In this document: positions 1 to 29,525 of the stretch, piece after piece
Numbering within the stretch: position 1 is the stretch's first letter
Layout: each line of letters starts with the position of its first letter
Virus record (IMG/VR): IMGVR_UViG_3300028393_000263
Coordinates: 1 to 29,525 of that record
Origin: a virus
Length of the DNA stretch: 29,525 nucleotides
Strand: one strand, 5' to 3'
Made by a program: the position numbers and the translations under genes
The notes under the pieces: model-generated
The model's database searches: none
What the model was told of the DNA's origin: nothing
The model's input: the letters and a program-made list of their open reading frames with translations, nothing else

Positions 1-686
1 AGACGACCGCTGCTGAGCAGACTCTTCTTGAGTCTCAGCTTCGTCGTGCAATTCCCGGTTACGACCAATTAATTTCTCAAGCGAGCAGCAATATTGGATC
101 GGCTTTAAAGGGCGAACTCTCTCCTGACGTCCAATCTCAGCTTCAACGATCTTCTGCTGGACGTGCGCTTAGCGGAGGGTATGGCGCTGGTTCGGGTGTT
201 GGTAGGAATCTGTCCGCTCGCGACTTTGGTCTGACATCGATGCAAGTCCAGAATCAGGGTCTTGCTCAAGCACAGAACTTTATCCAGCAACAGCGGACGT
301 TCGGAATGGCTCAACCGTTCTCGGTGAGCAGCATGTTCATTACGCCGACTCAACGCATCAACCTTTCGCTGCAAGAGAATCAGTCCCAGTACAATCGAGA
401 CATGGCTGCTGCTCAAGTTGCTGCTCAACCTGATCCTATGATGGCCGCTATCGGTGGTTCGTTGTCGAACATTGGCGGAATGGCGTTTGGTAGTGGTATG
501 GGCAGCATGATGGGCGGCGGCGGCGGCAGCGGCGGCAACCGTGGCGGCGGCGGTGGATTTACCATAAACATGGGCGGAGGCGGGTATGGAGTTGGAGGAG
601 GAGGTGGTAGCTACTATCCTCAAGGACGTAGTTCGGGTTACAATCCATACGGCCAAAATCCATACGGTGGATATAATGGTCTTTAA
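1..686 (+). CDS. Gly-rich phage virion protein, 3' part
   Basis: The frame is open from the first complete codon at position 3, so the gene starts upstream of the window; 227 codons are visible before TAA at 684-686. The first half is Gln/Ser/Ala-rich and helical in character, with the stretch RRAIPGYDQL and later SARDFGLTSMQVQNQGLAQ. The last ~75 residues are a low-complexity Gly tail (runs of 4-5 Gly between 503 and 615) ending in Tyr/Asn/Gly-rich repeats of the type NPYGGY. It is followed after 11 nt by the next virion gene on the same strand. I recognise the overall pattern from tailed-phage structural clusters, but no enzymatic motif is present. Its position just before two ejection-type proteins suggests a virion or tail-associated component. 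An ATG at 240 is internal and unlikely to be the real start. Confidence 0.7.
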   Translation, partial: TTAAEQTLLESQLRRAIPGYDQLISQASSNIGSALKGELSPDVQSQLQRSSAGRALSGGYGAGSGVGRNLSARDFGLTSMQVQNQGLAQAQNFIQQQRTFGMAQPFSVSSMFITPTQRINLSLQENQSQYNRDMAAAQVAAQPDPMMAAIGGSLSNIGGMAFGSGMGSMMGGGGGSGGNRGGGGGFTINMGGGGYGVGGGGGSYYPQGRSSGYNPYGQNPYGGYNGL

Positions 687-697
687 ACAAAATCATC

Positions 698-2077
698 ATG
701 GATCTACAACCTAATCGAAATGTTGGTCTTGAGAATCAGCTTCAGGCCATTCAGCTAGGCGCATCGCTGTACGACCGCGCACAGACGCAGAAGCGGATGA
801 TTGATCAGGTCAACATGCAGTTGGCCGACCAACAGATGCGTAAGGGGCAGGCTGAGCTTCAGAACAAGATTCAGCTCAATGCTTACAATCAGGCTTTAGA
901 TGAGCAGTTAAAGCTCACAAATGATTACGGAAACATGCAGACAAATCTGCAAATGCGTGATGAGTTTTTTAGAAATCCAAAAGCTGAATTCCCGAAATTT
1001 CTTCCGGTGCAGTCAAAGGCAAACCAGAACGTAATGTTTCAAGTTAGCCAGCAATTGGATAATTACGCGCCTCGCGCACGACTTCAGAAATCTCTACAGA
1101 CAATAGAAAACAAACAGCTAAGCGATGCGGCTGATATTCAAGAGCTGTATAATGTTAAGGCTGTAACTCCAGAAGGATCTATTGATCAGGCTGTTTTTGA
1201 TAAGTACATGCCAAAGCTTTTAGAAACAAGAAAGCTAAAAGATTACAGCCAAGACGTAAGGGCTGCGTTTACTCAAACAGATAAAACTCTCCCATTTGAA
1301 CAGCGAATTGGAGATGCAATGGCAAAAGCCAAAGAACGTGGAAAGTCTTCTGCTGAAAAAATTCAAGATAGGAATGCTGAACTTGCAATAGGCGAGTACA
1401 CATCTGCATTTGGAAAACCAGACGAACAGACTGACGCATACATCAGAAACAACGCTTTCACTGGAAAATGGAAAACACCTGAAGGTACTGATCAAAAACG
1501 TATCAGGGGCGATGAAACCATTTCTAATTCTGCGTCAATGCTTACTGATCAACTTAATAACTTTGAAAAGCAGTTTGGTTCTGGTGCGATTCAAAAATAT
1601 GTCGGACTCATTGACGGCAAGGTTGAAGAGTTAAAAAGAAAGATTTCTTCCGCTAAAACTGAGGAAGAAAAACAAGCGTACGCTTTGCTTCAAAGATTTC
1701 AGAGCAACTTTAATACGGTTGCGTTTGAAAAGTCTGGAAAAGCTGTCACTTCTCAGGAAATGGAAAGGCTTAAAGCTGCTCTCGGTAATATCCAGAGCAA
1801 CAACTTTGCTGATGATGTCAGGAATTTTGCTTCTTTAGCCGCTGAAGATTACTACGGAACAATTAAGTCGTTCAAGGATCAGTACAGAATTACGCCAAAC
1901 CAAGTTCGGCAGGCCAATGAGCTTGTGGGCAAATTTAAATTGCCGTTTACACCGTTTGGTCAGCAGCAGCAATCAGCTCCGGCTCCTTCGACTAGAACCG
2001 CTCCGTCGCTTCCTCCCGGTGTGACTCCATTTACAGGTTCGACTAACGTTTCTTCTGGATTTCTTTACACTCCGTAA
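698..2077 (+). CDS. coiled-coil virion protein (possible internal/ejection protein)
   Basis: 459 residues from ATG 698. The sequence is rich in Gln, Asn, Lys and Glu. A predicted coiled coil covers roughly residues 10-90 (heptad-like QLADQQMRKGQAELQNKIQ) and there are further helical stretches through residue 400. The C-terminus (about 420-459) is a Pro/Ser/Gln linker-like tail. There is no signal peptide, membrane segment or catalytic motif. It sits between the Gly-rich virion gene and a 1,076-residue protein, with only 2 nt to the latter, so the three are co-transcribed. In T7-like phages, neighbouring coiled-coil proteins of this kind form the internal core that is ejected with DNA. That role is inferred from position and composition, not from a recognised domain. 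Base composition is clearly more AT-rich than the capsid gene. Confidence 0.6.
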   Translation: MDLQPNRNVGLENQLQAIQLGASLYDRAQTQKRMIDQVNMQLADQQMRKGQAELQNKIQLNAYNQALDEQLKLTNDYGNMQTNLQMRDEFFRNPKAEFPKFLPVQSKANQNVMFQVSQQLDNYAPRARLQKSLQTIENKQLSDAADIQELYNVKAVTPEGSIDQAVFDKYMPKLLETRKLKDYSQDVRAAFTQTDKTLPFEQRIGDAMAKAKERGKSSAEKIQDRNAELAIGEYTSAFGKPDEQTDAYIRNNAFTGKWKTPEGTDQKRIRGDETISNSASMLTDQLNNFEKQFGSGAIQKYVGLIDGKVEELKRKISSAKTEEEKQAYALLQRFQSNFNTVAFEKSGKAVTSQEMERLKAALGNIQSNNFADDVRNFASLAAEDYYGTIKSFKDQYRITPNQVRQANELVGKFKLPFTPFGQQQQSAPAPSTRTAPSLPPGVTPFTGSTNVSSGFLYTP

Positions 2078-2079
2078 TC

Positions 2080-5000
2080 ATGGGAACAATTAAATCTCCA
2101 TCTGGCCAGACATACAATTGGTCAAATCCAAATCCTCCCACTGAATCGGATTTTAAATCGATTGCCGATTACGAGGCAGCGCAAGGAATGTCTGCTCAAC
2201 CCCAGTCGCAAGGTCCGGCCACGATTGCCGAAATGCGTCGGCGTGAGGAGCAGGGCATGGTTGGAGCTTTGCCTCCAGACATGAGCGAAGCAGTAAAACG
2301 ATCCGCAGAGGTTGGAGGATTGGAGCGGTTTGTTGGTGAGATGGGGAGATTGCCTGAATCTACAGGTCAAATTGCACCTCCAGAATATCAAGGCGGTCGA
2401 ATTGCCCCGTCTGGACAGCTTACTCCGATGGCACAAGCTGAGTCTCGCGGAATGCGTAATGCTTCAGCGTTGTATGCCGCAACAGTGCCATCGCTTGTTG
2501 CTGCTCCGTTCATCGCTGGTCTTGGACCTGTTACTGGAGCCTTAGTGGAAGGCGGCATCGGGCTTGCAAGCCAAGGCGTTTCTCAAACGATTTCCCCTGA
2601 CGAATACAAAGGTGGCGAGATGGCAGCCGCCGCTGTACCCGGATTCAACATTGGCCAAAAAGCCAGCAAGCTGAAGCAGGTTGCACTTGGAGTTGGGTCT
2701 GGAACTTTGACGTCCGCAGCTCAGGCTGGGCTAGAATCTCTTGATAATGAAAATGCGAATTACGAAGATATTCTTTTTCGCACCGGACTTGGTGGATTTC
2801 TCAGCATGGCTGGAGAAACAGTTCCGGGAGCTATCGGAGCAGTAGTTCGCGCAAGGAGCGTAAATCCAAGACTGATTGCCGCTGAATTTGAGCGTCCGTT
2901 TACGCAGCAATTCATCAAGGATCGTGGAACTGAAATTCAAAAAGAACTTGAACGTCGAGGTGCTGGTGGATTGTCATCCCAATTTGCAGACGACATTGCA
3001 AGAACGCTGTACTCCCCGAACTCTGGACTTAAACCCGATGAGTTCAGGAACAATATTGCGAAAATAGTCTCAGATTCGTTTGGCCAAGGATCATCGTCTG
3101 GTTTGTCCAGATCCGAAATATCCGACTCAATTAAAACTCAACTTGGCAATTACGTTCAAAATGCGGACAAAATTGCGGGAGACGCTGTTGACCAGTTTGT
3201 TTCAAAATCTGAAAAACTAGTTACAGATGTAACAAATATAATAGATCAGAAATACGCTTCCAGAAACAAGAGGTTGACTGATCTTGTTAGAGGTTTTGAA
3301 GGAAGGTACGCAACCGACTCTCAACCTTTGATCAATCAGATCAACGATCTTGAAGCTAAGAAGAAATTGCTTCCAGATGAGTCAATTGAAAGAAAACGGA
3401 TAGATGATGAGATTTCTGTAATCAACCAGCAGGTTCAAGATATCCAAGCTGGAGCTGTGCGTGGATACGGCCCTGCTTCTGGAATATCAAAAGAAGAACT
3501 TGGTCAACGAGTTCAACAAATTGGACGTGAAGAACTTCAGTTTTTTAAAGATGAAAGTAACAAAGGATATGGAAAATTAGAACCTCAACTAGACAAGGTA
3601 AAAATAACTTCGACTGAAATTGGACCTGATGGCAAAGAGGTTGAAGTAATTAAGACCGCAAATCAACTTCGAGAAGAAAGAAAGAAAATCCTTAAGGAAA
3701 TTGATTTCAATAAACAGGTTCAAAAAGCCGACTACTCTGTATTTGAAAGACTCGATAAAATTAACGGACAGCTTGACGAAGCATTGTTGAACGACCCCGG
3801 TCTTAAGGGATTGCTTGAAGCTGAAAACAAGTTTTACAGCACCGGAATTTCTAGGTTCAAAGGGTTCTTCGCAGACAAAGTGCTTCGAGAGGCTGGAGAA
3901 GCTGGAGGTATGCCGGGAATAGTTTCCACGGTTGCCGGTGCAAGTGGCGCTCAGAATTTAAAACTGCTCAAGAACATGCTTGGAGATAGGTATGGAGAAA
4001 TTGAGCCAAGTCTTAGGGAATTTGTTTACACGCAAATCAAAGGTGAAAATCCAAATGATTTCCTAAAAGGACTCACAAAAGGAAAAGGCGGGTATGCAAC
4101 TGGAATTCAAAAAGAAGTCATCAACGATTTGTTTCCAGACCTTTCTGAAATCAATGATGTTGCATCAAAGTACGGCTCGTTAATTGATCAAAGAGCAGTG
4201 CTTGTGGCTGAATCAAGCGGTTTAGAAAATCAAATAAAAAGCCTGACCAAACAAGTTGATGACGGTATTAAAGGCGCACAGGAAAAGCTTAATGCCGTAA
4301 ATTCTCAGTTTGACAAAGTTACATCTAAGATTGCAGTACTAAAGGCTTCGAATGTTACTGAGAGAGAAAATGAAATCATAAAGTCTCTTGGTAAAATTAG
4401 AGCGGAAGTGAACAAAGCTGGAGCCTCAAAAAGTGACGCTCTTGATTCGTTTAAGTTGGATGAGGTTGTTCGTGAGCTTTCAACGGAGGGTGGTCTTCCG
4501 CTTTACAAAGCTCTTGAACGAGCTATCGAAGTGACGAGCGCCGCTAAAGACAGGTTCTACGGAGTTGTTAAAAAATCAATGCAACCGGGTGGTCAGCTTG
4601 AAAGTTTTAATCCGTCAAATCTGATAGATTTCTTGGCACCGGGAAAGAGTGCTGAAATTTCATCCGATTATCGTGTCCGTCGATTTATGGAGGTCGTTGG
4701 AAAAGAACGTCCAGACTTGATAAACGACGCGCAGAACATGCTAATCGGAAGGATTGTCGCTGAATCTTTTGACGGCAAAAAAATCAACACAGAGAAACTT
4801 TCTTCTCTTGTTGGAAACAGTGAAGCTCCGGGAAAGTATTATGAAGCAACCCAAAGACTGCTTGGGAAAGATGGCGAGAAGAGAATTAACAATGTTGCTG
4901 ATCAGTTAAGCCAATTTTCAAATCTTGGAAAGCCAAGCGTTTTCACAAAGATTATTGCTCCAACACTTGCTACTGCAATTGGATATCAAATATCCAAAGA

Positions 5001-5310
5001 AGCTGGAGCCGGTATTGGGCTTGGAGGTTACCTTGCTTACAAAGGCGTGGAAAAAGGGATGAAAGAAGCTGTTGATGCTGCTGTCGGAAGGATTCTTAAA
5101 ACCCCAGAATACTTGGACATTGTTTCCAAGCCTTTGGATGCGGCTACAAAAGGCCAGATAGACAAGATTGAGCGCATGTGGCCGCGCATTTTGAAGATGG
5201 AGACAGATCGAGTGATGCTTAACAAAGAGGAAGCGCAGCCTGTTTTAAGTTCTGCCCGTCAAACTTTTGAAAATGTTTCTCAATCTGTTTCAAACTTTTT
5301 TGGAAGATAA
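2080..5310 (+). CDS. large internal virion / DNA-ejection-like protein
   Basis: 1,076 residues from ATG 2080, 2 nt after the previous stop. The N-terminal ~125 residues are Pro/Gln-rich and polar. Residues ~129-170 form a Gly/Ala-rich hydrophobic segment (VPSLVAAPFIAGLGPVTGAL), followed by another apolar stretch to ~290. The middle (about 300-950) is long charged helices, including a coiled coil near 710-790. A second Gly/Ala-rich hydrophobic segment lies near 960-1000 (AGAGIGLGGYLAYKG). Size, coiled coils and buried hydrophobic hairpins resemble the very large internal core proteins of podoviruses that form a trans-envelope channel. I see no lytic transglycosylase signature, which some such proteins carry at the N-terminus. 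The function is inferred from architecture and neighbours. Confidence 0.6.
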   Translation: MGTIKSPSGQTYNWSNPNPPTESDFKSIADYEAAQGMSAQPQSQGPATIAEMRRREEQGMVGALPPDMSEAVKRSAEVGGLERFVGEMGRLPESTGQIAPPEYQGGRIAPSGQLTPMAQAESRGMRNASALYAATVPSLVAAPFIAGLGPVTGALVEGGIGLASQGVSQTISPDEYKGGEMAAAAVPGFNIGQKASKLKQVALGVGSGTLTSAAQAGLESLDNENANYEDILFRTGLGGFLSMAGETVPGAIGAVVRARSVNPRLIAAEFERPFTQQFIKDRGTEIQKELERRGAGGLSSQFADDIARTLYSPNSGLKPDEFRNNIAKIVSDSFGQGSSSGLSRSEISDSIKTQLGNYVQNADKIAGDAVDQFVSKSEKLVTDVTNIIDQKYASRNKRLTDLVRGFEGRYATDSQPLINQINDLEAKKKLLPDESIERKRIDDEISVINQQVQDIQAGAVRGYGPASGISKEELGQRVQQIGREELQFFKDESNKGYGKLEPQLDKVKITSTEIGPDGKEVEVIKTANQLREERKKILKEIDFNKQVQKADYSVFERLDKINGQLDEALLNDPGLKGLLEAENKFYSTGISRFKGFFADKVLREAGEAGGMPGIVSTVAGASGAQNLKLLKNMLGDRYGEIEPSLREFVYTQIKGENPNDFLKGLTKGKGGYATGIQKEVINDLFPDLSEINDVASKYGSLIDQRAVLVAESSGLENQIKSLTKQVDDGIKGAQEKLNAVNSQFDKVTSKIAVLKASNVTERENEIIKSLGKIRAEVNKAGASKSDALDSFKLDEVVRELSTEGGLPLYKALERAIEVTSAAKDRFYGVVKKSMQPGGQLESFNPSNLIDFLAPGKSAEISSDYRVRRFMEVVGKERPDLINDAQNMLIGRIVAESFDGKKINTEKLSSLVGNSEAPGKYYEATQRLLGKDGEKRINNVADQLSQFSNLGKPSVFTKIIAPTLATAIGYQISKEAGAGIGLGGYLAYKGVEKGMKEAVDAAVGRILKTPEYLDIVSKPLDAATKGQIDKIERMWPRILKMETDRVMLNKEEAQPVLSSARQTFENVSQSVSNFFGR

Positions 5311-5322
5311 TATTTTTCCTCA

Positions 5323-5634
5323 ATGAAAACCTCACTCTCCAAAAAAGGTAACACCTATCAGGGCAAGAAGGTGACGCTGAATAAACCCTTCTACACGCCG
5401 GGTGAGCGGAAGAAGAGCGCGGTGTACGTTAAGAATCCGGCGGACAAGGTCGTCATCGTTCGCTTCGGCGATCCTGATATGACGATCAAGAAGTCGAATC
5501 CTGAGCGTCGTAAGAATTTCCGTGCGCGGCATAACTGTGCGGAGGCTAAGGACAAGACGACTCCTAAATTTTGGAGCTGCGCCGCATGGAGCTTGGCATT
5601 GATTTTGTCGGTTTTAACCTCAAACCCTATTTGA
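5323..5634 (+). CDS. small basic conserved phage protein
   Basis: 103 residues from ATG 5323. The core from about residue 8 to 88 has the pattern VYVKNPADKVVIVRFGDPDM, then a Lys/Arg-rich stretch and FRARHNCAEAKDKTTPKFWSC. I recognise this arrangement from many phages, where it occurs as a small stand-alone protein or as a domain in virion or protease-associated proteins; its function is unknown. The two Cys residues with His (RHNC, WSC) could bind metal. In homologues as I remember them the protein ends soon after the WSC motif. Here it carries an extra hydrophobic tail (SLALILSVLTSNPI), which may be a divergent end or a late frameshift. It is followed 4 nt later by another small basic gene. 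Confidence 0.65.
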   Translation: MKTSLSKKGNTYQGKKVTLNKPFYTPGERKKSAVYVKNPADKVVIVRFGDPDMTIKKSNPERRKNFRARHNCAEAKDKTTPKFWSCAAWSLALILSVLTSNPI

Positions 5635-5638
5635 ATTT

Positions 5639-5818
5639 ATGGACAAGATGAAACTTGGTGGTGGCGGACGTTACGAGAAACTCGTTAGCAGTCTTGAGAG
5701 CAAGGGTGTCAAAGATCCGAAGGCTCTTGCGGCATCAATCGGCATGAAAAAATACGGCAAGAAGCGGTTTTTGTCGCTCGCTGCAAAAGGTCGTCGGCGC
5801 GCAATGAAAGAGGGCTAA
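5639..5818 (+). CDS. small basic phage protein (59 aa)
   Basis: ATG at 5639, TAA at 5816-5818. The sequence has the pattern GGGGRYEKLVSSLESKGVKD, then PKALAASIGMKKYGKKRF and a terminal AAKGRRRA. This short Lys/Arg-rich pattern (G-R-F/Y-x-x-L, KDPKALAA-x-IG-x-KKYGKK) recurs in unrelated phage genomes as a conserved small protein without known function. It probably binds nucleic acid, given its charge. It is the last plus-strand gene of this block. Its final 4 nt overlap the end of the convergent primase-helicase gene, so the two operons meet tail to tail with no room for a terminator between them. Confidence 0.65.
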   Translation: MDKMKLGGGGRYEKLVSSLESKGVKDPKALAASIGMKKYGKKRFLSLAAKGRRRAMKEG

Positions 5819-7629
5819 CGCTTAGGTCGTCCGCCTGTCCACGACTTCTTCGCTGTGGACTTATCGACGACGAACTGTTCGGGCGGTGCGTAATCCCATG
5901 ATATCGTACCGACGCCGCGCTGGATGATGATCGAGCCTGCTTTCTTATTTTCCTTATCCTGCAAGCCTGACCTATCTCCCCGCTTCGCCATTCCGAGCAT
6001 GAAGCGTCTTGGTTGATTGAATCCTATCTCCTTCATCACAATTACCTCTCTGGCCCAGTTCGTCAGGTCCGACGATCCGAATCCTGAGTAGGCCATATCT
6101 GCCACGCTCTCAGGTTTGTCGTCCTTGCCCTTTGGTTTCGGGAAGTGATGTACCAGCACGATGACAATCCCCGTCTCGATCATAATCGGCTGGAGCAGGT
6201 GACGCGTGAAGTTCGCGCAGACCTCGATATCCGATGGATTGCCTCCGATGTACGAGAGCAGCGGATCGATGTAGACGATGTCCACCTTCGTCTTGCGAAT
6301 GAGGCGACGCAGCATTTGCGTGAAGTCTGCGCCAGTACGAACCGCCTCGCGGAAGAACAGCATGTTGGCTCGTTTGAGTCCGTTGACCCAATCGCTACCG
6401 AACACCATCTGCGATGCTCCTTTGAGAGCGTCATGCTGATCGGCGATGTCGTTCTCCGCTTGGACGTAGGCCACTCTCAAAGGTCTTACAGGCTGTACAC
6501 CAAACCAGTCACTACCTATGGCCCACTTCAATCCCTGATAGAATGCCATGGAGCTTTTGCCGCATCCACTTTGCCCGACAAAGAGAAGCGATGAACCGCG
6601 TCGTAGCCATCTGTCGCCGATGAGGTTGTCAGGATCATTCTGCGGATCGTAATCGACAATGCTCTGGAGCGTGAACTCCTGAGGCATGTCCTGCGACTCC
6701 AGATGGTCCGTGTAGGCGTCCCAGTTCACCGAACCCACATTGACGGCTAACAGCTTCTGCTCGTTGCCATCTCGCATCACACCGGCCAGACGGCTGAACC
6801 TGCTTGCGTTCTTATTCTTTGGATCGATTCCGAGAGCCTCTAGCTGGCGATAGACGACATCACGGCGTTCGTTCCATTCCTCTTTGTTCGACGCATCGAC
6901 TCTGACCCAGCCGTGTAGGCTCTTACCGCCGGAATCGATGACGACAGAGAGCGGTAGCTTCGACTCCTTGAGGATCGTCCATTGCTCATCCTTCGTCTTC
7001 TCGTCCATCTCGACCAGCACATGGCGGAACGCTGCAACGCCGGAATCTGATCCGTTCTCCTCGATGCACGGGTTTATGCGGACATACGCGCCACGGCTAT
7101 CATCATTCGTCCACATGGCGCTGATGGGCGGCGTGAAGTGGTTCTTAATCCATTCGTCGCGCTTGAGGAACGTACCCTTAGAGTTTGGCCTACCTCTACC
7201 GTCCTCGTCGCAGATGATGTCGTTGCAGATGCAGACAATTTCATCCGGCTCGAAACAGGCTTTGAGGAAGTCGCTCGTCGTGAATGGTGCTGGTGGCTCA
7301 GGTACTGACTGGATCTTTTGAACGACGAACTTGCCAGTCGTTGATACGGGCGTTCCGCTTTGCGCGGATAGAAGCCATCCCCTTGGCTTGTCGTGCGCTA
7401 CATTCATCGCCTGATTCACTTTGTGGGCCAATTCATTGGGCTTCCACGGTGGAATACATTTCGCGTTGTACTCATGCAGGAGCGTCTCGGCATCCCCCGT
7501 AGCAAGCTCAAAACCGTGTATGAGCGCGGTTGCGACGGCGAAGGTTGCGTTATGACCGCCCTGACCAGCGACGGCTCCCGGCGTGTTTCTGAGCCATGCT
7601 CTCGCACGGTCGATCTTTGATTGATTCAT
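5815..7629 (-). CDS. primase-helicase (PriCT-like + AEP-like + RecA-fold ATPase)
   Basis: 604 residues from ATG 7629, coupled to the upstream gene by an ATGA overlap. Residues ~3-85 resemble the small helical PriCT-type domain (AGQGGHNATFAVATALIHGF, PPW). Residues ~195-300 look like a minimal archaeo-eukaryotic-type primase: acidic motif VEMDE at 206-210, SGGKSLHGWVRV at 233-244 and SRFSRLAGVMR at 276-286. Residues ~335-555 are a RecA-fold helicase of the RepA/AAA_25 kind: Walker A GQSGCGKSS at 352-360, Walker B IVYIDP at 451-456 and the VHH sensor at 493-495. The protein should lay primers and unwind DNA at the phage origin. The PriCT-like domain lies before the primase, whereas many primase-helicases have it after. 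The start context is AATCCA-ATG without a Shine-Dalgarno sequence. Confidence 0.85.
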   Translation of the reverse strand: MNQSKIDRARAWLRNTPGAVAGQGGHNATFAVATALIHGFELATGDAETLLHEYNAKCIPPWKPNELAHKVNQAMNVAHDKPRGWLLSAQSGTPVSTTGKFVVQKIQSVPEPPAPFTTSDFLKACFEPDEIVCICNDIICDEDGRGRPNSKGTFLKRDEWIKNHFTPPISAMWTNDDSRGAYVRINPCIEENGSDSGVAAFRHVLVEMDEKTKDEQWTILKESKLPLSVVIDSGGKSLHGWVRVDASNKEEWNERRDVVYRQLEALGIDPKNKNASRFSRLAGVMRDGNEQKLLAVNVGSVNWDAYTDHLESQDMPQEFTLQSIVDYDPQNDPDNLIGDRWLRRGSSLLFVGQSGCGKSSMAFYQGLKWAIGSDWFGVQPVRPLRVAYVQAENDIADQHDALKGASQMVFGSDWVNGLKRANMLFFREAVRTGADFTQMLRRLIRKTKVDIVYIDPLLSYIGGNPSDIEVCANFTRHLLQPIMIETGIVIVLVHHFPKPKGKDDKPESVADMAYSGFGSSDLTNWAREVIVMKEIGFNQPRRFMLGMAKRGDRSGLQDKENKKAGSIIIQRGVGTISWDYAPPEQFVVDKSTAKKSWTGGRPKR

Positions 7630-7853
7630 TGGATTCCAAGTTGTTTGCGCGCTATGTCCCCGCTTTCGCCCAGATCATTCGAGGCGATTTGCTGGAGAAC
7701 CGACTTTGATTCTTCGAATTTTGCGAAAAGGAGAGACAGCTCTTTGGGAGTCATCAGGTACTTGCTCCAATGTTGAATTGGAATGGAGCGAGACTGGAAC
7801 TTCGCAAAGAGCTGCTCTTGTGCTGCAATGTAGAGTTTAGGGTGCTTGTTCAA
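7626..7853 (-). CDS. hypothetical protein, TTG start likely
   Basis: I place the start at TTG 7853, giving 75 residues that begin (M)NKHPKLYIAAQEQLFAKF. A longer version from TTG 7931 would overlap the upstream gene by 95 nt, and its N-terminus reads like an out-of-frame copy of that gene. An internal ATG at 7754 is a third option. The protein is polar and helical (KELSLLFAKFEESKSVLQQI). I do not recognise a family. It ends in an ATGA overlap with the primase-helicase, so it is translationally coupled to it. It may be a loader or partner, but this is only a guess from position. Confidence 0.5.
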   Translation of the reverse strand: MNKHPKLYIAAQEQLFAKFQSRSIPIQHWSKYLMTPKELSLLFAKFEESKSVLQQIASNDLGESGDIARKQLGIQ

Positions 7854-8025
7854 TGACCGGGATAAACTTGGCTTTAAATTCAGCCTTCGTTCGAACGTAC
7901 ACCTTTGATTTACCGTCGCGGGTGTAGGCAACCCCCACCCATTTCATTTCTCCGATTCGTATCTCTACGTCGTCTGAAATGATTTCAACCTGCACCGAAC
8001 TGTTTCCTGAGTTTTTGAATTTCAT
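7837..8025 (-). CDS. small hypothetical protein (62 aa)
   Basis: ATG at 8025 gives MKFKNSGNSSVQVEIISDDV and onward, a beta-rich pattern (VQVEIISDDVEIRIGEMKWVGVAYT, then SKVYVRTKAEFKAKF) of the kind common in phage proteins of about 60 residues. An in-frame upstream start at 8130 would add 35 residues that duplicate the other frame of the upstream gene, so I reject it. It overlaps the upstream gene by 41 nt and the downstream TTG-start gene by 17 nt. The function is unknown. The VGVAYTRDGKSKVYVRT stretch suggests a small beta-sheet fold. Confidence 0.6.
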   Translation of the reverse strand: MKFKNSGNSSVQVEIISDDVEIRIGEMKWVGVAYTRDGKSKVYVRTKAEFKAKFIPVIEQAP

Positions 8026-8191
8026 CTTCGGAGGCGTTATCGAGATGTCCGACTCCAAGCGATTGCCAAGCGCCATCAATGATTTGCGCCTTGGGCTTTG
8101 GCTTAGTAATCCAACCTCGAAGAATCGCATGGTCGATCAGTGCTGGCGCTTCCTTCAACAGTTGTTCTCTAGTTATTTCACTTTTCATCAT
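7985..8191 (-). CDS. small hypothetical protein (68 aa)
   Basis: Two adjacent ATG codons at 8191 and 8188 open the frame (MMKSEITREQ). The protein is short and mostly helical, with the stretches LLKEAPALIDHAILRGWI and EDEIQKLRKQFGAG. I recognise no family. The ILRGWITKPK segment could be a helix-turn-helix remnant, but I cannot support that. It follows the upstream basic gene by 2 nt and overlaps the next gene by 41 nt, so it belongs to the same polycistronic early unit. The upstream sequence has no Shine-Dalgarno element. Confidence 0.6.
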   Translation of the reverse strand: MMKSEITREQLLKEAPALIDHAILRGWITKPKPKAQIIDGAWQSLGVGHLDNASEDEIQKLRKQFGAG

Positions 8192-8193
8192 AA

Positions 8194-8388
8194 TCAGGCT
8201 TTTTTAACAGATTTTCCGCGTCTTCCCATCGACCTTCTCATTCCAAGTTCTGGCCCAAGTTCACTGGCGAATCCGCGTCGGATCATCCATTCCTTGTACT
8301 TCTGATCGATGTATGCGAAGTGAATCTTTTCGCATGATTGATCTGATTCTGCTACCCGCATGATTGATAATTTATTTCCGTCGTTCAT
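8194..8388 (-). CDS. small basic hypothetical protein (64 aa)
   Basis: The start is ATG 8388, chosen because it makes an ATGA overlap with the preceding gene; a longer frame from 8505 would overlap that gene by 121 nt. The product reads MNDGNKLSIMRVAESDQSCE and later KYKEWMIRRGFASELGPELG, ending in a Lys/Arg-rich tail (RRSMGRRGKSVKKA). The basic tail suggests nucleic-acid contact. I recognise no family. It lies in a chain of four coupled small genes between the RuvC-like gene and the primase-helicase, which points to an early DNA-metabolism or regulatory role. Confidence 0.6.
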   Translation of the reverse strand: MNDGNKLSIMRVAESDQSCEKIHFAYIDQKYKEWMIRRGFASELGPELGMRRSMGRRGKSVKKA

Positions 8389-8579
8389 TTGTATGTCTCG
8401 ATTGTGTGTTTGTAGTGTCGCTCGGCTTGGGTGCAGTTCCAGCAAAGGTCTTGAGTTCCGTTGCATCCGCACCCGAGAGATTTGAAAAGTACATTGGCCA
8501 ACCATTGGTATTCTGCGATGGCCGCTCGCAATGTTTCCACGTCCGTTTCTTCGGACAAAGGTTTAAGCTCCTCGCTCAT
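8385..8579 (-). CDS. small Cys-containing hypothetical protein (64 aa)
   Basis: ATG 8579 overlaps the upstream stop as ATGA; the frame ends with another ATGA onto the next gene. The product begins MSEELKPLSEETDVETLRAA and has a C-terminal cluster GCGCNGTQDLCWNCTQAE with four Cys, in the pattern C-x-C ... C-x-x-C. This suggests a small zinc-binding or redox-sensitive module after a helical N-terminus (ETLRAAIAEYQWLANVLFKS). I recognise no family. A longer in-frame version from 8702 overlaps the RuvC-like gene and the membrane peptide gene and is not credible. Confidence 0.55.
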   Translation of the reverse strand: MSEELKPLSEETDVETLRAAIAEYQWLANVLFKSLGCGCNGTQDLCWNCTQAERHYKHTIETYK

Positions 8580-8695
8580 TTGAGGACGAAGAGAATGAAG
8601 TAGGCGCTGGCGACGACCATTCCCATTCCGAACGCCATGATGAGCAATTGCTTCAGCTCCTCTGGCGAAGGCGGACGATTTGCTTTGTGTATCAC
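8576..8695 (-). CDS. single-pass membrane peptide (39 aa)
   Basis: A GTG at 8695 overlaps the RuvC-like stop as GTGA and opens a 39-codon frame that ends in an ATGA overlap with the next gene. The product has a polar N-terminus (IHKANRPPSPEELKQ) and one strong hydrophobic helix, LLIMAFGMGMVVASAYFILF, which ends at the C-terminus. It would be an inner-membrane peptide with an N-terminal cytoplasmic tail or a tail anchor. The function is unknown; small early phage membrane peptides can inhibit host functions or superinfection. I prefer the GTG start over an ATG at 8824 because the longer N-terminus only mirrors the RuvC-like gene in another frame. Confidence 0.5.
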   Translation of the reverse strand: MIHKANRPPSPEELKQLLIMAFGMGMVVASAYFILFVLK

Positions 8696-9153
8696 CGGCC
8701 ACCGCCCATCGCGTAGTGGAGGATCAAAAGGGCGTCGCAGTTTTTGAGCGTGACGTCCAGATTCGGATACAGTTCCTGAGCTTTGCTTTTTAGCTTTCGC
8801 TTCCATTCTGGTCCGGTTTCGCATGATTTACGTCCTCCAAGTCCAAGTGGTTCTTGCCAAATCTTGGGTTCGACACGGTGAAGTGCGTAGCCTTGCGCGT
8901 AGCCCAGCCCCTGCACAATCCCGTAGTTTTCATGGAGCGTTGCCATGCTCGCCGACGATGTGAGTTTGCTGACGAACTTTGGCACCTTCTCGACCCATAG
9001 ATGGGAGTCGCTGACCTTGAATCCTGCCAGTAACTGCGCCGTGTCCGGCAAAGACTCGGGCATTGGGAAGAGCAGTATTCCTTCCGCAGTGCTGACCGCA
9101 AATCCGCCGCCCACGCCCGGATCGACCGCAACGATTGTTTGGTTTGATTTCAT
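8692..9153 (-). CDS. RuvC-like Holliday junction resolvase
   Basis: 153 residues from ATG 9153, coupled to the upstream HNH gene by ATGA. The RNase H-fold signature is clear: strand one with the first catalytic Asp in IVAVDPGVGGGFAV (residues ~7-20), a Glu after the third strand in LWVEKVPK (~52-59) and the C-terminal Asp in NCDALLILHYAM (~138-149). The length is close to RuvC family members. The product should cut four-way DNA junctions made by the RecE/RecT-type recombination genes encoded further upstream on the same strand, or debranch DNA before packaging. The neighbours (SSB, SF2 helicase, primase-helicase) agree with this role. Confidence is high for the fold and good for the activity. 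Confidence 0.85.
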   Translation of the reverse strand: MKSNQTIVAVDPGVGGGFAVSTAEGILLFPMPESLPDTAQLLAGFKVSDSHLWVEKVPKFVSKLTSSASMATLHENYGIVQGLGYAQGYALHRVEPKIWQEPLGLGGRKSCETGPEWKRKLKSKAQELYPNLDVTLKNCDALLILHYAMGGGR

Positions 9154-9713
9154 TCGCTTAGTATTTTATGTGAATTTTTAGACTCTGGATATTTTCTGTG
9201 ATGAACTTCGTGGCATGGTCGGCACAACCACCGCACATTGAACCACTGGTCCTGATCATAGCTGTCATGGTGCGCTTCGGGTTTGCATGAGCATCCGCAA
9301 GAAGAACACGATTCGGGGCGGATTATCTTTTTTGCAATGATCGCATTGCTGACCGCTAGGCGCGCTTTTTCCCGTTCTGGATACCGCTGCTTTGAACTTT
9401 TTACCCCAGCGTTTGTTTGCTCGCGATATCGGTCATATTTAATCGGATCAGACTTTATTTTGGCGCGCCAATCCCTGCAATAAGCTCGAATCTCTGACGC
9501 GTGGACAGCATGGTATTCCGACTGTTTTTCTCTTAATTTCAACCTGTTTACTGATCGGTATTCGGCATGCCTTTTCAGGATCGATTCTCGATTTGCAAAA
9601 TGATTCTCACTCTTGCACATCCTGCACCAGTCTTGCCTTCCATCTTTGGCCCTCTTGTTGAGAGAAAACGCGTCAACCTGCTTTTCAATTTTGCACTTTG
9701 TGCATGTTTTCAT
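9150..9713 (-). CDS. HNH endonuclease with zinc-finger motifs
   Basis: 187 residues from ATG 9713. The N-terminus has two CxxC pairs (CTKCKIEK and CRMCKSE) like the small zinc-finger leader seen in many phage HNH proteins. The middle (~50-115) is a basic, repeat-like region (KRHAEYRSVN, REKQSEYHAVH, RAYCRDWRAK) that may track along DNA. The C-terminal ~55 residues carry the HNH-like core: CSSCGCSC, PEAHHDSYD with adjacent His residues, then LCRPCHEVHH. Free-standing HNH genes of this kind are usually homing or packaging-associated nucleases. It is inserted between SSB and the RuvC-like gene and is coupled to the latter. The upstream sequence is AT-rich without a Shine-Dalgarno element. Confidence 0.8.
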   Translation of the reverse strand: MKTCTKCKIEKQVDAFSLNKRAKDGRQDWCRMCKSENHFANRESILKRHAEYRSVNRLKLREKQSEYHAVHASEIRAYCRDWRAKIKSDPIKYDRYREQTNAGVKSSKQRYPEREKARLAVSNAIIAKKIIRPESCSSCGCSCKPEAHHDSYDQDQWFNVRWLCRPCHEVHHRKYPESKNSHKILSE

Positions 9714-9722
9714 GTTTGAAAT

Positions 9723-10079
9723 TCAGTGACACAAAACCGACACATTTTCAGCAGCAATTCTAACGGCAGACTTAGTCTCCGCGCCATCAGCCCAACGCTC
9801 AACCTTCACACGGCCTTTGACGCGCACTAGCGCACCATTGCCGACTTCTATGATCTTCTCCGCCACTTGCCCCCATGAGGACAGCTCGAACTCATCGAAA
9901 TCTTCATGGAAGCGTCCTTCGTTGTCGGTCCAGTGACGGGCGATTGAGATGACGCGGCGGACCATGAGCGAGCCTGTCTTCGTTTCTGTTTGTCGGCTGA
10001 CGCCGCGCATTTCACCGATCAGATAGACTACGTTCTCTGTGGGCGTGGCTGTTTCTTTTTCTGTCGTTGATGCACTCAT
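9723..10079 (-). CDS. ssb: single-stranded DNA-binding protein
   Basis: ATG 10079 (ATGA overlap with the SF2 helicase gene) gives 118 residues. After a Thr/Glu-rich leader the sequence has the SSB-type OB fold: VYLIGEMRGVSRQTETKTGS, then RRVISIARHW, a strand pair with FELSSWGQVAEKIIEVGNGA, and LVRVKGRVKVERW. The WGQVAEK...GxLVxVxGRV arrangement is the classic SSB signature. There is no long acidic C-terminal tail, so the usual partner-binding tip of cellular SSB is missing or different. The protein coats single strands during replication and RecT-type annealing. An in-frame upstream start at 10109 would add 10 residues inside the helicase gene and is less likely. Confidence 0.85.
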   Translation of the reverse strand: MSASTTEKETATPTENVVYLIGEMRGVSRQTETKTGSLMVRRVISIARHWTDNEGRFHEDFDEFELSSWGQVAEKIIEVGNGALVRVKGRVKVERWADGAETKSAVRIAAENVSVLCH

Positions 10080-11152
10080 TGGAAAATACAACCGAGTTGT
10101 CGGTAGCACGTCATACGCTTTTTTGCGTGGAACGAGCCGATGGGGTGAAACTTGTCAGAGAAGTCTACGATTGTCGCGCAGTTCTTGGTTTCTGTTTTGC
10201 GCAATGCACGACTCGCTCGCTGGATCGTCTTCTGTGATGAGCGTCCTCCGCTGACCATGATGAGCAGATCTACGTTGGGCAGATCCAATCCTTCGTCGGC
10301 CAATGATGTGGCTATCATCGTTTTGAGCTGTCCGCTCTTGAATTCGTCCATCGCCGCCTTGCGCAGCTTCTTCGAAATCTTGGAATGAACGAGCCGAGAA
10401 CCCGGAATCCGTTTCTCGTAATCCTCTCCCAGCGTGATGCGCGGAATGAGGATGAGCGTCTGCATGTCGCCATGCTCCATCGCGTAATTGATGGCGTAGT
10501 CGTTGCGTTGTTTGTTCTGGCAGATGCCAATATCTACGAGCGATTCCCAAGCGCACATACGCTTTAGTTCCTCGTCGGTTATCCGCATGTACTTGCGTCG
10601 CGCTTGGAACAGACGCTCGATGTTGTCGTCGATCTTCTGATGGATGTTGAGGTCCGTGGCGTGGCTGATTTCGAGGTAAGCGTCGGCCAATGAATCGCCA
10701 ATGTCGCTGCGCTTGATTTCGTAGGTGCGGTTGTGAAAGAGCGTTCGTGTCACCGTGTTCCGGTCTGGATCGTCGCCCCACGGCGTGGCGTCGAAGCCAT
10801 AACGCAGTCCGTTACAGGACTCGATGATGCGATGCCATCCGGCGGCGGCGCTGTGCTTCGCTTCGTCCACAATGAGAAGGTTCTTCTTGCTGAAGTCTAC
10901 CGACTCATGCGGACAACGAACGTCTACAATGTTGTCTGGAATTCCCGCGACTCTCAACGATGTGCGCGCTTGCTGACATGTCTCGCGTGTTGGGGCTATC
11001 CATCCAAACGACATGTCAGGATAAAATTCGTGGTAATGCTTGATGATCGATGCAGCAATCCATGTCTTGCCACTGCCTGCCGGTGCGACGATCAGCCCAT
11101 AGCTTTTTTTGGCCCACTCTACTGCTTTTTGTTGGTATTCTCTTAGATTCAT
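10076..11152 (-). CDS. superfamily 2 DNA helicase
   Basis: 358 residues from ATG 11152. All main SF2 motifs can be read: an N-terminal Q-like element (LREYQQKAVEW), motif I/Walker A APAGSGKT at 23-30, motif Ia WIAPTRETCQQA, motif II DEAK at 96-99, motif III GFDATPW near 119-125, motif V IATSLADEGLDLP and motif VI QRASRALR near 311-318. It is compact, with no extra domains, like many phage DEAD/DEAH-type helicases of the UvsW or RecG-like functional class. It probably remodels forks, D-loops or recombination intermediates with the SSB and RuvC-like proteins encoded next to it. The leader is AT-rich (TTTTTTAAAATT before ATG), which may hold its own promoter. Confidence 0.9.
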   Translation of the reverse strand: MNLREYQQKAVEWAKKSYGLIVAPAGSGKTWIAASIIKHYHEFYPDMSFGWIAPTRETCQQARTSLRVAGIPDNIVDVRCPHESVDFSKKNLLIVDEAKHSAAAGWHRIIESCNGLRYGFDATPWGDDPDRNTVTRTLFHNRTYEIKRSDIGDSLADAYLEISHATDLNIHQKIDDNIERLFQARRKYMRITDEELKRMCAWESLVDIGICQNKQRNDYAINYAMEHGDMQTLILIPRITLGEDYEKRIPGSRLVHSKISKKLRKAAMDEFKSGQLKTMIATSLADEGLDLPNVDLLIMVSGGRSSQKTIQRASRALRKTETKNCATIVDFSDKFHPIGSFHAKKRMTCYRQLGCIFQ

Positions 11153-11233
11153 AATTTTAAAAAATTTGCCCCTCCGCCCACTGCTTCATAGCAGACGAAG
11201 GGTATTGTCCGCACCACAAGGTGCGGCTCGCTG

Positions 11234-11425
11234 TCATTCGTTCGTTGTACTGTCGGTAGAAAGCGCGCTCGATTGCGTCGTGGCGCACTTCTTGTTCAGC
11301 AACTTCCTTAACGCTTGATTGGCGAAAAATCCGATCTTCAAACCATGCTCATCGCAATGTTTGCGAACCTCTTCGTGGAGTGCTGAGTCGATGGTGATAA
11401 CTGTGTATTTGGCTGGTTTCTTCAT
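11234..11425 (-). CDS. ribbon-helix-helix-like small regulator
   Basis: 63 residues from ATG 11425. Residues 7-45 read YTVITIDSALHEEVRKHCDE, then GLKIGFFANQALRKLLNKK. This is the strand-helix-helix pattern of Arc/MetJ/CopG-type repressors, with a short N-terminal beta strand of alternating residues and an amphipathic helix pair. A Ser/Thr-rich tail follows. Such dimers usually repress nearby promoters, so it may regulate this early region. It is followed by an 81-nt gap before the SF2 helicase gene, which could contain its operator. The family assignment rests on pattern only. Confidence 0.55.
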   Translation of the reverse strand: MKKPAKYTVITIDSALHEEVRKHCDEHGLKIGFFANQALRKLLNKKCATTQSSALSTDSTTNE

Positions 11426-11437
11426 GTGGGGAAATGT

Positions 11438-11980
11438 TTATTCGCAGGTGTAAACGGTGTCGGTTGTGATAAGTCCAGTCGGCCATTCAGTTTCAGTAAA
11501 TGACTTCTCGATGAAGATTACTTTGTCGGTGGGTTGGATGGTGAGTCTGTTGCCATCGGTTCGGATGAACATGAACTCCTTGGCTTGGTTAGGCTGACGG
11601 CTCCAGCTATCACCTATGGGAGCAGCGGTGAAGAGGTAGTCGCCAGTGGTAATTAAGTCGTCGCATTTGACGTTGCATTCAAGTCCTCGCAGGAACGCGT
11701 ACTCGATGGTGGTGAAGTCGGTGCCGTAGCAGTCCCATCGCTGGGCGTTTTGTTTGCTCCAGATTAGGTCAGGTTGTAGATCGAATGCTATGGCGTGAGG
11801 CGGTACGGCTCTATAGACCGCTCCGCATTCTAACATGATGGTGCAACCCCACATTCGACCGGGAATGGATACTAAACCAAACCAGACGCAGGGGATAAAC
11901 CCAGTGCGAGAGCCAAGGAACGAGGCGTCGACGAAACAGTATTGGTGGTAGGGCAACTGTCCGGATTGTGAATAGGTCAT
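11438..11980 (-). CDS. conserved phage protein of unknown function (180 aa)
   Basis: ATG 11980 (ATGA overlap with the upstream gene) gives 180 residues. The sequence is aromatic and Cys-rich, with recognisable blocks GRMWGCTIMLECGAVYRAVP, RWDCYGTDFTTIEYAFLRGL, YLFTAAPIGDSWSRQPNQAK and EFMFIRTDGNRLTIQPTDKV. I recall similar blocks from other phage hypothetical proteins, always without a known function. There is no signal peptide or membrane segment. The beta-rich C-terminal half resembles small barrel-like folds, but I cannot name one. An in-frame extension to 12079 only mirrors the upstream gene and is rejected. Confidence 0.65.
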   Translation of the reverse strand: MTYSQSGQLPYHQYCFVDASFLGSRTGFIPCVWFGLVSIPGRMWGCTIMLECGAVYRAVPPHAIAFDLQPDLIWSKQNAQRWDCYGTDFTTIEYAFLRGLECNVKCDDLITTGDYLFTAAPIGDSWSRQPNQAKEFMFIRTDGNRLTIQPTDKVIFIEKSFTETEWPTGLITTDTVYTCE

Positions 11981-12177
11981 GTCAGAAGGTGTTTGATGAT
12001 CTGATTTCGCTCTTTGCCCTTTGTTCGCAGAATGTTCTCCAGAATAACGTGAGCATTGACCGTCGAAACGTGCTTCCATTCTGGATTGCCATCGATGTTT
12101 CGAGCTGTGTCTAAACTCTCCACTCGGATAGATCCGTTGGTTTTGTGGACGTAAACGAATGCGGGGCTGTCTTTCAT
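11977..12177 (-). CDS. small hypothetical protein (66 aa)
   Basis: ATG 12177 overlaps the upstream stop as ATGA and the frame ends in ATGA onto the 180-residue gene. The product reads MKDSPAFVYVHKTNGSIRVE and later HVILENILRTKGKERNQIIK. It has two short beta strands and a basic C-terminal helix. I recognise no family. Its tight coupling on both sides suggests a stoichiometric accessory of the same early operon. Composition is similar to its neighbours. Confidence 0.6.
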   Translation of the reverse strand: MKDSPAFVYVHKTNGSIRVESLDTARNIDGNPEWKHVSTVNAHVILENILRTKGKERNQIIKHLLT

Positions 12178-12536
12178 TTGGAGTCCTTTGCTTTGTTCCA
12201 GTTTGATTGCTCTGTCAGTTTCTGAGCAGCATCTGCTGGCGAATCCCAGCGTGATGGATTGGAGTTTTCAAATAGCTCATCCCCAGCCTCCTCCAGCCGC
12301 TTGATGCGGTCTTGCAGTTCACGCACAACAACCACTCCCTGCTCAATGTCATCGGTTCCAAGCAATTCGCGGAACTCTTCGCGGAGGCTGACTCTTTGAT
12401 CGGCTTGAAGCCGTGCGGTGTTACGCTCTGCAACAAGCAATCGAATGCGGTCGTGGGCATCGGCCAGTTCATGTTCTACGTCCAGCAAGTACGCCTGAGC
12501 TGACTGGAGTGGGGTCATAATTTCTTTTGGTTTCAT
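12174..12536 (-). CDS. coiled-coil hypothetical protein (120 aa)
   Basis: 120 residues from ATG 12536; a second ATG seven codons in (MTPLQSAQAY) is an alternative start. Residues ~10-85 are an almost continuous heptad pattern (AYLLDVEHELADAHDRIRLL, ELQDRIKRLEEAGDELFENS), so the product is probably a dimeric or oligomeric coiled coil. The C-terminus is polar. I recognise no family. Upstream lies a 55-nt AT-rich gap with TAAATT 8 nt before ATG, which could be a promoter -10 element. Downstream it is coupled by ATGA. Confidence 0.6.
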   Translation of the reverse strand: MKPKEIMTPLQSAQAYLLDVEHELADAHDRIRLLVAERNTARLQADQRVSLREEFRELLGTDDIEQGVVVVRELQDRIKRLEEAGDELFENSNPSRWDSPADAAQKLTEQSNWNKAKDSK

Positions 12537-12591
12537 AGATACAAAATTTATTGAGCGTTATCTCGAAATACGCTCCCCTCCGTGATGCGTT

Positions 12592-13029
12592 TTAGAACGG
12601 CTTCGGATCAAGCTCGTCGCCATCGACCTCGGAAATCGGAACCTCGCGCATGTTTTTGATGCGGAGAGTCTTCTTCGTCTCGCCATTGACTTGATACTCC
12701 TCAGAGCGAGCGGTGATGAGCAGCTCTAAGCCGATCATCGTTTTGAGGAACGCTGCGTAGCTGCCCTTGGTGCCAAGGAAGTCTACTTGAGTGCCATCAG
12801 GGACATTGTGCTTAGTCGCAGCGACGAGCTGATTGACGCGGAACCAGACATTCTCCTGATTGATAAAGCGGTCAGTGATAGATGCACCATCTTCAGTTTT
12901 GAACGTCACCTTGCAGACCTCGCGGCCCTTGGCATCGAGGGTTTCCTCGATTTTTGAAACGGTGACTGTGTAATCGCCTTCGGCATCAATGTATCGGCCT
13001 CCGGCGTCCTTGCGGTTTACTGAGAACAT
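12592..13029 (-). CDS. OB-fold-like recombination accessory protein (DUF669-like)
   Basis: 145 residues from ATG 13029. The pattern of a leading GRYIDAEGDYTVTVSKIEET, then VCKVTFKTEDG, FINQENVWFRVNQLVAATK and a final acidic tail (EVDGDELDPKPF) resembles phage DUF669-type proteins. Those sit beside recombination or replication genes and are thought to bind single-stranded DNA through an OB fold. The acidic C-terminus resembles SSB tails used for partner binding, which the SSB encoded at 9723-10079 lacks. The gene lies 13 nt downstream of the RecE-type exonuclease, in keeping with a single-strand binding or annealing accessory role. The family call is moderate. Confidence 0.6.
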   Translation of the reverse strand: MFSVNRKDAGGRYIDAEGDYTVTVSKIEETLDAKGREVCKVTFKTEDGASITDRFINQENVWFRVNQLVAATKHNVPDGTQVDFLGTKGSYAAFLKTMIGLELLITARSEEYQVNGETKKTLRIKNMREVPISEVDGDELDPKPF

Positions 13030-13042
13030 AATTTATTTGGTT

Positions 13043-13837
13043 TTAATTTTCGGATTTATTCAAGACCCACTTAGGGCAAGAAAGGGTTTGTACGGCGGTT
13101 GGATAGGCTGGCCAACTGTCCAGTGCGCGGCATTCGTGCAGCGTCGAGATGGCTTTACGCCTCAGATTCTCGCCAGCCTGAAGCCATTCGGCATCCAGCT
13201 TGTAAATGCCAATGGCATACGGCGCTTTGCGTTCGACCGCCACGAAGATGAAACTGTCAGCGCCGGTCATCATCAGATAGTGAGCGGCCTGTATGTGATA
13301 GCCAAATGATGCGATGGTTCGCAGAAACGCTTCAGGCGATGCGTCGTCGGTCGTCTTCACGTCGATGAGCGTATGACCATCGATCCACAGATCGGGACGC
13401 GCTTTAAGGGCGATGCCGGTTTCATCGTCTTGAGCGAACACGCTGGCTTCGATCCTGTGCGGAAGATGAATGATGTCCCAGAACGGATGGCGACGGACAC
13501 TGTTGGCCACTCCTTGCACGTCGATGTCTTCAGCGTGAGTCAGATGGATGCGGCTCTTATGCTGCTCCTTCCACGCTTTGCCTTCTTTCGTGCGTCCATC
13601 GATATCCGGCGGAACAACGGCGACGACTTGCGAGTACAGTTGCGGCTCCAGTACAGCGGTATGAATCGCCGTACCCATCTGCATGCTCTTTGTAGGCTCC
13701 TGATGCTCCTCTAGCGCGGCCCGATAGTGCGCTGGCGACTTAAGGATCTTGGACATCATCGACTTCGATAGAGCATCAACGGCGTGATACTTCTCCGCTG
13801 GCATGTCGAGGTTGACGTGTTGGTTGAGAATGCTCAT
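13043..13837 (-). CDS. RecE/exonuclease VIII-type PD-(D/E)XK exonuclease
   Basis: 264 residues from ATG 13837, coupled to the RecT gene by ATGA. The RecB-type nuclease motifs are in order: GTAIH with His59, Glu130 in HRIEASV, the catalytic Asp149 in KARPDLW, DVK at 159-161 in LIDVKTT, and QxxxY at 183-187 (HIQAAHY). Its length fits the C-terminal nuclease domain of RecE and related phage exonucleases. The product should degrade one strand of a duplex from an end, leaving single strands for the RecT-type annealing protein encoded just before it. The RecE-RecT pair is the usual phage two-component recombination system, and the gene order supports it. Confidence 0.88.
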   Translation of the reverse strand: MSILNQHVNLDMPAEKYHAVDALSKSMMSKILKSPAHYRAALEEHQEPTKSMQMGTAIHTAVLEPQLYSQVVAVVPPDIDGRTKEGKAWKEQHKSRIHLTHAEDIDVQGVANSVRRHPFWDIIHLPHRIEASVFAQDDETGIALKARPDLWIDGHTLIDVKTTDDASPEAFLRTIASFGYHIQAAHYLMMTGADSFIFVAVERKAPYAIGIYKLDAEWLQAGENLRRKAISTLHECRALDSWPAYPTAVQTLSCPKWVLNKSEN

Positions 13838-14631
13838 TCGGTGGGCGGGTTAGCAAACGCCTTAGCCTTGGAGATGAAGCTGTCAGGATCGGCGATGATC
13901 ATGTTGGCCACCTTCGTGGATACATCGCGGAAGTTCTGACCTTCCTTAATGAGGCTCTTGCTGGCGAGGAACGCATTCGCTGCCTCGGAATGTGGCTCAA
14001 GAATCTGCTCCAGTTTCTCGATGAGCGAGAAGGTCGATTCCGGCGTCACATTGACCGTCTGGCGCACCGTTGCGGTGATGGTGGGTGTTGGTGAAGGGGA
14101 GGAGAAGTCGGCCACTTCCTCGGGCGTGTAACGGCCTTGAGTGATTCGCGGATCGAGCATGCGAGTAGCCTTGGAGATGACACGCGCTCTGAGCATTTCG
14201 GCGGGAAATTTCGCCCAGCCGCTGCCAGCTTTCGCAGGAAGCAAACCGGCCAGCTTCGCGTCGTCTGAAGTGAAAGCCACGCGGACCTTCTTCACGCCTT
14301 TTGAGAAGTCGGCGATGGCCGCGATTGCGTCGAACTGAATCCAGTCGATATCCCAACCGGCGGTCATCAAACCAGAGAGCATCGATTCGCTCTTCATGGT
14401 GATGTTGCCGTTGATGAGGTGATTCTCGCGCTTCCACGAGAGCGGAGTCATTCGACTGGCGATGCACTCCAAAGCTAGGACATAGCCTTGCTCAGGTTTG
14501 ACGCATCCGAACATGCCGCTGTGCGCTATCCAGTCGCCCATCGTCTTAACCGCGTCCATCGGACTATCGATGCGGTCGTAGAAGTCAGGACTGACTGGCG
14601 GTTGCGTTGTCGCTAATTGGTTGCTGCTCAT
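13834..14631 (-). CDS. recT: RecT-family single-strand annealing protein
   Basis: 265 residues from ATG 14631; the first 47 nt overlap the upstream HTH gene. The RecT-type core is at about 25-178: MDAVKTMGDWIAHSGMFGCV, a middle beta region (GVKKVRVAFTSDDAK), then WAKFPAEMLRARVISKATRM and LDPRITQGRYTPEEVADF, which is the highly typical end of this recombinase branch. The C-terminal ~85 residues form a Pro/Thr linker and a helical tail. It anneals complementary strands made by the RecE-type nuclease next to it and probably acts with SSB. A later ATG at residue 25 would remove the overlap but shorten the conserved start only slightly. Confidence 0.88.
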   Translation of the reverse strand: MSSNQLATTQPPVSPDFYDRIDSPMDAVKTMGDWIAHSGMFGCVKPEQGYVLALECIASRMTPLSWKRENHLINGNITMKSESMLSGLMTAGWDIDWIQFDAIAAIADFSKGVKKVRVAFTSDDAKLAGLLPAKAGSGWAKFPAEMLRARVISKATRMLDPRITQGRYTPEEVADFSSPSPTPTITATVRQTVNVTPESTFSLIEKLEQILEPHSEAANAFLASKSLIKEGQNFRDVSTKVANMIIADPDSFISKAKAFANPPTE

Positions 14632-14848
14632 TTGTATTCTCTTGTTGTTTCTTTGTTTTTCTTGCGTATGGGTTCACGGCTCCGGTTGTCGCTCGACTCG
14701 TTAGAATCGCGGCGATGTCGGACTCGGTGAACAAGATTCGTCGGCCAATTCTCCTATGCTGGACGCCGTCATGGCGCACGATTCGCCGGAGCGTTTCGCA
14801 GCAAATCTGGAGCATAGCTGCTGTTTGTTTGGCCGTATAAACTTTCAC
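14585..14848 (-). CDS. MerR/excisionase-like helix-turn-helix protein
   Basis: 87 residues from GTG 14848. The start is chosen because the DNA-binding domain begins at once: VYTAKQTAAMLQICCETLRR, then HDGVQHRRIGRRILFTESDI and AAIL. This is the winged-helix pattern of the HTH_17/excisionase family (A-A-x-x-L ... T-x-R-R ... x-x-x-R-I-G-R-R-I-L-F-x-x-x-D-I). A Gln/Asn/Thr-rich tail follows. It heads the RecT-RecE unit and may control it. Despite the excisionase-like fold there is no integrase in the window, so lysogeny cannot be inferred. The sequence upstream (14849-14989) has a long dyad that could be its operator. Confidence 0.75.
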   Translation of the reverse strand: MKVYTAKQTAAMLQICCETLRRIVRHDGVQHRRIGRRILFTESDIAAILTSRATTGAVNPYARKTKKQQENTNEQQPISDNATASQS

Positions 14849-14989
14849 TTGTAAAAAATCGACAGCGTTCGGGTGTTAACTTGGGAATGTACCACACAAC
14901 CCGTGACGAGTTCTCCTCGCCCTCTAATCCCAAACGCTGAAAAATTGGTCATCGTTGCATGCGAAGCGTCGCAGTTGCGTTGAGTTGTG
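14849..14989 (-). promoter_or_regulatory. intergenic regulatory region with a long inverted repeat
   Basis: This 141-nt gap separates the 190-residue gene from the HTH-RecT-RecE unit. Arms CAGCGTT (14863-14869) and AACGCTG (14933-14939) are exact complements 63 nt apart, with inner arms TTGGGA (14881-14886) and TCCCAA (14928-14933). Read on the minus strand it could fold as a long stem or hold spaced operator half-sites. A TTGACA box lies at the upstream gene's stop codon, but I see no matching -10 element 16-18 nt downstream. It most likely drives or controls the HTH-led operon. The role is inferred. Confidence 0.35.
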
Positions 14990-15562
14990 TCAACGTGAAA
15001 TCATCATTGCTTTGCGAAAGTTTTCTTTTTGCTCCGCTTCCAGCTCTTTTTGACGCTTTTGCTGGGCTACCAGCGCGATTCGATTGGCTTCCTCCAAGTT
15101 AATCTGCGGTATGAAAGCGTCACTATCGCCATCGTTCTGGACGGATTCTTCGTCATCCTCTTGATTTCCCTCCACTGGAGAACGCGGCCCAGTGTACAAG
15201 TCGGCCAATTCCTGCCTCACCCGTTTGAGTTCCTTCACGGTCTTTCTAAGCTCGGAATCCATTCCAACGACACGACGCTGCAAGGCGCGCAGCTCGCTCA
15301 AGACCATCCCCTTGGCCGCATCCTCATCGCTCGCCTGCCAGTCGCAGCCCTTCCACATCCGATGGATATGATCGAAAACCAGCACCCGCGATTTCGGATT
15401 CCGCATGCTATTGAACGCAGCCATCGCCCTGCCGATATCGCATCCCATGTTCTCCATGACGTAGGCCAGAACCTTCGAGCGATTCGGATCTGCGTCGTGG
15501 TGCAGCGGCTCCATCAATCGGAACAAACTTCGATGCGTGGAACCATTCTCCAGATAACTCAT
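14990..15562 (-). CDS. hypothetical protein with C-terminal coiled coil (190 aa)
   Basis: 190 residues from ATG 15562. The N-terminal ~75 residues are globular (LENGSTHRSLFRLMEPLHHD, ESMG-type turns, VLVFDHIHRMWKGCDW). Residues ~85-125 form a coiled coil (LRALQRRVVGMDSELRKTVK). Then comes an acidic linker (EDDEESVQNDGDSD) and a charged helix near the end (QKRQKELEAEQKENFRKAMM). I do not recognise a family. The gene stands alone between two non-coding stretches. A good promoter candidate (TTGACA, 17 nt, CATTTT) lies directly upstream and puts the likely transcription start within a few bases of the ATG. Confidence 0.6.
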   Translation of the reverse strand: MSYLENGSTHRSLFRLMEPLHHDADPNRSKVLAYVMENMGCDIGRAMAAFNSMRNPKSRVLVFDHIHRMWKGCDWQASDEDAAKGMVLSELRALQRRVVGMDSELRKTVKELKRVRQELADLYTGPRSPVEGNQEDDEESVQNDGDSDAFIPQINLEEANRIALVAQQKRQKELEAEQKENFRKAMMISR

Positions 15563-15571
15563 AGTACAATC

Positions 15572-15600
15572 AAAATGAAACCTTCTTTCGACATTGTCAA
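15572..15600 (-). promoter_or_regulatory. sigma70-like promoter for the 190-aa gene
   Basis: On the minus strand, a perfect -35 box TTGACA occupies 15600-15595. Then comes a 17-nt spacer and a -10 box CATTTT (15577-15572) that keeps the key A2 and T6 of TATAAT. The ATG at 15562 starts 9 nt after the -10 box, so the predicted transcript would have almost no leader. The -35 box follows directly after a stable hairpin at 15601-15641, which may isolate this promoter from upstream transcription. Confidence 0.45.
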
Positions 15601-15641
15601 CTAACTTTTAGCCATAGCACTTTTGGCTACCGAGAAGTTAG
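15601..15641 (-). terminator. stem-loop, possible terminator or processing site
   Basis: Outer arms CTAACTT (15601-15607) and AAGTTAG (15635-15641) are exact complements. Inner arms TAGCCA (15609-15614) and TGGCTA (15624-15629) are also exact complements, so the 41 nt fold into one interrupted stem. There is no clear U-tract on either strand, so it is not a standard intrinsic terminator. It ends exactly where the -35 box of the next promoter begins, and it also covers the last codons of the doubtful 90-codon frame. Confidence 0.4.
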
Positions 15642-15873
15642 CATAGATCCTTCTACCTCCCCTAAAAGGGAGTCTAGTACTCCCTATAAATAGGGAGATA
15701 AATTCCGCTTTCGCTGCATCGCTTTTTCCCCCGCCTTGGAGGGCGGTGGCGCGAGCATCGGCGGAATTAAAACCCCTCCAAGATTGTGATGACGATGTTG
15801 GATTGTCGTTTAAACGCTCTAAACGCCTCGCTGGCGCGTTTTGATTTGGTTTTGGCATGGTGACAGCGGACAT
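15601..15873 (-). CDS. doubtful ORF (90 aa) over a structured region
   Basis: ATG 15873 starts 13 nt after the methyltransferase stop, and a second ATG follows five codons later. The product is Ala/Ser/Arg-rich, with the segments MPKPNQNAPARRLERLNDNP and ADARATALQGGGKSDAAKAE and the end NFSVAKSAMAKS. No domain is visible. The last third is dictated by perfect inverted repeats (15657-15697 and 15601-15641), which argues that the DNA is selected for RNA structure rather than protein. It could be a short leader or a real small gene. If it is not translated, 15563-15886 is a 324-nt non-coding regulatory stretch. Confidence 0.3.
   Translation of the reverse strand: MSAVTMPKPNQNAPARRLERLNDNPTSSSQSWRGFNSADARATALQGGGKSDAAKAEFISLFIGSTRLPFRGGRRIYANFSVAKSAMAKS
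15657..15697 (-). promoter_or_regulatory. four alternating complementary arms (attenuator-like)
   Basis: Within 41 nt there are four arms: CTCCC (15657-15661), GGGAGT (15668-15673), ACTCCCTAT (15679-15687) and ATAGGGAG (15690-15697). Arms 1+2 and 3+4 can pair at once (arm 3+4 is a perfect 8-bp stem), or arms 2+3 can pair instead (GGGAGT/ACTCCC, 6 bp). This mutually exclusive arrangement is the hallmark of RNA switches and attenuators. It lies between the methyltransferase and the 190-residue gene. No peptide leader rich in one amino acid is apparent, so any trigger is unknown. Confidence 0.4.
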
Positions 15874-15886
15874 GGGGTTGGATGCG

Positions 15887-16729
15887 CTAGGATTGGATGG
15901 GTTTGGAGGCGAGAATTTGGAACGCGAGAGTGCGGAATGCTAGATTGGCGGTTGCGGGGACGACTCCGTTTCCGAGGAGCCGCAGTCTGTCCAAGATAGT
16001 GGCAGACCGAGCAGACTTTCGACCCAAGCTGGATTCAAGCGTTCGCGCCGGTTCCCACCATCGTTGAGGTTGATTTGGTCCACTGGGCCATTTCCACGCA
16101 TCGTCAATGTCGCTATCCGTCGCAGGATTCGACCGCCCTTGTCCAGTCGCGCAAGCGTCGCGAAGGAAGCATTCTGATCCTTGTCCTCGTTCGCTGTTGG
16201 TGTAGGCCAGAATCCAGACCCGCTTCCTAATATGTGGCGCGCCGCATTCTTCCGCGCTGAATAGTCCGCTCGCAACGCGGTAGCCCATGCGCTCCAGTCT
16301 CTCCAGCGTCCATCGGATGCAAAGAGTTCCGTCTGGCATAAGACTGGTAAGGAGTCCTTCGACGTTTTCGATGAGGATGCAACGCGGACGCATTTGCTGG
16401 ATTCCGGTAAGCCAGTCGTCAAAGAGGAATCGCTCGTCCCCCCCACCTTTGCGGAGTCCGGCGTGGCTATGGGGCTGACAAGGGATTCCCGCAGCCGCGA
16501 TATCCACCAGTCCTCGAAATTTTCCGTATGGGAAGGCGAGCAAGTCCGCCCAGATAGGTGCCGCATCCAGTCGTCCCTCTTCAATTTTCGCAGCCAAGTT
16601 TGCGACGGCGTATGCTTCCCTTTCGACGTAAGCGATAGTGCGTAGATGCGGGATAGCCGATTTGAGTCCAATTCCAATGCCGCAATATCCGGCGCAGAAC
16701 TCGACAAGATTGACGGGATGATGATGCAC
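15887..16729 (-). CDS. DNA (cytosine-5) methyltransferase
   Basis: 280 residues from GTG 16729. The C5-methyltransferase motifs are in order: I, the AdoMet loop FCAGYCGIGIG at 11-21; IV, IPCQPHSHAG at 82-91 with catalytic Cys84 (usual form PCQPFS; here Phe is His); VI, ENVEG at 121-125; VIII, IRKRVWI at 167-173; and X, LLGNGVVPATA at 251-261. The segment between VIII and X (~175-245) is the short target-recognition region. At 280 residues it is compact but complete. It would methylate cytosine in a short target on phage DNA, most simply to evade host restriction; no partner nuclease gene is adjacent. The coding sequence is almost wholly shared with a second frame, described separately. Confidence 0.88.
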   Translation of the reverse strand: MHHHPVNLVEFCAGYCGIGIGLKSAIPHLRTIAYVEREAYAVANLAAKIEEGRLDAAPIWADLLAFPYGKFRGLVDIAAAGIPCQPHSHAGLRKGGGDERFLFDDWLTGIQQMRPRCILIENVEGLLTSLMPDGTLCIRWTLERLERMGYRVASGLFSAEECGAPHIRKRVWILAYTNSERGQGSECFLRDACATGQGRSNPATDSDIDDAWKWPSGPNQPQRWWEPARTLESSLGRKSARSATILDRLRLLGNGVVPATANLAFRTLAFQILASKPIQS

Positions 16730-16740
16730 GGCGGGTTCAC
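15940..16740 (-). CDS. overlapping alternate-frame ORF inside the methyltransferase gene (266 aa)
   Basis: A 266-codon frame on the same strand, shifted relative to the methyltransferase, runs from GTG 16740 to TAG 15940. The GTG overlaps the stop of the upstream gene as GTGA, the same coupling used by many genes here, whereas the methyltransferase GTG lies 11 nt further in. The product contains FWPTPTANEDKD (177-188) and LNPAWVESLLGLPLSWTD (235-252). I remember this pair of motifs from many phage proteins annotated as hypothetical or methyltransferase-associated. By direct comparison, the first is the other frame of the methyltransferase's LAYTNSERG and the second of its region up to DRLRLLGNGVVP. 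It may be a true overprinted gene or a frame kept open by constraint on the methyltransferase. Confidence 0.4.
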   Translation of the reverse strand: MNPPCIIIPSILSSSAPDIAALELDSNRLSRIYALSLTSKGKHTPSQTWLRKLKRDDWMRHLSGRTCSPSHTENFEDWWISRLRESLVSPIATPDSAKVGGTSDSSLTTGLPESSKCVRVASSSKTSKDSLPVLCQTELFASDGRWRDWSAWATALRADYSARKNAARHILGSGSGFWPTPTANEDKDQNASFATLARLDKGGRILRRIATLTMRGNGPVDQINLNDGGNRRERLNPAWVESLLGLPLSWTDCGSSETESSPQPPI

Positions 16741-16982
16741 GGCTTGGATCGTTCTGCGGTGGGGTAAATGTCGTAGTCTTCCGACAACTCGACCGGGACG
16801 ACCCGAATCCGCCCTTGTGTGTACTCGCCGGGATTCAACTCGCGAGCCGCACGTTCCGCGTCCTTGCGCGTAGCGAATTCGACCGTCTCATGCCTGACGA
16901 CCCGTTCCTTCAGATCTGACCAGCCAATCGCGCCGCTGATCTGAACCTTGTAGACTGGTTTGCCGAACAGGTTGCGACTCAT
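16737..16982 (-). CDS. small hypothetical protein (81 aa)
   Basis: 81 residues from ATG 16982, coupled to the upstream gene by ATGA. The product reads FGKPVYKVQISGAIGWSDLK, then VEFATRKDAERAARELNPGE and IRVVPVELSEDYDIY. The beta-alpha-beta pattern with the motif F-A-T-R-K-D-A-E-R-A-A-R-E-L is common in small phage proteins of unknown role and reads like a swapped-hairpin or RRM-like fold. Its stop overlaps the start of the alternate frame in the methyltransferase locus, and the methyltransferase start follows within 11 nt. It is thus part of the methyltransferase operon. Confidence 0.65.
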   Translation of the reverse strand: MSRNLFGKPVYKVQISGAIGWSDLKERVVRHETVEFATRKDAERAARELNPGEYTQGRIRVVPVELSEDYDIYPTAERSKP

Positions 16983-17212
16983 AGCGTCTCCGTGTCAGGT
17001 GTGCCGGGGCAGAGCCTGTCGCCTTCCTCGCGTTCGATGATCAGTTCGAGGATCTGATGACCATCTTTCGCGACGAGGGAGCAAATGTGCTTGTTGTCAT
17101 CGTAGATTGAGAGCGGTGTCGCGCCGCTTTCGGCTTCCTCGCCCGTAAGGATTGCGTTGAACAGATCGACAATCGTCTGAGCGTTCTGTTTGGATTGAAT
17201 AGTTAGTTTCAT
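16979..17212 (-). CDS. small hypothetical protein (77 aa)
   Basis: 77 residues from ATG 17212. The product reads MKLTIQSKQNAQTIVDLFNA, then ICSLVAKDGHQILELIIERE, and is strongly acidic (about one residue in six is Glu or Asp). I recognise no domain. It follows the transglycosylase-like gene by 14 nt and is coupled to the next gene by ATGA. The acidic character and small size would fit a DNA mimic or inhibitor, but this is speculative. Confidence 0.6.
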   Translation of the reverse strand: MKLTIQSKQNAQTIVDLFNAILTGEEAESGATPLSIYDDNKHICSLVAKDGHQILELIIEREEGDRLCPGTPDTETL

Positions 17213-17226
17213 TGTTTTCTGCTGTT

Positions 17227-17604
17227 TTACCGAGCGGTGAAATGATGGTTTTCAGTGAAAATACGGTTCGATTTATCCATTGATTGAAGTTCGCGCATAA
17301 CCCGTCGGCCATAGGCGCGGGATGAGGAACGACTTATGGCTTTTGGCCCACCTTGCCAGATGCGCGCCAGCGATTCGTCGCTGAGATGTTTGCCGTAATG
17401 GCTTAAGTATGCGTGGGCGATGAACGTCGCGACGGCGCGGTTGGTGACTTGGGCGTGCGCGTAGTGCGTCCCCATGATGCGGTTCACGTCGCGCACAAGA
17501 ACCGGCTTGATTTGAAGCGCGCCAAGCTCGCCGTGGCGGCCTTTGGCCTGATCATTTCCGTGGGATTCGATCTGGATTAACGCGGATAAGAGGAGCGGAT
17601 GCAT
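17227..17604 (-). CDS. transglycosylase-like lysin (SLT-type)
   Basis: ATG 17604 gives 125 residues beginning MHPLLLSALIQIESHGNDQA. The SLT-type motif is clear: catalytic Glu in IQIESHGND, then GELGALQIKP, the order seen in phage lytic transglycosylases (ES-x-G-N ... G-x-x-Q-I). Later blocks VRDVNRIMGTHYAHAQVTNR and LARIWQGGPKA are also typical of this short phage branch. It should cleave peptidoglycan glycan strands. ATG 17637 would add MCCSCANENKI but gives no better start context. It lacks a signal peptide, so it needs a holin or virion delivery. It lies on the early strand, about 10 kb from the holin-like and spanin genes. Confidence 0.75.
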   Translation of the reverse strand: MHPLLLSALIQIESHGNDQAKGRHGELGALQIKPVLVRDVNRIMGTHYAHAQVTNRAVATFIAHAYLSHYGKHLSDESLARIWQGGPKAISRSSSRAYGRRVMRELQSMDKSNRIFTENHHFTAR

Positions 17605-17679
17605 GATTTTATTCTCGTTTGCACATGAGCAGCACATGAGCGGATGCGCGGACAGGGTTTACCGGATAAACGGAGCGGC

Positions 17680-17916
17680 TCAAAGTCCTTTCGCCTTCCT
17701 GATGATGGCGCGAGCAAAGTCCAAGTCGTCGTCGTCGGCCATTGGGTGCGCGAGACGTTCAAGCGCGGAGAGCAAGTCAGGCGCGGAGGCGATTAAATGG
17801 GCGGCGGCAGGATCGAAAGTCTTCGCGTAATGGTTTCCCTGATTCGTGATGATGACGAAAAAGTCGTCAGCTTGCGTGATTTTGAGCGGGAAAGGTCCGG
17901 GGGTATGGGATTTCAT
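17680..17916 (-). CDS. small conserved phage protein (78 aa)
   Basis: ATG 17916, 4 nt after the upstream stop, gives MKSHTPGPFPLKITQADDFF and onward, with AAAHLIASAPDLLSALERLA and a C-terminal ARAIIRKAKGL. The pattern H-T-P-G-P ... A-x-L-I-A-x-A-P-D-L-L-x-A-L-E ... A-R-x-A-I-x-K-A is a very common small phage and prophage protein of unknown function. An extension to 18135 overlaps the upstream gene out of frame and is rejected. The start context is CTGAACCC-ATG, again without a Shine-Dalgarno sequence. Confidence 0.75.
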   Translation of the reverse strand: MKSHTPGPFPLKITQADDFFVIITNQGNHYAKTFDPAAAHLIASAPDLLSALERLAHPMADDDDLDFARAIIRKAKGL

Positions 17917-17920
17917 GGGT

Positions 17921-18520
17921 TCAGGCGTTGACGGTGAATGATTCTGCGAACGATTGGCCTTCAGATTCGCCGGTTTCTGTGCCTCCGAATTCGATGATTT
18001 CGCGCTGACCGTCGTCGAGCTGGCGCGTGAATGCGTCCCAATGGCTACGAGCGTCGCAATGCGCGATATGGCATGAGCGGTGAAGGACGCCGGCAAAAGC
18101 GGTGAAAAAGTCCTGTCGCACGCCGTCAACCGCATCTTCCATGTCGATAGCGCGGAGCAATTGCGCGTCCATGCGGTTCAGGGTCATGCGCGGGAGGAGT
18201 ATTTCCACGGCAAAGTCGCGAGCGTCCGCCCATATGCTGCTGTAGGCGTTCGTTTTCAGCCACAGGGAGCCGTCGTCGAATAGGTGATAAACGGAATCGT
18301 CACCGCCAGTGCCGGCGCGAAATGAGTCTGCAATATCGTCGGCGAACGGAGGGAGTTCCTCGATTAAGTCCTGCTCGTCGGGCGTGAAACTATCGTCCAT
18401 GCGGTAAAGATGGCGGACATAGGCGCGGGCGGATAACGGGAGCCGGCGCGCTTCAAAAGACGACAGGACCGAGTCGCGAGCGATTAGCTTTTCGAGAATG
18501 GGGATAAGCTTTGGATTCAT
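17921..18520 (-). CDS. hypothetical protein (199 aa)
   Basis: 199 residues from ATG 18520. The N-terminal half is helical (PKLIPILEKLIARDSVLSSF, YVRHLYRMDDSFTPDEQDLI). The centre has FDDGSLWLKTNAYSSIW and the second half YXXF-like helices plus an acidic Ser/Thr/Glu-rich end. Overall charge is strongly acidic. I recognise no family. The start context AAATAATCCT-ATG is nearly the same as that of the gene starting at 19139. It is the largest of the ORFans in this cluster. Confidence 0.65.
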   Translation of the reverse strand: MNPKLIPILEKLIARDSVLSSFEARRLPLSARAYVRHLYRMDDSFTPDEQDLIEELPPFADDIADSFRAGTGGDDSVYHLFDDGSLWLKTNAYSSIWADARDFAVEILLPRMTLNRMDAQLLRAIDMEDAVDGVRQDFFTAFAGVLHRSCHIAHCDARSHWDAFTRQLDDGQREIIEFGGTETGESEGQSFAESFTVNA

Positions 18521-18524
18521 AGGA

Positions 18525-18698
18525 TTATTTGAGAGTGATTTGACCGTTGACCATGATGACGACAGGGAGGTAAGAATTCTTGCCGTGCGTCCGTTTGAGA
18601 GCGCGGTAATGGCGGGCTTGTGCGCGGGAAGCGGTTTCGAATGAGCGGTGGCGCGATATCGTGCGCATATTGAAATGGTCGAAGAGGGAATATTTCAT
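18525..18698 (-). CDS. small basic protein (57 aa)
   Basis: ATG 18698, TAA 18527-18525. The product is MKYSLFDHFNMRTISRHRSF, then ETASRAQARHYRALKRTHGK and NSYLPVVIMVNGQITLK. It is strongly basic, with alternating Arg/His in the middle, and ends in a hydrophobic beta-like strand. It fits exactly between its neighbours (6 nt downstream of one gene, 4 nt before the next), better than a competing 78-codon frame (18517-18753) that overlaps the upstream gene. It may bind nucleic acid. The start context is GAAATCCC-ATG. Confidence 0.6.
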   Translation of the reverse strand: MKYSLFDHFNMRTISRHRSFETASRAQARHYRALKRTHGKNSYLPVVIMVNGQITLK

Positions 18699-18704
18699 GG
18701 GATT

Positions 18705-18920
18705 TCAGAGGATCATTTTTGCAGCTTCGCCGGAGGCTATTCCTTCCAACCATTTTTCTTCCGCATGGTAGTCGCCGGGATGCGGCTGAAGGCGAACTAT
18801 CGTTTTTCCTTCATCATCTCGATACCTTTCGAGAAGGCACAAGTCACCAGTGTTGTCAGGTAAAATGTTGCAGTTCATAGCACTGGCGTAGTTCGCTAGT
18901 TTAATTGAGACGGTTTTCAT
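18705..18920 (-). CDS. small hypothetical protein (71 aa)
   Basis: 71 residues from ATG 18920. The product reads MKTVSIKLANYASAMNCNIL, then LCLLERYRDDEGKTIVRLQP and YHAEEKWLEGIASGEAAKMI. It has a beta-rich first half and a C-terminal helix. No known family. The start context GCATCCA-ATG matches the motif seen at neighbouring starts. It is one of several independent tiny genes here, separated by 6-70 nt rather than by ATGA overlaps. Confidence 0.6.
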   Translation of the reverse strand: MKTVSIKLANYASAMNCNILPDNTGDLCLLERYRDDEGKTIVRLQPHPGDYHAEEKWLEGIASGEAAKMIL

Positions 18921-18944
18921 TGGATGCTTTCGTTGGTTTGAGGG

Positions 18945-19139
18945 TTATTCGAATGCTTCGGACAGGTAGGCAAGTTCGCGCGAGGAATCTTTGCTGGTGA
19001 ATTCAGGCCGAAGTATAACCTTCGAACCCTCGCGCAAGGCGATTGTGTTACCGTTATTCCGGCGACTTCCCCAATCGTTCAGGAGTTGCGATACTTCGCG
19101 CGCGGAATATTCAGAATTGAATAGATGCTCTGTTTTCAT
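18945..19139 (-). CDS. small hypothetical protein (64 aa)
   Basis: 64 residues from ATG 19139. The sequence includes LFNSEYSAREVSQLLNDWGS and IALREGSKVILRPEFTSKDS, then ELAYLSEAFE. It looks like a small alpha/beta protein. No known family. Its start shares AAATAATCC(A/T)-ATG with the gene starting at 18520. The 71 nt upstream (19140-19210) hold only a short AT-rich stretch and no reading frame above 10 codons. Confidence 0.6.
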   Translation of the reverse strand: MKTEHLFNSEYSAREVSQLLNDWGSRRNNGNTIALREGSKVILRPEFTSKDSSRELAYLSEAFE

Positions 19140-19210
19140 TGGATTATTTGAGAAGGACTTTGTGGCCTACCCTTTCGCACCACGCTTTCGCATGATGCGC
19201 GGAGGATAGG

Positions 19211-19540
19211 TCAAACCGGCTCCGGTCGATTCAGGCTGTCGATAGCTGCTCGCATAAGGTCAACAACATAGAAATTTTCTTCAGGCTTCAGCGGGTTTTC
19301 GTAACCAGTGCAAAAACCAACGCTGTCGGAATGATGCCATGCGCCGTCCGCGTAAAATTCCGAGACGACGCACCAACAGCCGAGGTTTTCGATAGTGTCG
19401 AGCATTTGCTGCCGTTCCTGCGCGGAATCCGGTTCTCCGAAAACGGAGAAATAACTTTCGGTTTCCGGTTCTGCGCAGATGCGCACAAGGCGCTTGGATT
19501 CAAGGGCGCGGAATTCTAAGATGATTTGTTCAGGTGACAT
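19211..19540 (-). CDS. hypothetical protein (109 aa)
   Basis: 109 residues from ATG 19540. The product reads MSPEQIILEFRALESKRLVR, a middle with FGEPDSAQERQQMLDTIENL and GCWCVVSEFYADGAWHHSDS, and a polar end. The CWC and WHH elements might bind metal, but no family is recognised. The protein is acidic. The upstream sequence contains AATAAAACATT before ATG. It follows the GP88-like gene by 85 nt. Confidence 0.6.
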   Translation of the reverse strand: MSPEQIILEFRALESKRLVRICAEPETESYFSVFGEPDSAQERQQMLDTIENLGCWCVVSEFYADGAWHHSDSVGFCTGYENPLKPEENFYVVDLMRAAIDSLNRPEPV

Positions 19541-19625
19541 AATGTTTTATTCGTTGGGATTGAGTGGATTGAGTGGATTGAAGGCACGCTGCAAACTACC
19601 GTTTCCGATAGCTTGACGCGTACCG

Positions 19626-20318
19626 TCAACCGACGACGAAACCGCTTGTGTCTGATTTTGCTTTGCCTTTGGCGGTAAGACCCACGACCACGCCACGGGG
19701 GTCAAGGAAACGGAGGTCGTTTTCGTCACCATTAATGACCGGAAAACCTTGCCAATGCGTCGGTAGTACTTTGCCGCGAAAGACTACCGCCACGTTACCG
19801 CCACGTTTAAGAATTGAAATGCAGTCGTTTTCGTTGGTTTCGGAACGGGAGAATGTGAGGGAATAATTGGAAGGTAGTTTTCCATCTAAGAATAGACTCA
19901 TTCTAAAATAATTTTTAGTATAGTCGTAAAACTGTACTTTATTAAACGCTTGAATTACGGAGTATCGTTCCCAATTAATGTCAGAAGTACCGTTTAAACG
20001 TACTGTCGGAATTGCTTTTGTTTTAAGGCAATTGCTTACAAGTTTTGATACGTTAAGTTTTAAGTTTTCAACGAAAGCATGCTTGTCGGAAACGAAAAGC
20101 TTCGTCTTAGCGATTCGCGCCTTTTGGACGCTAGTGAACGCGCCACGTCCTGCGGAATAGAGGCAGTGTTTTCGGCATCCGTCGGAAGCAAAAAGACAGA
20201 CATTGATTACGTTGGAAACGGAAGCTGGCGCAAGATAGAGAATACCGGTACGGTAGCCTTTCTTTTGGCCTTTGACGGTCTTGGCGTTGGTGTCGATGGA
20301 TAGGAGGTTTTTGGTCAT
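19626..20318 (-). CDS. GP88/DUF7227-like conserved phage protein
   Basis: 230 residues from ATG 20318. The blocks are very characteristic: LLSIDTNAKTVKGQKKGYRT, TGILYLAPASVSNVINVCLF, GCRKHCLYSAGRGAFTSVQK, VRLNGTSDINWERY, VQFYDYTKNYFRM, LTFSRSETNENDC and LRFLDPRGVVVGLTAKGKAK. I recognise this as a widespread phage and plasmid protein, which I believe is filed as DUF7227 and relates to the Gene product 88 family. The conserved Cys residues (NVCLFASDGCRKHCLY) look like a metal or Fe-S site, and the layout recalls a radical-SAM-like or deaminase-like barrel, but the activity is not established. It is the best conserved member of the ORFan cluster. Start context GAATCCC-ATG. Confidence 0.8.
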   Translation of the reverse strand: MTKNLLSIDTNAKTVKGQKKGYRTGILYLAPASVSNVINVCLFASDGCRKHCLYSAGRGAFTSVQKARIAKTKLFVSDKHAFVENLKLNVSKLVSNCLKTKAIPTVRLNGTSDINWERYSVIQAFNKVQFYDYTKNYFRMSLFLDGKLPSNYSLTFSRSETNENDCISILKRGGNVAVVFRGKVLPTHWQGFPVINGDENDLRFLDPRGVVVGLTAKGKAKSDTSGFVVG

Positions 20319-20323
20319 GGGAT

Positions 20324-20419
20324 TCAGAATTGGGATTTGAAGAAAACGACGAAGAAGGCCCAGCCTGCAACGGCGTATGCGACGGTGACGAATAGGAAGG
20401 AGAGGAGTTTGCGGCGCAT
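20324..20419 (-). CDS. single-pass membrane peptide (31 aa)
   Basis: ATG 20419 gives MRRKLLSFLFVTVAYAVAGW and AFFVVFFKSQF. A basic N-terminus is followed by one hydrophobic helix of about 22 residues, so it should insert in the inner membrane. It lies 5 nt before the GP88-like gene and 4 nt after the previous one, an exact fit. Longer in-frame versions overlap the upstream gene. The start context TAATCCC-ATG is like those of its neighbours. Function unknown. Confidence 0.5.
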   Translation of the reverse strand: MRRKLLSFLFVTVAYAVAGWAFFVVFFKSQF

Positions 20420-20423
20420 GGGA

Positions 20424-20675
20424 TTAGGCGGTGACGGGTGAGGTGAAGTCCCAAACGAATTCTTCGAGTGATTCAAGAAAAGCGATTTGAGCGGGTGACA
20501 ACCGAATAGAACCGCCAACCTCTCCCTCATTAAGAGCGCAGCAAAACGAAGCTGTTTCACGCCCAAGGCAAACAAGGACAGGAGTGCCTTGTCCCGGATC
20601 GTTTGGGAATATTTCGTTGGCATCGAATTCGACGCGAAGGCCGTTAGGGCCGTGTTTGGTGAAGCGGTTTTTCAT
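20424..20675 (-). CDS. small hypothetical protein (83 aa), first gene of the leftward operon
   Basis: ATG 20675 gives MKNRFTKHGPNGLRVEFDAN, then FPNDPGQGTPVLVCLGRETA and LSPAQIAFLESLEEFVWDFT. This is an acidic alpha/beta protein of the kind often found first in phage early operons. No known family. A TTG start at 20783 would add 36 residues, but a good promoter (TTGCCT, 17 nt, CATAGT) lies inside that extension and ends 9 nt before the ATG, so the ATG is preferred. Confidence 0.65.
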   Translation of the reverse strand: MKNRFTKHGPNGLRVEFDANEIFPNDPGQGTPVLVCLGRETASFCCALNEGEVGGSIRLSPAQIAFLESLEEFVWDFTSPVTA

Positions 20676-20973
20676 AACGGAGACACTATGGGCCGAAAGC
20701 CTGTCGGAGGCAAGGTTTATTTGCAATTTTCTTTCGTTTTCTTTGGAAGGTAGAGGCGAGGCATGGAAGACAGGCAGAGTCAAGATAAATCGAAAGAAAA
20801 TTGAAGGAAAGTGAAGTGAAAACGGGTGCGGTCCTTACCCTACTTTCAAATCAAAGCCCGAATTTTAACGATAAAGTGGCGTACAAGATGTTGGGGTGTC
20901 GGATTTTGGGTATACCATATGTTGTGGTGTCATAAGACTTGCTTAGAGGTACCTTGCCAAGCAAAGTAGCGTC
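20676..20973. promoter_or_regulatory. divergent promoter region
   Basis: This 298-nt gap separates the leftward early operon from the rightward block, so promoters must face both ways. The leftward promoter is at 20685-20713. For the rightward side, GGTATACC (20909-20916, palindrome) overlaps CATATG (20916-20921) near 55-60 nt before the GTG start, and an interrupted stem TTGCTT/AAGCAA (20939-20944 and 20959-20964) lies in the would-be leader. The rest is AT-rich and purine-rich on the plus strand. The palindromes are candidate operators. No further gene is seen. Confidence 0.45.
20685..20713 (-). promoter_or_regulatory. sigma70-like promoter of the leftward operon
   Basis: On the minus strand: -35 TTGCCT (20713-20708), 17-nt spacer, -10 CATAGT (20690-20685). 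Four of six bases match in each box. The ATG follows after 9 nt, so the transcript would begin at or a few bases before the start codon. The same spacing occurs at the 15562 promoter. Confidence 0.45.
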
Positions 20974-21408
20974 GTGACTCAAAAGGAATGGAACCAAGCA
21001 AAAGCTCTTTACTTGTCAGGTAAGACTTGGAAGGCAATTGGAAGCGAATTAAAACTAAACTTTGCAACATTGACCAGCAAAGCAAGCAAGGAAGGAATCA
21101 CTAAGGTAAGGAAGGAAATGAGGAATACTATTTCCCATAAAGAAACGGTTTCTATTGAAAGCCTGTCAGCAATCGTTCGAAGCAAGCTCGCCGCTGATGC
21201 CGCTTCTACGCTCGAAAGGATCGATAGTTACGACTTGGATGGCATCAAGGATGAATCAACACGGGAGCAGATACTAGGCTCCGTTGCAAAGCGTTCGGCG
21301 CTTGTGTTTGGATGGTCTGAACAAGGGGAGAGCGCCAGCGTGTCAATTAATCTGCTGGGTTCAATGCCGGATCGATTCGCTGAGGTTGTCGTGACAAGTC
21401 CCGTCTGA
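20974..21408 (+). CDS. helix-turn-helix protein, possible small terminase subunit
   Basis: 144 residues from GTG 20974. Residues 4-45 have an HTH pattern (EWNQAKALYLSGKTWKAIGS, then ELKLNFATLTSKASKEGITK) of the type found in phage small terminases and in transcription regulators (aromatic, W-K-A-I-G-x-E-L, second helix with T-L-x-x-K-A). The centre is helical and the C-terminus short. It leads the rightward block that holds the capsid gene, which favours a small terminase, but no large terminase is adjacent, so a regulator is equally possible. A GTG start without a Shine-Dalgarno sequence. Confidence 0.5.
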   Translation: MTQKEWNQAKALYLSGKTWKAIGSELKLNFATLTSKASKEGITKVRKEMRNTISHKETVSIESLSAIVRSKLAADAASTLERIDSYDLDGIKDESTREQILGSVAKRSALVFGWSEQGESASVSINLLGSMPDRFAEVVVTSPV

Positions 21409-21589
21409 AGTGAATATAACAGTGTTTGTGCAACGCATAGAAACTAATGGTCAGGATTAGATAATCTAATGGGACAAAAGGATTGTTTTTCCTAGGAATG
21501 GCACACTTTGTGTGGCAAAGTAAGGCACCCCCTTTTGGGGACGGCTTCGTTTACGATACCCCCCTCAAAAATTTTCCGTCTTTTTGACC
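21409..21589 (+). promoter_or_regulatory. 181-nt intergenic region with an operator-like dyad
   Basis: A perfect 7-bp dyad with one central base, ATTAGAT-A-ATCTAAT, lies at 21456-21470, and CTAAT/ATTAG repeats just upstream extend the symmetry. Further along are CACAC-TTT-GTGTG and CCCC-TTTT-GGGG small hairpins, then a C-run (ACCCCCC) before the next gene. The dyad looks like a repressor operator. The small hairpins have no U-tract typical of a terminator. The next ATG follows CTTTTTGACC. Confidence 0.4.
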
Positions 21590-22132
21590 ATGTTAAGTAA
21601 AATTAAAATTGGTCAAGTTATTTCTCTCAATCAAGCTGAGAGAAAATTGGCCCACTTCGTAGCCAAGAATCGCAACGGCAATAATCGTCATTTCAACGTG
21701 ACGAACTTAAAGGTAAGCGATGCGGACCCTGCGACTGTAGATCTGGAGGGCGTGTGTGGCGAGATAGCCTTCTGTAAGCTATTTAATGTCTATCCCGACA
21801 TCGACACGGATCGAGAACCTCCGCACCCGCTCTACGACGCGATTATCCCGCCCATCCCACCGGGCATTCGCATCGATGTGAAGACGACCAAGTACGAGAC
21901 TGGCAAGCTGCTGGTCGATTCGCGCAAGGGCGTCAAAACGCTGGGCGTGGATTACTACGCGCTGATGACCGGACAATTCCCCGGTCCGTATACTTTCAGA
22001 GGTTTCATCGCGAGGGAGCATATCATCCAGCCGCACAAGCTCGGCCTAATCTGCGGATACAAAAGCTACATGGCAGAGCAGAGCGAGCTAATCGACAATC
22101 CTTCGGATTGCCAATCAGCGCACTTATTCTGA
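21590..22132 (+). CDS. PD-(D/E)XK nuclease-like protein
   Basis: ATG 21590 (TTG 21584 is two codons upstream) gives 180 residues. The motif set DLEGVCGEIAFCKLF (Glu), then PLYDAII and RIDVKTTKYETGKLLVDSRK (D-x-K core) with DYYALMTG later matches the PD-(D/E)XK fold: an acidic residue in a helix, then Asp and D-x-K on adjacent strands. I recall such single-domain proteins from other phages, where they are thought to be resolvases or defence-related nucleases. It lies in the rightward block before the capsid gene, so a packaging-related cut is also conceivable. The substrate is unknown. Confidence 0.65.
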   Translation: MLSKIKIGQVISLNQAERKLAHFVAKNRNGNNRHFNVTNLKVSDADPATVDLEGVCGEIAFCKLFNVYPDIDTDREPPHPLYDAIIPPIPPGIRIDVKTTKYETGKLLVDSRKGVKTLGVDYYALMTGQFPGPYTFRGFIAREHIIQPHKLGLICGYKSYMAEQSELIDNPSDCQSAHLF

Positions 22133-22297
22133 TTGACGCGTAAGGCACCAGTGTGTCTCAGTCCGGCAATCGACCTTAAGCAAGGCGGAGGCTTGGTCAG
22201 CCATCGCAAAACTGTCTAAGCGGCAATGACGCTCCGCATCGGTCAGCGTGTAGGCTACGAATCCACGTCGTGTGACATGGATAGAATGGCCTACCAA
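22124..22297 (-). CDS. possible small antisense gene (57 aa)
   Basis: A minus-strand frame from TTG 22297 to TAA 22126-22124 lies in the otherwise empty gap between the nuclease-like gene and the capsid gene, overlapping the former by 9 nt. The product reads MVGHSIHVTRRGFVAYTLTD, then AERHCRLDSFAMADQASALL and KVDCRTETHWCLTRQSE. It has regular amphipathic structure and codon choice like its neighbours, while all plus-strand frames here are broken. It has a TTG start and no clear promoter. It may be real or chance. Confidence 0.35.
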   Translation of the reverse strand: MVGHSIHVTRRGFVAYTLTDAERHCRLDSFAMADQASALLKVDCRTETHWCLTRQSE

Positions 22298-22313
22298 ATG
22301 CAGATAACGTCGG

Positions 22314-22319
22314 TTTAAT
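22314..22319 (+). promoter_or_regulatory. -10 element of the capsid promoter
   Basis: TTTAAT matches TATAAT at five of six positions and ends 10 nt before the capsid ATG. No good -35 box is seen 16-18 nt upstream (TACCAA region). If used, the capsid mRNA would start within a few bases of the ATG. This agrees with the close -10 spacing at 15562, 20675 and 23659. Confidence 0.35.
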
Positions 22320-22329
22320 TTTTCATCTC

Positions 22330-23568
22330 ATGGCTTGTACTAATGTCTTCAACGCCTTCGCCGTAGCGACTGAGTCGCTCGCGCAGGACGTCTATAAACG
22401 CGCTTCGTATCGCTCGATGTGGCTCAATATGATTGAGCGCGGCGAGTATCCTCAGGGTACGGGTTTGACCCAGACCTCGTTCACCACCACTTCCATCGAG
22501 CCGACTGCGGCTGAGGAATGGTCGGCCATCACGCTCGCCAGTGGTTCCAATTCTGGCGCTTGCGATGTCACCTACAACGACGTTCCGGTCGGCTATAATG
22601 CCGTTACTTGGAGTCCTGAGCGTTTCGCGCTGAAAGGCCCGTTGCTCTGTAAGGATGATCTGACCTTTGATCATCGCGTCGAGGCGTTCTTGCGCGTGTA
22701 CTTGGAGAAGCTGTCCATCCGTGCGCAGCGTTCTTGGGAGACTCGCTATCAGAATATGTTCGCCAAGTATGCCATCAAGGCAGTGGCCGACTCGTCCTTC
22801 ACTCAGGTCGAGACGATTCCCGCTGGCGTGAATGAGTTGCCGTGGATTCAGACCGGATCTGTTGGTCAGGCGCTCAATCAGTCCACCTCTGAGTTGACTC
22901 AGGAGATGCTGGATGTCGCTGCTGCTACGCTGATCCGTAACGGTGCAACGAATCCTGATAGCTCTGGCTTCATCACCTACAGCAGCGACGGCCCGGTGTT
23001 CCCGTTGTACATCGGCTTGGAGGCTTCGCAGCGTATCGCTCAGAACAATCCCGCGTTCCGCGACGATCAGCGTTACGCGGATATGGGTACTGGCGAGGGT
23101 GCGCAGTTGCTCAAGCGAATCGGCGCGAACCGGGTTATCAAGAACTTCCGGCATGTGCCGAATTTGTTCCCTCCTCGGTACAGCTACTCTGGCGGCAAGT
23201 ACACGCTGGTTCAGCCGTTCACCAGCACCTCCGGTACGAAGGGTACTGTGTTCAGCGTCAATTCGAGCTGGACGACCGCCGCGTACGAGGCTGCGTTCAT
23301 CGTGACTCCGTATGTGTTCAAGTCGCACATCGTGCGTCCTGTGAACCGCGTTGGCGATTTGGCGTGGATGCCGACCAACTACATGGGCGAGTGGCAGTGG
23401 GTGACTGGTGCCTACAAGCTCGACACTGATTGCCCCGATCCTCTGGACAAGAAGGGTCAGCATTATGCTGAGTTCATTCATGCTCCCGAACCCATTTTTA
23501 CGAATCAGGGTATGACCATCATATTCCGGCGTTGTACCGGAGCCTTGACGCAAATCATTTGCTCGTAA
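22330..23568 (+). CDS. major capsid protein
   Basis: 412 residues from ATG 22330. The opening MACTNVFNAFAVATESLAQD, the blocks YRSMWLNMIERGEYPQGTGL and LSIRAQRSWETRYQNMFAKY, and the end with GDLAWMPTNYMGEWQWVTGA and IFTNQGMTIIFRRCTGALTQ are familiar from phage capsid-type structural proteins, with the length expected for an HK97-fold subunit. It is highly biased to optimal-looking codons (strong GC3), as usual for the most abundant virion protein. It has its own -10 element and terminator, so it forms a single-gene transcription unit. The family call rests on pattern memory, length and codon bias. Confidence 0.65.
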   Translation: MACTNVFNAFAVATESLAQDVYKRASYRSMWLNMIERGEYPQGTGLTQTSFTTTSIEPTAAEEWSAITLASGSNSGACDVTYNDVPVGYNAVTWSPERFALKGPLLCKDDLTFDHRVEAFLRVYLEKLSIRAQRSWETRYQNMFAKYAIKAVADSSFTQVETIPAGVNELPWIQTGSVGQALNQSTSELTQEMLDVAAATLIRNGATNPDSSGFITYSSDGPVFPLYIGLEASQRIAQNNPAFRDDQRYADMGTGEGAQLLKRIGANRVIKNFRHVPNLFPPRYSYSGGKYTLVQPFTSTSGTKGTVFSVNSSWTTAAYEAAFIVTPYVFKSHIVRPVNRVGDLAWMPTNYMGEWQWVTGAYKLDTDCPDPLDKKGQHYAEFIHAPEPIFTNQGMTIIFRRCTGALTQIICS

Positions 23569-23591
23569 AACTCCAGTAAATACGCAATAAT

Positions 23592-23620
23592 CCGCAGGTC
23601 GAAAGGTCTGCGGGTTTTTT
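23592..23620 (+). terminator. intrinsic terminator of the capsid gene
   Basis: CCGCAG (23592-23597) and CTGCGG (23608-23613) form a 6-bp GC-rich stem with a 10-nt loop, followed by T6 (23615-23620). It lies 24 nt after the capsid stop codon, so it ends that unit before the HNH gene. Confidence 0.75.
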
Positions 23621-23621
23621 G

Positions 23622-23649
23622 TTGCCATTTCAAATCCATGCGCTAACTT
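23622..23649 (+). promoter_or_regulatory. promoter-like element of the HNH gene
   Basis: TTGCCA (23622-23627, five of six with TTGACA), 16-nt spacer, TAACTT (23644-23649), then 9 nt to ATG 23659. The -10 match is weak (TA and final T). It begins within the T-tract zone of the capsid terminator, so the HNH gene could be expressed on its own. Confidence 0.35.
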
Positions 23650-23658
23650 TTACGAGTC

Positions 23659-24423
23659 ATGGACAACGAACCAAAACGTGGCGACGTACGCGAATCGGAT
23701 GGGATGGTCTGCTGGGGCTACACTTGGAAGGACAAGGACGGAAACAAGCGGTATCAGTGGCTAACGCCTAAGCGATTTGCGGAGAAGGTGGCCAACGATA
23801 AAGAAAAGATGGCTAAGTACGCCGCTGAGAATGCGGAGACAATTCGCGTTAAACAGGCCGAGAAATACCAATTGAAACGTGAGTATTACCAAGAAAAATC
23901 AAATCAAAATTATCACGCAAACAAAGAGGCAATCAACGAAAAGAGTCGAGAGTATCAGAAGCAAAACGCTGACCACCTAAAGAAAAAAGCGAACGAATAC
24001 CGCGCAGCAAACCCGGACAAACCGCGAACTTGGAACAAAAAGTATCGCGACGGAAACAAGGCAAAGATTAACGACAAGCTCCGTGAGCGTCGCCGAAACG
24101 ACCCATTTAGAAGGCTTCGCGATGCCATTCGCGGATCAATTCGTGCGTATCTCGGCAGCAAGAAAACCCGACGGTCGGCCACGTTTGAGATTGTCGGTTG
24201 TACGCCAGATTTTCTGCGTGGTCATTTGGAGAGGCAGTTCAAAGATGGGATGACGTGGGAAAACTACGGTCCGTATTGGCATGTCGATCATCGCATTCCA
24301 TTGGCCAGCGGAAATTCGCCAGAGGAGATTATGGGATTAAGCCACTGGACAAATCTTCAGCCGCTAACCGCGTTCGAGAATATTTCCAAAGGAGCTAAAA
24401 TTCCTGTTGCAGGATGTCAGTGA
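23659..24423 (+). CDS. HNH homing-type endonuclease
   Basis: 254 residues from ATG 23659. Residues ~1-35 (SDGMVCWGYTWKDKDGNKRY) resemble a small DNA-binding cap. Residues ~50-160 are a long basic repeat region with the recurring unit E-Y-x-x-x-N-x-x-x-I/L-x-x-K (AKYAAENAETIRVK, REYQKQNADHLKKKANEYRA). The C-terminal core has YWHVDHRIPLASGNSPEEIM and LSHWTNLQPLTAFENISKGA, the HNH pattern of DH, N and a final N-x-x-K-G. It would cut DNA site-specifically, typical of free-standing homing endonucleases. It sits between the capsid gene and the next gene, flanked by terminators on both sides, and its repeat unit resembles that of the HNH gene at 9150-9713. Confidence 0.85.
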   Translation: MDNEPKRGDVRESDGMVCWGYTWKDKDGNKRYQWLTPKRFAEKVANDKEKMAKYAAENAETIRVKQAEKYQLKREYYQEKSNQNYHANKEAINEKSREYQKQNADHLKKKANEYRAANPDKPRTWNKKYRDGNKAKINDKLRERRRNDPFRRLRDAIRGSIRAYLGSKKTRRSATFEIVGCTPDFLRGHLERQFKDGMTWENYGPYWHVDHRIPLASGNSPEEIMGLSHWTNLQPLTAFENISKGAKIPVAGCQ

Positions 24424-24489
24424 TGCGACAATCGTTGCCGCGTTGGATCAGTGGGTTAAATGCTTGTAAAACGCCTCGTTGTGAGGCAC

Positions 24490-24526
24490 CCCGTCACCTT
24501 CCCGAAAAGTTGGTGGCGGGTTTTTT
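24490..24526 (+). terminator. intrinsic terminator after the HNH gene
   Basis: CCCGTCACC (24490-24498) pairs with GGTGGCGGG (24512-24520) as a 9-bp stem with one G-T pair, followed by T6 (24521-24526). A second small hairpin, GCCTC-GTTGT-GAGGC (24473-24487), lies just before it. It separates the HNH gene from the next gene. Confidence 0.75.
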
Positions 24527-24549
24527 ATTGCCTGCTACTCGGATAGGCG

Positions 24550-24576
24550 TTGACATCCCAATACATGGCGTAATGC
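24550..24576 (+). promoter_or_regulatory. possible promoter upstream of the 97-aa gene
   Basis: A perfect -35 box TTGACA (24550-24555) is followed after 15 nt by TAATGC (24571-24576), a poor -10 match, and the ATG comes 7 nt later. It is weaker than the others because the spacer is short. Its position just after the HNH terminator makes a promoter here necessary if the downstream genes are to be transcribed independently. Confidence 0.3.
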
Positions 24577-24583
24577 TCCCCGT

Positions 24584-24877
24584 ATGCCGAGTTTTACTCT
24601 CCCTAAAGGCGTCGAAGTTCCTGAAAATCTCGCTGAAGGCGAAGCGTTCCAGACTATGGCAACGATCCTTCTTGGTAAGAATGGCAAGGCTGAGGTTATC
24701 GAGATTGATGGCATGCCTATCGCCGGATACGAGAAGAAATCCAAGGGCAAAAAGATGGCCGAGGATCATGCAGAGAATGCTTCCGAGGATGAAAGCGGTC
24801 ATGGCGGCCAAATGGGCGGCAGTAAGCAGGGTTTTATTGCCGAGGTGATGCAGCGCGGCGCTGGTCCGATGTCCTAA
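24584..24877 (+). CDS. small hypothetical virion-region protein (97 aa)
   Basis: 97 residues from ATG 24584. The product reads MPSFTLPKGVEVPENLAEGE, then FQTMATILLGKNGKAEVIEI and a Lys/Glu/Asp-rich tail (KKSKGKKMAEDHAENASEDE), ending in a Gly/Met/Gln-rich tip. The first ~50 residues look like a compact beta domain; the rest is disordered in character. I recognise no family. It stands between the HNH gene and the appendage genes, so it is probably a late-gene product of small size. Confidence 0.55.
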   Translation: MPSFTLPKGVEVPENLAEGEAFQTMATILLGKNGKAEVIEIDGMPIAGYEKKSKGKKMAEDHAENASEDESGHGGQMGGSKQGFIAEVMQRGAGPMS

Positions 24878-24896
24878 CCGATAATTCTAAAACGAT

Positions 24897-25331
24897 ATGC
24901 CAAACATCACATGCGACGAGGCGGCAACGCTCATCAACGAGGCGGCGTCGCTGGGATGTTGCTCACCGTGGGAGGTTGAGTTGGCCAAGTTGGCGCTGGA
25001 GAACCGCATTGCGACGTATCTTCAGGGCGGCGGCGCGACACGCGGTGCGTATCGGTCGGTGACGACGAGCGGCAGCGTGGTGAGTGGTGATTACATGATC
25101 ATCTGCGATGCCACGGCGGGAGCGATTACGATGACATTGCCCCCGGCGGCACTTGTTCCGGGTCGTATCTATGCTTTTAAGCGCATCAATGCTGGTGCGA
25201 ATGCGGTCATTGTTGACGCTTATGCGAGCGAGACGATTGATGGGAGTCTGATCCACACGCTGGCTCCGCAATGGAATGGGGTAGTTGTGATGTCCAACGG
25301 AGTCGCTTGGTTTAAAGTCATCGCCAACTAA
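24897..25331 (+). CDS. appendage/tail-fibre-type protein with N-terminal helical module
   Basis: 144 residues from ATG 24897. Residues 1-40 form a helical module (ITCDEAATLINEAASLGCCS, then SPWEVELAKLALENRIATYL), also found in the next gene. Residues 50-144 have the beta-rich pattern of phage fibre tips or baseplate decorations: VTTSGSVVSGDYMIICDATA, ITMTLPPAALVPGRIYAFKR and a final VAWFKV. The strongly alternating hydrophobics suggest a small beta-barrel. Its partner may be the tail or capsid surface. The function is inferred from the pattern. Confidence 0.6.
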   Translation: MPNITCDEAATLINEAASLGCCSPWEVELAKLALENRIATYLQGGGATRGAYRSVTTSGSVVSGDYMIICDATAGAITMTLPPAALVPGRIYAFKRINAGANAVIVDAYASETIDGSLIHTLAPQWNGVVVMSNGVAWFKVIAN

Positions 25332-25332
25332 T

Positions 25333-25542
25333 ATGCCAATTATCTCTTGCGCCGATGCGGCCACACTAATTGCGGAAGCTAAAGGGGCTTCGTGCATGAG
25401 TCCTCGTGAACGCATTCTACTGGAGATTGGCCTACTCTGGGAAGCGGCGACGCTTGGCGGAACGGCGGATATCACGGCGGATAACACCGTAATCAGCGCG
25501 GACGTGACGATCATCACGGCGGACATGACCGAATTTCTGTAG
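25333..25542 (+). CDS. short paralogue of the appendage N-terminal module (69 aa)
   Basis: 69 residues from ATG 25333, 1 nt after the previous stop. The first ~40 residues repeat the previous gene's module: ISCADAATLIAEAKGASCMS and PRERILLEIGLLWE against ITCDEAATLINEAASLGCCS and PWEVELAKLALE. The rest is a Thr/Ala/Asp repeat (ADITADNTVISADVTIITAD). It is best read as a partial duplication of the upstream gene followed by a low-complexity tail. It may compete with or regulate assembly of its larger partner. Confidence 0.6.
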   Translation: MPIISCADAATLIAEAKGASCMSPRERILLEIGLLWEAATLGGTADITADNTVISADVTIITADMTEFL

Positions 25543-25569
25543 GTCAACGTAACATTCATTTAGTCATAT

Positions 25570-26415
25570 ATGTCAAAGCAAACCATCAATATCGGCGCAT
25601 CGCCGAACGACGGAACGGGGACGCCGCTGCGGACCTCGTTCGATTATACCAACCAGAACTTCACTGAGATATACACCGCTCTTGGCGGTGGTGTCGCCCT
25701 TCCCGGCGCGACGACTCAGGTCATCTTCAATGATGGTGGAACGAATCTGGCAGGCGATGCCGGTCTGGTTTACAACAAGACAACCGACGCTCTGACCATT
25801 GCCGGACCTGTTAATGCCGCCTCCGCCAGTATCACCGGCGCGGCTACGGTGGGGACGACGCTGGGTGTGACTGGATCAGTATCAGCAGGCAATTTAAACG
25901 TCACCAACTCGCCAATTCCGGCCAATGGCGTTTATCTTAGCGCAACCAATACCCTGTGTTTGGCAACCGCTTCAACGCTTAGAGCTACACTGACAGCTAC
26001 GGGGCTTGGTCTTGCTACTGCGCCAGCCTCTGCTCTGTCGTTCCCGATTGGAACCGTGACGGCGGTTGGAATGACCGCTGCCACGGCCCATCTTGCTGGC
26101 AATGTTTCGACGCTAAAATATGGCATCAGCGACGGTGGCGGTGATTTTGGTGGTGTTCATGTGTTCAACATACACGACGGAACGTATTCAAGCAGCGAGG
26201 TAGGATTTTTTACGGGTAAAGGTGGTGTTAGTGTTCCGACGCAGAGAATGCGTATTGATAATCTCGGCAACGTACTTTTTTCAACACCAAGTACTCCTCC
26301 GACTCTTGCAACCAATGGGCAACTTAGCATAAACGCTACCAGCAATACAAACCTGCGATTTAGCTATCGCGGATCTGATGGTACAACCCGAGTCGCAAAC
26401 CTCACTCTCGCCTAA
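25570..26415 (+). CDS. tail fibre / receptor-binding-type protein
   Basis: 281 residues from ATG 25570. The N-terminus INIGASPNDGTGTPLRTSFD, then YTNQNFTEIYTALGGG, is the well-known attachment module of phage tail fibres and virion spikes (I-G-x-x-x-N-D-G-T-G-x-x-L-R-x-x-F-x-x-x-N-x-N-F). The middle is Ala/Thr/Gly/Ser-rich fibre repeats (SASITGAATVGTTLGVTGSV). The C-terminus has MRIDNLGNVLF and LRFSYRGSDGTTRVANLTLA, typical of fibre tips. It probably binds the host surface. There is no intramolecular chaperone. The gene is followed after 4 nt by the next ORF. Confidence 0.8.
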   Translation: MSKQTINIGASPNDGTGTPLRTSFDYTNQNFTEIYTALGGGVALPGATTQVIFNDGGTNLAGDAGLVYNKTTDALTIAGPVNAASASITGAATVGTTLGVTGSVSAGNLNVTNSPIPANGVYLSATNTLCLATASTLRATLTATGLGLATAPASALSFPIGTVTAVGMTAATAHLAGNVSTLKYGISDGGGDFGGVHVFNIHDGTYSSSEVGFFTGKGGVSVPTQRMRIDNLGNVLFSTPSTPPTLATNGQLSINATSNTNLRFSYRGSDGTTRVANLTLA

Positions 26416-26419
26416 TTAT

Positions 26420-26830
26420 ATGACTATCCTCTGGATCATCGAACGACTTTTCTGCAAGCCCGTAGAAGGTAGCAATCCCGATGTTGTAATTACCGCCGAC
26501 TGGCGATGCAATGGCACCGATGGCCCGTACAAAGGCACCTGCTACGGCTCAGTGTCGTTCGCTCCTCCGAGTGATTCGTTCACTCCTTACGAGGATCTGA
26601 CGCAGGAACAGGTGCTGAACTGGTGCTTCGCCAATGGAGTCGATAAGACCGCCATTGAGGCGAACGTGACGCAGCAGATCAACAATCAGATCAATCCGCC
26701 CGTTGTGACGCTGCCGTTGCCGTGGGTGCCGGTGCCGCCTCCGGTTGTGGTTGTCCCTCCGTTAATCGAGCAAGCTGTGCCAGTTTTGGTTGCCAATGAC
26801 GCCAGCGTGTCCGATGCTCCGGCGGCATGA
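26420..26830 (+). CDS. DUF7936-like conserved phage protein (136 aa)
   Basis: ATG 26420 gives MTILWIIERLFCKPVEGSNP, then DVVITADWRCNGTDGPYKGT, FTPYEDLTQEQVLNWCFANG and a Pro/Val-rich C-terminus with LPLPWVPVPPP. The blocks W-x-I-E-R ... D-V-V ... F-T-P-Y-E-D-L-T-x-x-Q-V ... L-P-W are a common phage family of unknown function (I believe DUF7936) found after tail-fibre genes. The usual members end near L-P-W, so the Pro/Val tail here is an extension. It may be a fibre-attached or assembly protein. It overlaps the next gene by ATGA. Confidence 0.75.
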   Translation: MTILWIIERLFCKPVEGSNPDVVITADWRCNGTDGPYKGTCYGSVSFAPPSDSFTPYEDLTQEQVLNWCFANGVDKTAIEANVTQQINNQINPPVVTLPLPWVPVPPPVVVVPPLIEQAVPVLVANDASVSDAPAA

Positions 26831-26985
26831 TTAAAATTGAACTGACCGTCGAACAAGCGAATACCCTGCTGCAACTCATCGATATCGCCATCAAGGCTGG
26901 CGGTTTCCAGAATGCAAAGGTCGGAGTACCTCTGGCTGAAATCATTCTCGAAGCCGCCAAATCGCAGGCTCCAGCAGCTAACTAA
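26827..26985 (+). CDS. small conserved phage protein (52 aa)
   Basis: ATG 26827 overlaps the previous stop as ATGA. The product is MIKIELTVEQANTLLQLIDI, AIKAGGFQNAKVGVPLAEII and LEAAKSQAPAAN. The pattern T-V-E-Q-A-N-x-L-L-x-L-I-D-I-A-x-K-A-G-G is a familiar small phage protein linked to the preceding family; its function is unknown. It is an all-helical protein, likely a dimer. It ends 8 nt before the first holin-like gene. Confidence 0.65.
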   Translation: MIKIELTVEQANTLLQLIDIAIKAGGFQNAKVGVPLAEIILEAAKSQAPAAN

Positions 26986-26993
26986 CCATCACG

Positions 26994-27188
26994 ATGACGG
27001 ACCACCACACCTTCTTTAGAGACATCTCAATTGGTGTCGGTGGTCCGATCATCGGCATTCTCGGGAACGCGGTTTTATCCGATCCTCATCTCAAGACTGT
27101 ATCGTTGGGACTTGGCGCACTCGCCGCGCTTCTCACTTGCGCAGTCAAAGCACTCGAACTGTATCGCAAACTAAAAACAGAAAAATGA
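26994..27188 (+). CDS. small membrane protein, holin-like (64 aa)
   Basis: 64 residues from ATG 26994. Two hydrophobic segments can be seen: ISIGVGGPIIGILGNAVL (~11-28) and VSLGLGALAALLTCAVKALE (~36-55). The N-terminus and C-terminus are polar (LYRKLKTEK). This is the size and layout of a class II holin with two membrane helices. It is coupled by ATGA to a second small membrane protein, so the two may work as holin and antiholin. The start follows CACG with no Shine-Dalgarno sequence. Confidence 0.6.
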   Translation: MTDHHTFFRDISIGVGGPIIGILGNAVLSDPHLKTVSLGLGALAALLTCAVKALELYRKLKTEK

Positions 27189-27376
27189 ACTCCAATCTCT
27201 CTTCTCTTCTCCGCCATATCTTGACCGCTGCCGGTGGTTTCCTCGTCGCCAAAGGGTTGGCCAGTGCTGATCAACTCGCTGAACTTGTAGGCGCTGTCGT
27301 AAGCATCGCTGGCGTTGGCTGGTCTGTTTACAACAACAAGAAAGCCGCGAAGACCGACGCTCCGAAAGCTGAATGA
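27185..27376 (+). CDS. holin-like membrane protein (63 aa)
   Basis: 63 residues from ATG 27185 (ATGA overlap). The product reads LSSLLRHILTAAGGFLVAKG, then DQLAELVGAVVSIAGVGWSV and YNNKKAAKTDAPKAE. Two hydrophobic helices with a GxxAKGxAS-type turn and a basic C-terminal tail match small phage holins of the R-H-x-L-T-x-x-G-G-x-x-V-A-K-G type. It should form pores in the inner membrane to release the lysin. It overlaps the next gene by ATGA. Confidence 0.7.
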   Translation: MNSNLSSLLRHILTAAGGFLVAKGLASADQLAELVGAVVSIAGVGWSVYNNKKAAKTDAPKAE

Positions 27377-27552
27377 ACTTCTTGGCCGACTTGGTGATGA
27401 AGCTGGTTATTTGGCTTCACGCGCTGACGAAGCAGGATGTCTCAAGTGAAGATGCGAAAAATCAACCCGATCTTAAGCGCGGTCTGCTTGCTCGCATTGA
27501 TGAGCATGAGCGTGAGCTGCGCGAGCCGGGTGATTTACGTCCCCCACGGTGA
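27373..27552 (+). CDS. spanin-like inner-membrane partner (59 aa)
   Basis: ATG 27373 (ATGA overlap) gives MNFLADLVMKLVIWLHALTK, then QDVSSEDAKNQPDLKRGLLA and RIDEHERELREPGDLRPPR. The N-terminus is a short hydrophobic helix and the rest is a charged helix suited to a coiled coil. The next lipoprotein gene starts inside it in another frame, the classic Rz/Rz1 nested arrangement. The membrane anchor is shorter than in typical Rz, so the assignment rests mainly on the nesting. Confidence 0.5.
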   Translation: MNFLADLVMKLVIWLHALTKQDVSSEDAKNQPDLKRGLLARIDEHERELREPGDLRPPR

Positions 27553-27679
27553 GCCTGTGCGCCTCGCTGAGAGCGTTAAGGCTAAGGTTTGGGTCATTGA
27601 CGCCAACGGCAAATCGGTGCGTAGTAATAACCGCATCATCATCCACGAAGGCTGGTATGCACTACCAAAGGACAAATGA
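27437..27679 (+). CDS. outer-membrane spanin-like lipoprotein
   Basis: 80 residues from ATG 27437 (a second ATG at 27452), nested out of frame in the preceding gene. The N-terminus has a basic region, a hydrophobic core and a lipobox ending in MSMSVSC with the lipid-bearing Cys at ~28. The mature part reads ASRVIYVPHGEPVRLAESVK, then AKVWVIDANGKSVRSNNRII and IIHEGWYALPKDK, a short beta-rich domain. A lipoprotein nested in the previous gene, in the lysis cassette, points to the o-spanin that links to the outer membrane. It overlaps the next gene by ATGA. Confidence 0.65.
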   Translation: MSQVKMRKINPILSAVCLLALMSMSVSCASRVIYVPHGEPVRLAESVKAKVWVIDANGKSVRSNNRIIIHEGWYALPKDK

Positions 27680-27816
27680 GCAATAACGCACCGTATAAAG
27701 GTTCACCCGCCGTCGGTGGCGGAAGCGGACCTTACAAACAGTCGCCGCCTCCGAAGCCTCCGGTTAAGCCAAGTCCGAAGCCGGTTCCAAGTGGCAGCGG
27801 ACCTTACCGTAAGTGA
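27676..27816 (+). CDS. Pro-rich repeat peptide (46 aa)
   Basis: ATG 27676 overlaps the previous stop as ATGA. The product is MSNNAPYKGSPAVGGGSGPY, KQSPPPKPPVKPSPKPVPSG and SGPYRK. It carries the unit (G)GSGPYK twice and P-Y-K once more, around a Pro/Lys-rich core. It is intrinsically disordered in character and has no known family. It is the last gene before the bidirectional terminator. A role as a linker or in periplasmic or membrane binding is possible but unsupported. Confidence 0.5.
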   Translation: MSNNAPYKGSPAVGGGSGPYKQSPPPKPPVKPSPKPVPSGSGPYRK

Positions 27817-27827
27817 TTCAAACGAAA

Positions 27828-27860
27828 ATCCCCCGGCGGTAATAAAAACCATCGGGGGAT
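27828..27860. terminator. bidirectional intrinsic terminator
   Basis: ATCCCCCG (27828-27835) pairs perfectly with CGGGGGAT (27853-27860), with an inner GGT/ACC pairing (27838-27840 and 27848-27850). On the minus strand it is followed by TTTTCGTTT; on the plus strand by AATTGTTTC. It lies between two converging operons and can stop transcription both ways, better in the minus direction because of the T-rich run. Confidence 0.7.
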
Positions 27861-27880
27861 AATTGTTTCTACGCGTAAGG

Positions 27881-29065
27881 TCAGCGTCCTAACGACTTCA
27901 TCACGTTGGCGACAAAGTCCTCGCTCTTGGCAGAGTTAGTATTGGCCGACTTGAAGCCGGGATTCGTCGCTTTCGAGCTTACACCGGGTTCGCTTCCACG
28001 ATACTTCGCCAGTTCGGCTTTGAGGCGCTTGTTTATCTCCACCTGAGAATAGAGAAGCTCACGGTATTTTGGCGCGGCAGCGGCCCACAAGGCGGCCTTG
28101 GCGAGGTCTTCTTCGCTGTTCTCGCCATTGAAGATCTGTTGGGCGAGGTTAAGTCGGCCATTCAGCTCTGTGTTCCATTCCTCGTCGTTTTCACGCGGCT
28201 CAAAGATTTCAAGCGCACGGGCATTCTCGCTGACCTTTGTCCAAGTTTTATTGGCCGACTCCAATGCAGCGCGAGTGCCTTGCTCGTTCTCCTGCTGATA
28301 CTTCGAGATGATCGAGTCGTAGTCAGCCTTTGCTTCGGACATCTCAGCAGACTTCTCGCCGTTAATTTCGTCGTACTTGACGATAAGAGCGCCAAGTTTC
28401 GCCTTTTTAGAGGGCGAAAGACCTTCGACAATGTCGTCGATCTGAGAGTTCCGGTAGTCGTTTTCAGGTGACTTGAGCAGGCCAACGAGCCTATCGCCAT
28501 CAGTGCCGACGACAGACTTCATCGACTCGAACACGCCGGTAATCTTGCCTTCGTATTTCTTAACGAACTCAGGATGACGCTCGATATCAAGCAAGCGAAC
28601 ACGCTCAGAAAGCGCGTCACGCTCCTCTTGCAACGTCTTGAACTGCGCTTCGGCATTGGGATTGGCAACCTTGCCAGCCTTGAACTCGTCCAATTGTTTT
28701 GCGAGCTGCGCCTTCTCTTCCTTGATCTTACGGAAAGCATCAGCGGCTTTCGTAGACTTGATGGACTCAGGGATGCCAGAGTCATCAGTAGCCGAGGAAT
28801 CCTCGGTAGCTGGAGCCTTCTGCTTTGAAGTGAACATCTGCTCGATATCCATCTCAGACCTACTGAGTTTGGAATTCGACTCAGACTTTGGCGTCGATGA
28901 CTTCTTCTGCTTAGGCTCTTCAGTTACCTGAGAGGCAGAATTGGCCGACTCATCAGCCGATGCGGCGTCATCAAGAGTGTTTGCCTTGAACGCGTCGATG
29001 AACGAGTTGCCAAAGTCAGGCGGTTGCGTGGAGTGAATTACGGGGGAGTTGAGTGGTTCTTCCAT
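27881..29065 (-). CDS. scaffold-like protein, coiled-coil (394 aa)
   Basis: 394 residues from ATG 29065. The N-terminal ~100 residues are Ser/Asp/Glu/Lys-rich and disordered. Residues ~105-170 form a long coiled coil (EEKAQLAKQLDEFKAGKV and LQEERDALSERVRLLDIE). The remainder is helical and acidic. The C-terminus is a short basic amphipathic helix (DFVANVMKSLGR) of the kind capsid scaffolds use to bind the shell. The acidic helical build with such an end is typical of phage scaffolding proteins. Normally it lies just before the capsid gene on the same strand; here it is on the opposite strand, about 5 kb away. Assignment is by architecture only. Confidence 0.6.
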   Translation of the reverse strand: MEEPLNSPVIHSTQPPDFGNSFIDAFKANTLDDAASADESANSASQVTEEPKQKKSSTPKSESNSKLSRSEMDIEQMFTSKQKAPATEDSSATDDSGIPESIKSTKAADAFRKIKEEKAQLAKQLDEFKAGKVANPNAEAQFKTLQEERDALSERVRLLDIERHPEFVKKYEGKITGVFESMKSVVGTDGDRLVGLLKSPENDYRNSQIDDIVEGLSPSKKAKLGALIVKYDEINGEKSAEMSEAKADYDSIISKYQQENEQGTRAALESANKTWTKVSENARALEIFEPRENDEEWNTELNGRLNLAQQIFNGENSEEDLAKAALWAAAAPKYRELLYSQVEINKRLKAELAKYRGSEPGVSSKATNPGFKSANTNSAKSEDFVANVMKSLGR

Positions 29066-29068
29066 AAA

Positions 29069-29401
29069 TTAATATTGTTTTTCGAATGTTGCTTCAGGTT
29101 CTCTCGTTGTGTCGGTTACTGCAAGTTTTCGCAGGTTTTCAAGACAATGCGCGTAGCCAGCAGTTACACCGGCAGCAAAAACAATGTCAGATTCCTTGGT
29201 TCCGTTGGATGGCATTGGAATTGGCATCGACTCTGCGACGATGCGTAAAGCCATCCGAAGAAGCGGATTTTGCAGAATAACTGCAAGTTCTGCTGTTTGC
29301 CCCGAAGTTGTCCATTCGAGAATGTCTACCTCAGGCAACTGCATCAGGTTCTTTGCTGTCTCCTTGCGGTTCTTCGTCGAGCCTCTTAGCCAGTTGATCA
29401 T
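29069..29401 (-). CDS. hypothetical protein before the scaffold-like gene (110 aa)
   Basis: 110 residues from ATG 29401; a later ATG at 29344 would leave MQLPEVDILEWTTSGQTAEL and reduce the overlap with the upstream gene from 71 to 14 nt. The core reads AVILQNPLLRMALRIVAESM, then AAGVTAGYAHCLENLRKLAV, an all-helical pattern. It ends 3 nt before the scaffold-like start. I recognise no family. In morphogenesis operons a small protein between portal and scaffold is common, and this may be one. Confidence 0.55.
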   Translation of the reverse strand: MINWLRGSTKNRKETAKNLMQLPEVDILEWTTSGQTAELAVILQNPLLRMALRIVAESMPIPMPSNGTKESDIVFAAGVTAGYAHCLENLRKLAVTDTTREPEATFEKQY

Positions 29402-29525
29402 ACTTTGATTTCTTGTTTCGTTTGAGTTTGTGTCTTTCGGGAATTGGATCGAGAACGTCGTCTAGCCTCATCGGCTTCTCTTTGTTGACAACATCGCGCT
29501 TGGGTCGAATCACCTTCGTCACCTC
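29331..29525 (-). CDS. partial basic protein, 3' end
   Basis: A frame open to the edge of the window ends at 29331. A GTG at 29522 could be a start, but the frame continues past it (GAG before it), so this may be the C-terminal part of a larger gene, for example a portal-type protein. The visible 63 codons read TKVIRPKRDVVNKEKPMRLD, DVLDPIPERHKLKRNKKSKY and an acidic end. It is Lys/Arg/Asp/Glu-rich and disordered. The function cannot be judged. Confidence 0.45.
   Translation of the reverse strand, partial: EVTKVIRPKRDVVNKEKPMRLDDVLDPIPERHKLKRNKKSKYDQLAKRLDEEPQGDSKEPDAVA

Follow-up and report, generated by a model that had tools for sequence, protein, structure and literature searches.

A likely split C5-cytosine methyltransferase encoded by two almost fully overlapping phage genes

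A locus on the minus strand of a 29.5 kb virus record (the whole stretch of DNA analysed, referred to below as the window) is likely to specify one split C5-cytosine DNA methyltransferase, encoded by two almost fully overlapping genes on a single mRNA. The gene in frame 0 (named alpha) would supply the large catalytic domain with AdoMet binding, the catalytic Cys and motifs I-VIII and X. The gene in the +1 frame (named beta) would supply a part of the small domain comprising motif IX and probably the target-recognition region with its WPTPTAxD units, as well as a helical N-terminal part. The two chains, possibly produced by coupled synthesis from neighbouring starts, are predicted to associate and to rebuild a complete HhaI-like enzyme, which would methylate phage DNA, presumably against host restriction. 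On the sequence evidence, both frames are conserved and selected, motif IX is recognised in beta only, and the beta module is found in frame in monomeric relatives.

Locus and the two predicted chains

The alpha ORF (15887..16729, minus strand) encodes 280 aa from a GTG start codon (16727..16729), and the beta ORF (15940..16740, minus strand) encodes 266 aa from a GTG positioned 11 nt upstream of the alpha start. Both ORFs are located on the same strand and overlap by 790 nt, beta being in the +1 frame with respect to alpha, such that beta codon positions 1, 2 and 3 represent alpha positions 2, 3 and 1. The original prediction, made from this DNA alone, of two long minus-strand frames sharing about 790 nt is confirmed by these coordinates, and the two motifs which it quoted for beta, FWPTPTANEDKD and LNPAWVESLLGLPLSWTD, are both present in the beta translation. 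The GTGA start that it reported was likewise retrieved at 16737..16740 (minus strand), where the upstream ORF 16737-16982 ends in a stop codon that shares bases with the beta start codon. The recoding that it noticed, of VADADGE into WPTPTAS and of RVDRL into GWTDL, is correct and corresponds to the look of the two conserved frames.

In most of the clade to which the window belongs, beta starts 11 nt upstream of alpha at a GTGA or an ATGA, the latter being the equivalent beta start in L014, L015 and L017. The alpha start site reads ATGTGG in 49 of 77 non-redundant loci, the ATG of beta and the GTG of alpha sharing a base, and 22 of these 49 are without any other upstream start codon in either frame. 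The first beta start codon of Jacopo, C72C1 and R9.1 is situated roughly 170-190 nt inside alpha.

Alpha corresponds to the large domain of a C5-cytosine methyltransferase, with matches to PF00145 (E=1.8e-24) in Pfam and to phrog_363 (E=6e-43) in PHROGs. Its membership of this enzyme class was judged on motifs I, IV (PCQ), VI (ENV), VIII and X, all of which were recovered on the minus strand by means of alignment A4: motif I (LVEFCAGYCGIGIG) at 16667..16708, motif IV with the catalytic Cys (GIPCQPHS) at 16466..16489, motif VI (ENV) at 16361..16369, motif VIII (GAPHIRKRVWI) at 16211..16243 and motif X (DRLRLLGNGVVP) at 15956..15991. Motifs IV and VI are invariant in this alignment, and motif IV in addition carries the alpha-frame third-position signature described below. 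The AF2 model of alpha (pLDDT 82.5) is well folded except for residues about 180-250, the expected place of the small domain, and its best PDB match is M.HhaI (Z 21.0, rmsd 4.0, 222 aligned). In contrast to a single-chain enzyme, alpha does not hold motif IX in the same chain: using a regular expression, this motif was retrieved in the alpha frame of none of the 88 relatives with motif X, and 77 of these relatives have it in +1. The description of alpha as a 'complete' methyltransferase is therefore to be corrected, its motif IX being located in the other frame.

Beta, for which Pfam gave no match, belongs to the family phrog_1008 (E=2.5e-7), which is matched by 75 of 76 beta proteins, and a Pfam search performed with the same 76 proteins retrieved no family above chance. 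A PDB profile search with beta yielded no match at E<=10, and a BFVD fold search with the beta model no match at E<=0.001, the latter being expected because the model is of low confidence (mean pLDDT 54.8 for beta alone, with a ten-residue block containing the motif IX helix reaching 84). Considering its alignments, the LNPxWVExLMGxPxxW segment of beta (LNPAWVESLLGLPLSW, 15991..16038, minus strand) is assigned by sequence comparison as C5 methyltransferase motif IX. This assignment involves the relative L125, a Candidatus Megaera plasmid, in which a single frame encodes the catalytic domain, the motif IX segment and motif X: its RLNPDWVEWLMGYPISW aligns with KLHPRECARVMGYPDSY of M.HhaI and is then followed by motif X, the corresponding stretch being aligned to M.HhaI 270-314 (KTRKLHPRECARVMGYPDSY...FGNSVV) by a match which is weak alone and collinear with a strong first match. 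It is also based on hhalign, which aligned the motif IX block of beta with alignments of monomeric methyltransferases (prob 95%, E=4e-8), and on a beta-frame third-position signature. Alpha aligned with the first 160 residues of the monomeric enzymes (E=1.5e-46), and comparison of the beta and alpha alignments gave no match to each other. The WPTPTANEDKD element of beta (16177..16209, minus strand), a probable variable or recognition region, has a similar element in frame 0 of the monomer of prophage prophiGD91-2. The WPTP element is repeated in longer relatives, in which beta carries up to 6 WPTP-like units, and this part of beta is probably the target-recognition region, to which it is tied by position and by the phrog_1008 match rather than by structure.

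Openness and selection across the two frames

Compared with synonymous-codon shuffles of alpha, the open +1 frame has a P of 0.004 for this sequence alone (0.4% of the shuffles with equal or longer runs), and its openness is taken to exceed chance because relatives keep the frame open. Among the 96 IMG/VR homologues in which an alpha ORF could be recognised, 93 have beta open across 85% or more of alpha, and the same applies to 78 of the 81 divergent viral relatives. These divergent relatives derive from a search seeded with two-frame members, and those retrieved by the profile search are 36-53% identical to alpha in the best matching segment. The codon-shuffle P is <=0.05 for the +1 frame in 94 of the 96 homologues, as against 5 for the +2 frame, and the median open run in the divergent homologues is 324 codons in +1 versus 62 in +2, with phage C75C1 showing a +1 run of 460 out of 482 codons. 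The homologues used for openness span a GC content of 0.43-0.62. Stop codons in the alternate frame of homologues, which if frequent had been proposed to speak against a second protein, are thus rare.

In order to assess selection, nucleotide differences were sorted as silent or not in each frame by simple pairwise counts. Within the window's clade, substitutions that are alpha-silent and beta-changing amount to 0.15 per site, compared to 0.36-0.43 for the same class in five genes that flank the locus in these genomes (two of them on few pairs) and to 0.47 at sites silent in both frames. The corresponding NN/NS ratio is 0.29, versus 0.84-1.51 in the five flanking control genes. When disjoint pairs from the whole family are used, dSN/dSS for beta is 0.37 (0.30-0.47) and dNN/dNS is 0.65 (0.59-0.74), versus 1.1-1.2 and 1.0-1.1, respectively, in a helicase control of the same phages. 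A few of the chosen pairs share identical sequences, and few sites are silent in both frames. Judged against non-overlapping controls, purifying selection is found in both frames, as for a functional overlapping gene pair, and the excess conservation at alpha-synonymous sites, the lack of which had been named as a second argument against beta, is present.

The decisive signal for both frames is a regional switch of the free codon position. Across motifs I-VIII and again after motif IX, the alpha third position is the most variable, with 53-66% of the differences, whereas across the LNPxWVExLMGxPxxW segment the beta third position is the most variable, with 65-73%. Mean pairwise identity at the motif IX segment is 0.76 in beta and 0.40 in alpha, for a set picked by its pattern in beta (this pattern being present in 74 of 79 non-redundant sequences). 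For the stretches holding alpha motifs IV, VI, VIII and X, the values are 0.67-0.86 for the alpha translation and 0.32-0.43 for the beta translation. The DNA of motif X thus codes for conserved residues in alpha and for a variable stretch in beta.

Other overlapping or rearranged reading frames were also observed. The alpha and beta frames are joined in two close relatives (L018 and L019) by indels located within a G-rich stretch near the GLRKGGG codons, for which sequencing error, decay or phase variation are all possible; this G-rich stretch was set aside as a slippage site, being legible in few relatives and differing among them. Elsewhere in the window, a nested +2 ORF of 208 aa (10155-10781, minus strand) inside the helicase gene (10076-11152, minus strand) beats codon shuffles, yet it is probably due to chance, because its length varies widely, from 60 to 218 codons, in close relatives. 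Another nested +2 ORF, of 156 aa (13997-14467, minus strand) inside the RecT-like 13834-14631 (minus strand), is longer than in codon shuffles, and two long antisense ORFs, 22315-23628 (minus strand) and 22330-23568 (plus strand), cover the same DNA, with no PHROGs match to either.

Module arrangements in relatives and competing explanations

Prophage prophiGD91-2 encodes one chain that encompasses the catalytic domain, LPTPxxxDG units, motif IX and motif X, and phrog_1008 matches residues 188-381 of this monomeric enzyme (E=4.3e-58), with phrog_363 matching residues 3-375 of the same protein. Relatives show the modules in different arrangements. In the first (A, the window type), WPTP units and motif IX are in the +1 frame and motif X in frame 0; in the second (B, comprising L125, L225, L226 and L228), LPTP units are in an open +1 frame and motifs IX and X in frame 0; in the third (C, comprising prophiGD91-2 and L215-L224), all modules are in frame 0, and most members show no protection of the +1 frame, L220 and L222 being among the exceptions. 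Such a pattern is expected from a module that the enzyme needs, either in cis or in trans. Monomeric methyltransferases whose catalytic domain is in frame with LPTP units and motif IX, the components of the beta module, were observed in L131:547-1701 as well as in L215-L224, and L074:1115-1750 contains an insertion between beta motif IX and alpha motif X which by eye is HNH endonuclease-like.

In the Rctr41k class, motif IX is in the alpha frame, yet a selected +1 ORF of about 160 codons is present, with an SN/SS of 0.49 inside its bounds versus 1.01 outside; therefore, not every +1 protein supplies motif IX. This ORF (L130:689-1168, with relatives L135-L214) differs from beta, is open in 72 of 80 (P<=0.05) and matches phrog_16143. 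It includes a KYYLSxKA segment which we take to resemble part of C5 recognition regions; searches for this likeness returned no confirmation.

These data bear on what beta represents. That the +1 frame is open merely through methyltransferase composition and codon use, beta being an annotation artefact, can hardly be credited: even though the single-sequence openness has a P of only 0.004 and an equally low shuffle P is obtained for the nested, probably fortuitous ORF within the window's helicase gene, the frame is open over the whole GC range given above and across strongly divergent proteins, controls are without such a signal, synonymous change is suppressed, and motif IX bears the beta third-position signature. 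A composition artefact was accordingly rejected on the shuffles, the openness in relatives and selection relative to controls. Where the original prediction left the choice between overprinting and a widespread annotation artefact, conserved openness, selection in both frames and conserved start sites support the former and leave the latter unsupported. It is very unlikely that programmed frameshifting joins the alpha start and the beta module in a single monomeric chain. Such a mechanism would suit the fact that the WPTP units and motif IX are read in +1 from DNA situated between the codons for alpha motifs VIII and X, as well as the presence of both in one chain in monomeric relatives, but reading motif IX and then motif X would take two opposite shifts, beta has conserved start sites of its own, and alpha-silent change is suppressed over the whole overlap.

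It also appears unlikely that beta, while a real and selected protein, is an independent regulator or counter-defence factor overprinted on alpha and no methyltransferase subunit. Selection alone is silent on function, and Rctr41k-type enzymes, with their in-frame motif IX, have a selected +1 ORF too; against this, beta holds the one motif that alpha lacks, and its module occurs in cis in monomeric relatives, where +1 is mostly unprotected. The proposal of a second protein overprinted in the methyltransferase is thus supported as far as the protein itself is concerned, its identity having been missed: most likely it is the motif IX and recognition part of the same enzyme.

Beyond this split-enzyme reading, it is conceivable, and suggested here tentatively, that phage C5 methyltransferases commonly encode their recognition part in +1 over the catalytic gene, as a separate specificity chain that could be interchanged and in which the number of WPTPTAxD units varies, co-started with the catalytic chain at one ATGTG; this would then hold for two classes or more (that of the window and that of Rctr41k), with some lineages being single-chain.

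Spread and comparison with known systems

The same +1 register is found in phages of Paenibacillus, Lacticaseibacillus, Escherichia, Bacteroides, Pseudomonas and others, and also in E. coli chromosomes. Beta is usually unannotated, annotated examples being those of Paenibacillus phages Jacopo (gp56/gp57) and Diva, in which gp50 carries the note 'g49 internal gene'. Phrog_1008 and phrog_363, to which beta and alpha belong, are listed in databases as separate methyltransferases, without the split-enzyme relation. The locus represents a deeply conserved and nearly complete same-strand overlap in phages, both frames of which appear to encode parts of one enzyme, and widespread phage proteins named 'hypothetical' or oddly become a predicted subunit. 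Alpha made alone from such annotations is expected to be inactive, and specificities would therefore go unnoticed. The split-enzyme reading can be tested on related prophage genes present in E. coli strains, and the coexistence of split and single-chain forms is a natural record from which the origin or resolution of gene overlaps may be followed. No papers describing such an overlap in phage methyltransferases were found in the open-licence literature; as far as searched, the new features are how far the two genes overlap, the starts that they share, the repeats carried by beta, the distribution of the arrangement and the occurrence of cis and trans states.

The closest layout is that of M.EcoHK31I, a two-polypeptide C5 methyltransferase for YGGCCR, the small chain of which, as reportedly described by Lee, Kam and Shaw in 1995, is encoded in a different frame within the large-chain gene, both chains being needed for activity. 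In that enzyme, motifs I-VIII and X are located on the large chain and motif IX alone on the small polypeptide (PMC3404938). The locus described here has the same distribution, a likeness which is based on motif layout, by description of M.EcoHK31I. The differences from M.EcoHK31I are that beta extends over nearly the entire length of alpha, that the two genes frequently share an ATGTG at which beta starts, that beta carries multiple WPTP-like units (up to the six noted above), and that no recognition region can be recognised in alpha, the one of M.EcoHK31I being predicted in the large chain. In the two-subunit split C5 methyltransferase M.AquI, the distal recognition part and motif IX are on the small subunit, as here; however, this small subunit holds both motifs IX and X (PMC3404938), while motif X is here on alpha, so that the locus differs from the M.AquI type.

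With regard to the shared starts, initiation in both frames at AUGUG has been demonstrated in E. coli (PMC9841429), and AUGUG dual initiation in E. coli pqiA, tamA and narQ and in Thermus rnpA-rpmH likewise involves overlapping or neighbouring starts in two frames (PMC9841429). These genes do not encode methyltransferases, whereas at the present locus both products are probably subunits of one enzyme.
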